From: Methanococcoides methylutens | Lineage (GTDB): Archaea; Halobacteriota; Methanosarcinia; Methanosarcinales; Methanosarcinaceae | Direction: 5' to 3' | DNA length: 64,000 bases | NCBI RefSeq assembly: GCF_000765475.1 | Contig: NZ_JRHO01000009.1 | Span: 1 to 64,000, forward strand | Shown: positions 1 through 64,000 of the stretch, in pieces | Numbering within the stretch: the stretch's first letter is position 1 | Layout: every line of letters starts with the position of its first letter | The notes under the pieces: model-generated | Told to the model about the DNA's origin: nothing | The model's database searches: none | The model's input: only the letters and a program-made list of their open reading frames with translations | Position numbers and translations under genes: made by a program

Positions 1-60
1 AAAGAGTTCTTTTCCGACAATTCTTAGTTAACTTCCAAATTTTGTGTGCTTTAACAAATA

Positions 61-1537
<1,477 letters not shown>

Positions 1538-1649
1538 AAGCAACGATCCGCACAAAGCGGATCACCGCTATCAGTCAGAAATCGATAAACTGCCACTTTC
1601 AACAAACCACTTCAATGAAATAAGATTTCGCTGGAGAAAATGCGAGCGA

Positions 1650-1722
1650 GGGCTTGTAGATCAGTTGGAAGATCGTCGCCTTTGCAAGGCGAAGGCCCTG
1701 GGTTCGAATCCCAGCAAGTCCA
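1650..1722 (+). tRNA. tRNA-Ala (anticodon UGC)
   Basis: Full cloverleaf in the 16S-23S spacer: acceptor GGGCTTG pairs with CAAGTCC, anticodon loop TTTGCAA (anticodon TGC at 1683-1685), T-arm GGTTCGAATCC, discriminator A, no encoded CCA. A spacer tRNA-Ala is typical of euryarchaeal rRNA operons and is co-transcribed with them. Confidence 0.96.
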
Positions 1723-1828
1723 TTGGATCATTACGATTCACAATCATCAAGTGCACCGAGCAAGTAATGTTGCTTGGGAAGGATGGATGTGCCCTTTCCC
1801 CGATATTGGGCACTATGAGATCATGTAT

Positions 1829-1859
1829 ATATTACATATCAGACGCTCACTGGACAAAG
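1829..1859 (+). other. 23S processing stem, 5' half (bulge-helix-bulge)
   Basis: Bases 1829-1843 are exactly complementary to 4815-4829, CGC 1844-1846 pairs with GCG 4809-4811, and 1850-1859 pair with 4799-4808. The 3-nt bulges TCA (1847-1849) and AAA (4812-4814) lie on opposite strands. This is the bulge-helix-bulge substrate of the archaeal splicing endonuclease and encloses the whole 23S gene. Confidence 0.85.
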
Positions 1860-1867
1860 TGAGATGG

Positions 1868-4785
<2,918 letters not shown>

Positions 4786-4798
4786 CTCATCCGTTTTG

Positions 4799-4829
4799 CT
4801 TTGTCCAGGCGAAATCTGATATGTAATAT
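4799..4829 (+). other. 23S processing stem, 3' half (bulge-helix-bulge)
   Basis: Partner of 1829-1859. CTTTGTCCAG (4799-4808), GCG and the AAA bulge precede a 15-nt exact complement of the upstream arm. It lies just past the 23S 3' end and before the 5S gene. Confidence 0.85.
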
Positions 4830-4861
4830 AATAACATGATCATTTCCAGTATTAGAGATGA

Positions 4862-4985
4862 GTATGGCGGCCATAGCGGCAGGGCCACTCCTGTTCCCAT
4901 TCCGAACACAGAAGATAAGCCTGCCCACGTTGCTTACTGTACTGAGGTACGAGAGTCCTCGGGAAATCTGCGTCGCTGCTATGCT
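4862..4985 (+). rRNA. 5S ribosomal RNA, copy 1
   Basis: About 122 nt with the 5S core CGGCAGGGCCACTCCTGTTCCC, the CCGAACACAGAAGATAAGCC loop B/C segment, and complementary ends. It follows the 23S processing stem closely, so it is the distal gene of the main operon. Ends are approximate. Confidence 0.93.
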
Positions 4986-5016
4986 CACTCTTTACCTTAA
5001 CTTTTCTTCTATCTGC

Positions 5017-5051
5017 TACAACTCATGAGTTGTAACTTTATCTTTTTTCTA
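5017..5051 (+). terminator. Candidate rRNA operon terminator
   Basis: An 18-bp perfect palindrome (TACAACTCATGAGTTGTA, 5017-5034) is followed by a T-rich run. It lies 30 bp after 5S copy 1 and before the separate tRNA-Cys promoter, the expected position for the operon terminator. Confidence 0.5.
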
Positions 5052-5142
5052 GTATTCAACAGTACTTGAGCTTTGCTTAAAGTTAGTACTGAGCTGGTAA
5101 CTGATCATCAGACTTGTGCCCCCATTGTCGGAATGTAAAGGC

Positions 5143-5148
5143 TTATAT
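5143..5148 (+). promoter_or_regulatory. TATA box for the tRNA-Cys/5S unit
   Basis: TTATAT, centred about 35 bp before the tRNA-Cys 5' end, fits an archaeal TATA box with a short 5' leader. It suggests that tRNA-Cys and the second 5S are transcribed independently of the main rRNA operon. Confidence 0.45.
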
Positions 5149-5179
5149 GTCTGTATTACCTACTAGGATTCGTTCAAAT

Positions 5180-5251
5180 GCCAAGGTGGCGGAGCGGCTA
5201 CGCAATCGCCTGCAGAGCGATTCCATTCCGGTTCGAATCCGGACCTTGGCT
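5180..5251 (+). tRNA. tRNA-Cys (anticodon GCA)
   Basis: Cloverleaf with acceptor GCCAAGG paired to CCTTGGC, anticodon loop CTGCAGA (GCA), T-arm CCGGTTCGAATCCGG and discriminator T. No encoded CCA and no intron. Confidence 0.95.
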
Positions 5252-5298
5252 TTCATCCGTTAACAAAAGTAATATCTAATTCATTAATAAGAGTTAGA

Positions 5299-5422
5299 GT
5301 ACGGCGGCCATAGCGGCAGGGCAACTCCTGTTCCCATTCCGAACACAGAAGATAAGCCTGCCCACGTTGCTTACTGTACTGAGGTACGAGAGTCCTCGGG
5401 AAATCTGCATCGCTGCTGTGCT
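5299..5422 (+). rRNA. 5S ribosomal RNA, copy 2
   Basis: Almost identical to copy 1 across its length, with a few substitutions (for example CAACTCC for CCACTCC and CTGCTGTG for CTGCTATG). The compensating change in the terminal stem argues that it is functional. Located 47 bp after tRNA-Cys. Confidence 0.92.
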
Positions 5423-5598
5423 CACTCTATTTCCCTTCTTCTTTAACTGATCTTAACTCACTAGCTTTGGGTTTGCTGTTCTGATATGTTTTTATTCATG
5501 ATCACAATTTTGAAAATTCGAATTGCTATACACATATGAAATAATGTTATATCCGATTGAGTCCTAAATTCTTAATGTTAGGGATATCGGGGGTTTCT

Positions 5599-5973
5599 AT
5601 GAGTAAAGTTTCAATAGTTTTCATATACAATGCAGACAGTGGCCTGGTCAATGAAATGAAAGATTATTTTCATAAAATTGTATCCCCATCGAGCTACGGA
5701 TGTAATCTCTGTGCTATTACCTATGGTAATGCAGGCATGAAAAGTGAATGGAGGTCCTTTGTGGATGATCTTCCCATTCCTGTGTTTTTTCTGCACAAGG
5801 ATGAGTTTGATAAAAAATACAATTATCCGGGAGCTTCATTCCCCTGTGCCTATCTTGAGAAGGACAAAAGGCTCAATCTGCTGATCACATCTGATGAAAT
5901 GAATAATTGCAGCGACCTTGAAGATCTAAAAGCTCTTGTCAATGACAAACTGAAGTTCATTGCAGGAAATTGA
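5599..5973 (+). CDS. Conserved hypothetical protein, 124 aa
   Basis: Function not recognised. Start chosen at ATG 5599, 6 nt after a GGGGG run, rather than the in-frame ATG 14 codons upstream. It is a soluble, mixed alpha/beta-looking protein with no signal peptide. The beta-strand-rich N-terminus (KVSIVFIYNADSG), a CxxC-like pair (YGCNLCAITYG) near residue 43 and a later hydrophobic PIPVFFL strand give it a loosely thioredoxin-like pattern, but the fold is only a guess. The stop is 5 bp before the UbiA start, so the two genes are probably one transcript. Confidence 0.65.
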   Translation: MSKVSIVFIYNADSGLVNEMKDYFHKIVSPSSYGCNLCAITYGNAGMKSEWRSFVDDLPIPVFFLHKDEFDKKYNYPGASFPCAYLEKDKRLNLLITSDEMNNCSDLEDLKALVNDKLKFIAGN

Positions 5974-5977
5974 TCCC

Positions 5978-6853
5978 ATGGTCTCTTTTACTGAGAAACT
6001 TCAGGCATTCTTAGCTTTGACAAGGTTTGGAAACTCCTTTCTTGGCATGTTCTCCGTTATCCTTTCAGGCATCCTGTCAATGGAATTTTTTGGAAATGGA
6101 ACTGAATATGCGACAGCAGCAGTGATCTCCATTTTCCTGTTCATGGGTTCCTTTTCCATAAACGATTACTTTGACCACCTTGTAGACATTGCAAACAACA
6201 GGAAGGACCGACCTATTGTTACAGGTGCAATATCACGCAACGTTGCACTTCAGGTAGCTGTGGGTTGCATGCTCCTGGCATTTTTAATATCGTTGAAGCT
6301 GGGTGAATTTGTTTCCTTGTTCATAGGCTTCAATATCCTGCTGTCTATATTCTACAGCAGCCATATGAAAAAAGTTCTCCTGCTGAAGAACATATCCATG
6401 GCTTATTGTTTCATGGCGACCATTATTTTCGGAACCATTGTAGTGGATACTGTAGTAGAACCACTGGTGCAGTTCTACATCTTAATGGCATTTCTGGTAG
6501 GCATCGTTTTTGAGATCATGGCAGATATTTCTGATATGGAAGGAGATATGCAACACCGTGTACAGACAATAGCATGGCGCATTTCTCCACGTTCTGCAGC
6601 CATAATCTCTTCTGTGATCTTCTCAGTTGTCTTTATACTTGATCCTCTTCCCTATTTCGTGAACCTGCATCCTAACCTTGTCCATGACAAATTATTCCTA
6701 TTGTTGATACTGCCGGTAGCAGTTGTTTATTTATTAATTTCCAGGTCTTTGATACGCGACCATTCAAAGAACAATGTATTGAAATTGAGGTCAAGAACGA
6801 TAGCACTGATGCAAATCGGTTCACTGGTCTACCTGATAGGATTCCTTATCTGA
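5978..6853 (+). CDS. UbiA-family prenyltransferase
   Basis: Integral membrane aromatic/polyprenyl transferase, 291 aa with about eight hydrophobic segments. Both Mg-diphosphate binding motifs are visible: N62-D63..D66..D70 (NDYFDHLVD, followed by NNRKDRPI) and the second Asp-rich motif DISDMEGD at 183-190. Family knowledge: archaeal members make digeranylgeranylglyceryl phosphate (membrane lipid) or prenylate quinone-like carriers such as methanophenazine. The sequence alone does not decide between them, though the DRPIVTGAIS segment resembles the lipid-synthesis branch. ATG 5978 is preferred over an upstream TTG. Likely co-transcribed with the preceding small gene. Confidence 0.85.
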   Translation: MVSFTEKLQAFLALTRFGNSFLGMFSVILSGILSMEFFGNGTEYATAAVISIFLFMGSFSINDYFDHLVDIANNRKDRPIVTGAISRNVALQVAVGCMLLAFLISLKLGEFVSLFIGFNILLSIFYSSHMKKVLLLKNISMAYCFMATIIFGTIVVDTVVEPLVQFYILMAFLVGIVFEIMADISDMEGDMQHRVQTIAWRISPRSAAIISSVIFSVVFILDPLPYFVNLHPNLVHDKLFLLLILPVAVVYLLISRSLIRDHSKNNVLKLRSRTIALMQIGSLVYLIGFLI

Positions 6854-6918
6854 AAAAGCATCATGTATAATAATGAAACAGGCATAATATCTCTTATACG
6901 TAATTTTGGGGTGTGCAA

Positions 6919-8346
6919 ATGAAAGAATATGATCTTATAGTGATAGGCAGCGGTTCAGGGATGAACTATGTTGGTTTGATGATGCAAGAGAACCCGGGGA
7001 TGAAAGTAGCGGTCATCGACAAGGACAATCCCGGAGGAATCTGTCTTACAAGGGGTTGCATCCCATCCAAGATGCTGCTCTATCCTGCAGAACTTGTAAG
7101 GGAAATTGGAAGATCTCAGGAATTTGGAATTGATGCTGAGATCAAAAGCATAGATTTCAATTTTATTATGGAAAGGATGCGTTCTTCTATAGGTAAGGAC
7201 ATTGAGATGATCCACAGCGGGCTCTCATCCAGTCCAAATATGGATTACTACCAGGACACTGTAGAATTCATTGAACCATATGTACTTAAAGTTGGGGACG
7301 AGACGATCACTTCAAAGATGATCTACCTGAGCATAGGTTCAAGACCTATGATCCCACCGGTCAAAGGCCTGGAAGATGTTGTTTATCTTACAAGTGACAC
7401 AGTTCTGGACCTAACGTCATTACCGGAAAGTCTTGCAATCATCGGGGGCGGTTACATAGCTGCTGAATACGGTCATTTCTTCTCTTCCATGGGCTCTGAT
7501 GTAACCATAATAGGTCGCAGTCCCAGAATTATTGCTCAGGAAGAACCCGAGATAAGTGAACTTGCAAGAAGGAAAATAGAAGGTCACATTTCTATAATCA
7601 CCAATCACGAAGTTGCTGAAGTTCAGGCATCTGGCAACCGGAAGAAGATCATTGCAAAGGACAGGCAGACAGGCGAACAGGTCGAGATATTAGCCGATGA
7701 GATCCTTGTAGCCACCGGAAGAAGTCCGAATACTGATATCCTCCATCCTGAAAAAGGAAATATTGAGACTGATGATAGGGGCTGGATAAAGGTAAACGAC
7801 CATATGGAAACAAGTTGCTCAAATGTCTGGGCCTTTGGAGATGCCAATGGTAAATATCTATTCAAGCATGTTGGCAATTATGAGTCTACGGTCGCCTACC
7901 AGAACTCCGTTCTAAATGGTGATGTGGAAGTTGATTACCATGCAGTGCCACATGCCATCTTTTCCTATCCTGAGGTCGCCGGGGTCGGAATGGGGGAAGC
8001 AGAGGCTATTGAACACTATGGGAAAGATAACATCTCCATCGGTTTCCAGAGGTTCGAGGATACCGGAAAAGGAGTTGCTATGGCCCTTGAGGATTACTTT
8101 GTCAAGGTTATACTGGATAACTCTACTAACATTCTGCTTGGTGCTCACATCATAGGACCACAGGCATCTGTTCTCATCCATCAGGTGATAACTCTTATGA
8201 ACACTCCTGGCGCAAATGTAGGTCCTATTGTTCATGGAATGGATATCCATCCATCCCTGAGCGAGGTTGTAAAACGTGCATTTTACTCAAGGATGCCTGT
8301 TGAGGAATATCACTCAGTATTGAAGTCCCTTGAACTTGAATACTGA
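6919..8346 (+). CDS. Pyridine nucleotide-disulfide oxidoreductase (Lpd/mycothione reductase-like)
   Basis: Class I flavin disulfide reductase, 475 aa. The N-terminal FAD motif is VIGSGSGMN (residues 8-16), which resembles the mycothione-reductase style rather than GxGPGG. The redox pair is C42/C47 in GGICLTRGCIPSK. The NAD(P) fold has GGGYIAAEYG near residue 175, and the C-terminal dimerisation motif carries catalytic H444 and E449 (HPSLSE). It should transfer electrons between NAD(P)H and a small disulfide or lipoyl substrate. No 2-oxoacid dehydrogenase genes are nearby, so a low-molecular-weight thiol or protein disulfide is plausible. ATG 6919 is chosen because GGGGTG sits 6 nt upstream. 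It ends 13 bp from the convergent symporter gene. Confidence 0.85.
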   Translation: MKEYDLIVIGSGSGMNYVGLMMQENPGMKVAVIDKDNPGGICLTRGCIPSKMLLYPAELVREIGRSQEFGIDAEIKSIDFNFIMERMRSSIGKDIEMIHSGLSSSPNMDYYQDTVEFIEPYVLKVGDETITSKMIYLSIGSRPMIPPVKGLEDVVYLTSDTVLDLTSLPESLAIIGGGYIAAEYGHFFSSMGSDVTIIGRSPRIIAQEEPEISELARRKIEGHISIITNHEVAEVQASGNRKKIIAKDRQTGEQVEILADEILVATGRSPNTDILHPEKGNIETDDRGWIKVNDHMETSCSNVWAFGDANGKYLFKHVGNYESTVAYQNSVLNGDVEVDYHAVPHAIFSYPEVAGVGMGEAEAIEHYGKDNISIGFQRFEDTGKGVAMALEDYFVKVILDNSTNILLGAHIIGPQASVLIHQVITLMNTPGANVGPIVHGMDIHPSLSEVVKRAFYSRMPVEEYHSVLKSLELEY

Positions 8347-8359
8347 CCTCTTTTCTCTT

Positions 8360-9736
8360 TTATGATATTGTTCCTATCCATCCTCTGACAAGTATAAAGA
8401 TTATGATAAGCGGAAGAACGTATTTTATATATGTTCTTGTCTGCTTTGGGAACTTCAACCCCTTTCCGGAATCTGTCTCCCGAATGAAATTGTTCCATCC
8501 CCATCCGAAACTATAACTGCAGAACAGTACCAGCGTAAGTGCACCTAATGGAAGGATATTGTTAGTAAATATGAAATCTTCCAGATCTAGGATTGATGTA
8601 CCTTCGCCAAAAGGCTGATACCAGCTCAATGGTCCGAATCCAAGGCAACATGGTATTGATAAAACGAATATCGCAATTCCGCTTATAATTGATGCCTTTT
8701 TTCTTTTCCATCCCCATTCATCCATTGAAAAAGCTATTACATTTTCCGAGATACCCATTACAGTTGACATTGAAGCAAAGGCAAGGAACAGGAAGAAGAG
8801 AGTTCCCCACAAAATACCTGCAGGCATTTGATTGAAAACGTTCGGTAATGTCACAAAGAGGAGTCCGGGACCTGAGCCTACATCAACCCCGAAAGCAGAA
8901 CATGCCGGAAATATCATAAGTCCTGCCATGAGTGCTATGGATGTATCCAGGAATGTGATCCTTAGAGATTCGCCTGTAAGTGAATGATCTCTGTTGATAT
9001 AGCTCCCGAAGATGGTCATCCCCCCGACCCCTACGCTCAAAGTGAAGAATGCCTGGGTCATGGCTGCATAGATCGCCTTCCAGCTTAAGACCGAAAAATC
9101 CGGTTCAAGATAAAAGCTGATCCCTTCAGCAGCACCGGGAAGGGTCACAGAACGAATTACAAGCACTAGCAGAATAAAGAATAGTCCTGACATCATGAAC
9201 TTGCCAGCCCTTTCAACCCCCTTTTGTAGTCCTGCTGAACATATAAGGATCCCAAGACCAACTACCAATGCCATCCACGTTATCATTTCCGTGGTCCGGC
9301 CCATGAACAGGTCAAAGAAAAGCCCTATTTCCGAGGGTTCGAGGTAAACAAAACTACCTTTGACCATGTAGTAGAAATATGCAAATCCCCATCCTGCAAC
9401 GGTAGTGTAGAACATAAGCAGGATAACATTTCCTATGATGGCGATATATCCGAATAGGTGCCATCTTTTCCCTTCTGGTTGGAGCTTACGCAAGGATCCT
9501 GCGATATTTTGCCTTCCAGCTCTTCCGGTGGCAAATTCCATTATCAATATAGGCAATCCGAGAATTAGGAGAAATGCAAGATAGACGATAACAAAGGCAG
9601 CACCTCCGTATTTTCCTGCAATGAATGGGAAACGCCAGATGTTTCCAAGACCTATGGCACATCCCGCAGAAACAAGCAAGAACCCGATTCTTGTAGCTAA
9701 TTGCTCACGGCTGGTATCCGCTATATCGTCTTTCAT
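8360..9736 (-). CDS. Sodium-dependent amino-acid symporter (NSS/SNF family)
   Basis: 458-aa polytopic transporter with about 11-12 membrane segments. The N-terminus has the family hallmark GCAIGLGNIWRFPF in TM1, where sodium and substrate bind, followed by the GGAAF segment of TM2. Prokaryotic relatives (LeuT, TnaT, MhsT) import amino acids with Na+. The substrate cannot be read from sequence; osmolyte or amino-acid uptake would suit a marine or saline methanogen. An AT-rich TATA-like stretch (about 9785-9800) lies upstream of its start. Monocistronic as far as I can see. Confidence 0.92.
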   Translation of the reverse strand: MKDDIADTSREQLATRIGFLLVSAGCAIGLGNIWRFPFIAGKYGGAAFVIVYLAFLLILGLPILIMEFATGRAGRQNIAGSLRKLQPEGKRWHLFGYIAIIGNVILLMFYTTVAGWGFAYFYYMVKGSFVYLEPSEIGLFFDLFMGRTTEMITWMALVVGLGILICSAGLQKGVERAGKFMMSGLFFILLVLVIRSVTLPGAAEGISFYLEPDFSVLSWKAIYAAMTQAFFTLSVGVGGMTIFGSYINRDHSLTGESLRITFLDTSIALMAGLMIFPACSAFGVDVGSGPGLLFVTLPNVFNQMPAGILWGTLFFLFLAFASMSTVMGISENVIAFSMDEWGWKRKKASIISGIAIFVLSIPCCLGFGPLSWYQPFGEGTSILDLEDFIFTNNILPLGALTLVLFCSYSFGWGWNNFIRETDSGKGLKFPKQTRTYIKYVLPLIIIFILVRGWIGTIS

Positions 9737-9839
9737 CTTTATCCCTTTTCATATTAATGTCAACGGGATAACTATACATCATGCACTGTATAAATATAAA
9801 TCTATAAAATCTCTAAATAATGTCTCGTTTGAAAAAACA

Positions 9840-9869
9840 ATAAAAAAAGCAGGAACCCGTTATGGGTTC
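9840..9869 (-). terminator. Terminator after nac
   Basis: Stem GAACCC/GGGTTC (9853-9858, 9864-9869) with a 5-nt loop, followed on the minus strand by CTGC and a T7 run. It overlaps the nac stop codon. Confidence 0.6.
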
Positions 9870-10218
9870 ATGAGGAAAGAGCAAGAATAGCTTCTGCAAG
9901 ATCACCGTTAGCATCTTTGAGAGCACCAAGCGCAGCTTCTTCGCTTGCACCGGTCTGCTCTGCCACAAGCCTTACATCATCTTCAGGGATGACGACCTCA
10001 CGTGGCATATCCACAGGGGTACCTGTTACCTGATAGGTATCAACTCCCTGTGCATTCATTATGCTGACACTTGCATCGTTAAATACTATATCCTTGTCTG
10101 CGGTTCTTATGATGACCTGTTCCACATCTTCTATCTCATCGATGTTGATGCCCATCTGTTTCATCATCTGTTTGACCTTTTTCGGGTTCATGCCCCGTCC
10201 GCCCATGCCTGGAATCAT
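9868..10218 (-). CDS. nac: Nascent polypeptide-associated complex protein
   Basis: Archaeal alpha-NAC homologue, 116 aa, full length. It begins MIPGMGGRGMNPKKVKQMMKQMG, the typical archaeal start. The beta-sandwich NAC domain covers about residues 10-75 (with VIIRTADKDIVF) and a UBA domain closes the protein (about 78-116, TGASEEAALGALKDANGDLAEAI). The homodimer binds ribosomes and shields nascent chains. It ends on its own terminator and lies just downstream of the IscA-like gene on the same strand, 59 bp apart. Confidence 0.95.
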   Translation of the reverse strand: MIPGMGGRGMNPKKVKQMMKQMGINIDEIEDVEQVIIRTADKDIVFNDASVSIMNAQGVDTYQVTGTPVDMPREVVIPEDDVRLVAEQTGASEEAALGALKDANGDLAEAILALSS

Positions 10219-10277
10219 TTGATCACCTTTTAGTTATTACCGCGTAGGATGGTATTACTCAATTAAATATCTTGTTC

Positions 10278-10601
10278 TTAATGGCAACTGCCACCGCAGC
10301 TGCTGCATCCGCTTGCTGCTGCTGGGTTGTCTATGATGAAACCTTTGCCACCTTCTGTATCAATGTAATCGATGGTTGCCTTGTCCAGCTGTTCGCTGAT
10401 ATCTGAGCCCATAACAACCTTGATCTCCTTGCTTTCGACTGTGATATCTTCATCACTGATCTCGTTGTCGAGTGCCATTCCATACTGGATACCGCTGCAT
10501 CCCATACCTGCAACAAATATTCTCAATGCATGGTCCTGTTTGTCCTCAGCCTCAAGCAATGCTTTCAATTCGGTTGCAGCAACGTCTGTAATTTCGATCA
10601 T
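10278..10601 (-). CDS. HesB/IscA-family iron-sulfur assembly protein
   Basis: 107-aa A-type Fe-S carrier. The conserved first cysteine is in VAGMGCSGIQYGM, and the C-terminal Cys cluster is CSSCGGSCH instead of the bacterial CGCGxSF, so four cysteines lie in the last ten residues. It delivers or stores Fe-S clusters, in heavy demand in methanogens. A strong AT-rich promoter region (TATATA stretches near 10,655-10,680) precedes the start on the minus strand. Confidence 0.88.
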   Translation of the reverse strand: MIEITDVAATELKALLEAEDKQDHALRIFVAGMGCSGIQYGMALDNEISDEDITVESKEIKVVMGSDISEQLDKATIDYIDTEGGKGFIIDNPAAASGCSSCGGSCH

Positions 10602-10704
10602 TCTTTGTCACTCCATTTTTTGGTAACTTTCTAAAGCCAATAAATGCGTTGGTCTCTATATACAGTTTTCGTATATATATGTTCGGTTAGTTACGAACGT
10701 TCAT

Positions 10705-11931
10705 TCACATGAACTCTACATCATCATCTACAGGATTGGTCAGTATTTCCTGTGTATATGCGTTGATCTCCACTGAGTTCCTTGCACCTTTTACTTCCCA
10801 TATAGGCACATAGACAAGGTCGATCTTGAACCTGATATCATCCATTGATGGTTTGAACATCTTGTGTTCGGAGATCATTGCCTCTCCAACGACATTGTTG
10901 AAACGCACATCCTTTGTGTATTCTTCGATAATGTTCGATATTAGCGTGCTTTCCGCTTCCTTCTGGTCGATCATCTTGCTCTTGATCTCATAGTTATCAT
11001 CAGGAAGTGTCACACGGTCATTTACCTGGTGCAGTTCTAACTCTTCCTTATTGCCGTTGAGGGCATTAAGACAACCCTGTCCCTGGCCGGAAATATCAAT
11101 GACCTTGTTCTTGAACCTGTGCTCTGCTTTGACAGCATAGGCATAATTCCAGAAAGGTACGAACTTGAGAACAATATTCTCAGGGATCCCTATCTCGGAT
11201 TTTGCCATTGCTGCAGCCCTTTCCTTTTCCAATTTTATAGGTGCAGTGTGAAGATCAAGTGTTGATGGAACTGGTTGTGGAACTGGGGTCGGAGCTTTCC
11301 ATAATGACTGCTGTGGCTCTGGTGTGGCTGTCACAGGTGCTTCCATATATGATCGTTCAGTTTCCTGATACCTTCCAACTGTGTCTGCCTGCTGCATCTC
11401 AGGTGAAGTTGCCCAGATGTTGAAACCATCCTGTTCTTCCTGTGTGGGCATCTGTGGAGCAGACGGCGTGGAAGACTCTGTTGAAGGACTTGATATCTCG
11501 GAGCTTACTTCAAAGCTTCCTGAGAATCCAGTAGATCTGGATGCATGCTGATCTGATATCATAGCATTACTGTCTACATCGTAAGCCACAAGCTGTAGAT
11601 CGGTAGCATTGCCTTCAAGGTCGGCGATGACAGCTTTTCCTATCTGGAGGGAGAGTTCGTCACGATCCCATGTGATAAGGCCCACATGTGTTGCATAATC
11701 GTAGAGCTCCGGCTCCATTTTCTGCATGGTGACATATAGTCCCACTCCGTCATTGATCTGGTCTGCAAAGTTTTTGATCTGTGCAGGATCTGGCTGACTG
11801 GTAAGTAAAATATAGGTTCGGTGGTCGTTTTTCTCTACGATCAGGTCCACAGTGTCAGATTCTGAAACACTATGTCCGGAAGTTGTGAATATGTTTGTCA
11901 GGAGTTCAGCAAGTTTTTCTTTCATTCTCAT
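10705..11931 (-). CDS. Hypothetical protein with nuclease-like N-terminal domain
   Basis: About 408 aa, soluble, no signal peptide. Residues 1-120 (LVEKNDHRTYILLTSQPDPAQIKNFADQINDG) look like a restriction-endonuclease-like or Mrr-type fold without an obvious active site. A Pro/Ser/Gln-rich linker follows (about 130-240). A C-terminal domain of about 160 residues ends in a beta-rich segment (KIDLVYVPIWEVKGARNSVEINAYTQEIL). I know similar uncharacterised proteins from methanosarcinal genomes but no function. It lies 44 bp after the RAD55-like gene on the same strand and is probably its partner. Start codon uncertain: TTG 11934, ATG 11931 or ATG 11925. Confidence 0.6.
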   Translation of the reverse strand: MRMKEKLAELLTNIFTTSGHSVSESDTVDLIVEKNDHRTYILLTSQPDPAQIKNFADQINDGVGLYVTMQKMEPELYDYATHVGLITWDRDELSLQIGKAVIADLEGNATDLQLVAYDVDSNAMISDQHASRSTGFSGSFEVSSEISSPSTESSTPSAPQMPTQEEQDGFNIWATSPEMQQADTVGRYQETERSYMEAPVTATPEPQQSLWKAPTPVPQPVPSTLDLHTAPIKLEKERAAAMAKSEIGIPENIVLKFVPFWNYAYAVKAEHRFKNKVIDISGQGQGCLNALNGNKEELELHQVNDRVTLPDDNYEIKSKMIDQKEAESTLISNIIEEYTKDVRFNNVVGEAMISEHKMFKPSMDDIRFKIDLVYVPIWEVKGARNSVEINAYTQEILTNPVDDDVEFM

Positions 11932-11974
11932 CAACCATTTTGTTATTCAAATCTGAATGTCCTCGCTACAAAGA

Positions 11975-12739
11975 TCAGAGAACTCTGGTCGTAGTTTCCA
12001 GTTCAATGCCTTTTTGAGTTATATTATATGATATGGTCTTGTCAGGAGGTATCATTCCTCTCATCTTACGTATCAATATAGTTCTCTCTATCTCGCTTCC
12101 ACGTTCTTTCATGCGGAATTCAATAACCCCATCACAAATGCTCTTGAGTCCATTTTCCACTTGCGGGTCATGTGTTCCGCCGGTCATAAGGATGAGTTGT
12201 ACAGCATTAGTGAGCTTTCCGATAGAGGAGATAAATTCGATAGCTTCCGTAACAGATTTCATATCGTAGGATCTCAGGAAATATGATATGGAATCGATGA
12301 CCCCTCTGTACTGCCCTTGCCTCTCTTTAGAGGTAGCAGACTTAAGCTGGTTCATCGTATCAGTGTTCTGTTTTAGGAAATCCTTGGCAGAGAGGTTGCA
12401 TGTAATACTTTTGGGCAGAATATTGCAGAACCTTAAGTTATAGGCATCAACGAAGTCCATTTTTCCGTCTTCGACATATTGCTCAACATCCCATCCGAAG
12501 GTCCTCATATCCTCAATTATTTCCTGAACCGGATGTTCAGCAGAGAAATAGTAAACTTCTTCATTGTTCGTCAGACCACCATATACGAACTGTTGTGCAA
12601 ATAGCTCTGAACTTGCACCGGGTTCTGCAAGTATCAATATAGTTGTTCCCGGAGGGACTCCTCCTCCAAGCTGAACGTCAAGTCCTAGCAAGCCAGTCGG
12701 TACCCTGTATCCCCCTCTTCCATCGAAACTATAATCCAT
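11975..12739 (-). CDS. RAD55/KaiC-like protein with degenerate P-loop
   Basis: 254 aa, one RecA-like core (GYRVPTGLLGLDVQLGGGVPPGTTILI, then YYFSAEHP). The Walker A position reads AEPGASSEL (residues 38-46) instead of GxxGxGKT: the catalytic lysine and Thr/Ser are missing. A Walker B-like hydrophobic strand (RGVIDSISYFL) remains. Family relatives include ArlH and many archaeal signalling ATPases. A P-loop this altered suggests a nucleotide-blind regulator or scaffold. GGTGA precedes the ATG by 4 nt. Divergent from hisI. Confidence 0.78.
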   Translation of the reverse strand: MDYSFDGRGGYRVPTGLLGLDVQLGGGVPPGTTILILAEPGASSELFAQQFVYGGLTNNEEVYYFSAEHPVQEIIEDMRTFGWDVEQYVEDGKMDFVDAYNLRFCNILPKSITCNLSAKDFLKQNTDTMNQLKSATSKERQGQYRGVIDSISYFLRSYDMKSVTEAIEFISSIGKLTNAVQLILMTGGTHDPQVENGLKSICDGVIEFRMKERGSEIERTILIRKMRGMIPPDKTISYNITQKGIELETTTRVL

Positions 12740-12863
12740 TCTTTCACCTTGATATCATATGCAAAAAAATATGCTAATAAAGTTTCTATACACCATATTA
12801 TTATCATTACATATTGATTCCTCTTAGTTTTTATAGTTATAGTATATTCATTAACTGATTAAT

Positions 12864-13229
12864 ATGATAGAGCTTGACAATCTCAAATATGATGACAATG
12901 GGCTTATCGCAGCCATTGCACAGGACAATAAAACTGGCGAAGTTCTCATGTTTGCCTACATGAACGAGGAGGCTCTTAAACTTACCATTGAGACTGGCAT
13001 TGCTCACTACTGGAGTCGTAGCAGGCAAGAACTGTGGAAAAAAGGCGAAAGTTCCGGGCACATGCAGACAGTACACGAGATGCTTATAGATTGCGATATG
13101 GACGCCATCGTAATGAAGGTCGAACAGGAAGGCGGCGCATGCCACACAGGCTATCGTTCATGCTTCTACCGAAATATCGAGGGTAATGTTGTTGGTGAGA
13201 AGGTGTTTAACCCCGATGAGGTCTACTGA
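12864..13229 (+). CDS. hisI: Phosphoribosyl-AMP cyclohydrolase
   Basis: Third step of histidine biosynthesis, opening the adenine ring of PR-AMP. 121 aa, normal for the stand-alone archaeal enzyme without the HisE domain. Signature [18 protein letters not shown] (about residues 52-69) and the zinc-binding cysteine pattern (DCDMDA, then [13 protein letters not shown]) are intact. Short 125-bp divergent promoter region with the RAD55-like gene. The hisH gene sits 25 kb away, so the his pathway is scattered. Confidence 0.96.
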
Positions 13230-13345
13230 TATTTTTGAAACTGAGATTCTAAGGGACTATTTTTTGTTCTCTTTTCTTTCCCTTTTCTGATCATCTCTTT
13301 TTTTCCGTCAGTTATATTAAATAGTTTTGAACGATAGTTCTGTTT

Positions 13346-15202
13346 ATGGAAAACAATGAGATAACAAGGATAGTTCCTGATACAAGTGTAATTATTGATG
13401 GTCTTGTATCCGAAATGATTCTTGTAGGGGACTATGAGGGGGCTGAAATATTCATTCCCGAGGCCATGGTGGCAGAACTGGAATCCCAGGCAAATCGTGG
13501 TCTTGAGATCGGTAATAAAGGTCTGGATGAGCTGAAAAAACTGCAAGAATTGGCAACAGAGGGTCTTATCGATATATCTTTTACAGGTGAACGGCCGACC
13601 ATAGAAGAGAGAAAGTATGCTAAAGAGGGTGCAGTGGATGCTATAATCCGTTCATCTGCTGAAGAGCTGGACGCTACTTTTGTGACAGGGGACAGGGTTC
13701 AGTATGACGTTGCAGTGGCAAAGGGGATGGACGTGGAATACCTTCCTCCGAAAAAAGCTGAGTTCATTACTTTGCATATTGAGGATTTCTTCACTGATGA
13801 TACAATGTCCGTGCATCTGAAGAACAAGGTCATTCCAATGGGCAAACGTGGTTCCATCAGGAATGTGGAATTTGTAGAAATAAGGGATACTCCATCCACT
13901 TCAGGTGAGTTGAAAGAGATCACCCGCGAGCTTCTTGAAAGAGCAAGGGCTGATCCGGAGTCCTTCATTGAGATGTCTTTAAACGGTGCTACCGTACTGC
14001 AGATACGCGATATGCGAATAGCTATCTCGAATCCTCCATTTTCGGATGATGTGGAGATCACAGCAGTACGTCCTGTGGCATCGGTAAAGCTGGATGAGTA
14101 CCGTCTGGGTGACAAGCTCAAGGAGAGGATACTTGGACAGCGTGGAATTCTGGTATCAGGTCCTCCGGGAGCGGGTAAATCCACATTCGGAGCAGGAGTT
14201 GCCACTTTTCTGCATGAACACAATTATGTTGTAAAGACAATGGAATCTCCAAGGGACCTGCAGGTTCCCAGAGAGATCACACAATATGCTCCTCTTGAAG
14301 GAAGCATGGAAAAGACCGCAGATGTGCTGTTGCTTGTAAGGCCTGATTACACTATCTATGATGAAGTGCGAAAGACCCGTGATTTCGAGATATTTGCGGA
14401 CATGAGACTTGCGGGTGTCGGCATGATCGGTGTTGTGCATGCCAACCGTGCCATCGATGCTGTGCAGAGGCTCATCGGTAGGGTGGAGCTTGGTGTTATT
14501 CCACAGGTTGTTGATACTGTCATCTTTATTGACAAGGGTGAGGTAGCCCAGGTCCAGACCCTTGAGTTCACTGTAAAGGTGCCATCTGGAATGATGGAAG
14601 CTGATCTTGCAAGACCGGTAATTGTTGTTTCTGATTTTGAGACATCAAAACCTGAATTTGAGATATATACCTTCGGTGAGCAGATCGTTGTTATGCCAGT
14701 ATCAACTTCAACAGAAAGCAGGAAACCTGTCTGGTCTCTTGCGGAAGGCGAGATCAAGGACGTTGTCCAGCGTTATACCAGCGGTCCTGTTGAAGTGGAG
14801 ATGACCTCCGACACAAATGCTGTTGTAAAGGTTTTCGAGAAGGAGATCTCGAAGGTGATCGGTAAAAGTGGTGCAGTGGTAGATGAGATCGAGAGGATCG
14901 TAGGTGTCCACATTGATGTGCGTGAACTTAAAGAGCAAGGTCGCAAGGGCAAGGGTGCTGATAAGAACAGATTCTCCGGAAGTTCCTATCGTCCTACTGT
15001 CGAGCACACAAAGAAGCATGTGATCCTGAACGTTCCTGAAATAGCTTCACAGGATGTCGAGATCTATGCAGGTGAAAATTACCTTTTCACTGCAACAGTT
15101 GGTCGCCATGGCGATGTCAAGGTCCGGAGTAATTCTGCAATTGCTCACAGTATAATGGATGCTGTGGATGATGGTGAACCGATCCTTGTGAAGATCATTT
15201 GA
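13346..15202 (+). CDS. PIN-domain/RecA-like ATPase with KH domain (PINA type)
   Basis: 618 aa with domains in order: PIN-like domain (1-130, DTSVIIDGL with acidic residues), a RecA/PilT-type ATPase (Walker A GPPGAGKST at about 272-280, with DEVRKTRD and GVVHANRA), and a KH domain (about 495-540, ISKVIGKSGAVVDEIE) plus a C-terminal extension. Family knowledge: the Sulfolobus homologue PINA is a hexameric ATPase that works with Holliday-junction proteins. Here it has its own promoter region and ends against the convergent cbiMN genes. Confidence 0.9.
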   Translation: MENNEITRIVPDTSVIIDGLVSEMILVGDYEGAEIFIPEAMVAELESQANRGLEIGNKGLDELKKLQELATEGLIDISFTGERPTIEERKYAKEGAVDAIIRSSAEELDATFVTGDRVQYDVAVAKGMDVEYLPPKKAEFITLHIEDFFTDDTMSVHLKNKVIPMGKRGSIRNVEFVEIRDTPSTSGELKEITRELLERARADPESFIEMSLNGATVLQIRDMRIAISNPPFSDDVEITAVRPVASVKLDEYRLGDKLKERILGQRGILVSGPPGAGKSTFGAGVATFLHEHNYVVKTMESPRDLQVPREITQYAPLEGSMEKTADVLLLVRPDYTIYDEVRKTRDFEIFADMRLAGVGMIGVVHANRAIDAVQRLIGRVELGVIPQVVDTVIFIDKGEVAQVQTLEFTVKVPSGMMEADLARPVIVVSDFETSKPEFEIYTFGEQIVVMPVSTSTESRKPVWSLAEGEIKDVVQRYTSGPVEVEMTSDTNAVVKVFEKEISKVIGKSGAVVDEIERIVGVHIDVRELKEQGRKGKGADKNRFSGSSYRPTVEHTKKHVILNVPEIASQDVEIYAGENYLFTATVGRHGDVKVRSNSAIAHSIMDAVDDGEPILVKII

Positions 15203-15217
15203 TGTAAAAAAAGTTAG

Positions 15218-15237
15218 AGGAGGAAATATTTCCTCCT
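15218..15237. terminator. Palindromic terminator between convergent genes
   Basis: Perfect 20-bp palindrome (AGGAGGAAATATTTCCTCCT) between the PINA and cbiN stops. On the minus strand it is followed by a T7 run, so it should end cbiMN transcription. The plus side is AT-rich and may also terminate. Confidence 0.65.
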
Positions 15238-15261
15238 TTAGTAATATCTGTTTTCTAATTT

Positions 15262-15570
15262 TTAGTTAGATCTGTTTGATTTCAGCACCTTTGCAAGCCC
15301 AAAGCTTATGACAAGGATCCCAATGGTGCCTGCTGAAATAGCAACGATCTCGCCGAGTTTGCCCTTTCCTTCAATTGAATAGTCCGGCATAGGGGAATCG
15401 ATTGCAGGGTCTGCTTCTTCAAGTTCTGCAAATCTTTCTTCATCGATCACACTTTCTGCAGCACTTTCCAGACCATCAGGATCTGAAGATGCAAGGTATG
15501 GTGCAAGTACTGATATCAGGAGTGCTATTGCCAGTCCTGCGTACAATAATTTCATGTTCTGGCTCGTCAC
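15262..15570 (-). CDS. cbiN: CbiN-like PDGLE-domain subunit of a metal ECF transporter
   Basis: 102 aa with two membrane helices (residues 8-25 and about 75-95) separated by an acidic external loop. The diagnostic SDPDGLE motif follows TM1. It assists CbiM in Co2+ or Ni2+ uptake. GTG 15570 overlaps the cbiM stop (GTGA), implying translational coupling; ATG 15555 is the alternative. Metal specificity (cobalt for corrinoids, nickel for F430) cannot be read here, and both are in demand in methylotrophic methanogens. Confidence 0.88.
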   Translation of the reverse strand: MTSQNMKLLYAGLAIALLISVLAPYLASSDPDGLESAAESVIDEERFAELEEADPAIDSPMPDYSIEGKGKLGEIVAISAGTIGILVISFGLAKVLKSNRSN

Positions 15571-16223
15571 AATAATGCCTCCTTTGAATCTTCTGTGATC
15601 TTGCTGTCCACAAGATCAGGACGTGCTTTCGCGATCGCTGCTATCGCAATTGCAGTGATCAGTCCTTCTCCGATGATGCCTATTACAAAGTGGAATGTTC
15701 CCATTGCCACCAGCCCTGGTACGAGTGGGAATGTACCTGCGATGCTCATCTCGATCGCTGTTGCGATAGAGGATATGAAAAGCCCTAACCATGCACCGAA
15801 GAATGCTGATATCTTAATGTCAATGTTTTTGCTTCTCAGTGCAACGAAAGAGTAGTAACCTACAAAACCTGAGATAACTCCCATGTTCAGAATGTTGGCA
15901 CCCATTACAGTAATTCCACCGTCAGCGAACACGATCCCCTGAACCAGAAGTACAAGCGTCAGTACAAGCACTCCGGCAAAAGGGCTTCCAAAGATTATTG
16001 CTACAAGTGCAGCTCCGACCATATGGCCACTGGTACCCATTCCAATGGGTATGTTGAGCGCCTGAATTGCAAATATTCCTGCAGATAATGCTGCAAGTAT
16101 TGGTATCTTCATATCATCCATATCTTTTCGTGCCCATCTGAAGGACATAAAGATAAACGGAAGGGCTATTGCCCAGTAAATTAGTGCCTGGGATAGCGGC
16201 ATAAACGAATCTGGTATATGCAT
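15567..16223 (-). CDS. cbiM: CbiM-type metal-binding S component
   Basis: 218-aa membrane protein beginning MHIPDSF. The N-terminal Met-His forms part of the square-planar metal site in CbiM/NikM. Six to seven hydrophobic helices follow, with the conserved GMGTSGHMVGAA segment. Captures the metal for the ECF module encoded divergently (cbiOQ). Operon cbiM-cbiN on the minus strand. Confidence 0.92.
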   Translation of the reverse strand: MHIPDSFMPLSQALIYWAIALPFIFMSFRWARKDMDDMKIPILAALSAGIFAIQALNIPIGMGTSGHMVGAALVAIIFGSPFAGVLVLTLVLLVQGIVFADGGITVMGANILNMGVISGFVGYYSFVALRSKNIDIKISAFFGAWLGLFISSIATAIEMSIAGTFPLVPGLVAMGTFHFVIGIIGEGLITAIAIAAIAKARPDLVDSKITEDSKEALL

Positions 16224-16507
16224 TATATTTCCTCCTTTTTATGAATATATATAATTTTGTATTATTTAGTATTACGTAATTATAATTTCTTATTACCAAA
16301 AAAACTGCAATAATATATATAAGTTTAACGGAATTCAAAAGGTGGATGGTCCTGTAAATCAGGTGTCAGACCTCAAAGGCTTGAATCTTTTCGTAATGAG
16401 ATCAATAAACAGAGTATGAAGATTGTGGCATAATTTATTAATAATAATATATCTTCTTCCTGTCACTTAGCACCGGTAATGCATGATAAGTAGCAGATGA
16501 GATCAAC
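16224..16507. promoter_or_regulatory. Divergent control region of cbiMN and cbiOQ
   Basis: 284 bp, very AT-rich. A perfect palindrome ATTACGTAAT (16271-16280) lies in the promoter-proximal part for cbiM, with TATATATAA-type boxes on both sides (near 16245 and 16315). ATTAATAATAATATAT precedes the cbiO promoter. A metal-responsive repressor site is plausible because both half-operons build one transporter. I do not see a cobalamin riboswitch. Confidence 0.4.
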
Positions 16508-17386
16508 ATGGCTCGTGAAAACCCTATTATCGAATTGAAGAACCTTTCTTACAAATATTCCAGTAGCGATTCAAAGGCACTTGAGAACATTGATCTGACC
16601 ATCAATGCAGGTGAGAAGATAGCTATTCTTGGAGCGAATGGTGCAGGCAAGTCAACACTTTTCAAACATCTTAATGGCATACTGTCACCTTCTTCCGGTG
16701 AGGTTGCTATCAAGGGAGATACGATCTCTAAGAAGACCATCCGTAAAGCACGTCAAACGGTCGGTATCGTCTTTCAGAATCCCGATGATCAGGTATTCTC
16801 TCCTACTGTGGAGGAAGATGTGGCCTTTGGTCCGATGAACATGGGACTGCCGGAAGATGAGGTTGAAGAGAGGATAAGGACCTCACTTGAACTTGTGAAT
16901 CTGAAAGGATTTGAAAAACGTGCCCCTCATCATTTAAGTGGTGGCCAGAAAAAGCTTGTCGCTATTGCAGGAGTGCTTGCCATGCGTCCTGAGGTCGTAG
17001 TACTCGATGAACCTACAGCAGGACTTGATCCAATAAACGCTGCTCAGGTAATGGATATAATTGACAGGATGAACAGGGATCTCAATATGACCGTTGTGCT
17101 TTCAACACATGATGTTGACATCATTCCGGCATTTGCTGACAGGATCTGTATCCTCGACCATGGGAAGATACTGGCAACAGGTACTCCAAAGGAAATATTT
17201 AGGGATCACAATCTGATACAGAAAGCCCATCTGCGTATGCCGAGGATAGCAGAGGTATTTGAGCTTTTGCAGAAAGAGGGCATTGATGCCCAGATCCAGA
17301 TCGCTCCGACAGATGCAAGGGATGAGATCATCCGTGTACTTGATCAGGGCAGAATACAGAACAAAATGCAGGACTCAGCGGAGTAA
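16508..17386 (+). CDS. cbiO: Cobalt/nickel ECF transporter ATPase
   Basis: 292-aa ABC ATPase: Walker A GANGAGKST (residues 42-50), Q-loop VFQNPDDQ, signature LSGGQKK, Walker B VVVLDEPTAGLDP and H-loop STHDVD are all intact. The C-terminal tail of about 60 aa is typical of ECF ATPases. Only one ATPase gene is present, as in Cbi systems where CbiO acts as a homodimer. Followed after 5 bp by cbiQ. Confidence 0.95.
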   Translation: MARENPIIELKNLSYKYSSSDSKALENIDLTINAGEKIAILGANGAGKSTLFKHLNGILSPSSGEVAIKGDTISKKTIRKARQTVGIVFQNPDDQVFSPTVEEDVAFGPMNMGLPEDEVEERIRTSLELVNLKGFEKRAPHHLSGGQKKLVAIAGVLAMRPEVVVLDEPTAGLDPINAAQVMDIIDRMNRDLNMTVVLSTHDVDIIPAFADRICILDHGKILATGTPKEIFRDHNLIQKAHLRMPRIAEVFELLQKEGIDAQIQIAPTDARDEIIRVLDQGRIQNKMQDSAE

Positions 17387-17391
17387 GCCTC

Positions 17392-18204
17392 ATGGGTATA
17401 GGATTGACTGAGATCGAAAGGGAATCCTATAAGGACAGCCCTGTTCACAGGCTGGATGGCCGCATCAAGATAATAGCCTTGATCAGCATCGTCTTTTATG
17501 TAGCAGCTCTTCCAAGGCTGGATGATTCGAACTTCATCAAGTTGCTTTTTCTTGAGAGCTATCTGGTCCTATTGATGATCATCGGGAACTTGAACCTCTT
17601 TTACGTAATGGCAAGGATCCTCGCAGTGATTCCATTTGGTTTAGGACTTGCTATTTTCCAGCCTTTTATCAGGCAGCCTTTCATCGAAACGTTCACAGTT
17701 TACCCTATGTCATTTCCCTTTGGTCTTACCATGACCTACGAAGGTCTGGATTTTGGCCTGACCCTGATGGCAAGGTTCATTGTATGTGTGACCTCTGTTA
17801 TTGTATTATCATCTACAATGAAAATGAACGATCTCGTAGTTTCTGCAAGAAGGCTGGGTGTCCCCAGGGAGTTCACTCTTCTTCTTACAATGATGGTAAG
17901 GTATCTCTTCGTGTTCTGGAGTGTTCTCAAAAGGATACGTGTAGCACAAAAATCCCGCCTGTTCGATGTATGGAACAAGGATGTCCCCAGAAAGTGGATC
18001 CTGGAGCAGATAGGGAACACTATAAGTTCGCTTTTCGTGCAGTCCTATGAACAGGGTGAAAGAACATATGTGGGAATGCTCTGCAGGGGATATGGGAACG
18101 ATCACAATAATCTTTATTTCCACAAATCAAAACTTCAGGTAAAGGATGCAATTTTCGGTCTTTTTACCGTTGGATTGATTTTAGCAGTTCATGCTTTTCT
18201 ATGA
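17392..18204 (+). CDS. cbiQ: ECF transporter T component
   Basis: 270-aa membrane scaffold linking CbiO to CbiM. Helices at the N-terminus and centre; the coupling region with Ala-Arg-x motifs (VVSARRLGVPREF and, near the C-terminus, EQGERTYVGMLCRGYG) is present. Co-transcribed with cbiO. Confidence 0.92.
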   Translation: MGIGLTEIERESYKDSPVHRLDGRIKIIALISIVFYVAALPRLDDSNFIKLLFLESYLVLLMIIGNLNLFYVMARILAVIPFGLGLAIFQPFIRQPFIETFTVYPMSFPFGLTMTYEGLDFGLTLMARFIVCVTSVIVLSSTMKMNDLVVSARRLGVPREFTLLLTMMVRYLFVFWSVLKRIRVAQKSRLFDVWNKDVPRKWILEQIGNTISSLFVQSYEQGERTYVGMLCRGYGNDHNNLYFHKSKLQVKDAIFGLFTVGLILAVHAFL

Positions 18205-18293
18205 ATGAAGGGCCATGGGAAGGGCCCTGTATGGTGCAAAACCATTATTATAATATACATCCTTTACAACTTTATTAAACAGGAGTGATTTTT

Positions 18294-19589
18294 ATGAAGG
18301 TATCTATTGTTGGATCCGGTTATGTTGGTTCAGTTACAGCTGCGTGTTTTGCAGAACTTGGACACGAGGTCATCTGCATCGATATTGACGAAAAGAAGGT
18401 TCAAATGATCAATGACGGATTTCCTCCGATCTGGGAGGAAGGCCTTGGGGAGTTGATGAAAAAACATGCGGAGAAGAACCTCATAGCAACATCTGATTAT
18501 GATTATGCTATACAGAATACGGATGTCTCATTTATCTGTGTGGGTACTCCCTCCAACGAGCATGGCAATATCGACCTGTCCATTGTAGGTGCTGCCTGCA
18601 AGAGCCTTGGAATGGCAATGGCGAAAAAGAATGGTTTCCACATCGTGGTCGTAAAAAGCACAGTAGTTCCACAAACTACCGAGGAGATAGTCCTTCGTTT
18701 ACTTGAGGAACATTCAGGTAAGGTAGCAGGCAAGGACTTCGGTGTTGCCATGAATCCTGAGTTCCTGAGGGAAGGCAAGGCTGTTTATGATTTCATGCAT
18801 CCCGATAAGATCGTTGTTGGTAGTATTGATGAAAGAACCGGAGCTCTTGTTGCGGAGCTATATCGCGATCTGGATTGCGAGGTCACAAAAACCACTCCAA
18901 GTACTGCTGAGATGATCAAGTATGTGAACAATTCCTTCCTTGCCACAAAGATCTCGTTCTCCAATGAGGTCGGCAATATCTGCAAGCGTCTGGGGATAGA
19001 TACGTATGAGGTAATGAATGCTGTAGGTGCGGATTTCCGTATCTCCGAGTATTTCCTGAACTCAGGTGCCGGCTTTGGTGGTTCCTGCTTCCCAAAGGAT
19101 GTGCGTGCACTCATTGGTAAAGCAAAGGAAATCGATTATTATCCATCTCTTCTTGAATCCGTTATCGAAGTGAACGAGCTACAGCCGTTGCAGATGTTGG
19201 AGCTTCTTGAAAAGCATGCAGGCGATGTAAAAGGTAAAAAAGTGGCTGTTCTGGGCCTGGCCTTCAAGAACGAAACGGATGACATACGTGAATCACGTTC
19301 CATACCTGTTATAAGAAAACTTCTGGAGCTTGGAGCCGATGTGACTGCATATGACCCGATGGCAACGGACAACATGAAGGTATTGATCGAAAATATAAGG
19401 TACTGTGATAGTCCTGCAGAGGCACTAAAAGGCGCAATTGCATGCCTGATCATGACCGAATGGGATCAGTTCAGGGAACTCGATTCCGAATTTGCCGGCA
19501 TGAAGAACAAGTTAGTGATCGATGGCAGGAAGATGATCGACCCGGAAAAGCTTGAAGAGGATATTGTTTACGAAGGTCTCTGCTGGTGA
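18294..19589 (+). CDS. UDP-glucose/UDP-sugar 6-dehydrogenase
   Basis: 431 aa. N-terminal NAD fold VSIVGSGYVGSVTAACFAELGH, central and C-terminal UDP-binding domains. The catalytic cysteine is C265 in GAGFGGSCFPKD. It oxidises a UDP-hexose to the uronic acid twice using NAD+, feeding surface polysaccharide or N-glycan synthesis. Start at ATG 18294 because AGGAGTGAT lies 5-6 nt upstream. The next gene starts 5 bp after the stop. Other UDP-sugar substrates (UDP-ManNAc) remain possible. Confidence 0.9.
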   Translation: MKVSIVGSGYVGSVTAACFAELGHEVICIDIDEKKVQMINDGFPPIWEEGLGELMKKHAEKNLIATSDYDYAIQNTDVSFICVGTPSNEHGNIDLSIVGAACKSLGMAMAKKNGFHIVVVKSTVVPQTTEEIVLRLLEEHSGKVAGKDFGVAMNPEFLREGKAVYDFMHPDKIVVGSIDERTGALVAELYRDLDCEVTKTTPSTAEMIKYVNNSFLATKISFSNEVGNICKRLGIDTYEVMNAVGADFRISEYFLNSGAGFGGSCFPKDVRALIGKAKEIDYYPSLLESVIEVNELQPLQMLELLEKHAGDVKGKKVAVLGLAFKNETDDIRESRSIPVIRKLLELGADVTAYDPMATDNMKVLIENIRYCDSPAEALKGAIACLIMTEWDQFRELDSEFAGMKNKLVIDGRKMIDPEKLEEDIVYEGLCW

Positions 19590-19594
19590 GTTCT

Positions 19595-20137
19595 ATGAGT
19601 GGGGGTACTACAAAAGAGGACGTCCGTGGGAGGATCGAGTCCTTTGACCAGAGTGTCAGGAGCCTTGAGAAGCGGCTTCGTGCGGTTGAAAGACGTCTGT
19701 CTGTCGAAGTTCCTGCTGAGGATGTTGCAGGTACTGTATTTGAGACACAGCAACCGCCGGTTTCCGGCGATGTCCGATCTGCAATTGAGAGCATTGACAA
19801 GTTAAAAGTGGAAGTTGAAGAGCTACGGTCACTGGTGGAAGGTTCACTTCGAGTGGATATTGATAAGCTGTCCGACAAGCTTGAAGCATCACTTGCATCG
19901 CAGGATGAGAAACTCATGCGCATAGAGGATCGCAACAGGATAAGCATCGGCTCTATCAGGATGCCTGTGGAGCTTTCAGGTATCATGGGGGCGGCACTCC
20001 TGCTTCTTACAGGCGGTCTGATCTTTGTAGGCAGGTGGGATATTCTCCGCTCCCCTTACTTTTCACTGGGGTTAGGATTAGTTCTTGCTATTGCTGTTCT
20101 CATCAAGTTCTATGTGGTCAACAGGAAAACTGATTGA
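19595..20137 (+). CDS. Coiled-coil membrane protein, unknown function
   Basis: 180 aa. Residues 1-120 are highly charged with heptad-like Leu/Val spacing (RSLEKRLRAVERRL, LKVEVEELRSLVEG), predicting coiled coil. Two closely spaced hydrophobic helices form the C-terminus (about 132-150 and 155-173). There is no signal peptide, so the coil should face the cytoplasm. Co-transcribed with the UDP-sugar dehydrogenase; perhaps an organiser of surface-glycan or secretion machinery, which is inference only. Confidence 0.7.
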   Translation: MSGGTTKEDVRGRIESFDQSVRSLEKRLRAVERRLSVEVPAEDVAGTVFETQQPPVSGDVRSAIESIDKLKVEVEELRSLVEGSLRVDIDKLSDKLEASLASQDEKLMRIEDRNRISIGSIRMPVELSGIMGAALLLLTGGLIFVGRWDILRSPYFSLGLGLVLAIAVLIKFYVVNRKTD

Positions 20138-20182
20138 TTGTTGAATAGTTAGCTAACAACTAACGAATTGATCGAGCACTGT

Positions 20183-20629
20183 TCATCCACGGATAACTTT
20201 CACAAAGTGCTCGTCATTATTTTCAAGATAGCCATCAGCCATTGTCTTGATGGTTATGTAACCCTCGCGTTTCCCGATCGGAAGCGAGATGTTCATAAGT
20301 TGCATCTGTACCTGGCCTGAGCTATCGGTCAGACCACCGGCAGCAACGGTTCCGGAAGGGTCTCTCAGTACAACATTACATCTGCTAATGGGCTCTCCGT
20401 CAAAATTGGAAACGGTGATCTCAAGAAGACCTGTATTGCCGCTCTCTTCTGGCAGCGTTATGCTCGTTACATTAGAAGTTGCATACATGGGCCTGGGTGC
20501 AGTGGGTGCGTTGACTATGGCTGATACGATCACTGCAAAGCCGATCATCCCGATTATCGTCAGGACCACCATGCGTATTGGCAGTCCTATGGCTGCTCTT
20601 TCATCCTGAATGATGTTCTTATCTGGCAT
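20183..20629 (-). CDS. Pilin-like membrane-anchored beta-domain protein (DERA type)
   Basis: 148 aa. N-terminus QDERAAIGLPIRMVV followed by one hydrophobic helix, like the archaeal type-IV-pilin-like DERA/GLP leader. A single extracellular Ig-like or carboxypeptidase-regulatory-like domain follows (GEPISRCNVVLRDPSGT ... GYITIKTMADGYLE). It is the intact paralogue of the split gene next to it (20654-21034 plus 36277-36393) and shows what that gene looked like. Downstream of the split gene's C-terminal half on the same strand, 24 bp apart, so the two originally formed an operon. Confidence 0.75.
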   Translation of the reverse strand: MPDKNIIQDERAAIGLPIRMVVLTIIGMIGFAVIVSAIVNAPTAPRPMYATSNVTSITLPEESGNTGLLEITVSNFDGEPISRCNVVLRDPSGTVAAGGLTDSSGQVQMQLMNISLPIGKREGYITIKTMADGYLENNDEHFVKVIRG

Positions 20630-20653
20630 ATTTTTTTAAAAAAGAATGTGAGG

Positions 20654-21034
20654 TCATTTTGTCTTGATGACCATCACTGCATCTTTCTTCTCGTAATCGT
20701 AGAAACCATCGGCTGCAATGGTAAGGTCCATTGTACCTTCGTTCTGGTTAGCACCCATTTCTACCTGTGCAGCGGTTGTAATTAGTGTGGTCTCACCGTT
20801 GATGTCAGTGGTATTGCTTGCCACGCCACCAAGACCTCGCAAGACCGCGTTCGCGTTACGGACCGGATTTCCGTCAGGGTCTGTAGCCGTGATCTTGACT
20901 ACGATTGTCAATGGGTTCTGTGCGGTTACTGCATCCACCACAATTGTGTTTCCTGCACTCGGGACAGTTCCCTGAAGGCCTGCTTCATCGATGTTCACGG
21001 CCATGTTCTTTGTGGGTGGCGGGATAATTGCTAT
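20654..21034 (-). pseudogene. C-terminal part of a pilin-like gene split by the integrated element
   Basis: Encodes the Ig-like domain (VKITATDPDGNPVRNANAVLRG, then TMDLTIAADGFYDYEK) but no N-terminal membrane anchor. The frame is open from the 8-bp att core (21027-21034) and reads I-A-I-I-P-P-P-T-K-N-M-A-V. The missing start lies at the other end of the element on the same strand (36277-36393). Joining the pieces at the core gives a 160-aa protein, similar in length to the 148-aa neighbour. A shorter product from ATG 21004 is possible: TTAATATATAC on the minus strand at about 21037-21047, supplied by the element, could act as a new TATA box, but no Shine-Dalgarno is visible. Confidence 0.85.
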
Positions 21035-21064
21035 AAGTATATATTAAGAGGAGGAATAATACAT
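21027..21064 (+). repeat. attL: core plus recombinase arm
   Basis: Core ATTGCTAT (21027-21034) followed by the 30-bp arm 21035-21064, which is the inverted counterpart of 36254-36283. The arm contains TATATATT (21038-21045), a plausible TATA box for the integrase gene, so recombinase binding could repress its own promoter. Confidence 0.88.
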
Positions 21065-21079
21065 AAATGGCGGTAAAAA

Positions 21080-22357
21080 ATGAAAAAATCAGAATTAGAA
21101 AAAGATGAATACATAAATGAATGGTTTATGGGAAGAAATTTAGCACCACGTACTCGAATAAATTATATTTTGGGTATGCAACATTACACTGAATATACAG
21201 GCAAAACCCCCATTCAATTAATCGACGAAGCTGAATCAGATATCCAAAATGGTGTTCTACCAAGAAAGCGTTCTATAAAAGGCTACTTAATTGGTTTCAA
21301 AGAACATTTAAAGGGGAATGTTGTCGATAACAGTGTGCGCGCATATGTTGCGGCTGTTAAGAGTTTTTACACATTTTTTGATATTCCTATTCCTGATATT
21401 GTTCGTAATAGTAAACGAGCTAAACCGTCACCCGAAAATCTTAAAATACCAACAATAGATGATGTCCGTGAAGCTTTAAAGCATTGTGACATCAGGGAAA
21501 AGGCCATTATTCTTGTCGGATTGTCTTCTGGACTTTCAGCTAACGAAATTACAAATCTGAAAATTTGTGATTTCAAAGATGGTTACGATGAGGATACCAA
21601 AATAACAACACTGAAGCTCCGAAGAGGGAAAACAGGTGTTGATTTCGTTACTTTTTTAACGCCTGAAGCAAGTGAAGCGGTAGGGGATTATCTGGAATGG
21701 CGCAATCGTGAAATTAAATTTCATGATGCTTCAAGGAAAAATGCTGCTTTGAAACAGCGTATTAATGATGACAATGGTTATCTTTTCATATGCAAGGTCA
21801 TTAGTGGTAAGTTTCTTGAAACTGGCGATGAAGAATTACGTCGTTTTGATGCAGAAAAAGGTCTGGGCAAAATGTACAGTTCCATCAACATCAGGCTTGG
21901 AAAGGGATCTACTAACAGAAATCGTCATCTTATTCGTTCTCATAACATGAGAAAACTGTTCAGTACCACCTTAAAAAGTATTGGATGCAACAATACGATG
22001 GTAGAATATTGGATGGGGCACTCATTAAGTAGAGTTGATGATGCTTATTTTAAGCCGAATGATATTGATAAAATGAAAGGTACATACCGCAAATATATGC
22101 CACACCTGCTTGTTCAGAAGGAAAATGTTATTGCTGAATCACCTGAATTTCAAAAGATAGTAGAAGAAAATGAAAAATTAAGTGGCGAAGTTGCCAAAGC
22201 AGTCCTCGAACGTTCTGAAATGGAAAATATGAAAGCAAGACTTGCAGAACAGGATACGAAAATTGAAGAACAAGCGAAGGATAATGAGATTTTCACCACT
22301 CTTCTGAACAAATTAAGAGAAAACCCCGAATTCCTAAATAAAATAATGCAGACCTAA
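21080..22357 (+). CDS. Tyrosine-type site-specific recombinase (integrase)
   Basis: 425 aa. N-terminal SAM-like core-binding domain (about 1-115, LAPRTRINYILGMQHY), catalytic domain (about 120-345), and a C-terminal coiled-coil tail (about 350-425). Catalytic residues visible: HNMR (His-x-x-Arg), GHS (second His) and tyrosine nucleophile in DDAYFKP. The usual first arginine of the RHRY set (GLR in XerD) is replaced: the segment reads SSGLSANEI. Catalyses integration and excision at the att sites, the left one being 16 bp upstream. GGCGGT lies 5 nt before the ATG. The promoter overlaps attL. Confidence 0.93.
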   Translation: MKKSELEKDEYINEWFMGRNLAPRTRINYILGMQHYTEYTGKTPIQLIDEAESDIQNGVLPRKRSIKGYLIGFKEHLKGNVVDNSVRAYVAAVKSFYTFFDIPIPDIVRNSKRAKPSPENLKIPTIDDVREALKHCDIREKAIILVGLSSGLSANEITNLKICDFKDGYDEDTKITTLKLRRGKTGVDFVTFLTPEASEAVGDYLEWRNREIKFHDASRKNAALKQRINDDNGYLFICKVISGKFLETGDEELRRFDAEKGLGKMYSSINIRLGKGSTNRNRHLIRSHNMRKLFSTTLKSIGCNNTMVEYWMGHSLSRVDDAYFKPNDIDKMKGTYRKYMPHLLVQKENVIAESPEFQKIVEENEKLSGEVAKAVLERSEMENMKARLAEQDTKIEEQAKDNEIFTTLLNKLRENPEFLNKIMQT

Positions 22358-22659
22358 TTAAAATCTTATTCTTTAACGAATATCAGACACTTATGGCAGA
22401 TGGGTTATAAAATTAGAGAGGCTTTAGAACTCTTACTCCCATCGTGGTAATGTAAGAGTTAAAACTATTAGTATTGCAAGTAATACCCCATAAAATTAAG
22501 AAACATCTACAACATTATGTTGTATCATGTTGTATTGTGTTGTATTATACCGCATAATTTATATTCTTAAAAAACATAGCAAGAATTACACGGGTAAAAC
22601 CAGTAAGGCAGTGTAACTTGAGATGCACGATAAAGAGTCCTTACTGGTACTGTAAACCA
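22358..22659. other. Intergenic region between integrase and DUF3800 gene
   Basis: 302 bp without a convincing gene. It holds a palindrome and triple repeat (22508-22546, listed separately). A 10-bp inverted repeat ACCAGTAAGG/CCTTACTGGT (22599-22608, 22639-22648) has a 30-nt loop. It sits between convergent genes and could be a terminator or small RNA, but no T-run follows. Confidence 0.5.
22508..22546. repeat. Palindrome plus three 10-bp tandem repeats
   Basis: TACAACAT-T-ATGTTGTA (22508-22524) runs into three 10-bp tandem units, ATGTTGTATC, ATGTTGTATT and GTGTTGTATT (22517-22546). A 10-bp period places each copy on one face of the helix, as in iterons or multi-site operators. Confidence 0.7.
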
Positions 22660-23274
22660 TCAGGACCACACCTCGTAGGCTTCTGATCCTATTTTTAACA
22701 CATCAATATACTCACCATTACAACGCTCTATTTTTTGGAATGCTGACCATGCCAACACATCAGCAAACTGTAATCCACCCCATGAATGTGAGTTGCTATG
22801 ATGAATTTCAACAGTTTCTAATGATGAATTCTCCATTAAGCGCTCTTCGAAATAGTGATTGAAGTCATCCCTTAGAACTTGTTTCCCTTTTGACTTATCA
22901 ATCCTAACAATGACTTTGCCCTCATCTAAATTTATATTAGTTGCTAATTTTCCAGCAGCAAAATTATACATTTTGTGTTTATTTCCTTTCAGAAATGAGC
23001 TGTAGCATTTTTCTTTGTTGAGATTTACAAAAAATGCTTGTGCATCATCAACTCCATTGAGCTTACTTAACATATGTTTAACAAGTTCTGGACTGGAACT
23101 ATTAGCCTTAATTTCATTGGCATTCTTCAACTGTTTTTTGAATTTGTTCCTTCGCATATTCTTAATTATTCGATCAAGCTTGTCTGGAGATTTAACTACA
23201 AGAGCTGATAAAATTAGATATTTAGATTTCGATCCAAGATCTCCGCTTTCATCAATAAACATGTAGCTAACCAT
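22660..23274 (-). CDS. DUF3800 domain protein
   Basis: 204 aa from ATG 23274 (GTG 23283 also possible). Begins with the family hallmark YMFIDESGDLG, whose acidic residues suggest an RNase H-like metal site, and ends with the second hallmark WGGLQFADVLAWSAFQKIE. DUF3800 proteins are common on mobile elements and in defence islands; the activity is not established. The gene faces the integrase tail to tail. Confidence 0.85.
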   Translation of the reverse strand: MVSYMFIDESGDLGSKSKYLILSALVVKSPDKLDRIIKNMRRNKFKKQLKNANEIKANSSSPELVKHMLSKLNGVDDAQAFFVNLNKEKCYSSFLKGNKHKMYNFAAGKLATNINLDEGKVIVRIDKSKGKQVLRDDFNHYFEERLMENSSLETVEIHHSNSHSWGGLQFADVLAWSAFQKIERCNGEYIDVLKIGSEAYEVWS

Positions 23275-23641
23275 TCCAATCACGCTTCTAAATGAATAAA
23301 TACAATATAAACTTATTTTTACGTATACTTTAGGAAGTAAGAGTGTCTAGGTTACCTGACAAATACTAAGAGCGTAGTGTGCCTTGTCCAATACCTGAAA
23401 TGTAGTACTGAGTGTGAAATGCAGCACCCAGCAATCAAAAGAAGTGCAATTAATATCAAGGTTTTGGTTTTTCACAAAAAGATGATGCTTTACATCGATC
23501 CGGATTAATTTTATCTTTAAAAATGATTATAAATATAGATTATATTCCATCCGAACATCTACGTACATTATAAATAAGTGCATAAACGCTCCATGAGCAA
23601 AACAGTGAAAAGATATATGCATTGAGTTTCATTCACCATTT
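23275..23641. other. Intergenic region, no gene seen
   Basis: About 360 bp, AT-rich at both ends. An upstream region for the DUF3800 gene lies on its left and a TATA-like ATTATAAATAA near 23568-23578 on its right, before the small membrane protein gene. I found no tRNA or convincing reading frame. Confidence 0.4.
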
Positions 23642-23998
23642 ATGTTCAAAGTATTGAAGGTGTTTTACTCAGATGCAACATTCGCATTTGCAATATTCAT
23701 GAGTTTGAAAGCATTTTTAATTCTTTTAGCATACAAGAGCAAGTATCTTTTACCCAGCGTTTATACTAACGATATCTCACACAACGTTAAAGTGCTACAA
23801 TCTGGAATTACAGAAGGAATAGAAATTGCAATAAATGCTGCGAATCCAGTTCCATTCATATCAATAAATGTTATACCCCCAGGAATCACATGGGATTGGA
23901 TCACAGTATTTATATCATCATTCTCTTTGTTGGTAGCATATGGAGTCTACAAAGTAAGAAAAATGAACGAATACTCCGACTATGGATATCGATATTGA
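23642..23998 (+). CDS. Small membrane protein, unknown
   Basis: 118 aa with two hydrophobic segments (about 12-33 and 83-103) and a positively charged C-terminus (KVRKMNEYSDYGYRY). No family recognised. The PPGITWDWITVF stretch just before TM2 resembles short holin-like or anchor proteins only superficially. No clear Shine-Dalgarno, so it may be leaderless. Element gene of unknown role. Confidence 0.5.
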   Translation: MFKVLKVFYSDATFAFAIFMSLKAFLILLAYKSKYLLPSVYTNDISHNVKVLQSGITEGIEIAINAANPVPFISINVIPPGITWDWITVFISSFSLLVAYGVYKVRKMNEYSDYGYRY

Positions 23999-24499
23999 AA
24001 CTCTGAAAAAACTAATGACATTCTTACAATTTGGCTTTCCTGAACTCATCTCATAGAGGTTGAGCCACCTACTCACCATTAGCCTAATGACATTCAATGG
24101 TAAATCAACTACTTACCATAGACTCACATAAGTCTAACATTTAATCACTTCTTACCGTGTACCTAATAGTTTATGTTGAAAAACATGCCGCATAATGATG
24201 AAAAAGAATACTATAAATTCTTATTTTGCAAAATTGTTACAAAAATAGAAAACACAGTCAATAGGCACTGTCGTACATCATTCCTTATGATAGGAAGAGA
24301 ATTAATTTCTACTTTTTTGAACTTTCAAATTCCTTTGTTCCTTAAAATAGATAGGCATCCCCACATTTTTCCACAATCATTTCCATCGCTGTAAAATATT
24401 TTATTAATGATGCCTTCTGAGTTCTTTTCTGGATACTTTTTACAGATCTCATCGAAATCATTAAAAAGGTCTATGAGAAGCTTTGTGAGAACAGAAAAA
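23999..24499. other. Gene-poor region with imperfect ACTTACCAT repeats
   Basis: About 500 bp. Three degenerate copies of an ACTyACCAT-type block occur at roughly 24070, 24112 and 24150. A 73-codon frame (24173-24394) begins ATGTTGAAAAACAT, nearly the same as the start of the AbrB gene at 24540. It has no Shine-Dalgarno and no recognisable family; I read it as a possible decayed copy of that 5' end. Confidence 0.35.
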
Positions 24500-24516
24500 T
24501 GTCAACTCAGTTGACA
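24500..24516. promoter_or_regulatory. Palindromic operator candidate before AbrB-like gene
   Basis: TGTCAACT-C-AGTTGACA, perfect 8-bp arms, 23 bp before the start of the AbrB-type regulator gene. The position suits autoregulation by the encoded swapped-hairpin dimer. Confidence 0.6.
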
Positions 24517-24539
24517 AGAAAAATACAACCGGAGAAACT

Positions 24540-24764
24540 ATGTTGAAAAATATAAGAACTGTAAGTGGCGCTCAAATGGGCGTTTTAAGAATCTGCCTTC
24601 CACCTGCCCTAGCAGCAAATGCTGGGATTAACCCGGGTGGAAAAGTAGCGATTACGATTGAAAAAGGGAAACTCGTTGTTTCTCCAATCCCCGGACTTTT
24701 GGACGAGCAGGGGACTGAGAAACATATGAGAACAAATTCATTTAATCCCCCAAGGAGTAAATAA
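24540..24764 (+). CDS. AbrB/SpoVT-type DNA-binding protein
   Basis: 74 aa. Residues 8-52 match a swapped-hairpin AbrB domain (GAQMGVLRICLPPALAANAGINPGGKVAITIEKGKLVVSPI shortened here to its pattern: beta strand, PPALA, GI-PGG-KV-I, KLVVSP). Such proteins form intertwined dimers that bind DNA and often repress their own promoter. ATG is preceded by GGAGA at 5 nt. First gene of a run of four closely spaced same-strand genes ending with the replication ATPase, so it probably controls element replication or copy number. Confidence 0.82.
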   Translation: MLKNIRTVSGAQMGVLRICLPPALAANAGINPGGKVAITIEKGKLVVSPIPGLLDEQGTEKHMRTNSFNPPRSK

Positions 24765-24842
24765 ACATGTTTTCAACAAAAAGAAAACTAATTTTCTCAT
24801 ATTTAAAGAGTTTCCCCCTTAACTTCGAAGAGGTGGTTTGGA

Positions 24843-24998
24843 ATGGGCAATGTTGATGGAATGGACCTAAAGTCCTATTCAGTTTTCCTCGTGAAAACAC
24901 AATCCGAACTGCTAGATATATGGGAATCTCGCGGAGATACCTTGCGTTGTGGGCTTGCTAAATTAGTTCGTGAGATAGCTCAATCAGTAGAAGCATAA
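24843..24998 (+). CDS. Small protein, 51 aa, unknown
   Basis: Short frame with an excellent Shine-Dalgarno (AGGTGG at 24831-24836, 6 nt before ATG). Amphipathic and helical in appearance (SVFLVKTQSELLDIWESRG, LAKLVREIAQSVEA), no membrane segment. Located between the AbrB gene and the next small gene on the same strand. No family recognised. I accept it because of the ribosome site and operon position. Confidence 0.6.
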   Translation: MGNVDGMDLKSYSVFLVKTQSELLDIWESRGDTLRCGLAKLVREIAQSVEA

Positions 24999-25066
24999 CC
25001 AGACGCCGAACTACAAAATTAAAGCAATTACAATTAATTGAAAATTTATATTAATGAGGTTATAAT

Positions 25067-25327
25067 ATGACCTATCTTAAATTACAGAATGCCACATGTG
25101 GCTGTTACAGTAGAAATCGAATGACTACGAGTATCCAGACTACTTTGTCTTCATTTGAACAAACAAAGAACGAACAATTTGGTATAGACCATCAGAATCT
25201 CGAAGCCTTGGAATCGTCCATCAAGAACGCTGAAAATTCCACAGATGAAACTGACGATATCATTCCATACACTGATATCCAGTCAATTTCGAAATTTTGT
25301 TTATTTGAAGGTACGGGTCAGTCATGA
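25067..25327 (+). CDS. Small protein, 86 aa, unknown
   Basis: Preceded by GAGGTTAT 5-6 nt before ATG, exactly the same ribosome site as the next gene. Ser/Thr- and acid-rich with a short Cys pair near the N-terminus (ATCGCYSRN). The stop lies 9 bp before the DUF3987-like gene start, so the pair is probably translationally linked. No recognised family. Confidence 0.6.
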   Translation: MTYLKLQNATCGCYSRNRMTTSIQTTLSSFEQTKNEQFGIDHQNLEALESSIKNAENSTDETDDIIPYTDIQSISKFCLFEGTGQS

Positions 25328-25336
25328 GGTTATTCT

Positions 25337-26863
25337 ATGACTAAATTTAATCAATCTGAACTTGAAAGGAAATATACAGATCACAATAAAGTGGCTTCCG
25401 ATGATGAAACCACTTTTTTGTTTTCCTGCCTCTATTGCATGTTCAATATTTTTATTGACCCTAAAGATTTAGGAGCCCTCATACTTAGCAAAGAAGGAGT
25501 GGCCCGGAACAAATGGAAGGATCTTGACCTAAGAATGCCTGACCTTTCCAAAATCTTACCTGCCGACCATTTCATAAATGTCTACACCAGATGGGTAAAG
25601 GGCTTGACAGATGCCTACTACGAATATAATGTGTGCAGTGCATTGTGGCTTCTGGCGGCTTGGTACGACGGAAAAATAGTTCTTAAGACGAAGCAAGGGA
25701 CAATCAAAGCCAATATTTTTGTTCAAATTCTTGGAAAATCGACAACAAGCCGCAAAAGTACAGCTGTTAAGAAATGCAGGGAGATATACGAAAGAGTCAC
25801 AGGCACGAAGCTTACTGATGATGCACAGTCAGTTGAGGGATTAATAGAATCATTAGCATTAAATTCACACCAAAATTTGATTTCCGATGAATCATCTGGT
25901 TTGATGGCTAAATATCATAAAAAGTACAATGAAGGTATATTTGACGAATTGTGCAAATATTATGATGGGGTAGGTACTAAGAAAATATTATCCGGTAGCA
26001 AAACAGGTGGTCCGACCGAATTTACTGTTACTGACCCCTACATTAACTCGTATTATGCGACAACAACGAGAAGATATTGTAATGTCATGAATATCATGGA
26101 TTTTGAATGTGGGTATGGCTACAGAACTCTATATGCTGTACCTACTTATCAAAAGCCATATATGGATATTGACATGGAGACTGATGAAGATGTTAATAAT
26201 CAAGCAGTTGTAATTAAGCATGGAAATGCCATTTATCAAATCTTAAATAATTTAGGAACTACTGAAATGGCATTTAATGATGATGCACTGGCACTTTATC
26301 AATCCACAACACGAAAATGGGAGACGGAAGCCGATAAATTTGAGAACGATATTTACAGTTCAGCATTGGGAAGGGCAAGTGATTATGTCCTTAAGATTGC
26401 AATGCTTATCGAAATAGGGAAAACGCCAATTTCTGATACCATAACAAAAAAATCAATTGAAGTCGCAATCAATTTGGTTGGTACTTACTTTTTACCTTCC
26501 TGTATCTACGTAATCGAAAGGCTCGAAGAAGATGAAAAATTCAATCAAATCGAGAAGGTTCTAAAAAAATTAAGGGATAAGGGTGGTTCTTGTGGCCATT
26601 CTTACCTTTTGAGAGCTGTGAAAATCAAAAGCAATGATTTTTCAGAAGTCATCGAAACATTAATTGAATCAGAGACTATCAAAAAGTATGTCTCTGAAGA
26701 AACAGGTGCTCAAAGCTATCTTCTAATCAATGATGATGATAGCGTTCTGTCAAAGCTTCGTGCAGATCAAGATTCTACTGAATCCATACGATATATTCCG
26801 AAAGGTGCATTGACTGAACCCCAACTGAAAGGCTTTGACAAGATTCTTGCACTGATGGACTAA
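25337..26863 (+). CDS. DUF3987-like replication ATPase
   Basis: 508 aa. N-terminal region with an AxxWLLAAWYDGKI segment, then a RecA/helicase-like core. The P-loop is atypical (QILGKSTTSRKSTAVKK, about residues 129-145), followed by the Walker B-like strand LISDESSG near 182-189 and an arginine-rich TTTRR element. The C-terminal winged-helix-like part (about 415-490) fits proteins that follow helicases in mobile-element replication modules. Relatives are common on archaeal and bacterial plasmids and integrated elements. It lies immediately upstream of the iteron arrays, supporting a replication-initiation or helicase role. Confidence 0.72.
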   Translation: MTKFNQSELERKYTDHNKVASDDETTFLFSCLYCMFNIFIDPKDLGALILSKEGVARNKWKDLDLRMPDLSKILPADHFINVYTRWVKGLTDAYYEYNVCSALWLLAAWYDGKIVLKTKQGTIKANIFVQILGKSTTSRKSTAVKKCREIYERVTGTKLTDDAQSVEGLIESLALNSHQNLISDESSGLMAKYHKKYNEGIFDELCKYYDGVGTKKILSGSKTGGPTEFTVTDPYINSYYATTTRRYCNVMNIMDFECGYGYRTLYAVPTYQKPYMDIDMETDEDVNNQAVVIKHGNAIYQILNNLGTTEMAFNDDALALYQSTTRKWETEADKFENDIYSSALGRASDYVLKIAMLIEIGKTPISDTITKKSIEVAINLVGTYFLPSCIYVIERLEEDEKFNQIEKVLKKLRDKGGSCGHSYLLRAVKIKSNDFSEVIETLIESETIKKYVSEETGAQSYLLINDDDSVLSKLRADQDSTESIRYIPKGALTEPQLKGFDKILALMD

Positions 26864-27418
26864 TGAGGAACTTTCCAATCGATTGAACAAATCATGTCAT
26901 GAATCAGCAGTTTTTATGATAAGCTGATTTATGATTCTTTTTTTTGTAAATTCACCCAGTTCACCGAGTTCCCCAAGTTCTCCAAATTCCCATATTATCT
27001 TACAAAATCAATCTTGCAAGCACGCGTCTATGTAACTATGAAGTAAATTCACCAAATTATCTTACTTTTTATTTTCTGAGTGAATTAGGGAACTCGGTGA
27101 ACTTGGGGAACTTGGGGATTTTTCAGTTTTTTTGATTATGTCTTGAACAATTATCGGTAATCCCGGAAAATATAATCTCAATTTTCCACTAAAATCTCCA
27201 AAATCACCTCCAAACCATCGATATTGCCGAAGGGTATAGTGTCTATTGATGCTGCTTTGCACCTTTTAGGATAAACTTTAAAGCATTTTACCACCTTCCC
27301 CTATAATGTTAACAGTATAATATTAACAGCTCCAACAAAACTCCGTCACTCCATATATGTTAACAACTCTCCCACCAAAAAATCAGCATCAAGCGACCTC
27401 TAAGTATTGGTGAAGCAA
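26864..27418. other. Gene-free region with putative element origin
   Basis: 555 bp between the replication ATPase and the winged-helix gene. It holds the two inverted 9-bp arrays (26949-26993, 27076-27120), an ATTATCTTAC direct repeat in the spacer between them (about 26993 and 27055), and AT-rich TTAACA-containing sequence near 27,300-27,360. The translated arrays give low-complexity peptides, so I reject the frames crossing them. Confidence 0.6.
26949..27120. repeat. Two inverted arrays of five 9-bp iterons
   Basis: Left array 26949-26993 reads AATTCACCC, AGTTCACCG, AGTTCCCCA, AGTTCTCCA, AATTCCCAT. The right array 27076-27120 carries the same motif in inverse orientation (TTAGGGAAC, TCGGTGAAC, TTGGGGAAC, TTGGGGATT after CTGAGTGAA). 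The longest shared inverted block is GTTCACCGAGTTCCC. An 82-bp spacer separates the arrays. Candidate replication origin or Rep binding site. Confidence 0.75.
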
Positions 27419-28489
27419 ATGGACAAAATATCCCCATCCAATATCAATGGAGTTCCTGGCAAAGGTTGGGAACAAGGAATCGACAAAAACAACATCAATA
27501 GACCCACTCGTACTGGTCACAATACAAATATCTCTTCCCCAACTTCCGACTGTTTGGTTAAGGGAGCGATTTTGAATGCTGTGCTAGCTGGAGCCCATAC
27601 GTGTGGAGACCTTAGGAAAGTGTTACCACAGGTAGACTACGGGTCCTTGCGTACAAGTCTTCATCGTTATTGTAAATACGGATACCTAATGAAAGTAGGT
27701 GGGAAGCCGTATAGATATGAACTTACCACTAAAGGAAGGGAACACGCTGCAAATCCATTCATCTACAGAGAGAATTTCTACAAAAAATTGGGGGGATTTA
27801 TCGACAGGAAGGTCGAGGAAGAAATTGGAGTTCTCCTTCAGGACCCGAGTTTTATCGCGAGGATAGCTTCGGAGCATCCAGACCATGCAGAGACCATTTA
27901 TAAGACCCTCACAAAGCGAATTCCTGTTACTGTGAGAGATCAGATCTTGGAGGACGAAGGGGTCGATGTGGGGAAAAATGTTGTTAACGGAGGAATTTCG
28001 AGTAGGGAACGGAAAGTAATGGAGGAAAATCAAAAGCTTCGGAGAATACTTGCTTCACGGAGAGGAACATTTGTGGAGGAAAAATTTCCAAAACCCCACA
28101 AAAAACTCCAAACAAATGAGGATCGGTATCATGTAATGGAGAGATATTTGGAAAAACAGCTCCGAAAAAAGTTCTTCGATTTTCCCGAGGTTTGGCATTA
28201 TCCTTACAGATTCATCGGCTCTAGTAGCATGTCTGAACTTGCGAAGAACAAACTCAAAGGTGGAGAGATTGTCATATATGACAAAAGGACAGCCTCCAAA
28301 ATGGTCCAGAAAAGGCTCATAAGAAAGTTGAAAGCCAATGAGATAGAAGAGTGTGTTTTCTTCCTCCAGAGGCGTCCAGACGGATTATATGTGGTCTCCA
28401 AAGAGGTCCCTGCAACGAAGATATTGGATGCGAAGTGCATACCTGAGGAGCCAGAAAAAGAGGTGAGGATCGTCCCTCCCTCCAAGTGA
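27419..28489 (+). CDS. Winged-helix protein, unknown (element)
   Basis: 356 aa from ATG 27419, with GGTGA 5 nt upstream. Residues about 45-105 form a winged-helix DNA-binding domain (KGAILNAVLAGAHTCGDLRKVL, then YGYLMKVGGKPYRYELTTKG). A charged helical middle follows (about 115-215), then a basic C-terminal domain. Possible roles are replication accessory or partition protein; the position next to the iterons supports DNA binding near the origin. Its 3' end recurs as a remnant at 29857-29911. Confidence 0.65.
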   Translation: MDKISPSNINGVPGKGWEQGIDKNNINRPTRTGHNTNISSPTSDCLVKGAILNAVLAGAHTCGDLRKVLPQVDYGSLRTSLHRYCKYGYLMKVGGKPYRYELTTKGREHAANPFIYRENFYKKLGGFIDRKVEEEIGVLLQDPSFIARIASEHPDHAETIYKTLTKRIPVTVRDQILEDEGVDVGKNVVNGGISSRERKVMEENQKLRRILASRRGTFVEEKFPKPHKKLQTNEDRYHVMERYLEKQLRKKFFDFPEVWHYPYRFIGSSSMSELAKNKLKGGEIVIYDKRTASKMVQKRLIRKLKANEIEECVFFLQRRPDGLYVVSKEVPATKILDAKCIPEEPEKEVRIVPPSK

Positions 28490-28500
28490 TTTTTCTAAAA
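28446..28500 (+). repeat. Direct repeat A flanking the DUF3578-HNH gene
   Basis: 3' end of the winged-helix gene plus its downstream bases. It shares the 19-nt identity CAGAAAAAGAGGTGAGGAT (28452-28470) and further matches with repeat B at 29857-29911, 1,411 bp away in the same orientation. Confidence 0.75.
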
Positions 28501-28603
28501 ATGGTGAGTTATTGTAGCAACCTATTTGTATGTAACATACTGTTTCAAAATTATCGATGGCTTTTTAATATATTTTGCCATATTGGCTAACCAGGTGAAA
28601 TTT

Positions 28604-29686
28604 ATGCAAGAGTCTTTTCGAAATATAATGGGCAATTACTTAATCGAGAAAGAGATGCCTTTCAAAGATAATTATCTCGCGAAACACATAAGGAACAATG
28701 CAAAAGAGTCTGTCGAAAAAAAAGCACTTATCGATGTCTCGAAATACAAAGTAGATGGTTCTCCTGGAAAGGGTAATTGGGCTGAAATACCTTGGATTGG
28801 AGTGTTTGATAAAAACATAACCACAAGTGCAGAAAAAGGGTACTACATAGTATATCTCTTTAGAGCTGACATGTCAGGTTTTTATCTATCACTTAACCAA
28901 GGATGGACTTATTATGCAAGAACATATGGTGATAAAGAAGCAAGGGAACATATTAGAACAGTTGCAGCTGGGTTTAAAGATTCATTAAAATCATCATTAG
29001 CTGATTTTTCATTTGATGAAATCGATTTAAAGAGTGACAAAAAGTTTGCAGTTGGCTATCAATTAGGACACATTTGTGGCAAATTTTATTCAAAAGAATA
29101 TGTACCGGACGATCTTCAATTAGCCAACGATCTCCGAAATTTAATTGGTGTGTATAGGGAATTAACGGGAATAGTTGGAAGTAGGAGCTTTGAAGACATC
29201 GTTGACCGCTTATTGAAAGGTGATGATGTCGACGATATTGAAGATGAAGAGTACCAGAGCGAAGTTATTGAGGCAACTCCTTCAATTACTCCCAAAGAGC
29301 CTCAAAAAAGGTCTAAATCAACAATAAAGCATGGAAAGGAAGTGTGGATTAGAAACCCAAAAATTGCAAAAGAAAGCTTGGAAAAGTCAAACTATCTTTG
29401 TGAGATCGATAGTGAACATAAAACATTTACTTCCTCCATAACTGATGATAATTTTGTTGAAGCTCATCACTTAATTCCTATGGGGAATCAAGATGAATTC
29501 AAAAATAGTTTAGATGTCCCCGGCAATATTGTTTCTCTCTGTCCGAACTGTCATAGGCGATTACATCATGCATCAGTAGCTGAAAAAGAAGATAGTATAA
29601 AGGCATTATATGTTGAAAGGAAAGATGATCTCAAAGATTATGGGATAGAAATTTCTTTGGAAGATTTATTCGGGTATTACAAATGA
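28604..29686 (+). CDS. DUF3578-HNH nuclease, type IV restriction-like
   Basis: 360 aa from ATG 28604 (AGGTGA at 28593-28598). The N-terminal half resembles the DUF3578/MrcB domain found in McrB-type 5-methylcytosine-dependent enzymes (GKGNWAEIPWIGVFD, then YYIVYLFRADMSGFYLSLNQG). The C-terminal third is an HNH nuclease with zinc knuckles: LCEID, AHHLIPMG, NIVSLCPNCHRRLHH. Such single-chain proteins are thought to cut modified foreign DNA. The gene lies between direct repeats A and B and is followed by a gene remnant, so it looks like an inserted cassette. An upstream extension to 28526 lacks a ribosome site. Confidence 0.82.
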   Translation: MQESFRNIMGNYLIEKEMPFKDNYLAKHIRNNAKESVEKKALIDVSKYKVDGSPGKGNWAEIPWIGVFDKNITTSAEKGYYIVYLFRADMSGFYLSLNQGWTYYARTYGDKEAREHIRTVAAGFKDSLKSSLADFSFDEIDLKSDKKFAVGYQLGHICGKFYSKEYVPDDLQLANDLRNLIGVYRELTGIVGSRSFEDIVDRLLKGDDVDDIEDEEYQSEVIEATPSITPKEPQKRSKSTIKHGKEVWIRNPKIAKESLEKSNYLCEIDSEHKTFTSSITDDNFVEAHHLIPMGNQDEFKNSLDVPGNIVSLCPNCHRRLHHASVAEKEDSIKALYVERKDDLKDYGIEISLEDLFGYYK

Positions 29687-30042
29687 TTTTGTGATACTAT
29701 CTTCTTTTTCATTGTAAATAAGCCAATTTATGCGATTTTTGACTCATTCCATGCAAGGACATAACTCCATCAAAAAATCGTTATCTAAACGATTCTCGTT
29801 GGTCTCAGAGCATATGTTTGTCATAGATGAAGATCTTGGACTCAAAGTAATCCTTAAGGAGACAGAAAAAGAGGTGAGGATTATTCCTCGTTTCAAGTGT
29901 TTTTTGAAAAAGGTAATGAAGTTAATTGGATTAATTGAGTTAAAATCCTTAAAGATAATAAGGAACTGATTCAAATAAATTCATGTTTCATATATTAATA
30001 ACAAGTATAGGTCAATAAAATCGGAAATGTGGTTGAGGTATT
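29687..30042. other. Region with remnant of the winged-helix gene
   Basis: 356 bp. Contains the remnant 29765-29911 and AT-rich sequence upstream of the next small gene, with a TATA-like TTTCATATATTAATAA near 29,985-30,000. No intact gene is supported. Confidence 0.5.
29765..29911 (+). pseudogene. Remnant of a winged-helix gene copy
   Basis: 29765-29816 resembles the sequence just before the winged-helix gene start (27368-27421) and also 31558-31610. 29857-29911 repeats the 3' end of that gene (KETEKEVRIIPRFK versus EEPEKEVRIVPPSK). The roughly 1 kb between is missing, as expected for an internally deleted duplicate. Confidence 0.55.
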
Positions 30043-30471
30043 ATGTACGGCGATAATCAAAAATCTGGAGAAGTGATGCTTGAGATCATTAAGAATAACA
30101 AAATGTTAAAGAAAATTACGAAACTTTGTGATATTACATGGGAAGAAGGTTTAAAAAAAAGGGCACATGGGCCAAATAATTGGTCTTATAACGGGATGCT
30201 ACGAGATTTGGGGAGAAAAATAGAAGAGAAAACTGGAAGAAAATTAATTGCTGGCTCTCTTATGCACGAAAATGCAGAGAAAATGGGTTTGTTGATTCCG
30301 ATTACAAAAGTAGTTTCTAATGCAAAAAAGATTGGAACTGAAAAAGGATATTATGGTGCATCCTTGTGGACAGAGGAAGGATTACTACAATCATTGGGAA
30401 ATGAAATTGAGCTTATAGAGGGTAATAAACTCCCAAAACTAAGAGATGAGGAATATTATGAGGAGTCTTGA
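30043..30471 (+). CDS. Hypothetical protein, 142 aa
   Basis: Soluble, basic N-terminal half, no signal peptide or membrane segment. GAGGT lies 4 nt before ATG. Contains WEEGLKKRAHGPNNWSYNGMLRDLGRKIEEKTGRKL, a charged helical stretch with some resemblance to small DNA-binding accessory proteins. The second half repeats a similar pattern (GYYGASLWTEEGLLQSLGNEIE against NNWSYNGMLRDLGRKIE), suggesting an internal duplication. No family recognised. Confidence 0.6.
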   Translation: MYGDNQKSGEVMLEIIKNNKMLKKITKLCDITWEEGLKKRAHGPNNWSYNGMLRDLGRKIEEKTGRKLIAGSLMHENAEKMGLLIPITKVVSNAKKIGTEKGYYGASLWTEEGLLQSLGNEIELIEGNKLPKLRDEEYYEES

Positions 30472-30690
30472 GTTTTGATTCCTCTATTTGTTCAATTTCA
30501 TCATGTACTTGGAGACAAAATCCATTAATGGATTATATATTGGTGATGATATTTTAGATTGCATTATAGCGTTTTTTAGAATAAGATTGTTAATTGCATT
30601 GCGGGGAGTTTATAATGTTAACACACTTTTTGGTTATTTGCTTGCAATAAAAATGATGGGGTGAATAAGGAGAGCAGACTACATTCCCTG

Positions 30691-31374
30691 TTATTTTTTT
30701 TTCTTACACTCGGCAAGCATTGCTTTTTGACGCTCACGACGCTCGTGTTCCTCTTCCCGAAAATCCTCTATCGGTTGTGTAATGACATTGAACTTTTGGG
30801 ATTTTGATGATAATTTACTAAGATCTTTCACTATTATCTCAAGAGAGTCGGCTATTCTGATTAATGGAGGTGTTCCAAGTATACCAATTCCCGAAAACTG
30901 TGAAAAATCAATCACGTATAATTCCGAATGTTTTTTTTCTAGTCCGTCTTTGTAAGTAACGATTATTTCAAAAGGATTATCCTTTTTTTGTTCATAGTTT
31001 TCATACAAACTTGTTAAAAAAAACCTGATTTTTTGGGATGGACCTAAGTAACGTAATCCGTTTTTAATAAACCCAACTTCCGATAATTTTACTGTATCCA
31101 TCTCAAAGTCAGGGGTTACTTCAAATTGCAAGTCATATGCAGGCCCTTCTCCGAGATTTTCCATAACCATATCAAGAAGGCCGGGTGATCCCGATGCATT
31201 GGATTGTTCAAAAGAAACAGAAACGTGTGGCTTTATCTGCGCTTCTCTTGTTTTTCTAGTTTCAGAAACCAATCTCCATGTTAGAATAGCATAGACAACA
31301 GTAGAAGCTGCAACGACAAACGAAAAGAATAACGTTAAAGCTGAATTATATTCATTTAACAATTCCAGTACCAT
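30691..31374 (-). CDS. Membrane-anchored protein, unknown
   Basis: 227 aa. One N-terminal membrane helix (about 12-32, LTLFFSFVVAASTVVYAILTW) followed by a charged linker (RLVSETRKTREAQIKPHV). A beta-rich domain (HVSVSFEQSNASG, then YDLQFEV ... KIRFFLTSLYENY) and a Lys/Arg/Glu-rich tail complete it. ATG 31374 is set by GGAGGGTG 4 nt upstream. Similar architectures occur in bacterial and archaeal proteins of unknown function next to restriction or toxin genes. Transcribed against its neighbours. Confidence 0.65.
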   Translation of the reverse strand: MVLELLNEYNSALTLFFSFVVAASTVVYAILTWRLVSETRKTREAQIKPHVSVSFEQSNASGSPGLLDMVMENLGEGPAYDLQFEVTPDFEMDTVKLSEVGFIKNGLRYLGPSQKIRFFLTSLYENYEQKKDNPFEIIVTYKDGLEKKHSELYVIDFSQFSGIGILGTPPLIRIADSLEIIVKDLSKLSSKSQKFNVITQPIEDFREEEHERRERQKAMLAECKKKK

Positions 31375-31718
31375 GATACACCCTCCAATAATAAGTCGAG
31401 AACAATCATCATGATATATCCATAACATTATAAAGTTATCTTAGATTACTGCAAAATAGCACATGCTCCCCCCTCACAACAATCTATTTTCTCTCCTAAA
31501 TCCCCGCCGGTGTCTCATCTCCTCACAGGCACGACAATCAATGCAATTGTGACATACCTCCACCAAAAAAAGCTTAATCAAGGCGATTCTCGTAAGTCTT
31601 TGGTCATATGACCTCCATAGGAATGTTTGTTGTAATGACTTTTGATAATGATTATATGATGCTAAAATATATATCGTAAGTCCTTAATGAATAAGGAAAT
31701 TAATAGGAGGTGAAATAT
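31375..31718. other. Intergenic region with a dispersed 50-bp repeat copy
   Basis: 344 bp. 31558-31610 (CACCAAAAAAAG ... CGATTCTCGT ... CATATG) is the third copy of a repeat also at 27368-27421 and 29765-29816. Downstream an AT-rich TAAAATATATATCG (near 31,663-31,676) fits the TATA box of the 60-aa gene. Confidence 0.5.
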
Positions 31719-31901
31719 ATGAAAAGAGTGAAAATAACAACGATAAATCCTTTAATTGAAGGAGAAATAGTCAACACTTACGTAAATGGTATTATTGACG
31801 ATGAAAACTGGAAAATTATAGCTTATGATCAAAATGGTAATGCTGAAGAGTATATAAATATGCATTCAATCCATTTCCGTTCTGCTAGCTATGAAGATTG
31901 A
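31719..31901 (+). CDS. Small protein, 60 aa, unknown
   Basis: Perfect ribosome site AGGAGGTGA (31705-31713), 5 nt before ATG, the strongest in the window. Followed by its own terminator, so this is a well-expressed monocistronic gene. Mostly beta strand by composition (KITTINPLIEGEIVNTYVNG, then WKIIAYDQNGNAEEYI), consistent with a small beta-barrel such as an SH3- or Lsm-like fold. No family recognised. Anti-restriction or regulatory roles are open. Confidence 0.72.
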   Translation: MKRVKITTINPLIEGEIVNTYVNGIIDDENWKIIAYDQNGNAEEYINMHSIHFRSASYED

Positions 31902-31929
31902 TTTCAAAAACAGACATTTTATAAAAATT

Positions 31930-31963
31930 CCCCTTGATGTTCATACCAAGGGGTTAATTTTTT
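31930..31963 (+). terminator. Hairpin terminator of the 60-aa gene
   Basis: Stem CCCCTTG/CAAGGGG (31930-31936, 31947-31953) followed by TTAATTTTTT. Located 28 bp after the stop. Confidence 0.75.
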
Positions 31964-32082
31964 CAGCTCAAATTCAGATGGCTCATTTTTATCTATTTTC
32001 ATATTCCACAATACATGTCTATTTGGTTTCATAAAACAATGAGAATGAGTTTATAAAAGATGTGTTACACAAAATATGTTTG

Positions 32083-32715
32083 ATGGAATCTTCAGAAAAT
32101 TCAGTTGGATATGCAAGGACAAGTACGAAGGATCAGAACATCGACACCCAGATTGTCCAACTCAAAAACAAAGGCATCCCTGCGGAGCAAATATTCTTTG
32201 ACGGGGGTATCAGTGGGAGCGTCCCGGCTCCCGAGAGACCTGGATTCAAGAAGCTCTTGAAGTATATCGAGTCTCATGATGTGGACACGATCTATCTATT
32301 CGAAATCTCGAGGCTTGGGAGGACTTTTATTGATACCCTTAACCTGATTATGGAATTCGAAGATAAAGGCGTCAGAGTGGTCTCCTTGAGCCCCAGCGAG
32401 GCCTGGTCCACAGCAGGTGATCCTCATTACAGGAAGCTTTTGATTTCGATCTTTGGATGGGTTGCAGAGAATGAGAAGAGGATAATGAGGGAACGGATAA
32501 AGGTGGGCATAGAACGGCACAGGAAGGAGAAGAAAACATGGGGAAGACCCACCAAAGAGCCGAACAAAAAAGAGGTCATGAAGTACAGGGATAAGGGTCT
32601 GACATGGTCCGAGATCTCAAGGGTGATGAATGTTCCGGCCAGTACATTGTACAAGTACAGGGATGTCTGGGAAGAACAAGACCGGATAGAGAAAGTTAAT
32701 AGAGCATCGGAGTGA
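32083..32715 (+). CDS. Serine recombinase (resolvase/invertase family)
   Basis: 210 aa from ATG 32083. Catalytic serine in the N-terminal VGYARTSTKDQNIDTQ, the conserved YLFEISRLGR segment, long helix E, and a C-terminal helix-turn-helix (LTWSEISRVMNVPASTLYKY). Size and domain order match small Tn3/Gin-type resolvases. It could resolve element multimers or invert a segment; no obvious res-site array was found. It has higher GC and different codon use than its element neighbours, so it may be a later acquisition. Confidence 0.88.
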   Translation: MESSENSVGYARTSTKDQNIDTQIVQLKNKGIPAEQIFFDGGISGSVPAPERPGFKKLLKYIESHDVDTIYLFEISRLGRTFIDTLNLIMEFEDKGVRVVSLSPSEAWSTAGDPHYRKLLISIFGWVAENEKRIMRERIKVGIERHRKEKKTWGRPTKEPNKKEVMKYRDKGLTWSEISRVMNVPASTLYKYRDVWEEQDRIEKVNRASE

Positions 32716-33039
32716 TAAATTAGGGAGGATACTGTTGATTCTAATTTTAAAAACGATTGCAAAACGTTCAGAACTATCATAGCAGACAGCAAAAAAGGAA
32801 ATGCAATTTATTGGTGGATAAAGGTAGAATGATTTATTTTGTTAACAAATCAATGTATCATCATTTCTCACATAGTGGAAGTACCTAATGCTTCATCTAC
32901 TCTTGGTAAAAACAAACTATCATGATATGATGTTTTTAACCTTTTATAATAAACTAGGTTTCAAACAGACCCCATAATTTAACAAAGTCCATGAGAATAT
33001 GATATATAGGGGATGGTAGAATTTATTGGCGGAATGAGT
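32716..33039. other. Intergenic region, no gene seen
   Basis: 324 bp before the methyltransferase gene. AT-rich, with a TATA-like TTTATAATAAAC near 32,943. No supported reading frame, tRNA or repeat. Confidence 0.4.
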
Positions 33040-34131
33040 ATGAAAAACAATCAAAAAAATGCTGGTATAACAAATAACATCTTACTAGAAACAAGTGATG
33101 AATCAATTAATAAAGAAGTGATATTATCTCGACAAAAGGACTTTGAAAGCATCAGAGATAATCTTTCTGGTCATCTGAAAGTATCAACCCAAGACGTCCT
33201 TTTGGCAGAAGGAGATTCATTAGAATTATTACAATCGTTACCAGATCATAGTGTTTCATTGATATTAACTGATCCACCGTACCATTCTACAAAGAAGGAT
33301 AATATACATGGGGACAAAGCGTTCAAAAACGATTCTGAATATATAGAATGGTTATCAAAATATTCAAAAGAATGGCACAGAATTTTAAAGCCAAATGGAT
33401 CTTTATTCTGTTTTTGTTCATCAAAGCTTGCCGCTAGATTAGAAGTAGAGTTGTCTAAAAAATTTAACATACTGAATCAGATAGTGTGGTCAAAACCAAA
33501 TGACCCTGGGTTTGATGGCTGGAAACAAAAAATGAAAAAAGAGGCATTACGCCAATGGTATCCACATAGTGAACGTGTTATTTTTGCAGAACCTGCATAT
33601 GAAGGCAATCTTTTTCGATCGTATTTTGGGAATGTATTGCGCGATTTGAGGAAAAAAGCAGGTTTCACAATGAAACTGTTGTGTGAAAAAACAGGAACCT
33701 ATGGACGTGTAAATCATGGTGGTGCGGCATCTAATTGGGAAGCTGGAAGAAATACACCATCTAGTGAACAATATGAAAAAATCAGTAATGCCCTTCTTAC
33801 AAGTGAAAATATAAATAATGTGCCTTATTACGAAGATTTAATCCGTCCATTTAAGACCAACGGGTCTTGCCAATTTACAGATGTGTGGGATTTTCCATCA
33901 GTACGCCCCTATAAAAACAAACATCCAGCTGAGAAACCAATAGAGCTACTAGAATATGCAATAAAAACAACAACATATGAAGGTGATATCGTCTTAGATT
34001 GTTTTTCTGGTTCCGGTAATGCTGCCATTGCATCTTTAAACCATAATAGATTAGCAGTTGCAATTGAAATTGATCCAAAATGGGTAGGCATATCACAAAA
34101 AAACATTGAGATCTTCAACAAAAAACATTGA
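33040..34131 (+). CDS. DNA methyltransferase of a type II restriction system
   Basis: 363 aa from ATG 33040, with GGCGGA 6 nt upstream (in-frame ATGs at 33013 and 33034 are alternatives). Catalytic motif IV is DPPY (78-81) and the SAM motif I is FSGSGN at the C-terminal end (about 322-327). This order is the beta class, making N6-methyladenine or N4-methylcytosine. An inserted helix-turn-helix-like stretch (LRDLRKKAGFTMKLLCEKTG ... NWEAGRNTPSSEQYEKIS) lies between about 190 and 255, resembling a Cro-type domain; similar insertions occur in some methyltransferases that also regulate transcription. Convergent with the endonuclease gene. Confidence 0.87.
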   Translation: MKNNQKNAGITNNILLETSDESINKEVILSRQKDFESIRDNLSGHLKVSTQDVLLAEGDSLELLQSLPDHSVSLILTDPPYHSTKKDNIHGDKAFKNDSEYIEWLSKYSKEWHRILKPNGSLFCFCSSKLAARLEVELSKKFNILNQIVWSKPNDPGFDGWKQKMKKEALRQWYPHSERVIFAEPAYEGNLFRSYFGNVLRDLRKKAGFTMKLLCEKTGTYGRVNHGGAASNWEAGRNTPSSEQYEKISNALLTSENINNVPYYEDLIRPFKTNGSCQFTDVWDFPSVRPYKNKHPAEKPIELLEYAIKTTTYEGDIVLDCFSGSGNAAIASLNHNRLAVAIEIDPKWVGISQKNIEIFNKKH

Positions 34132-34170
34132 AGACTTCAATTAAGCAGGTATGGAGATTTGACAAACCAT

Positions 34171-35172
34171 TTATGATGATTCCCATTGTTTATTAGTTTC
34201 AATAATACGCTTCATCCAATTTATTGTTTCACTTATTCCCATGTCTTTTACTACAACATTACAATGATGGTGTCCCCATCCTAAATTGTAGGGATGATGA
34301 TTGTACTCATTTATTTTTAGTTCATCGATATGGAATAAATTTAGTTCTGTTACAGTAAGATCATGAACTTCACGGCCTTCAGCTTGTTTCATTCTAGTAA
34401 AAAATCCTTCAGAACTCAATTTTTCTAAACACAAAGGGCAGATCGTATCCTGGTCTTTATCAATCATTCGCGAATTAAAAAGAAGTTCATAGTCCAATAA
34501 TCCTGCTTCTTCAGCAGAATCGATTATAAATTTTCTACGTTTTAAAGCGTCTTCTTCAGTCATGCCATACTTTATTGTAATTTCAAAAGAATCAGAACAA
34601 TGCCAGAATAGAGCTTCGAGTTGTAGAGAACACAGATTAATTGTTTCTTTGCTCGCATACTCATAAACTCGTATTCCTGCTCCTTTTGAAGAAGTCCCAT
34701 TAAATCCCCTATTAATCTTTTCCCCATTATTTATTGAAGTTGTTGCAGCGACACGTGCAACATATTGTCCTTCCAATGGAGAATTGCGTTTTTGTGCAGG
34801 AATCCAACCTAATTTGTCTGGATTATAATTTTGCCATTGTTCTCGGGTTACATAAAAAACAAGTGCATTTTCACCAATTATCAAATCATAATCATTTAAT
34901 TCATTTCCCATTTTTATGATGGTAAAGTATTCTTCAGGAGATATGAGGACAATAAAACCGTTTTCAAAATCTCCTTTATTTGGGAAAGTTAAACCATTTT
35001 TCCACATGGAAAATGGAATTAAAACAGTATTGTTGCGCAAAACACGATTTTGATATATGACGTCATCATCTGCACCTCTAGTTTGCCCAGTTTTATAAAT
35101 TTTCCCTTTAATCATTTGAGGTAATTTTGGAATTGCAATTTTTGTAGATTTGTCATTGCTTTTAGTAGACAT
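34171..35172 (-). CDS. HNH-type restriction endonuclease (BstXI-like, tentative)
   Basis: 333 aa. C-terminal HNH/zinc region: CPLCLEKL, a middle LFHIDELKINEYNHHPYNLGWGHHHCN pattern (three His clusters, then Cys), ending near VVVKDMGI. I associate this pattern with BstXI-type enzymes from memory, not from a search. The N-terminal two thirds should recognise DNA. With the convergent methyltransferase, 39 bp apart at the stops, it forms a likely type II restriction-modification pair. Short leader, start ATG 35172, TATA-like TTATATGAATTATAT just upstream. Divergent from the small AbrB gene. Confidence 0.78.
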   Translation of the reverse strand: MSTKSNDKSTKIAIPKLPQMIKGKIYKTGQTRGADDDVIYQNRVLRNNTVLIPFSMWKNGLTFPNKGDFENGFIVLISPEEYFTIIKMGNELNDYDLIIGENALVFYVTREQWQNYNPDKLGWIPAQKRNSPLEGQYVARVAATTSINNGEKINRGFNGTSSKGAGIRVYEYASKETINLCSLQLEALFWHCSDSFEITIKYGMTEEDALKRRKFIIDSAEEAGLLDYELLFNSRMIDKDQDTICPLCLEKLSSEGFFTRMKQAEGREVHDLTVTELNLFHIDELKINEYNHHPYNLGWGHHHCNVVVKDMGISETINWMKRIIETNKQWESS

Positions 35173-35208
35173 GTGCAATATAATTCATATAATATGTAAG
35201 TTTTTTTG

Positions 35209-35223
35209 TGTACATAATGTACA
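35209..35223. promoter_or_regulatory. Palindromic operator candidate in the R-AbrB promoter region
   Basis: TGTACAT-A-ATGTACA, perfect 7-bp arms, 37 bp upstream of the endonuclease start and 37 bp upstream of the AbrB start. Related half sites (ATGTAT, TGTAC) recur at 35236-35241 and near 35,700. Fits joint control of both divergent genes. Confidence 0.6.
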
Positions 35224-35260
35224 TTAAGTATTAAATGTATATGACTTAAATTACGACCAG

Positions 35261-35437
35261 ATGAAGAAAATAACTGTGAAAGCAAGATCAAGACAGGGGA
35301 CAAAATCATTAGATTTAACAATTCCTGTTAAAATTGTAGAAGATGCAAATATAAAAGAAGGAGATATTTTTACTGTAGAAAAATCGAAAATAGGTGAAAA
35401 CATAATCTTAACGTATAGTTTAGTCTATAAGCAATAA
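35261..35437 (+). CDS. Small AbrB-type regulator, possible R-M controller
   Basis: 58 aa. Pattern of an AbrB/SpoVT swapped hairpin: KKITVKARSRQGTKSLDLTIPVKIVEDANIKEGDIF shortened to its elements (beta strand, LTIPVKIV, I-EGD-F-VE). It is too short for anything but the domain itself. Lies head to head with the endonuclease gene across the palindrome at 35209-35223. Many type II systems use a small controller protein to delay endonuclease expression; an AbrB fold in that role is inference. Confidence 0.68.
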   Translation: MKKITVKARSRQGTKSLDLTIPVKIVEDANIKEGDIFTVEKSKIGENIILTYSLVYKQ

Positions 35438-35765
35438 TCTGGTTCTATAAAGGTGATGCCTATACATTATAGAAGAAATGATGTAACCAATATCCCAAAT
35501 GATTGCAATTGGGAAAAACTGTTAAAATCAGACATGCATGGGGTCACGTTTCTCATAGTATTGGTATTCGAATATTAAATTTTTTATTTAAGCTTGACAA
35601 TACCATATTTTATAAATAGAATCTTTTTTTCTTTCAAAATAAAAGTATTACCTATCAAAATTAAAGTAAATATACTTTTTACACAAAACTCCTTATAAAT
35701 GTACACACTAAGATTAAATGTATATTATAAATTCATCTTGAAAATACGAAGCAAGAAGGTAAATT
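35438..35765. other. AT-rich intergenic region before the GIY-YIG gene
   Basis: 328 bp. Contains a TGTACACAC half site near 35,699 resembling the 35209 palindrome and TATA-like stretches (TTTATAAATAG near 35,610, TATTATAAATTC near 35,722). A 40-codon frame at 35456-35578 is not convincing. Confidence 0.4.
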
Positions 35766-36146
35766 ATGCCAAAGAGAATGTATGGATATCTCAAAGGTCC
35801 AATCGATTGGAATAGTGCGATTTATAATAAGATATCAGGAATGCCGGGAATTTACATTGTAACTGTAAGAGAACGAAACTGGGGGATTCCCTATCCTTTT
35901 GGAATGAGTAATATCATTTACATCGGTCAGTCGGAGGATATCGGTAGCAGACTTAGGGAGCATGAAACTAGGGGGGAAAATCATGGTTTCGCGCAGTATA
36001 GGGCTTATCACAATATCAACGTTTATTTTAAGCCTATGGACCCAAGCTCAAACCTTGAAAGGTGGGAAAGTAATATGATATTGGATTTTGTGAATAAATT
36101 CGGTTGTGCACCTGTGTGCAATAATCAGATCCCGCGTGGGAAATGA
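35766..36146 (+). CDS. GIY-YIG nuclease-domain protein
   Basis: 126 aa. Begins with the catalytic-domain signature: GIYIVTV (GIY), then NIIYIGQSEDIGSRLREHE (YIG, with the conserved Arg on the following helix) and a Glu in LERWESNMI. AAGGT lies 6 nt before ATG. Stand-alone GIY-YIG proteins occur as homing or restriction nucleases and on mobile elements. Last gene of the element, 110 bp from the right arm. Confidence 0.8.
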   Translation: MPKRMYGYLKGPIDWNSAIYNKISGMPGIYIVTVRERNWGIPYPFGMSNIIYIGQSEDIGSRLREHETRGENHGFAQYRAYHNINVYFKPMDPSSNLERWESNMILDFVNKFGCAPVCNNQIPRGK

Positions 36147-36253
36147 TGGATGCCATAGGAAACAATATCCTATGGAATTTTTTTTAAACTATTGTTTGAT
36201 AGCACAATTTTCATATAATGCCTAATCGATATGTATGTTGTATTATAGTAAAA

Positions 36254-36291
36254 ATGTGTTATTCCTCCTCTTAAGTTTAGCTTATTGCTAT
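36254..36291 (-). repeat. attR: core plus recombinase arm
   Basis: Arm 36254-36283 is the inverted counterpart of 21035-21064 (16 identical bases at 36259-36274, outer AAG and ACAT also shared), followed by the core copy ATTGCTAT 36284-36291. In the excised circle the two arms would flank one core symmetrically. Confidence 0.88.
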
Positions 36292-36393
36292 CAGCGCTGC
36301 AAGTGCGACCATTCCGACGACAAGCATAACTACAATATTGATGGGTAGCTCTATCGCTCTTTCATCATTAAAGATTCTTCTCGCGTTTTTCAT
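36277..36393 (-). pseudogene. N-terminal part of the split pilin-like gene; 38-codon microprotein frame
   Basis: Reads MKNARRIFNDERAIELPI followed by one long hydrophobic helix (residues about 17-37) and stops two codons after the att core, with Ser and TAA supplied by the element. GGTGAT lies 6 nt before ATG, so the truncated product can still be translated. N-terminus and helix match the intact paralogue at 20183 (DERAAIGLPI). Excision of the element would rejoin it to 20654-21026. Confidence 0.85.
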
Positions 36394-36446
36394 TATATCA
36401 CCTATTGTACCTGTGCCTTTTCAGGCGGTGATGCAAAGGTGAAAAT

Positions 36447-36462
36447 GAGATATAAATATCTC
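36447..36462 (-). promoter_or_regulatory. Palindromic TATA region of the split gene
   Basis: GAGATAT-AA-ATATCTC, perfect 7-bp arms, embedding a TATA-like core about 60 bp before the ATG at 36393. Probably the original promoter of the pilin-like operon. Confidence 0.45.
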
Positions 36463-36586
36463 GATTTTTTATAATTGTCTTAATAATTATATGGGGTACA
36501 TTGTATTATTTGATCTCTATGCCTCGTCAGATCACTTCAATACTAAAATAAAAAACGTTTTATAACGTTTTAACCTATCTTATGTT

Positions 36587-36706
36587 ATGGTAATGGTTTA
36601 TGAATACGAAGAGGATATGATCGAGATATCCACTGATCGCGAAACAATTATCGTCACATCGGAGGAGGCCCGGGAGTTAGCAAGGCAATTGGAACGTTAT
36701 CTATAA
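36587..36706 (+). CDS. Small acidic protein, 39 aa
   Basis: Short frame from ATG 36587 (or 36593), very acidic (EYEEDMIEISTDRE, then SEEARELARQLERY), with a strand-then-helix pattern. No strong Shine-Dalgarno, but a TTTTATAA box flanked by AACGTTTT repeats lies about 25-30 bp upstream, suggesting a nearly leaderless mRNA. Lies in the chromosomal flank just outside attR, divergent from the split gene. Unknown function. Confidence 0.5.
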   Translation: MVMVYEYEEDMIEISTDRETIIVTSEEARELARQLERYL

Positions 36707-37160
36707 TTTGATTCTCACCAATAATTTTATGAAAATGTATTTTCAAAGTGCTTTCCCAGTAATCACTATTTCTGGGGATTTTTGTCTGGTATTCAATCTT
36801 TAACATTAGTCGATGCTTTAAAACGCTTTGTCCGAATATTCATGACTTTGTCCGATAAATACACAATTATCACATTGACTGAAAAATAGTGATTTTGACT
36901 GGAAATTCATGTTATTGACCGAATAATGTGTTTAGACATTTTATAACCAATCTAGTGTCCATCTATTAGACTAGGATTATAATCTCTCCAAAAATAGATT
37001 TTCCTAATTTTAACTATAAAGTTGAAAGTATCTCAATGAATAATAGCAAGCCGCTGAAGATAGAGAGGAATGCTTAAAAAATCAGCCAACAAAATTTGCT
37101 TTAAAAATAAGCAGTTAATCGCAATTCTCATATGTATAAAAAAGAAAAAAAAGAAAAGTA
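36707..37160. other. Intergenic region with degenerate TTTGTCCGA repeats
   Basis: 454 bp. Between 36827 and about 36932 there are roughly five degenerate copies of a 20-21-nt unit: exact TTTGTCCGA at 36827-36835 and 36847-36855, then TTGACTGA, TTGACTGG and TTGACCGA variants, often followed by AATTCATG. No gene seen. Confidence 0.5.
36827..36932 (+). repeat. Left cluster of TTTGTCCGA repeats
   Basis: About five imperfect units with a period near 20-27 bp. The first two are exact over TTTGTCCGAnAAnT. The same unit occurs at 37722-37794, on the other side of the lipoprotein gene. Confidence 0.6.
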
Positions 37161-37616
37161 TTAGTTACTAGATGTAATTTCTGTAACGGTTTCAGCTACT
37201 ACTTCCTTCTCTTCATCAACTAAGAAATCTACTATCTCATTTTCAGACTTAGATTTAATTTTTAAGGCAGGAGCACATCCGATTCCGTCATATCCTTCAT
37301 AAGTTGGATGGCAGGAATAAGTTACTCCTATGATTGTCCCTCCTTCTTGAATCATTTGCTGAACTCGAATATCCTTGAGTGCAATTCTAGCTATATTGGA
37401 TTCATTTGTTTTGAGCCATTCAGGTTTTGATTCATTATATGGTGGCAGGAGTTTAATTTCGGAATAATTAATATCTAAATTTATTGATGTATTATTACTT
37501 GATTGCATAGATGAATTTTTAGTTGAGTCTTGGTCAATACATCCAAAAGATAAATTGATTAGTAACAAAATGCTTAATGATATAATTATTGATTTATTAC
37601 TTTTAATTGCAAACAC
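37161..37616 (-). CDS. Putative lipoprotein, 151 aa
   Basis: GTG start 37616. N-terminal basic residues, a hydrophobic stretch (IIISLSILLLINLS) and lipobox-like LSFGC give a predicted lipid-anchored secreted protein. A Ser/Asn-rich linker follows, then a small domain with Cys pairs (YSCHPTYEGYDGIGCAP). No family recognised. The ribosome site GGGAG lies only 1-2 nt before the GTG, so the start is uncertain. Flanked on both sides by TTTGTCCGA repeat clusters. Confidence 0.6.
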   Translation of the reverse strand: MFAIKSNKSIIISLSILLLINLSFGCIDQDSTKNSSMQSSNNTSINLDINYSEIKLLPPYNESKPEWLKTNESNIARIALKDIRVQQMIQEGGTIIGVTYSCHPTYEGYDGIGCAPALKIKSKSENEIVDFLVDEEKEVVAETVTEITSSN

Positions 37617-37702
37617 TCCCTATTTTTGATTAGTTACTTAGTTTGGACCCCACTTCACATGATTATATGTGATACCGTAAAATTATTTTGCATAGTATAT
37701 AT

Positions 37703-37794
37703 GCATTATGTCCATAAGCTCTTTGTCCGAAAATTCATGCTTTTGTCCGAATATTCGGGTCATTGTCCGATAAATACCCTATTTTTCGGACAAA
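37703..37794 (+). repeat. Right cluster of TTTGTCCGA repeats
   Basis: TTTGTCCGA at 37722-37730 and 37742-37750, ATTGTCCGA at 37762-37770, and the inverse TCGGACAAA at 37786-37794. The first two are spaced 20 bp. The inverted copy could form a hairpin with any of the direct copies. Confidence 0.65.
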
Positions 37795-37914
37795 GCGGCT
37801 TTAAAAGTAAAACTAATATTGCATATCGTGATTCTTTTGGAATCCCATCAATAATTATATCATATCCTCCATCATCTCGTTAGATTGATGTACCAAAACC
37901 GTACTGTACTTCCC

Positions 37915-38523
37915 ATGAAAAAGATAGTGATAATTGATTATGGGCTTGGCAACCTCCGTAGTGTCCAGAAAGGGCTGGAACACGCAGGTGCGGAAGTGAC
38001 CATATCAAAGGACCCTGCAGACCTTGAAAGTGCAGATGGTGTCATTCTTCCGGGCGTCGGGGCTTTTTCCGATGCGATGAAGAACATCGTTCCTTTCCTT
38101 GATGGCATACACAGTTACGTGGCTTCTGGAAAACCGGTCCTTGGTATTTGCTTAGGGCAGCAGATGCTCATGAGCCATTCAGAAGAAGGAGGGCTCAATG
38201 ATGGGCTTGATCTTGTTCCCGGCAAGGTTCTCCGCTTCCCACACAGCGAACTGAAGGTCCCGCACATGGGCTGGAACGCTCTTTCCATCGAGCAGGACCA
38301 TCCTCTCTATGAGGGAATAGAAGATGGTGCATTCGTTTATTTTGTACATTCATATTATGTGGATACTGATGCTGCCCACACTCTCGCTTCATGTGATTAT
38401 GGTGTGAAATTCGCTGCATCGGTCGTCAATTCCACAGGCAACGTTATCGGAACACAGTTCCATCCTGAAAAAAGTGGTGATATCGGCCTGAAGATGCTTG
38501 AGAATTTTGTAGGCATGTGCTGA
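37915..38523 (+). CDS. hisH: Imidazole glycerol phosphate synthase, glutaminase subunit
   Basis: 202 aa. Class I glutamine amidotransferase: N-terminal VIIDYGLGNLRSVQKGLEHAG, nucleophile in GICLGQQML (about residue 82) and the His-Glu pair in FHPEKSG. Supplies ammonia to HisF for ring closure in histidine biosynthesis. ATG 37915 gives the normal N-terminus; longer starts upstream cross a repeat-rich region. No Shine-Dalgarno is visible, so it may be leaderless. The AIR-synthase-like gene follows 17 bp later. Confidence 0.95.
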   Translation: MKKIVIIDYGLGNLRSVQKGLEHAGAEVTISKDPADLESADGVILPGVGAFSDAMKNIVPFLDGIHSYVASGKPVLGICLGQQMLMSHSEEGGLNDGLDLVPGKVLRFPHSELKVPHMGWNALSIEQDHPLYEGIEDGAFVYFVHSYYVDTDAAHTLASCDYGVKFAASVVNSTGNVIGTQFHPEKSGDIGLKMLENFVGMC

Positions 38524-38540
38524 TACTCCGGAGTGATCTA

Positions 38541-39863
38541 ATGGATATAGAAGGCTATGCAAGAAAAGGACTTCGAAAGAATGATCCTGAACTTGAGGAC
38601 AAACTGACAGAACGTATACTTGAGATAAAGGACACAACGCCTGAACACGCCAGGTCACTTGCAAAAGCAGCTATTGTAGAGGCAAAGGCCACACTTAATG
38701 TCGAAGGCGATGTACTGACCTCCACTGTCTCCGGCGTGAGCATGGGTGAATTTGGCGTCGGTTCCCGTGGACTGGGGGATTTCTACGCACATGAGAAGCT
38801 CGCAGAGGTCATCGGAAAGACCAGTGCAGCGGTCGATACATCCCATCTTGACGATTCAGGCGCTATCCTGAACGAGACCGGGAATGGGTATATAATTATT
38901 ACAATTGATGGGATACACTCCCGTCTTAGCGATTTTCCTTTCCTTGCAGGTTTCCACGTAGCCCGTGCATCCCTTCGTGATGTGTATGTGATGGGTTCCC
39001 GACCTGTGGCACTCCTGTCCGACATCCACGTTGCCGATGATGGCGATGTTGCCAAGATCTTTGACCATATTGCGGGAATTACCACGGTGTCCGAACTTAC
39101 AGGCATCCCTCTTGTAACGGGTAGCACTCTCCGTATCGGCGGCGATATGGATATCGGTGAGCGTATGACCGGTGGTGTTGGTGCAGTTGGTACAGCTACA
39201 GACCTTACAGCCCGCATTCAGACGCAGGTTGGAGATGTCATCCTTATGAGCGAGGGTGCAGGCGGTGGGACAGTTTCCACTGCAGCGCTTTATTATGAGA
39301 TGCACGATGTGGTTGATGAGACCATCAACATCAAGTTCCTCGAGGCATGTGATGCACTGATCGCATCCGGCCTGACAAAGCATGTGCATGCAATGACAGA
39401 TGTGACCAACGGTGGTATCCGTGGCGATGCAAAAGAGATCTCACGAACTGCCGGTGTCAAGCTTGTCTTCGATGAAGCAAAGATGCGTCCGCTTGTCAAT
39501 CCGAAAGTTCTCGACATGCTGGAAAAGCTGGAGATAGACTACCTTGGCGTATCACTTGATGCATTGCTCGTTATCGCACCGAGGGAATATGCAGACGATA
39601 TCATGAAGACCGTCAGGGATGCAGGCGTTGAGATCGACATCATCGGAGAGGTTGTCGAAGGCAGCGGTGCAGAGATAAACATCGATGGAAAAATGTGTGA
39701 TTTCACCCCGCGCTTCAGGGAATCGGCTTACACTCCAATCAAGAAGATGATCGGGGATACAGAGCCAAGGGACTTTGAAGAGATGAAGCGTGCAGTGGAT
39801 AATGCTGCAAATGAAGCCATTGATAAGAAAAGAAAAGTTATAGAAATGATAAAAGGGAAGTGA
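38541..39863 (+). CDS. AIR synthase-related protein (PurM/SelD/HypE fold)
   Basis: 440 aa. N-terminal helical extension (about 1-65), then the PurM-type ATP-binding domain (GDFYAHEKLAEVIG, DDSGAIL, DGIHSR) and the C-terminal domain with the Gly-rich loop (SEGAGGGTVSTAALYY) and TDVTNGGIRGDA. Family members form aminoimidazole, selenophosphate or thiocarboxylate intermediates by ATP-dependent phosphorylation. This longer archaeal branch has no assigned substrate that I know of. GGAGTGA precedes ATG by 4 nt. Confidence 0.8.
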   Translation: MDIEGYARKGLRKNDPELEDKLTERILEIKDTTPEHARSLAKAAIVEAKATLNVEGDVLTSTVSGVSMGEFGVGSRGLGDFYAHEKLAEVIGKTSAAVDTSHLDDSGAILNETGNGYIIITIDGIHSRLSDFPFLAGFHVARASLRDVYVMGSRPVALLSDIHVADDGDVAKIFDHIAGITTVSELTGIPLVTGSTLRIGGDMDIGERMTGGVGAVGTATDLTARIQTQVGDVILMSEGAGGGTVSTAALYYEMHDVVDETINIKFLEACDALIASGLTKHVHAMTDVTNGGIRGDAKEISRTAGVKLVFDEAKMRPLVNPKVLDMLEKLEIDYLGVSLDALLVIAPREYADDIMKTVRDAGVEIDIIGEVVEGSGAEINIDGKMCDFTPRFRESAYTPIKKMIGDTEPRDFEEMKRAVDNAANEAIDKKRKVIEMIKGK

Positions 39864-39893
39864 GGTTTCACTCCCCTAAAACACTTCTTTTGG

Positions 39894-41198
39894 TCACTCG
39901 CTCTTTTTCACAAAGAGGAGCGGTCCTTTTTTGTCGGTGATCATTACAGTATCACCTTCTTCCAGATCGTCTTCTGATCTTGCTTTCCAGTATTCTCCCT
40001 TGTATCTTACAAATCCTTTCGAACCGGCATCGATCTTATCGAGAGCTTCGGCAAGGTCACCTGTGGGTTCTTCACCGATGACCGGTTTGCGATGCCTGAC
40101 CTCCAGCACTTTGTAAAACACGAATACGAACAGCAATCCCATTACTATCGTAGGTGTAACGATCGCAATGATCATTGTCTGCTGAACGTCTGCAGGTGTA
40201 TACCAGCGCGGGAAATCTGTGGGTACCAGGAAAATACTTCCTGCTATCAAACATATCAGTCCCGATATTCCGAATATACCAACTCCCGGCGCCTGCAATT
40301 CGAGAACGAATAGTATCACCCCCAGGATTATCAGGAATATTGCTGCGATATTCACATCAAAACCTGTTCCTATAAGTCCCAGCGAGATAGCTACGACACC
40401 AAATATCTCAGCTCCTGCTCCAGGGTTTGAAATTCCGATAACGATGCCGTATATTCCAAGCATTATCAGTAGTGATGATATCACAGGATCTGAGATTATA
40501 TTCATAAAGCTCAGCCTGAGGTTTGGAACATACGTATCAATGGTAGCACCGCTGGTGTTCAGCTCCTTACTCTTTATTGTCTCCCCATCCACCTGTTCAA
40601 GTAGGTCTTCAACATCTGTGGCAACATATTCGATGACTCCTGTTTCCAGTGCTTCCTCGGCATTGAGGTTGAGGTTCTCGGTAATGAACTTCTCAGCTGC
40701 GGTCTCATTACGTCCGTGCTGATTTGCCTTCTCTTTTGCAAGTGCCACAAGGGCGTTCACTATCTTGTCATCTTCCACAGGTTCGACCCCTCCTGTGGAA
40801 ACAGTGACCGGCTGTGCAGAACCAATGACCGTAAAGGGTGCCATTGCAGCAACATCAGTTCCAAGAAGGATCAGTGTTCCTGCAGACCACGCTTTTGTTC
40901 CGCCGGGGTAGACGTATCCGATAACTGGAACTTCTGACTGGTCTATGGCTTCAATGATCCTGAGCGTTTCATCGACCCCGCCTCCGGGGGTGTTGAGGGT
41001 TATAACAAGTGCTTCATATCCTTCCTGTTCTGCTACCAAAAGTGCATCAACTACAAGGTCATCAGATACCGGTGTGATCGAATCGGATAGTTCCAGTACT
41101 AGAACTTTATCTTCTGCGGAAGCACAGGCAGGGCTCAGCAATAATAATATCAATGCTAAAAATAAAAAAGGAATAAGAGGTGATGGCTTTTTCAACAT
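39894..41198 (-). CDS. NfeD-type membrane serine protease (ClpP class)
   Basis: 434 aa. Signal peptide (1-28), a ClpP-like serine protease domain with TPGGGVDETLRI, the catalytic Ser in GTKAWSAGTLILLG and a following Lys/Thr-rich strand, four to five membrane helices (about 235-345), and a C-terminal OB-fold NfeD domain (GSKGFVRYKGEYWKA). Long NfeD proteins cleave the hydrophobic C-terminal region of stomatin partners. The partner SPFH gene lies directly upstream on the same strand. Confidence 0.9.
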   Translation of the reverse strand: MLKKPSPLIPFLFLALILLLLSPACASAEDKVLVLELSDSITPVSDDLVVDALLVAEQEGYEALVITLNTPGGGVDETLRIIEAIDQSEVPVIGYVYPGGTKAWSAGTLILLGTDVAAMAPFTVIGSAQPVTVSTGGVEPVEDDKIVNALVALAKEKANQHGRNETAAEKFITENLNLNAEEALETGVIEYVATDVEDLLEQVDGETIKSKELNTSGATIDTYVPNLRLSFMNIISDPVISSLLIMLGIYGIVIGISNPGAGAEIFGVVAISLGLIGTGFDVNIAAIFLIILGVILFVLELQAPGVGIFGISGLICLIAGSIFLVPTDFPRWYTPADVQQTMIIAIVTPTIVMGLLFVFVFYKVLEVRHRKPVIGEEPTGDLAEALDKIDAGSKGFVRYKGEYWKARSEDDLEEGDTVMITDKKGPLLFVKKSE

Positions 41199-41218
41199 TT
41201 TATCACCTTCTTAAGGTT

Positions 41219-41977
41219 TTATTTCTTACCGAATGCGGTGGAAAGTGCAGCGATCTCTCCGATCTCCGTTGAATTTGTTACTACCACGAGGTTCTTTTCA
41301 CGTGCAACTTCGGCAATGGTCTGCAGTTCCCTTAGTTTGAGAGCTACAGGTATGTCCTGGTAGAGCTGTGCAGCATCTTTCATCTTTTGTGCAGCCATGA
41401 ACTCACCCTCCGCAAGAATTATGCGTGAACGCTTTTCCCTTTCGGCTTCTGCCTGCTTTGCAATTGCACGAAGCATGGTATCATCGATGCTCACATCTCT
41501 CAGAGTGACTCCCGTGACCTTGATTCCCCATGGGTCTGTGGAAATGTCGAGCAACTCCTGTATGTCCTTATTGATGGTCTCACGTTCTGATAGGAGCTGG
41601 TCAAGTTCAATCTGCCCGATAACATCCCTGAGGGTTGTCTGGGAAAGCATGGATGTTGCGAACTTGAAGTTCTCTACCTCTGTGATTGCAGCATCAGGTT
41701 TGAGAACCTTATAGTAAATAACAGCATCAACAGCCACAGTAACATTATCTTTTGTGATGACTGCCTGTTTTGGAACGTCAATAGTTACAACTCGCAGATC
41801 AACCTTCATCACTGTATCGATGATAGGGATGATAAGGAAAAGTCCTGGTCCCTTTACTCCGCTAAGTCGTCCCAATCTAAAAATAACGACTCGCTCGTAT
41901 TCTTTGACCATTTTGAGCGCTTGAGTTAAGATGATAACTCCAATTACAAGTATAGGTATTATGTATTCTTCTATCAT
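41219..41977 (-). CDS. SPFH/stomatin-like membrane protein
   Basis: About 252 aa. One N-terminal membrane hairpin (YIIPILVIGVIILTQAL), the SPFH domain (YERVVIFRLGRLSGVKGPGLF, VDLRVVTIDVPKQ) and a C-terminal coiled coil (AEAEREKRSRIILAEGE). GGGGGAGG lies just before the ATG. Forms an operon with the downstream NfeD protease; the pair is widely conserved and acts in membrane protein quality control. My manual base count at the 5' end differs by one base, so treat the start as accurate to within a base. Confidence 0.9.
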   Translation of the reverse strand: MIEEYIIPILVIGVIILTQALKMVKEYERVVIFRLGRLSGVKGPGLFLIIPIIDTVMKVDLRVVTIDVPKQAVITKDNVTVAVDAVIYYKVLKPDAAITEVENFKFATSMLSQTTLRDVIGQIELDQLLSERETINKDIQELLDISTDPWGIKVTGVTLRDVSIDDTMLRAIAKQAEAEREKRSRIILAEGEFMAAQKMKDAAQLYQDIPVALKLRELQTIAEVAREKNLVVVTNSTEIGEIAALSTAFGKK

Positions 41978-42090
41978 GGTAACCTCCCCCAATTTATATG
42001 GAAGAAGTTATCATAAAAAACTATTGCTTGTGGCAGTCTTCGTATAAGCAAAGACATTAAATCTAACATAAACAATTAAGACTTGATACA

Positions 42091-44214
42091 ATGAGAGAAG
42101 AGTGTACTGAATGTGGAGGAAAAGGATATGAAGTTCTCTCCACTGAGAAATGTCCTGAATGTAAAGGCGCGGGAAAATCAAAGTCTGTTAACCTCATGAG
42201 CCTTTCACAAAAGGACGTGAACAGTTTTTTGAAAGATGGTTCAGTTTGCCCGAAATGCGGTGGAAGCGGGGAAATCGAAGTAAGAAAAACATGCACGGCA
42301 TGCAATGGCAAAGGTGCCTTCTATAAATGTGATATTTGCGGAAAATCCATCGATGGTCCGATCAATGGAAAGGAAGCTTGCAGTACCTGTGGTAAGATAG
42401 ATATCGTTCATGTGCTGGATAATTCCTGTAATCAGGATGAGCTTGAAGTCGGGAAGATGTACCGTGCTACTGTGAACAACCTTGCGAACTTCGGTGTTTT
42501 CGTAGATCTGAATTCCAACCTTCGCGGTCTGATACACTCGAGCAATCTTAGTACTCCTCTTGAGGCAGGAGCTACTGTTGTCGTTGAAGTTAAGGAAGTT
42601 CGCCGCGATGGTAAGATGGACCTGATCCCAAGGCAGGTCAAGGATTTCAACATCGTGGAAGTTGAAAAGGAAATACCTATCAGGAAGTCCATAGAGCTCG
42701 ATAAGTTCATTGGTAAACTTATCAAGGTAGAGGGTGAGGTCATACAGGTCAAACAGACCGGTGGCCCTACTATATTTACAATATCTGATGAGGAAGGTCT
42801 CATTTCCTGTGCCGCCTTTGAGCGAGCAGGAGAGCGTGCTTATCCGGAGATCGATGCCGATATGATAATAACCGGTACGGGGGAGGTAACGTCCCGTGCT
42901 GACAGGCTTCAGGTAGAGGTAAAGAGCATGAAACGTCTCACCGGTGCAAAGGAGGAGGCTGTCAAGAAGAGGATCGATGAAGTGCTTGACAAAAGAGCGG
43001 AACCTTCAGAGATCGAATTCCTTGTAGAAAGCGAGATCCTTGAAAAGCTCAGGCCTGCAATGCGCCAGGTGACCAAGGAGATCAAGAAGGCTATAATGAG
43101 GTCAAAGCCGATCCTTCTTCGCCATCATGCTGATGCCGACGGAATGACCGCAGCAGTAGCCATCGAGAGGGCTATCCTTCCGATGATCAGGGAGATAAAC
43201 GGATCTGATGCAGAATATCATTATTACAAGCGTGCACCATCCAAAGCACCATTCTACGAAATGCCGGATGTTACCAAGGATATATCCTATGCACTCGAAG
43301 ATGCTGCCAGACATGGGCAGAAACTTCCACTGGTTGTCATGGTGGACAATGGTTCCACAGAAGAGGATGTACCAGCCATGAGACAGGCACAGGTCTATGG
43401 TATCGACATGGTTGTCGTGGATCACCATCATCCGGATGAGATCGTTGACCAATACCTGCTCGGTCACGTGAACCCTGCACATGTTGGCGGGGATTTCGGA
43501 ATGACCGCTGGAATGCTTGCAACAGAAGTTGCACGTATGATAAATCCTGATGTGACGGATGAGATCAAACACCTGCCTGCAATTGCTGCGACAGGGGACC
43601 GCTCTGAAGCAGGTGAAGCAGAGGCTTATAAACAGCTGGTTGCTGACAAGTATTCCCAGAAAGACCTCAAGGACATTGCACTGGCACTTGACTTTGAAGC
43701 ATACTGGCTCAAGTTCAGTAGTGGAAAAGGCATTGTGGATGACCTCATGGACCTTGGTGATAAGACCAGGCATAAGAAGATCGTGAACTTGCTCTGTGAA
43801 CAGGCAAATGCCATGATCGATGAGCAGTTGACTGCATGCATGCCTAACGTCAAATCCCAGGACCTGCCAAACGGTGCAGTCCTGAACGTCCTGGACGTTG
43901 AGAACTATGCACATAAGTTCACTTTCCCTGCACCAGGCAAGACCTCAGGTGAAGTGCATGACCGCATGTGCCAGAAACTTGAAGGACGTCCGGTCATCAC
44001 TATCGGATACGGCCCTGACTTTGCTGTGATCCGCTCAAAAGGTGTTCTTATGAACATCCCGCAGATGGTACGCGAGCTTCATGAGGAGATCGTGGGTGCC
44101 GGTGTTAACGGTGGCGGACACCTTGTGGTTGGAAGTATCAAGTTCGTAGAAGGGATGCGTTCTGAGGTGCTTTCCAAACTGGTAGAAAAGATCGGTTCTG
44201 TGGGAGTGGAGTGA
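42091..44214 (+). CDS. Archaeal RecJ-like DHH exonuclease with zinc and S1 domains
   Basis: 707 aa with domains in order: DnaJ-type CxxCxGxG zinc repeats (1-110), S1 RNA-binding domain (about 122-190), an OB-fold (about 205-290), then the DHH core (about 345 onward, with RHHADADGMTAA, DNGS and VVDHHHPDE) and the DHHA1 domain near the C-terminus (GVNGGGHLVVGSI). Euryarchaeal members (GAN-type) associate with GINS/CMG, or act in RNA turnover. All metal ligands of the DHH core are visible. Ends about 60 bp from the convergent GfcR gene's terminator. Confidence 0.9.
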   Translation: MREECTECGGKGYEVLSTEKCPECKGAGKSKSVNLMSLSQKDVNSFLKDGSVCPKCGGSGEIEVRKTCTACNGKGAFYKCDICGKSIDGPINGKEACSTCGKIDIVHVLDNSCNQDELEVGKMYRATVNNLANFGVFVDLNSNLRGLIHSSNLSTPLEAGATVVVEVKEVRRDGKMDLIPRQVKDFNIVEVEKEIPIRKSIELDKFIGKLIKVEGEVIQVKQTGGPTIFTISDEEGLISCAAFERAGERAYPEIDADMIITGTGEVTSRADRLQVEVKSMKRLTGAKEEAVKKRIDEVLDKRAEPSEIEFLVESEILEKLRPAMRQVTKEIKKAIMRSKPILLRHHADADGMTAAVAIERAILPMIREINGSDAEYHYYKRAPSKAPFYEMPDVTKDISYALEDAARHGQKLPLVVMVDNGSTEEDVPAMRQAQVYGIDMVVVDHHHPDEIVDQYLLGHVNPAHVGGDFGMTAGMLATEVARMINPDVTDEIKHLPAIAATGDRSEAGEAEAYKQLVADKYSQKDLKDIALALDFEAYWLKFSSGKGIVDDLMDLGDKTRHKKIVNLLCEQANAMIDEQLTACMPNVKSQDLPNGAVLNVLDVENYAHKFTFPAPGKTSGEVHDRMCQKLEGRPVITIGYGPDFAVIRSKGVLMNIPQMVRELHEEIVGAGVNGGGHLVVGSIKFVEGMRSEVLSKLVEKIGSVGVE

Positions 44215-44272
44215 AACCTCTCCCTCATTAATTATTTAAAAAAAATCTAAAAAAAGTTTTTCTAAAGGATCA

Positions 44273-44292
44273 AAAGGGGAATATTCCCCTTT
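44273..44292 (-). terminator. Palindromic terminator after gfcR
   Basis: Perfect 20-bp palindrome AAAGGGGAATATTCCCCTTT overlapping the gfcR stop, followed on the minus strand by several T-tracts. Same design as the 15218-15237 palindrome (AATATT-type centre). Confidence 0.65.
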
Positions 44293-44903
44293 CAGTCTAC
44301 ACGTGTGATACGTACCAGTGAGCTCATTGGCACATTGGCTATTGAATCTGAGTTCATCTTGTCCAGAATTACAGCTATGGCAACAGGATTCGCATCTACT
44401 TCGCGAAGTTGTTCCACCACATCTGTGATAGTAGCACCCGATGAGACAACGTCATCTACGATTATGCAGTTCTTTCCTCTTACATCAGCGAAGTTCCTGC
44501 TAAAGATACCTCTCTGACGACTTTTTTCTTTCTGGTCATCATAGTCGTGGAAAATACCGAATTCAAGTCCGAGTTCTTCTGACATTATTGTAGCGATAGG
44601 TATTCCGCTAAGCCCGATCCCTATCACGACGTCAGCTAACTGATCGGTCTTCTCAAGTGACTCTGCAACCATATCACAGAGTGCCTGTGATACACATTTG
44701 AGCCTGAAAGAACTTTGTCCGATGCTGCTCCAGTTCACGGATATGTCCTTTGGTGCAGGAGCAACGACGTCCTTCTTTGAACGTGTCAAAAGCCATGTGA
44801 CGGTTTCCCGGGATACGTTGAGCTCGTTTGCTATCTGGCCTGTGACAAGGCCGTTAGCTTGCAATTCAACTGCTTTCTGGATCATTTCTTCTATATTGTT
44901 CAT
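44292..44903 (-). CDS. gfcR: GfcR-type regulator (HTH plus PRTase-like domain)
   Basis: 203 aa. N-terminal helix-turn-helix ([24 protein letters not shown]) fused to a type I phosphoribosyltransferase-like domain with the PRPP loop [14 protein letters not shown]. Often annotated as orotate phosphoribosyltransferase-like, but the haloarchaeal homologue GfcR is a transcription regulator of sugar metabolism. Followed by its own terminator and preceded by the nob1 gene on the same strand. Confidence 0.88.
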
Positions 44904-44977
44904 ATTATCCCAGCTTTAATCTCAATTAGAAATATTGTATTCTCTTTCTTTCACCTTGTTATAGGTCATATCTACGG

Positions 44978-45457
44978 TTATAGTTTTCTTTTCCTGACCT
45001 TTTTCAATGGTGACCCACAAACAGGGCATTCCTCACCTTCATCGAACTTACGCCTGCATGCAGTGCACTTCTTTCCCCATACAAGGACATCACGTATCTT
45101 CTTCTGTGCAATTGGCTTGAATTCAATACCAAGAACTGATGCGACGTTCTGTACAGCATAATCATCTGTTAGCAGGATCGAGTCCTCTTTATATTCAAAT
45201 GCCTTTGCGAGGATATCGATGTCCGTATCCGAAAGCTCCTCGACGTCACGCGTCTCTTTGGCAAGCGAAACCACCTTTTTCCTGATGTCAGGGTCAGGCT
45301 GTTCCACCCGGGTACCTGTCTCACAGGCGATCTCAAATCGCATAAGGGCTTCCTGGCTCTTCATCTCATTCCTGACAGTAGGTACTGTTATGAATTCTGA
45401 AGGGTTGCCATCATAACCATAGATAAAAACTGCGGAGTCTGTAATATAGAATGTCAT
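44978..45457 (-). CDS. nob1: rRNA maturation endonuclease Nob1
   Basis: 159 aa. PIN domain (YITDSAVFIYGYDG, DIDILAKAFEYKEDSILLTDDYAVQNVA with conserved Asp residues) followed by a zinc ribbon (CTACRRKFDEGEECPVCG) and a basic tail. It cleaves the 3' end of pre-16S rRNA. Full length for archaea. Confidence 0.9.
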   Translation of the reverse strand: MTFYITDSAVFIYGYDGNPSEFITVPTVRNEMKSQEALMRFEIACETGTRVEQPDPDIRKKVVSLAKETRDVEELSDTDIDILAKAFEYKEDSILLTDDYAVQNVASVLGIEFKPIAQKKIRDVLVWGKKCTACRRKFDEGEECPVCGSPLKKVRKRKL

Positions 45458-45528
45458 ATTTGTTTAGTCCAAGCCTGTGTTCATATTTTGATATTTCTCA
45501 TCAGGCTTATAACTATGCATCCTTCCCT

Positions 45529-46893
45529 TCACTGGGAGGATGGCAATATGATGTCAATTCCGGAACTTCTGACCTCGAATTGCCGGATGCCGGTATCGTG
45601 TGCACTTCCACGCATTTTGATTACTGAGATCGTCTTTTCGGTATGTCCTTCCTCTTCTCTAAGGGAAAGGAGGACAGATGAATCCATTCCATAGTCATTG
45701 AAATCCCGTATCGTTTTGCTCACATCAGTTATTTGTGCAAACATTGATGTGATACCGTTGGATCTGAAGATGTCTGCAAGGAGCTTGATATGGTCCTTCG
45801 CATCAAAAGGAGTCATAAGGTCGCTGAAAACATGGATATCGTCTACAAAAATACGTTTTATGTCCATTTCCTTTATCATTGACCGGAGTTTGATGGCATG
45901 TTCTCCTGCTTCAAGGTCTGAAGGGTTGGTGTAAATGACATTGACGAGTCCGGAGGCAATATGGCCGCTAATATCATGTCCTATAGATCTTGCATTGTTG
46001 ATCGTCTGTTTATCGGATTCGACAAAGGAAACGATCATGCCTTTTTCACCGGCGTTTGCTCCCTCTGCAATGAACTGGGTTCCGATGGTTGTTTTACCGG
46101 TGCCACAGCTGCCGGATATGAGCATTGTGGAACCTTCAAAAACTCCTCCTTCTGTCATACTGTCAAGCCCGGAAACTCCTGTTGAGACGCGGGTGGTCGA
46201 ATATGGTATATCGGGTTCAGGCAGTTCCTGCTTGTGGAGGATCACGCCTTCATCTGTTATTGTAAATGGATGTTTGCCGGTCCTGTAACCCTGGCCTCTT
46301 AGTTTAAGTATCTCAAGGTGGCGCACCCGGCGTTTGTTGACCTCATCGTCGGAAAGGTAGATGACACCGTCGGAAACATGGCTAAGGTCGCTTGTCATAA
46401 GTTCTTCTTCTGTGAACTCCCCGGTGGCAATTACCAGAGCATCCCATTTTTTCATGCGCAGGAAAAGATCATAATAGAACCTGCGTTTCGCTTCCTTGTC
46501 AAGAGTGCTTCCAATAGCTGTTATCGGGTCAATGACAATTCGATCCGGCTTTATCTTTTCGATGGATTCCTCGAGGTTCCACATGAACGAATAGATGCCT
46601 TTGTCAAGTGTCTCGGTGCCGATGGGTATGTAGTTCATGTTGCCGGTGGACAGCAGGGATATATTGTAAAAACTGAGCTTTGACATGAAGTTGTTGACCA
46701 TCGCAATAGGTTCGTTCAATGATGTGACATACATGCATACTTCCTTTTTCTCAGAAGCAGTAAAAATAGACTGCATTGCAATTGTGGTCTTTCCAGATCC
46801 GGCAGGACCTGCGATAAGTATGGCAGAAGGTTTTGGGAATCCACCCTTCAGGATCTTATCAAGTCCCAGTATCTCCGATCTCATCAGATTCAT
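45529..46893 (-). CDS. KaiC-like tandem RecA ATPase
   Basis: 454 aa with two RecA cores. The first P-loop is GPAGSGKTT (about 29-37) and the second is GSCGTGKTT (about 260-268); both are intact, in contrast to the degenerate copy at 11975-12739. Walker B strands RIVIDPITAIG and RIFVDDIHVFSD. Archaeal KaiC paralogues are thought to act in signal transduction; no KaiA or KaiB is nearby. GTAGGTG lies a few nt before the ATG. Confidence 0.88.
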   Translation of the reverse strand: MNLMRSEILGLDKILKGGFPKPSAILIAGPAGSGKTTIAMQSIFTASEKKEVCMYVTSLNEPIAMVNNFMSKLSFYNISLLSTGNMNYIPIGTETLDKGIYSFMWNLEESIEKIKPDRIVIDPITAIGSTLDKEAKRRFYYDLFLRMKKWDALVIATGEFTEEELMTSDLSHVSDGVIYLSDDEVNKRRVRHLEILKLRGQGYRTGKHPFTITDEGVILHKQELPEPDIPYSTTRVSTGVSGLDSMTEGGVFEGSTMLISGSCGTGKTTIGTQFIAEGANAGEKGMIVSFVESDKQTINNARSIGHDISGHIASGLVNVIYTNPSDLEAGEHAIKLRSMIKEMDIKRIFVDDIHVFSDLMTPFDAKDHIKLLADIFRSNGITSMFAQITDVSKTIRDFNDYGMDSSVLLSLREEEGHTEKTISVIKMRGSAHDTGIRQFEVRSSGIDIILPSSQ

Positions 46894-47023
46894 TATAGCA
46901 CCTACAATATATTAATATCAATTTCTGTGACCACTGTATTAAAGGTTATGTTACATACATTGTATCTGAACGTGAAATCTTAATATGGGGCTAGCCATAA
47001 TAGTGCTCCTATTATATCATCAA

Positions 47024-47821
47024 ATGGAACTTGATAGCATGGATATGGAAAAAGCGAAGGACATTATTGTGGATTTTATCGGGACTAAGCTGGGTGAAGC
47101 AGGTATCTCCGGAGCTGTTGTAGGCATCAGCGGTGGCATCGATTCAGCACTGGTGGCATACCTTGCTGTTGAAGCGCTGGGTGCTGAGAATGTATTGGGT
47201 ATCCATATGCCGGAGAACGCTACTCCCGGATCCGAAGTAAATGATGCAAAAGAGGTTGCAGAAAGGCTGGGTATCGACTTCAAGATCGTTAATATCTCTG
47301 ACATCCTTGCTACTTACAAGGATACGATGCCTGACATCTCTGAAGCCACAGCTCCTGTTGATGGTAACCTGAAAGCAAGGATCAGGATGTCTGTACTTTA
47401 CTACTATGCCAATATGCTTGGCAGGGTCGTGATGGGTACCGGTAACAAGACGGAGATCCTTCTGGGATACTTCACAAAATACGGGGATGGCGGTGTTGAC
47501 CTTGAACCCATTGGTGACCTTTACAAGACCGAGGTCAGGGAAATGTCAGAGATGCTTGATATGCCTGAAAGCATACTCAACAAGGCACCTTCTGCAGGAT
47601 TGTGGGAAGGCCAGACCGATGAGGAGGACCTTGGTGTTCCCTACGAGACCATCGACAAGGTCCTTGAACCTATCCTTGCAGGTGAAGGTCAGGAACGTGT
47701 GAGTGCAAGGCTTGGAGTTCCCATGACGGACATAACTTCACTGATGAAGCGCTTAAGGCTCAATATGCACAAAAGGACAAGTCCTCCGATAGCTGATCTC
47801 GATGAGCTTCGGGAAGACTGA
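47024..47821 (+). CDS. nadE: NAD synthetase (ammonia/glutamine dependent)
   Basis: 265 aa from ATG 47024. ATP pyrophosphatase loop GISGGIDSALVAYLA (SGGxDS) and the MGTGNKTEILLGYFTKYGDGG active-site segment are intact. Catalyses the last step of NAD synthesis. No glutaminase domain, as in the short archaeal form. Start uncertain: ATG 46985 would add 13 hydrophobic residues, which I doubt. Confidence 0.93.
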   Translation: MELDSMDMEKAKDIIVDFIGTKLGEAGISGAVVGISGGIDSALVAYLAVEALGAENVLGIHMPENATPGSEVNDAKEVAERLGIDFKIVNISDILATYKDTMPDISEATAPVDGNLKARIRMSVLYYYANMLGRVVMGTGNKTEILLGYFTKYGDGGVDLEPIGDLYKTEVREMSEMLDMPESILNKAPSAGLWEGQTDEEDLGVPYETIDKVLEPILAGEGQERVSARLGVPMTDITSLMKRLRLNMHKRTSPPIADLDELRED

Positions 47822-47825
47822 AATA

Positions 47826-49127
47826 TCATCTTGATGGGAATATCTTCCCATCTTCTTCTCCTTCCTTTTTTTCTTTCACACAGCGTACAAGGGGCATTGC
47901 AAGATGCCTGCGTGCGCATGGGGGGACCTCATATATTCCTGTTTCAAGGTCTCTTTCCACTTTAACAAGTTCAGCGCAGTCTGCAGATGTTCCACACTTC
48001 CTGCAGCGATAACCCTGCCCTTTGCCTGCGGATTTCATATTTTTGCCACATTCCGGGCACGAAGGGTTAACGGATTCATATTTTTCTGCAAGGGATATTA
48101 TCTTTAATTTTTCGATGTTCAGTGTATTGTTCTTGACACTACCTGAGAAGACAATCCTGTCTCCCGGGATGAACTTACGGGCGAGTTCCCTGAAGTTCTT
48201 GGTAGGCTCATAAGCAGCACAGTCCATCTCGTCTCCTGAATCGTCCCGGATGGAGAATATTGTATGTCCTCCTCTGATGGTCTCCGGATCTGTTGCCACC
48301 GTAACTTCGATGGTGTAGGAATGGAGGTCCCTGATGTCCGAAATCTTTTCTACAGGTATAAGGTGAAGGTCTGTTCCCTGGTCTGTCCGGTATACCATGT
48401 GTCGTTCCACAGGTTCGGAGCTTATCATCTGTGATGTTCTTGTTACCACATCGATGCTGTTACCACGGATACCGAAAAGCACAGGGTCTCCTGCATGCGG
48501 GATACAGACCACAAGGTCGTTTGCAAAGTCCACAGTATCCCAGGTGTCCGGATATGTTTCCAGGTCTGCTTTCCTTACACTTTCCTCATCAACTTCCCTT
48601 GGTGTTCCCCATGCATTTTTTTCCCTGTATGCAAGGTACTCATAAGTGTGATCCCATCCGGGATTTAGCATGGCACCGCAGGCAGCAAGGGCACCTATAA
48701 GGCCTCTTCCATTCTTTAATCCCTTTGATGGCAGGCCAAGTTCTGAAATAAGGTTCTTTGCATCCTCTATTTCCAGTACCTCACGTACTGCCTGCATGAA
48801 GAAGTTCCCGAGTGCTTTCTTTGCCTTTTCCTGCTCTCCTTCGGGGATGAACACGATTCCCGGGTTTGTCATATCGCTTTGAAGTTCTGCCAGCTCTTCA
48901 ACTCTTGAGATAACATGTTCCATGACCTTTTCCGGTTCCCTGGTATCAATTTCAAAGGCTGTAGATGCATTTCCACGAGTCTTGTAGGGTATTGTGGGAT
49001 TGAGGCGTATGAGTATCGGGCTGTCTATGATATTGCCGTACTCTTTCAGCTCATCCATTAGCATTGCACACAGGTATGTAGTGCACATTCCCTCTCTGGA
49101 ATCGGTATCATCTATAGCTATGATCAT
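47826..49127 (-). CDS. tiaS: tRNA(Ile2) 2-agmatinylcytidine synthetase
   Basis: 433 aa. Begins MIIAIDDTDSREGMCTTYL, the ATP-binding signature of TiaS, with TRGNAS following. An OB-fold domain (about 275-355) and a C-terminal zinc ribbon (CPECGKNMKS, CRKCGTSADCAE) complete the enzyme. It attaches agmatine to C34 of tRNA-Ile so that AUA codons are read. The 3' end overlaps the nadE terminator hairpin in the 4-bp gap between the convergent stops. Confidence 0.95.
   Translation of the reverse strand: MIIAIDDTDSREGMCTTYLCAMLMDELKEYGNIIDSPILIRLNPTIPYKTRGNASTAFEIDTREPEKVMEHVISRVEELAELQSDMTNPGIVFIPEGEQEKAKKALGNFFMQAVREVLEIEDAKNLISELGLPSKGLKNGRGLIGALAACGAMLNPGWDHTYEYLAYREKNAWGTPREVDEESVRKADLETYPDTWDTVDFANDLVVCIPHAGDPVLFGIRGNSIDVVTRTSQMISSEPVERHMVYRTDQGTDLHLIPVEKISDIRDLHSYTIEVTVATDPETIRGGHTIFSIRDDSGDEMDCAAYEPTKNFRELARKFIPGDRIVFSGSVKNNTLNIEKLKIISLAEKYESVNPSCPECGKNMKSAGKGQGYRCRKCGTSADCAELVKVERDLETGIYEVPPCARRHLAMPLVRCVKEKKEGEEDGKIFPSR
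47833..47875 (+). terminator. Terminator for nadE inside the tiaS 3' end
   Basis: Stem GATGGGAA/TTCCCATC (47833-47840, 47845-47852) with a 4-nt loop, followed by pyrimidine- and T-rich sequence ending in T7. It lies within the last codons of the convergent tiaS gene. Confidence 0.55.
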
Positions 49128-49200
49128 GTTCTCTTGTTCCGTGTTCGTTTATATACTAACAAATACCTTTATATAGATGTGCAATCAATCATTTATCGCA

Positions 49201-50172
49201 ATGACAAAGGATATTCTGATACATCAGATCATTGAAGTATTGGAACGCGCTGATTTCACGGTTTCAAATCGATGCAATATCAGGCCTCGGAGCTTCGATC
49301 TCGCTGCACGTCAGGATAATACGCTCCTATTCTGTAAGGTCTTATACAACATTGACGGTCTGAACGAAGAGACTGCCCGGGAAATGATAACTCTGGCAGA
49401 GTACCTTGGTGGTTATCCGATACTTGTGGGTGCAAAGACACGTGACCAGATGCTTGAGGATAGCGTAGTGTATATGAGATATGATATACCTGCGTTGAAT
49501 GTCCAGACGCTTTATGATTATTTTGTGGAGAGTGTTCCCCCGCTTGTATCTGCAGCACCTGGCGGTTTGTATGTGTCCATCGACGGTGATGTGCTGAAAA
49601 ACGCAAGAATGGACATCTCTATGTCACTGGGAGCGCTCGCTTCCGAGCTTGGAGTATCCCGCCGTACCATTAGTAAATATGAAGAAGGGCAGATGGATGC
49701 TTCAATTGACATTGTATTGCATCTTGAGGAGATCCTTGATGTTGCACTTGCAAAGTCCATTGACATCCTGCGCAGCTTTGAGAAAGAACTGGAACCTGCA
49801 AGTACCAAAGAAGAAGAGCCAGAGAGGGCTACTCCTCCAAATGACAATATCCTCAACCTGATCTATACGCTGGGCTATGATGTTCTTTCAACGAACCAGG
49901 CACCATTTAAGGCGGTATCCAAGGATTATTCCAGTACTTTCCTTACAGGTGTTAGCGAATACAGCAATGCAATGCTAAAGCGAGCCCACCTCATGAGCAG
50001 TATATCGGATGTTATCCAGACACAATCTGTTTTCATTGTGGAAGGTAAGAGCAGGTATGAGTCCGTGGAGAACACAGTTCTTATCGAGAGGGATGAACTT
50101 AATTCATTATCCGATGCAGACGACCTTGAAACCCTTATTAATGAGAGGGCAAGGCACAGAAAGGAAAACTGA
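49201..50172 (+). CDS. Putative HTH-type transcriptional regulator (archaeal family)
   Basis: 323 aa. N-terminal Mrr/nuclease-like alpha/beta domain (about 1-115, LIHQIIEVLERADFTVS, SFDLAARQDNTLLFCKVLYNI) and a central Cro/C1 helix-turn-helix (SLGALASELGVSRRTISKYEEGQMDASI). Belongs to a conserved euryarchaeal family annotated as putative HTH-type transcriptional regulatory protein. Divergent from tiaS with a short intergenic region. Confidence 0.85.
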   Translation: MTKDILIHQIIEVLERADFTVSNRCNIRPRSFDLAARQDNTLLFCKVLYNIDGLNEETAREMITLAEYLGGYPILVGAKTRDQMLEDSVVYMRYDIPALNVQTLYDYFVESVPPLVSAAPGGLYVSIDGDVLKNARMDISMSLGALASELGVSRRTISKYEEGQMDASIDIVLHLEEILDVALAKSIDILRSFEKELEPASTKEEEPERATPPNDNILNLIYTLGYDVLSTNQAPFKAVSKDYSSTFLTGVSEYSNAMLKRAHLMSSISDVIQTQSVFIVEGKSRYESVENTVLIERDELNSLSDADDLETLINERARHRKEN

Positions 50173-50292
50173 TCGGACGCACTTTTATTCCATAAATTGC
50201 TTTTTAGTTTTTTTCTGAAAAAACGTGATCCGGATATTTCTGCTTATATAATCCCAAAACTCTAATATATAGCAATCTCGTATGGGTGAGCA

Positions 50293-50901
50293 ATGACTCT
50301 CAATATTGCAGTTCTTGTCTCTGGACGCGGTTCGAACCTGCAGTCCATTATTGATAACATTGAAAATGGCTATATTCCGGATGCTGCCATCAAAGTGGTT
50401 GTCAGTGATAAAGGGGATGCCTATGCACTTGAGAGGGCTAAAGATAACGGTATTGATGCGGTATTCGTGGATCCTTCGGCATTTGGCGGAAAGAAGGGCT
50501 ATGAGGAAGAGGTTCTTAGGACGCTTGCAAAATATGATATACAGCTGGTTCTCCTTGCAGGATACATGCGTATCATTGGCAGGGATGTAATAGAAGCATA
50601 TAAGAACCGTATGATGAACATCCATCCCGCACTTTTACCATCCTTCATGGGCCTGCATGCACAGAAACAGGCATTTGATTACGGTGTCAAGGTCGCTGGC
50701 TGCACAGTGCATTTCGTCGATGAGGGTATGGACACCGGACCAATAATCCTCCAGAGATGTGTTCCCGTGCTTGAGGGGGACACCGAGGACACTCTTGCAG
50801 GTCGCATCCTGGAACAGGAGCATAAGATCTACCCCGAGGCCGTAAAACTGTTCGCAGAGGACAGATTGAAGGTGGACGGTAGGATCGTATCTATCTTATA
50901 A
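50293..50901 (+). CDS. purN: Phosphoribosylglycinamide formyltransferase, folate-dependent
   Basis: 202 aa. N-terminal VLVSGRGSNLQSIID and the formyl-folate site MNIHPALLPSF, then HFVDEGMDTGPII: all active-site segments (N-H-D) present. Uses 10-formyl-tetrahydrofolate for purine synthesis, in contrast to most archaea, which use formate and ATP (PurT/PurP). First gene of the tetrahydrofolate cluster. GGTGAG precedes ATG by 3 nt. Confidence 0.95.
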   Translation: MTLNIAVLVSGRGSNLQSIIDNIENGYIPDAAIKVVVSDKGDAYALERAKDNGIDAVFVDPSAFGGKKGYEEEVLRTLAKYDIQLVLLAGYMRIIGRDVIEAYKNRMMNIHPALLPSFMGLHAQKQAFDYGVKVAGCTVHFVDEGMDTGPIILQRCVPVLEGDTEDTLAGRILEQEHKIYPEAVKLFAEDRLKVDGRIVSIL

Positions 50902-50947
50902 TCAATTGATCAATTTAAAACGATAGCTATCAAAGGAACGATAAACT

Positions 50948-52192
50948 ATGTCTTATATCTCAGATATCGACCCAGAAATTGCCAATGCATTGGAATTGGA
51001 GGCAAATCGCCAGGATTACAAGCTGAACCTTATTGCTTCAGAGAACTACACAAGCCGTGCGGTCATGGAAGCACAGGGTTGCATTATGACCAACAAGTAC
51101 GCAGAAGGTTATTCCGGAAAGCGTTATTATGGTGGTTGTGAATTTGTTGATATTGCAGAGACCCTTGCTATCGAGAGAGCAAAGGAGATCTTTAATGCAG
51201 AACATGTGAACGTCCAGCCACATTCCGGCTCAGGCGCAAATATGGCAGTTTACTTCTCAGTGCTTAAGCCAGGCGACAAGATCATGTCAATGGACCTTTC
51301 CCATGGGGGTCACCTCTCCCACGGAAGTCCTGTAAGCTTCTCCGGCCAGCTCTACAACATCGTACCATATGGTGTTTCCAAAGAGAACGAGATGCTTGAC
51401 TACGATGCACTCATGGAGATGGCAAAGGAAGAGAAGCCACAGATGATCGTTGTAGGAGCTTCCGCATACTCCAGGACCATTGATTTCAAGCGCTTCAGGG
51501 AAATTGCAGATGCTGTCGGGGCATACCTGCTTGCAGATGTTGCACACATCGCAGGTCTGATCGCTGCCGGTGTTCACCCAAACCCATTCCCACATGCTGA
51601 CTTTGTGACCACTACCACACACAAGACCCTCCGTGGTCCAAGGGGTGGAATGGTAATGTGCAAGGAAGAGTATGCAAAAGGGGTCGATAAGGCAGTTTTC
51701 CCGGGAATCCAGGGCGGCCCTCTTATGCACATCATCGCTGCAAAGGCAGTTGCATTCAAGGAAGCACAGAGCGAGGCTTTCAAGAAGGACCAGGAACAGA
51801 CCATAAAGAATGCAAAGGCACTTTGTGCAGCACTTCAGGAGAGAGGCTTTGATATCGTGTCTGAAGGTACTGACAACCACCTTATGCTCCTCAACCTCAA
51901 CAAGTACGACATCACCGGAAAGGATGCAGAGGTCGTCATGAGCAAGGCAGGTATCGTGATCAACAAGAACACCATCCCATTCGAGACCAGAGGTCCATTC
52001 ATCACCAGCGGACTGAGGGCAGGAACACCTGCTTCAACAACCCGTGGAATGAAGGAGCCTGAGATGGTAGAGATCGCTGATTTCTTCGAGACCATCCTCA
52101 ACAACAAGGATGACGACAAGGTTCTTGAAGCAGTCAATGCGGATGCACAGGAACTCTGCAGCCGTTTCCCAATCTACGAGCACTTGAAATAA
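50948..52192 (+). CDS. glyA: Serine hydroxymethyltransferase
   Basis: 414 aa, full length. PLP lysine in [15 protein letters not shown]-terminal [17 protein letters not shown] and [10 protein letters not shown] are canonical. Converts serine and tetrahydrofolate to glycine and methylene-tetrahydrofolate. The bacterial-type N-terminus and neighbours favour H4F over tetrahydromethanopterin as acceptor. Same strand as purN (46 bp) and folD (24 bp). Confidence 0.96.
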
Positions 52193-52216
52193 ACGGAAAT
52201 TAGAAGGTGAACTGCA

Positions 52217-53077
52217 ATGTCTGACGAGGACCAGAACAAGATCATTGATGGAAGAGCTGTTGCAAAGAAAGTGGAAGCTGAAGTTAAGGAAGGAGTTGAG
52301 AAGCTCAAGAGTGAAAAAGGAATCACTCCCGGACTGGCTACCATTCTTGTAGGCGATGACCCTGCATCAAAGATGTATGTGAGGTTAAAACACAAAGCAT
52401 GTGACCGTGTAGGCGTTTATGCAGAGGATCACCCGCTTCCTGAGTCCACGACCCAGGAAGAACTTCTTGACCTTATTAGCAAACTGAACTCAAGGGAAGA
52501 TATCCATGGTATTCTCCTGCAGCTTCCGCTTCCCGCACATCTCAATGAGCAGGAAGCAATGAATGCCATAGATCCTGCAAAGGATGCGGACGGTTTCCAC
52601 CCCTTCAACATGGGCCAGCTTCTCATCGGTATCGAGGAACTTGTACCATGCACCCCAAAGGGTGTAATCCGTGCACTTGAGGAATACAACATTGACATAC
52701 AGGGTAAACATGCGGTGATCGTAGGTCACAGCAATGTGGTCGGAAAACCCATGGCTGCAATGCTTGTGAACAGGAACGCCACTGTTTCCGTGTGCCATGT
52801 GTTCACCGAGGACACCTCAAAGTTCACGAAAGAAGCAGACATCCTTGTGGTCGCCACAGGCGTGAAGCATCTCATCAAGGAAGACATGGTGAAGGAAGGC
52901 GCTGTGATCTTTGATGTTGGTATCACTGAGGAGAACGGTAAGGTCTACGGAGACGTTGACTTTGAGAACGTCATCAAGAAAGCTGCCCTGGTAACCCCGG
53001 TTCCAGGCGGAGTTGGTCCTGTGACCATTTCCATACTCATGCAGCATGTCCTGATGGCAGCACAGAAGACTGCTTAA
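52217..53077 (+). CDS. folD: Methylene-H4F dehydrogenase/methenyl-H4F cyclohydrolase
   Basis: 286 aa. Substrate-side signature [15 protein letters not shown] with the catalytic Lys and [16 protein letters not shown] site [17 protein letters not shown], and [14 protein letters not shown] at the end. Interconverts methylene- and formyl-level tetrahydrofolate, supplying purN. Its stop codon sits in the loop of the following terminator hairpin. Confidence 0.96.
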
Positions 53078-53096
53078 AGGCAGTCTGCACTTTTTT
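53067..53096 (+). terminator. Terminator after folD
   Basis: Stem AGACTGC/GCAGTCT (53067-53073, 53080-53086) with the folD stop in the 6-nt loop, followed by GCACTTTTTTC. Separates purN-glyA-folD from folP-metV. Confidence 0.65.
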
Positions 53097-53109
53097 CTTT
53101 TCAACAGTA

Positions 53110-53120
53110 TTATATATAAT
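53110..53120 (+). promoter_or_regulatory. TATA box of folP-metV
   Basis: TTATATATAAT, about 35 bp before the folP ATG. It fits a second promoter after the folD terminator and a very short leader. Confidence 0.55.
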
Positions 53121-53150
53121 TGATAAAAACTCATAATCACTGGTTATACA

Positions 53151-54383
53151 ATGGTTGTTGACGTTGACATATGTGGCCTGAAAGTAGGTGATGAGCACCC
53201 CGTACGCTTAATGGGTGTTATAAACTTAAGCCGTGAATCTTTTTACAAGGGGTCTGTGGTAGACGCAGATTCCGTTCTTGATGTTGCTTATAAGATGGTC
53301 AACGATGGGGCTACCATCATTGACCTCGGTGCAAGGTCCACCTGGCCGCTGGCCGATCCCATCACAAAACAGGAAGAATGCGACCGTCTTTTACCTGCGC
53401 TTGAGCTACTGAAGGACAATTTGGATGCTGTGATCTCAGTGGACACTGTGTTCTCGGACATTGCGGAGAAGGCGCTGGAAAAAGGTGCTGACGTCGTCAA
53501 TGACGTTGCAGGGTTTGCAACAGACGGCGGAATGCTGGATGTGGTTGCAGACCACGGCTGCCCGGCTGTTGTCATGGCAGCTGGAAAGCTTCCTGGTGAT
53601 CCGCTGGGAATGGATGCCATCATGCGTTCCCTTGACGACATCCTTGTACGCTCCGAGGAACGTGGAATTGATACTGACCAGCTTATCCTGGACCCTGCCA
53701 TCGGCAAATGGGTGCCTGAAAAACTTCCGATGTACGACCTTGAGACCATCGACCAGTTTGAGCGTCTGAAAGTGTTCGAAAAACCACTTCTTGCAGCCAT
53801 CTCCCGCAAATCGTTCATCGGGGACCTGCTCAACAAACCTGCAACCGAGCGCCTTTACGGCAGTCTGGCAGCAGCAGCTATCGTTGTCCAGAAGGGTGCA
53901 CATATCATCCGAACCCACGACGTGGCAGAGACTCTGGACGTTGTGCAGATCGCAGGGGCCATACGCAGCAGGCAGCCGATGGTTGAAGAGAACGGCTTCG
54001 AGGTCAGTGTGCTGGACATAGCAAATCCTGATGATGCGGCTCTTGCAATGCGGAATATTGGTGTGACAGGCACTGGTTCCACCATCATGAAAGGCAAGAC
54101 CGTGAACCGTGTGCTGAAGATCAGCAACATAACCACAACTGAGGCCCTGATCATCAAGCAGGAGATCCTGGCACGCGGCGGTGATGCAGCGCTTGAACGT
54201 GATGCTGTTTCCCATGAGACCGAGAAGACCGATGTCATTGTAATGGGCACATTGCTCCAGGTCAGGAAACTTGCCGATAAGCTCGAATGCCAGGCAAGGA
54301 ACCTTCCGCTGATATCAAAGATGATCAAAGACGCACTGAAACAGGAATCTGACATTGAATACTCCTATATGAACAAGATATGA
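53151..54383 (+). CDS. folP: Dihydropteroate synthase with C-terminal extension
   Basis: 410 aa. All pterin/pABA-site segments are present: MGVINLSRESF (21-31), ISVDT, VVNDVAG, LILDPAIG, SRKSFIGD and IIRTHDV (about 250-256). The TIM barrel ends near 275, and about 135 extra residues follow (ITTTEALIIKQEILARGGDAAL, then DVIVMGTLLQVRKLADKL), as in the long bacterial type. It should join pABA to the pterin, consistent with H4F-dependent neighbours and a need for pABA. The metV frame starts 7 bp after its stop, so the two are co-transcribed. Confidence 0.88.
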   Translation: MVVDVDICGLKVGDEHPVRLMGVINLSRESFYKGSVVDADSVLDVAYKMVNDGATIIDLGARSTWPLADPITKQEECDRLLPALELLKDNLDAVISVDTVFSDIAEKALEKGADVVNDVAGFATDGGMLDVVADHGCPAVVMAAGKLPGDPLGMDAIMRSLDDILVRSEERGIDTDQLILDPAIGKWVPEKLPMYDLETIDQFERLKVFEKPLLAAISRKSFIGDLLNKPATERLYGSLAAAAIVVQKGAHIIRTHDVAETLDVVQIAGAIRSRQPMVEENGFEVSVLDIANPDDAALAMRNIGVTGTGSTIMKGKTVNRVLKISNITTTEALIIKQEILARGGDAALERDAVSHETEKTDVIVMGTLLQVRKLADKLECQARNLPLISKMIKDALKQESDIEYSYMNKI

Positions 54384-54390
54384 GGGAACC

Positions 54391-55005
54391 ATGATAATCT
54401 CATCTTCCAAACCCTTTAGCGAGATCCTTGACATGCTGGCGGACAAGGAGTCCGTCTTTATCGTAGGCTGCAGCGTATGCGCCGCCAAGCAGCATGTGGG
54501 AGGAGAACCTGAGGTGGAGGAGATGAAATCCAACCTTAAGGATGCCGGAGTAAATGTTATCGGTGGAGTTGTTGCAAAGGCAGCATGCAGTGTTCGCTCA
54601 TGCGAAGCCCTTTAGGAACTTGCACCTGAGATAAAGGATGCCGATGCAGTGCTTGTCATGGCATGCGGAAGCGGTACTTCCAACATCGCACGCTTTGTGG
54701 ATGTGGATGTCTATCCTGCCAACAACACCGATTCCCTGGGTGCCATGGCAGGGGATAAGGTCATCCATCATCTATGTGCCATGTGCGGCCAGTGCACCAT
54801 TGCCCAGTTCGGTGGCGTCTGTCCCACAGCCCAGTGCCCCAAGGAACTTCTCAACGGTCCCTGCGGTGGTTCCATGGATGGCAAGTGTGAGGTGGATCCC
54901 GAGAAGGATTGTGCCTGGGAGCTGATCTACGAGCGCCTTGAGAGGATCGGTCGTCTGGATCTGCTGGAAGAGGTCCGGGATGCGAAGGATCGGCTGGTGA
55001 AGTGA
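54391..55005 (+). CDS. metV: MetV-like zinc protein (MTHFR C-terminal family) with in-frame TAG, probable pyrrolysine
   Basis: 204 codons read as one frame. Codon 75 (54613-54615) is TAG; everything else is open. Residues 1-74 carry the N-terminal Cys pair (VGCSVCAAKQHVGGEPEVEEM) and the 70-residue KAACSVRSCEAL stretch. Residues 76-204 carry DAVLVMACGSG, the zinc/Fe-S-type cysteines CAMCGQC and CPTAQCPKELLNGPCGGS, and the family ending DCAWELIYERLERIG. The two sides together give one ordinary-length MetV. MetV is the zinc-binding partner of MetF in acetogen-type methylene-H4F reductase. No metF lies in this window. Alternatives: a nonsense mutation or a sequencing error. There is no ribosome site for restart after the TAG. 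Confidence 0.8.
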
Positions 55006-55140
55006 GTTTTCCGGTCTTTCTGTAATTAAAGATGCTTTTTTGTTGGTCGGCTTCAAGGTTGGATGTAGGGAAGTTGCCTGATTTCTGACATATCTTCCCT
55101 CTAAAAAACAGGATGTCTTTTGTATTCAACTGCTCTCTTT
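55006..55140. other. Spacer after metV
   Basis: 135 bp, pyrimidine-rich, with TGCTTTTTTGTTGG near 55032 that could act as a T-tract terminator of folP-metV. CAACTG and CAGTTG around 55128-55146 form a short inverted repeat just before the next promoter. Confidence 0.4.
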
Positions 55141-55338
55141 CAGTTGGATGATGTGGACAGATTATATTTATAATGTGACTTAGTTAGAATAGAATACAAC
55201 ATCGTAAAGATGTTAGTGGGAGTTCAGCCAGTCTTGACGGAATAACTGAAGCCCCGTGCCTTGAGGCAGGGTTATACTTTGCTGTTTGTACTATATAAGC
55301 GTAGCTTTGCCTCTGGAGAAATAAATGAGGTACATATA
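55141..55338 (+). promoter_or_regulatory. Promoter and conserved 5' leader of the protease gene (copy 1)
   Basis: CAGTTGGATGATGTGGACA then GATTATATTTATA (upstream element and TATA box), followed by a long leader. Shared with copy 2 (58725-58929): hairpin ACATC-GTAAA-GATGT (55199-55213), GGAGTTCA, TGAGGCA (55262-55268), complementary TGCCTC (55308-55313), CTGGAG and the ribosome site GAGGTA before ATG. Between these blocks the sequence has diverged, so the conserved parts are likely functional. Confidence 0.7.
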
Positions 55339-56430
55339 ATGAAAAGTATGCTAAAGATAAGCCTGGGCATAATGATTATAAGCATTTTGCTCACTGGGTT
55401 CGCATGGGCAGTATCATCCGATTCCATCCAAGATGAATCTTTTGAAGAATATTATTATTTCCCGGATTATGGGTCAAGTACATTTGATTCCCTAAAAGAA
55501 GATTCAAAGTTGATCGAATCTCGAGGAACCGTACCTGTAATTACAGAAGATAAAGAAAAGATGGAATGGTTAGATACAATTTGGGAGTGCATTAACAATT
55601 CGGGAAAAGAGCTTCATCCCTACATGAAAGAAAATGGGGGACCATTGATCGGCTTCGGTGTTGACTATGGCGGATATATATTTGTTGAGTTTGATGAAGA
55701 AATAAAAGATGTTGATAAATATACGATTGACAAATTCTACAACATAATAAATGCAAATGCAAAAAAAGTAGAAATATTTGATGTTCCAGTAGTTTTCACA
55801 AAAGGAGAAAAAGTGTATCTTGACTCACGCACTTCTATATGGAATAACCTAATTGGTGGTATACAGATAGTAAGATCAACTGGTACGCCCTCAACGCTCT
55901 CATTTGCTGCAGAAGACAGTAGTGGTACAAAAGGATTTGTAATTTCCGGACATGCAGCATTTAATGCAGGTGGTGTTGGTGCAAGCATTTATCAACCTAC
56001 CACTGCAACAAAAGTAGGTGAAGTCAATTATCTCACAGGTCATTTTGCAGATGCTGCATGGGTGGAAGCAAGTAATGTCGAAGATAACATTTATTATACC
56101 GACGTGGATGATGTTAGAGATGTACGCTCATATTATGATCCTTCCTTAGGGTCCAAAGTTTACAAGTCAGGAATAGCCACTGGTCTGACATCCGGTTATG
56201 TTAATAAGAGATATTTTAGTGTAACCCATCCCAATTTTGGAACTCTTTATGACCAATTCCGTGCAGATTATGATTCAGCTGGCGGCGATAGCGGTGCCCC
56301 TATATTTTCGAAGTATGGGGATCAGGTAATAATTCATGGTGTACACTGGGGCAGCACTGACACAAACACCTATTTCTCACCAATTAGTGGTGTTGAGTTG
56401 GATTTAGATGTAACTCCTTTGACTAGCTGA
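55339..56430 (+). CDS. Secreted trypsin-like (S1) protease with propeptide
   Basis: 363 aa from ATG 55339 (GAGGTA 7 nt upstream). Signal peptide about 1-25. Propeptide-like region about 30-165. Chymotrypsin-like domain from about 170: His205 in FVISGHAAF, Asp238 in GHFADAAWVEA and Ser318 in GGDSGAPIF, a complete catalytic triad similar to streptogrisin/alpha-lytic-type enzymes. No cysteines flank the His as in TAGHC. The N-terminal domain is homologous by eye to most of the next gene's product. Extracellular; substrate unknown. Confidence 0.82.
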   Translation: MKSMLKISLGIMIISILLTGFAWAVSSDSIQDESFEEYYYFPDYGSSTFDSLKEDSKLIESRGTVPVITEDKEKMEWLDTIWECINNSGKELHPYMKENGGPLIGFGVDYGGYIFVEFDEEIKDVDKYTIDKFYNIINANAKKVEIFDVPVVFTKGEKVYLDSRTSIWNNLIGGIQIVRSTGTPSTLSFAAEDSSGTKGFVISGHAAFNAGGVGASIYQPTTATKVGEVNYLTGHFADAAWVEASNVEDNIYYTDVDDVRDVRSYYDPSLGSKVYKSGIATGLTSGYVNKRYFSVTHPNFGTLYDQFRADYDSAGGDSGAPIFSKYGDQVIIHGVHWGSTDTNTYFSPISGVELDLDVTPLTS

Positions 56431-56453
56431 AATATGAGGCTTTTCGTAGTTTA

Positions 56454-56485
56454 GCCAAACGATTAGTAATCGTTTGGCATTTTTA
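56454..56485 (+). terminator. Terminator after the protease gene
   Basis: GCCAAACGATTA/TAATCGTTTGGC (56454-56465, 56467-56478), 12-bp arms with a 1-nt centre, followed by ATTTTTATA. Confidence 0.75.
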
Positions 56486-56559
56486 TAATGTTAGTAAGTT
56501 TATAGAAAGCTCATAGAAATATTGCAATATACAAATAAAATACCTCTGGGGGATGTGGA

Positions 56560-57285
56560 ATGATCAAAAATAGTAAAATTGGAAAAATCATAATAATCAT
56601 ATTGTTCTTATCTATTTCATCAGTAATTGTTGTAAGTGCGGAGGATAGAGAATTGAGCAATTCTGAATATATGGGCGAAGATATGCCCTTACCTGACTAT
56701 GGCCCGGAGATTTTTGAAGAAGCTAAAAGTGATCCGTCGTTTATAGCTGCCTATGGGACAATGCCTGTAATTAAGGAGAAGAGTGAAAAAATAAGATGGA
56801 CGGATCTGCTTGGCCATACTAAGGATAGGGAACTTGACCCTTTTTTTGCTGAGTTTGGAGGGGCGGTAATAGGTTACGGGGTCAGCATCAACGGATATTT
56901 ATCTGTGGATATGGACATAGAAAACCCGGAAAAAGTAAATGAGTCCGTAATTGATGAAATATATCAGACGATAGACAGGCACTTTGAACAGGAAGCAGGC
57001 ATAAATGAAGTGCCGGTTATATTTGAATGGGGGGAACGGGTTATTCTGGATGAAGGAGTCGCAGCTGCCCCTTCGCCAGGTAATGAAGATATTAAGGTGG
57101 TAGATGATGATGGAAATGTTATAACCTATACCAAAGATGAAGCATATTTCGACGAAGATGGAAATCTTGTGATCATAGACAATGAAACAACACAGGAAGA
57201 ACCCGGGACAAACAAGCAAACACCAGGTTTCACTTCAATAATGCTCATTATCGGACTGTTGTTATCGGCAAGGGGTAGAAAGTGA
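56560..57285 (+). CDS. Surface protein resembling the protease propeptide, with PGF-CTERM-like tail
   Basis: 241 aa. Signal peptide 1-26. Residues about 35-165 share spacing and words with the protease's N-terminal region: PDYGxxxFxxxKxD, GTxPVIxExxEKxxW, FGGxxIGYGV versus NGGPLIGFGV, and VPVIFxxGERVxLD versus VPVVFTKGEKVYLD. A DDDGNVITYTKDEAYFDEDG segment and a Glu/Thr linker lead to TPGFTSIMLIIGLLLSARGRK-type C-terminus: PGF motif, hydrophobic helix, basic end, as in archaeosortase substrates. No protease domain. May be a tethered inhibitor or chaperone of the neighbouring protease (inference). Confidence 0.72.
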   Translation: MIKNSKIGKIIIIILFLSISSVIVVSAEDRELSNSEYMGEDMPLPDYGPEIFEEAKSDPSFIAAYGTMPVIKEKSEKIRWTDLLGHTKDRELDPFFAEFGGAVIGYGVSINGYLSVDMDIENPEKVNESVIDEIYQTIDRHFEQEAGINEVPVIFEWGERVILDEGVAAAPSPGNEDIKVVDDDGNVITYTKDEAYFDEDGNLVIIDNETTQEEPGTNKQTPGFTSIMLIIGLLLSARGRK

Positions 57286-57466
57286 TAGGTCTTGTGATCC
57301 TATCTCTAAAACCAAGAAGAACATTACGATGATGTGATGGAAATATTCATCAGCGTTCTTTGTTACGTTTGCCCACGTTTCATTTATCTGGTACCGGAGA
57401 AAAGAAGGGCTGGTATCACCTTCCATTCTCTTTGATACCGGGGCATATTCTGAAATCACCTGATGA

Positions 57467-58201
57467 TCAACTAGCTGAAATGCCAGATTCTGATTCTGAT
57501 ATTAGTCTTTCCATATCTGTCTTTATTGTCGGATTAATAAAGCATCTTTTGTATTTCCCATCGTTTTTAATATCTACAAGTCCTTCATTGTTCATGTCAC
57601 TAATATGCCAGTGCACTGTACTTTTGTCCAGACAAAATTTCTGAGTTAGGTCCCAATTTGTTATTCCCGGTTCACGAAGAATGGAAATCAAAATGCATTT
57701 TTTTGTGTCATTTCGAAGGAAGAATTCAATTTTTTGTTCTGAGTCGGTGTGTTTATAAGAATTCTTAAAAACCATTACCAATCTTCCTTTCCTTACACAT
57801 TTTACTTTGTTGTAAATCTGAAGCATTTTCAAATGGTATCTGATAGTACCTCTGTTCAATTTGAGTTGTCTTTCAATTTCGGATTTTGTAGTTCCGGGAT
57901 TAGCTGTTATAAATTCGAGAATTTCATCCCGATTTTGATTTTTGCAGTTTTGTCTTACTCTTCCGAGCAATAAAGGCAGAAACTTGTAAAGAGTTACGGA
58001 AGTCGCCAGCAGTCCTGAGATGTATATGAGTTGAAGCTTAAATGGAAGTTCCCAAAAGGATAACGTGCGGTCAAAACCACCGCCAGGATACATTCCCCTT
58101 TCAGGACCGGTGTGTGGGACTATTTCATACTCGCTCGCACTGACCAAAGTGGGAATGCAAACGAGTATGGTCAATAAGAGTGAAGCCCACAATTTCTTCA
58201 T
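57467..58201 (-). CDS. Membrane-anchored tandem winged-helix regulator
   Basis: 244 aa. Signal-peptide-like N-terminus (1-23), a short external segment (SEYEIVPHTGPERGMYPGGG), a membrane helix (about 55-78), then two winged-helix domains in the cytoplasm: GTTKSEIERQLKLNRGTIRYHLKML (about 103-127) and GITNWDLTQKFCLDKSTVHWHISDM (about 179-203). A one-component transmembrane regulator. Its gene sits between secreted-protein genes, which may be its targets. This domain layout is common in Methanosarcina. Confidence 0.8.
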   Translation of the reverse strand: MKKLWASLLLTILVCIPTLVSASEYEIVPHTGPERGMYPGGGFDRTLSFWELPFKLQLIYISGLLATSVTLYKFLPLLLGRVRQNCKNQNRDEILEFITANPGTTKSEIERQLKLNRGTIRYHLKMLQIYNKVKCVRKGRLVMVFKNSYKHTDSEQKIEFFLRNDTKKCILISILREPGITNWDLTQKFCLDKSTVHWHISDMNNEGLVDIKNDGKYKRCFINPTIKTDMERLISESESGISAS

Positions 58202-58218
58202 ATGTTATTAGAATATTT

Positions 58219-58641
58219 TCAGATATAATAGTCTTCTGTTCCACTGACACTATATCCGTAAACCTCACATCTCCAGGTACCAAGATCTATTCCGCTGGAG
58301 TTTCTGATATCAATATTGATCCTTCCGTCAATACTGCCATCGTAACTGTCATAGAATGTTCCAACATGCTGGTTATCTGGGTCATATACTCTGAGCCTGA
58401 GTGAATCGCTGCTGTCTTCCCAGTTCAGGTCTATGTGAAGGCAAGTTGTGTAAGAACTGACTTGTTTACTATGCCAGTCTGTTTCTCCCTGTGTAATGGT
58501 GTTTGTTACCCATCTTGGCGTGATCGTAATGTCTGACTTGACAGGAACGATGGTATATCCGTTGTCCTGACTGGCGGTAGCTGCGGCAAAAGATACCGAT
58601 ATAAGCATTACCATTAGTAATAATCCAATTTTTCTGATCAT
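58219..58641 (-). CDS. Small secreted beta-sandwich protein (PPC-like)
   Basis: 140 aa. Signal peptide about 1-22 (LLLMVMLISVSFAAATA). The mature part is beta-rich with LHIDLNWEDSSDSLRLRVYDPDN and GTWRCEVYGYSVSG, the pattern of bacterial pre-peptidase C-terminal (PPC) or proprotein-convertase P domains. No catalytic domain. The stop is 17 bp from the wHTH gene's start, so both are likely one transcript from the divergent promoter near 58,700. Confidence 0.7.
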   Translation of the reverse strand: MIRKIGLLLMVMLISVSFAAATASQDNGYTIVPVKSDITITPRWVTNTITQGETDWHSKQVSSYTTCLHIDLNWEDSSDSLRLRVYDPDNQHVGTFYDSYDGSIDGRINIDIRNSSGIDLGTWRCEVYGYSVSGTEDYYI

Positions 58642-58697
58642 CTATATCCTCCAAAATTTTACAAAACATCTTGTAAAAAAATAGGATATAAGTTTTG

Positions 58698-58743
58698 TGT
58701 CCATATCATCCAACTGAAAAGGAACAGTTGGATGATATGGACA
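58698..58743. promoter_or_regulatory. 19-bp perfect inverted repeat in a divergent promoter region
   Basis: TGTCCATATCATCCAACTG (58698-58716) and its exact reverse complement (58725-58743), 8-nt centre. Immediately precedes the TATA box of the plus-strand gene and lies 57 bp before the minus-strand start. The right arm is also kept at 55141-55159 before the protease promoter. Candidate regulator site. Confidence 0.75.
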
Positions 58744-58929
58744 GATTATATTTATACAAAGTCAACTCAGGAAAATAAGACATCATAAAGATGTTTGATG
58801 GAGTTCAAACAATCCGTTTCATCTGTATTTGAACTCCACAAGCCCTGAGGCATGGTATTGTTGGTTTTGAGATATTTAAAACTTGCTTGCTTGTGCCTCT
58901 GGAGTAAATTGAATGAGGTAAATGAAAGA
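58725..58929 (+). promoter_or_regulatory. Promoter and conserved 5' leader (copy 2)
   Basis: Second copy of the element at 55141-55338, 205 nt. TATA box GATTATATTTATA, hairpin ACATC-ATAAA-GATGT, a 10-bp stem GGAGTTCAAA/TTTGAACTCC (58800-58809, 58828-58837), TGAGGCA (58846-58852) complementary to TGCCTC (58894-58899), GGAG and GAGGTA before ATG 58930. Confidence 0.7.
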
Positions 58930-59331
58930 ATGAAAACAAGCACAATTGCAAAGATTGGAATTTCGATGCTGGTCATGCTGATAGCTGTTGGAACGGCTTC
59001 AGCAGACGGGGGTTCATCGTATTCCAGTGCAGAATTGATTAGTGTTCCAGATGGAGATATTGATATATGGACTGGTGATTTCACTGCAGATGACTGGTAT
59101 CAATTTACTGTAAACAATGGTGATGATGCTTATATCGATCTGGACTACAATTTTGCACAGTATGGTGGAGAGATGAAGCTATATGATGACAGTTCGAGTG
59201 ACATTGAAGCATGGGTTAGCAGTTCACATAATGACCACACTGCAGATTTACAGGCATATCCGAAACCACGTATTGAAATCAATGCAGGCAGTCAATTTTC
59301 CTACAAGTTCATCGCTGGTCTGAACATTTAA
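58930..59331 (+). CDS. Small secreted PPC-like protein
   Basis: 133 aa from ATG 58930 (GAGGTA 9 nt upstream). Signal peptide about 1-25. The mature chain is acidic and aromatic with DWYQFTVNNGDDAYIDLDYN and GGEMKLYDD, a PPC-type beta domain. Similar in kind to the divergent 58219-58641 product, so the pair may be related. Expressed from leader copy 2. Confidence 0.72.
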   Translation: MKTSTIAKIGISMLVMLIAVGTASADGGSSYSSAELISVPDGDIDIWTGDFTADDWYQFTVNNGDDAYIDLDYNFAQYGGEMKLYDDSSSDIEAWVSSSHNDHTADLQAYPKPRIEINAGSQFSYKFIAGLNI

Positions 59332-59446
59332 TATGTTCGCTCAGGGATTTTTCGAAGAGGTTGGGGTCTGCTCAATCTTTTCTAATTTTTTACTCGTTAT
59401 ATTCCATAATAAAACAAGCAAAGATGTCAAAAACAGAGAGGATTAA

Positions 59447-61051
59447 ATGTTCAATAAACAAATCAAATTAATATTGATGTTCATTGCAGTGGTTTGCATA
59501 TCTTTTCAACCCGTTTCTGCAAGTGACAGTCTGAAACAGACAAATGCAACCTTTGTATCCGATCTGAATCAGACCGCAGGAAAAGATATCAGAAGTCTTG
59601 TGGACACAAGCCGCCTTGATATCGGAAACACCCTTGTTTTTGATGTACTCTGGAGCCCTGGCGGTAATCGCATGCTGATCGATACATTTGTCAGTGCATA
59701 CCCGAAAGGGAACCCTCGGCTTGGCGGTGTATCCGCACTGTATTCAGTAAATCCAGATGGTTCCGGGATAACACGGATTGCGTGGGGAGAATGTACTTCC
59801 GGTAGCTACGGGAAAATAGTTACAACGCCGGTATGGAGTCAGTCTGGTGATTATTTTGCATATATGGAATTGTTGGAAGGAAGTATGCATAGGATAGAAT
59901 CTGCTCAACTTTTTGTTATGTCAAATAATCTCGAACTGATTGAAAAAATAGATTATGATCCGGGAAGTGTTCTGTGTAGTCCAGAATGGACTCCAAAATG
60001 GTCTCCAACAGAAGATAAACTAGTTGCGATTGTATCTGGAAAAATCAACGTTTATGACTTGGATGAAAATACGAATTTCAGCTTTGAAATGCGCGATGCC
60101 ACCGCAGATGTAGAAGATATGGAATGGTCTCCAAATGGCGAGAAAATTGTATTTTTAAAAAATAACCACGATGTTATTACTTTGGATATTGAAAGCAGAG
60201 AAATTAATACGATTTTTTCTGCAGAGCGGCTTATAATGTATGGGGAAAAATGGAGTCCTGACAGTAAAAAGATAATTTTCTGCAAGACAAAAGGCTTGGA
60301 GGAGTCGGGCGATTTTAGTTACAATGTCTATCTTCTGGCTGAATGCTTGGAACATCCTACAAAAATTATAACTTTTAACTCGGGTTCGTCAAGGGTGATA
60401 CAGTGGTATCCGGACAGTGAAAGGCTTCTTGTTAAAAAAAGGGATGGTGATGACTCATATGCACTGTATTCACTCTCAATGACCGGAGACCTGAAAAAAC
60501 TGATAGATGGTGATCATGATCTTGATGGAATGGTGGGTCCGAATGGTTATATTTTAGCATCCGTTCCCAATTCCGGCTCTAGGTTCCCTCCTTATATAGA
60601 AACGTATGATCTGTTCCTGCTCACTGGATCAGATAAACTAACGATCGAAAATGTGAACTATTACGCCTGGAAAGGTACGGATCTGGTATTCGTCAAAGAT
60701 AATGAGATCTCAGTACTGAACACCAGTACACACGATACCCGGGTTATATCGCTGCCAGTAAAGAATTCTGCCGGGATCAGTTTGGATCCATCCGGACACT
60801 TCATTGCTGTGGATAATTATATTTTCGGGTTGGATGAACAGGCCCTTCCTCTAACAACTGCTGGAAATGACGTGAACAGTACAGTAACCGAAGTGGTGAT
60901 ACTCAATAATGACACGGACGATCATTCTGGGGTAAGCACTACAATGGAGACTTCTTCTAAACTTCCCGGATTTACTGCGATTATTGCAGTTACAGGAGTA
61001 CTAATTGCATTTGCCGGTACAAATTGGAAGAAATTACGGAAGGATCAGTAA
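59447..61051 (+). CDS. Secreted beta-propeller (TolB/WD40-like) surface protein
   Basis: 534 aa. Signal peptide about 1-26, then several blades with the TolB-type pattern W-SP-G-R/K: DVLWSPGGNRM, TPKWSPTEDKLV, DMEWSPNGEKIV, GEKWSPDSKKII, VIQWYPDSERLL. C-terminal PGF-type anchor (KLPGFTAIIAVTGVLIAFAG, then KKLRK). Displays a protein- or ligand-binding propeller on the cell surface. The stop overlaps the next gene's start (TAATG), so the operon is translationally coupled. Confidence 0.82.
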   Translation: MFNKQIKLILMFIAVVCISFQPVSASDSLKQTNATFVSDLNQTAGKDIRSLVDTSRLDIGNTLVFDVLWSPGGNRMLIDTFVSAYPKGNPRLGGVSALYSVNPDGSGITRIAWGECTSGSYGKIVTTPVWSQSGDYFAYMELLEGSMHRIESAQLFVMSNNLELIEKIDYDPGSVLCSPEWTPKWSPTEDKLVAIVSGKINVYDLDENTNFSFEMRDATADVEDMEWSPNGEKIVFLKNNHDVITLDIESREINTIFSAERLIMYGEKWSPDSKKIIFCKTKGLEESGDFSYNVYLLAECLEHPTKIITFNSGSSRVIQWYPDSERLLVKKRDGDDSYALYSLSMTGDLKKLIDGDHDLDGMVGPNGYILASVPNSGSRFPPYIETYDLFLLTGSDKLTIENVNYYAWKGTDLVFVKDNEISVLNTSTHDTRVISLPVKNSAGISLDPSGHFIAVDNYIFGLDEQALPLTTAGNDVNSTVTEVVILNNDTDDHSGVSTTMETSSKLPGFTAIIAVTGVLIAFAGTNWKKLRKDQ

Positions 61052-61956
61052 TGAAAACAAATCGGAATGTGTTTGTGATCGCACAAAAAGAATTTGCAGA
61101 TAACTTATGGAGTCCGAAGTTCATAACGTTGCTCCTTACGTTCATAGTAATTGTTTTTTCGAAAAGTTATATTGCTGGAATTGGGGCAGAAGGTAATATA
61201 TTCGGTGGAAGATTCCTTGATATTGGTCAAATTATTGCCCTCTTCCTGCCATTTATGGGGATAGCACTTGGTTTTGATGCGATGAGTAAAGAGCGTGAAA
61301 GCGGTTCTTTGAATGTGCTTCTTACGCATCCGCTGTACAGGGATACTATAATTACGGGGAAAACACTGGGAGCAATGTTGACATTAGCGATGGTAGTATT
61401 TGTATCAACTATCACTGTTCTCGGGACACTGCTTGTAACATCAGGAGCCGAGTTAAGTTCTCTGATACTAAACAGATTTGTGATTTTTGCAATTCTCACA
61501 TATCTCTTTCTCTCGATTTTCGTGGCTCTTGGCATACTTGGTTCGATCATCACAAAAAATGCAACAAAGTCACTAATATACAATATTGCTATCTGGCTTG
61601 TTTTTTGTATTGCATTTGGTATGATTGTAGCCACAGCTTCTTCCATTGCAACCGGGGAGAAACCTCTGGATCTAAGTAATAACGATCATTTTTTAGAAGT
61701 CAATGCGGTTGTTCAAAAATTATCTCCGAATCACCATTATGCTATGACGGTAAGTGGCAGGCCCAGTTTCAGCTGGTTAGGTGTTTCAAGTGAGAAACCA
61801 AACGTGAGAGGAATTTCTGATACAGAACATACGCTGGAACAGTGGTGGGATGAACTCTGGCCAAATGTTATTGTTTTAATCGTTACTCCTGCCTTTTTAA
61901 CAATAATGGCATTTATGGCATTTTTACGTCAGGATATATCAAAGGACATGGGGTGA
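61051..61956 (+). CDS. ABC-2 type permease (NosY-like), first
   Basis: 301 aa, six membrane helices. Starts MKTNRNVFVIAQKEFADNLWSPKF, with the family element GFDAMSKERESGSLNVLLTHPLYRD (about residues 72-96), as in NosY/GldF permeases. Large external loop about 200-255. Pairs with the next gene, which is a clear paralogue, to form a heterodimeric membrane unit. No ATPase gene is seen inside the window; it may follow beyond 64,000. Confidence 0.88.
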   Translation: MKTNRNVFVIAQKEFADNLWSPKFITLLLTFIVIVFSKSYIAGIGAEGNIFGGRFLDIGQIIALFLPFMGIALGFDAMSKERESGSLNVLLTHPLYRDTIITGKTLGAMLTLAMVVFVSTITVLGTLLVTSGAELSSLILNRFVIFAILTYLFLSIFVALGILGSIITKNATKSLIYNIAIWLVFCIAFGMIVATASSIATGEKPLDLSNNDHFLEVNAVVQKLSPNHHYAMTVSGRPSFSWLGVSSEKPNVRGISDTEHTLEQWWDELWPNVIVLIVTPAFLTIMAFMAFLRQDISKDMG

Positions 61957-61961
61957 TTTGA

Positions 61962-62831
61962 ATGAAAAGCAGGAACGTATTTGTGATCGCCCAGAAAGAA
62001 GTTGCCGATCATCTCCGGGATTCCGGGTTTTTGGTGTTGCTTGCAACATATACCCTGATAGTATTTGCCTCTACATACATGTACGGCTCCATGAAGCATG
62101 AGGCAGGTTCAGTACTTCTGAGCAGCATCAATGTTAAAATGATATCCCTGTTTTGTCCCTTGATCGGCATTGTGCTGGGGTTTGATGCGGTCGTCAGAGA
62201 GCGGAAGTCGGGATCTTTGAATGTGCTATTGACCCATCCGCTATTCAGGGATAATGTAATCGCAGGGAAGTTACTTGGATCAATGATGGTTTTGGCTGGC
62301 ATCATCGTGTTTTCGGTATTTGTATCCATTGGAACATTGCTGATCTTCTATGGAGCCGATGTCGGACAGACGGAACTGATTAGAATAGCTGTTTTCACCG
62401 TTCTCACATTTCTCTATGTGTCGATATTTTTGGGAATTGCAGTTCTCATCTCAACGATGGTAAAGGATGGCACCGATTCACTGACCTATAACGTTGTTAT
62501 ATGGCTTTTTATCGGCATCTTGTTTGGTGGAGTTCTCAAAGTTGCTGTTGTCATATTGACGGGTGATACATCGAACGAAAGTGTACTGATTACGCAGCTC
62601 TTGAGCATGTCCCCACTACATCACTATGCTGAGGCGGTTTTGGGTGAATTGGATCTTAGTTTTGGTGGATTTAACAGTGAGCCGGTCATAGGAGGTATTT
62701 TCGATACCGGATATAGCCTCACACAGTGCTTAAAAGAATTCTGGATGAATATTGCAGTGCTGATAGTGACCCCGATTGTATTGTTCATTGCAACGTTCAT
62801 CACCTTTCTCAGAAAGGATATTACTTTGTAA
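61962..62831 (+). CDS. ABC-2 type permease (NosY-like), second
   Basis: 289 aa, same architecture as the preceding protein and near-identical signature words (RNVFVIAQKEVADHL, GFDAVVRERKSGSLNVLLTHPLFRD). Tandem duplication. GGGGTGA lies before the ATG. Followed after 9 bp by the NEW3-like gene. Confidence 0.88.
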   Translation: MKSRNVFVIAQKEVADHLRDSGFLVLLATYTLIVFASTYMYGSMKHEAGSVLLSSINVKMISLFCPLIGIVLGFDAVVRERKSGSLNVLLTHPLFRDNVIAGKLLGSMMVLAGIIVFSVFVSIGTLLIFYGADVGQTELIRIAVFTVLTFLYVSIFLGIAVLISTMVKDGTDSLTYNVVIWLFIGILFGGVLKVAVVILTGDTSNESVLITQLLSMSPLHHYAEAVLGELDLSFGGFNSEPVIGGIFDTGYSLTQCLKEFWMNIAVLIVTPIVLFIATFITFLRKDITL

Positions 62832-62840
62832 AGTGATAAA

Positions 62841-64000
62841 ATGGTATACAAAATACAACATCTCAGGAAAACGGGGATTGTCCTCATGTTCATCATTTTA
62901 CTGACAGTCCCCACTGCAAGTGCGGACTGGTCTTCAATTGCGGTAATGACAGGCATAACGGGCAAGGTTGTCCTGCCCGGGGATACAGTTGAATTTCCGA
63001 TTACAATTGAGAAGGGACACAACAATAGCGATGAAGCCTGGTGTTCTCTTTCCATCAAGGACAAAAACGATGGCTGGAGTGCAGGTTTCTATGATGACGG
63101 TGACCAGATTAGCTGTTTGACTTTCCCGGAGAACAAAAACAGTCCCGAAGAGGTCATACTGAGGGTCAGGCCGCCGATAGACACTCCAAATGGTGCATAT
63201 GCCATATGGGCGGATTTCAAGCCGGATGATGGTGATACCATATCACATGAATTTGTGGTCAACGTTGACAATGAGGCCATCCTGGACCTTGATATTTACT
63301 CGGACGTACCGGGTCTGGAGACCAGGCCAAATGATCCTGTGGAATTCTATGTAACGCTGGAGAATGATTATGATCATCGTGTGACTGCCAACATTAACGT
63401 TGTTGAGAAACCTGATGAATGGGATGTTGAATTTCTGGAAGAAGACAATGGTAAGTACAGGATCACAAAAACAAGTATAGCAGCGAATGAGGAACAGACT
63501 TTCATTGTCAAGGTCCGTCCCTGCCTGAATGCAACAGATGGGACTTATCCCATTGTTCTGAATGCAGTTCTGGAAAACAGCCGGCTTGGAGTTTCCCAGC
63601 AACTTGATCTCACTATCAACAGGGGAATAGAAGAGGACAAAATGCTAAGCATATTCCCGGGCACAAAAAGCATTGAGCTAAATCCCGGCTCCTCCGAAGA
63701 GGTCGTGGTAAATCTGCGGAATATGGGAGATAGGACCCTTAATAACGTCGAGTTAAAAGTGCAGGATGTTTCCGGGGTTACCACCTCGGTAAGAAGTTTT
63801 GGAGCCATAGATGAGCTGGAGCCGGGCGAGTCCCGGGGGATACCGGTTGAAATTAAAGCGCGAGCAGATGCCAGTCCTGACACAAAAGAGATACTGATGC
63901 GTGGTGTAAGCGATGAGGCGGAAAGTGAAGATGAACGGGTGGAAGTCTCTGTGATTAAATCAAACAGTAGTGGCTTTATTGGTATCGGAATGGTAATTGC
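62841..64000 (+). CDS. Secreted NEW3/NPCBM-associated-type beta protein (partial, runs off the window)
   Basis: At least 386 aa; no stop before the window edge. Signal peptide about 1-28 (VLMFIILLTVPTASA). Three repeated Ig-like or NEW3-type domains with LPGDTVEFPITIEK, RPNDPVEFYVTLEND and NPGSSEEVVVNLRNMG starts, each ending in a beta strand, and a final hydrophobic segment beginning (GFIGIGMVI) just at the edge, probably the membrane anchor. Such proteins often accompany NosY-like permeases as extracytoplasmic partners. Too long for a simple lipoprotein. Confidence 0.82.
   Translation, partial: MVYKIQHLRKTGIVLMFIILLTVPTASADWSSIAVMTGITGKVVLPGDTVEFPITIEKGHNNSDEAWCSLSIKDKNDGWSAGFYDDGDQISCLTFPENKNSPEEVILRVRPPIDTPNGAYAIWADFKPDDGDTISHEFVVNVDNEAILDLDIYSDVPGLETRPNDPVEFYVTLENDYDHRVTANINVVEKPDEWDVEFLEEDNGKYRITKTSIAANEEQTFIVKVRPCLNATDGTYPIVLNAVLENSRLGVSQQLDLTINRGIEEDKMLSIFPGTKSIELNPGSSEEVVVNLRNMGDRTLNNVELKVQDVSGVTTSVRSFGAIDELEPGESRGIPVEIKARADASPDTKEILMRGVSDEAESEDERVEVSVIKSNSSGFIGIGMVI

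Follow-up and report, generated by a model that had tools for sequence, protein, structure and literature searches.

How is the single TAG codon within the metV gene of Methanococcoides methylutens read? The gene lies in the window analyzed here, the first 64,000 nucleotides of contig NZ_JRHO01000009.1, where it is the final gene of a purN-glyA-folD-folP-metV cluster (Table 1). An earlier note made from the sequence alone described a frame of 204 codons that is broken by nothing but one TAG, and suggested that this codon encodes pyrrolysine (Pyl) in a MetV-like protein outside methylamine metabolism. The coordinates, and the motifs that it quoted on both sides of the TAG, are correct. The protein matches PF12225 and is encoded among folate genes, in keeping with the proposed assignment.

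Table 1. Positions of metV, its in-frame TAG, neighboring genes and other loci discussed in the text. Plain numbers are positions in the window; other locations carry locus (L), genome (G) or contig (C) labels.
Feature	Location	Strand	Remarks
purN-like formyltransferase	50293..50901	+	PF00551
glyA, serine hydroxymethyltransferase	50948..52192	+	
folD, methylene-THF dehydrogenase/cyclohydrolase	52217..53077	+	
folP-like dihydropteroate synthase with C-terminal extension	53151..54383	+	TIGR01496, PF00809; 7 bases between its end and metV
metV, MetV-type (FeS/Zn) methylene-tetrahydrofolate reductase subunit	54391..55005	+	204 residues if the TAG encodes an amino acid
In-frame TAG, residue 75, predicted pyrrolysine	54613..54615	+	the three closest relatives have GAG (Glu) here
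Open 129 codons 3' of the TAG	54616..55002	+	contains PF12225 and most invariant cysteines
ORF downstream of metV	55261-56430		no Pfam match
ORF downstream of metV	56560-57285		no Pfam match
metF	C9:70091-70972		
UvrD/PD-(D/E)XK protein	L097:2163-5219		1018 aa with TAG read through; UvrD_C domain spans the TAG
PAS-GAF-histidine kinase	L097:12636-14588		650 aa; two TAGs within domains
Large Ig-repeat protein	L098:10963-16533		1856 aa; no domain matched past the TAG
Response regulator-PAS-histidine kinase	L049:13550-14953		TAG; Tyr in relative G004
pylB	L020:8329-9591	−	ends in TAG
MtmB-family protein	L087 (G000:C5:118412-119761)		PF05369, positions 2-448
Repeated-block loci	L094 (G006:C35:12000-31900), L095 (G002), L093 (G009)		

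The metV frame comprises 74 codons from the ATG, the TAG, a further 129 codons and then a TGA. Under a Markov null with matching composition, an open run of 129 codons after the TAG would arise by chance in around 1% of cases. The PF12225 match (MTHFR C-terminal, the MetV domain) covers residues 108-200 with a value of 2e-34 and is wholly downstream of the TAG. The invariant cysteines of MetV fall on both sides, with Cys27, Cys30 and Cys66 before the TAG and the remainder after it, so that each half alone would lack some of them. Both the domain and the conserved cysteines are thus present. The protein is 97% identical over 204 amino acids to that of the relative G004, and 20 of the 20 residues flanking the TAG are identical on either side. 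The TAG therefore lies within a conserved reading frame, as expected of a pyrrolysine-containing protein. There is no second copy of metV in this genome. An AlphaFold model of MetV was of moderate quality (mean pLDDT 79.5) and was used for local secondary structure only; it predicts a helix of residues 68-77 around position 75, with a pLDDT of about 85 there. No solved MetV structure was matched by sequence, and there was no convincing fold match. The one profile match, to a designed repeat protein, was due to chance.

A search of the genome for pyl genes, proposed in the earlier note, found all of them. The genes pylS, pylB, pylC and pylD score above curated cut-offs (TIGR02367, TIGR03912, TIGR03910, TIGR03909 and TIGR03911), and tRNA-Pyl with the anticodon CUA adjoins pylS. 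One in-frame TAG is present in mttB and in each of two mtbB genes of this genome, and these provide a positive control for readthrough. The in-frame TAGs of the methylamine methyltransferases MtmB, MtbB and MttB are read by the same pylTSBCD system. In those enzymes Pyl is a conserved catalytic residue, whereas the MetV site varies and has a TAG in this genome only. L087 encodes a full-length protein of the MtmB family with no in-frame TAG, and is therefore apparently a pyrrolysine-free relative of the monomethylamine methyltransferases. Further pieces of mtmB sit at contig ends.

The codon at position 75 was compared across the family. A metV match was found in 107 of 112 Methanosarcinaceae genomes, including all 86 of good quality. 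The check for TAG at the same codon in relatives gave a negative answer: none of the other 106 genomes with a match has it. A TAA occurs in the metV match of G110, and several stops interrupt a weak second match in G035. The 15 metV copies in 10 other genomes of the genus are all free of stops. Methanococcoides vulcani, M. seepicolus and M. alaskense were among the congeners retrieved with a MetV protein, which places the window in this genus. At codon 75, GAG is found in the three closest copies (G004, G003 and G009b) as well as in G005, M. vulcani and one copy of G006; ATG, CGG and CAG occur in other members of the genus. Residue 75 is thus E, M, R or Q within the genus, and mainly V, I or L in the sister genera, with a few M or T. 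Given the GAG of the closest relatives, Glu was the ancestral residue and one G-to-T substitution accounts for the TAG. The proposal that Pyl might stand in for Lys in a lysine-rich helix is not supported, since Lys was never found at this position in the Methanosarcinaceae loci examined. The site is not one of functionally conserved Pyl, for which TAG would be present at the same position in relatives. The absence of TAG from the metV genes of relatives, together with the variability of the site, indicates that Pyl in MetV would be specific to this species and probably neutral.

The sequence of metV points to purifying selection on the frame. On each side of the TAG, dN/dS is close to 0.05. 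With codon 75 excluded, the codons unique to this species comprise eight synonymous and two conservative amino acid changes (I54V and D193E), and no second lesion was found in the frame. Yet a very recent loss of metV would leave the same signal, because selection would then mostly have acted before the TAG arose; gene loss is in this sense compatible with the low dN/dS. A species-specific TAG at a variable position of a gene under purifying selection is the pattern of neutral Pyl insertion of the Thg1 type, discussed below.

We have also examined how TAG is used elsewhere in this genome, in a sample of 464 kb (C9:1-264000 and C14:1-200000) corresponding to about 18% of the total. The count covered ORFs of 120 amino acids or more, read with the standard code and not overlapping, and the numbers are small: of 376 in all, 224 end in TGA, 147 in TAA and just 5 in TAG. 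All five of the latter remain open for 131-712 more codons, compared with a median of 14 past TAA or TGA, and in four of them Pfam domains are found on both sides of the TAG. No ORF ends in TAG among 168 from a 200 kb stretch of G004. An initial survey for internal stops gave many stop-containing alignments, mostly at ends or in ORFs of low identity. Under a stricter filter the 139 ORFs orthologous with G004 contain two well-flanked TAGs (in metV and a histidine kinase) and no TAA or TGA. In this genome TAG serves much more as a sense codon than as a stop, and in the sampled part it is nearly free of duty as a terminator. No long ORF in the sample clearly ends in TAG, and in metV we thus see one example of a TAG that acts like any other sense codon. 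Some UAG codons may still terminate, for example that of pylB, where readthrough adds about 40 residues overlapping pylC. Published work treats the pylB TAG of M. mazei, M. acetivorans and M. burtonii as a stop (PMC2933860).

The explanation that we consider very probable is one of neutral drift from GAG to TAG with the UAG read as Pyl. A single-base change would have placed UAG at codon 75 of the sole metV gene. The codon would be decoded by tRNA-Pyl(CUA), to which PylS attaches the Pyl that PylBCD produce, giving a full-length MetV of 204 residues with Pyl at a tolerant position in the predicted helix. The mutation would have survived because UAG rarely or never serves as a terminator here, behaving instead as an ordinary sense codon. 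Pyl75 would be close to neutral and have no catalytic role. We infer both the incorporation of Pyl into MetV and its neutrality. The observations that support them are the intact frame, the pyl genes, the uniqueness of the TAG among relatives, the purifying selection and the near-absence of TAG terminators in the sample. The TAG is known from one assembly, and on this genome evidence Pyl in MetV is a well supported prediction. The original suggestion of pyrrolysine thus remains the best reading, given the complete pyl genes, the absence of further damage to the frame and the lack of another metV.

The same TAG could arise in other ways. It might be a recent nonsense mutation at which UAG terminates, making metV a fresh pseudogene, with MetF acting without MetV or the step being dispensable. 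The restriction of the TAG to one species would fit with this, as would the location of metF apart from metV, where it could act alone, and selection prior to the mutation would yield the same low dN/dS. But the pyl machinery is present, TAG is read through in other genes of the genome, metV has acquired no second lesion, and MetV is retained in every good-quality genome of the family. Loss of the gene is therefore unlikely. Even less likely is an error of sequencing or assembly, the true codon being GAG as in the nearest relatives. The TAG is one substitution from that codon and comes from a single assembly, but a miscalled base would be unlikely to yield an in-frame TAG in a genome of 15 contigs that is 99.87% complete, and the sample contains several other in-frame TAGs with no comparable TAA or TGA.

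Might the UAG have been selected? Pyl75 could be functional in MetV, or the codon could couple the supply of MetV, and hence folate C1 metabolism, to the supply of Pyl and growth on methylamines. The gene belongs to C1 metabolism for biosynthesis, and the availability of Pyl could change with the substrate. Set against this are the species-specific TAG at a variable position, the presence of TAG in unrelated genes and the lack of RNA structure beyond chance 3' of the TAG (z = −0.32), and we think a selected role slightly less probable still than an error in the sequence. A lysine-like or catalytic role of Pyl75 is not supported. The stronger proposal, that UAG is fully reassigned to Pyl here and that the metV UAG ties folate C1 metabolism to Pyl supply and methylamine growth, is on a par with sequence error, i.e. 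very improbable. The least probable alternative is a split MetV, with an N-terminal piece of 74 residues and a second, C-terminal piece whose translation restarts at GTG 54649. This in-frame GTG is 12 codons past the TAG and opens an ORF of 118 residues, and PF12225 lies entirely on the downstream side. However, the division of the invariant cysteines between the two pieces is against it, no relative has a split MetV, and visual inspection showed no strong ribosome site but just an AAGGA that precedes the GTG by 10 bases. Neutral drift with decoding as Pyl consequently remains our preferred reading.

There is a close parallel in the tRNA-His guanylyltransferase Thg1 of M. acetivorans, in which a TAG is found in that species only and Pyl is inessential for activity (PMC2933860). 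The neutral evolution of Pyl codons has been discussed, including that of Thg1 (PMC3639795), and both papers describe the Thg1 case of Heinemann et al. 2009. What Thg1 and metV share is an in-frame TAG that is confined to one species, a methanogen encoding the pyl genes, and that lies outside methylamine metabolism. They differ in protein and genus, and the reading of the TAG as Pyl has been reported for Thg1 but is a prediction for MetV.

Few candidate pyrrolysine proteins are listed outside methylamine metabolism, and MetV adds to them a subunit of a biosynthetic enzyme. Of more use is the finding that TAG has almost no terminator function in the sampled part of the genome. In 2025 Kivenson et al. 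reportedly described in Science that some archaea use all TAG codons as pyrrolysine. The present genome resembles such archaea in that TAG terminators are very scarce and several genes with unrelated functions contain a TAG. Under standard annotation these genes would be cut short or labeled as pseudogenes; those affected here would be metV, the UvrD/PD-(D/E)XK helicase-nuclease, two histidine kinases and the Ig-repeat protein.

The setting of metV is that of a known system. The protein belongs to the same family as the MetV of the MetVF type II methylene-THF reductases of acetogens and Methanosarcinaceae (PMC8760232, PMC9012536). In acetogens MetF has MetV as its partner, a protein that contains FeS and zinc (PMC8760232). 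The published tetrahydrofolate cluster of the Methanosarcinaceae, which has a biosynthetic role, shares purN, glyA, folD, folP and metV with that described here and also includes metF (PMC9012536). In MetVF systems metF is normally adjacent to metV, whereas here it lies ~15 kb downstream, and residue 75 is encoded by TAG.

Two ORFs without a Pfam match follow metV in the window. The start of the nearer one resembles a signal peptide, and visual inspection shows a GDSGAP motif like that of chymotrypsin-like serine proteases. Homologues sit inside repeated metV blocks of other species. Several Methanococcoides genomes have such a block, which comprises the 3' part of folP, metV and genes resembling secreted proteases, and there are four copies of metV in G006 and two each in G002 and G009. 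The repeated block may mark a hotspot for insertion or duplication adjoining metV.
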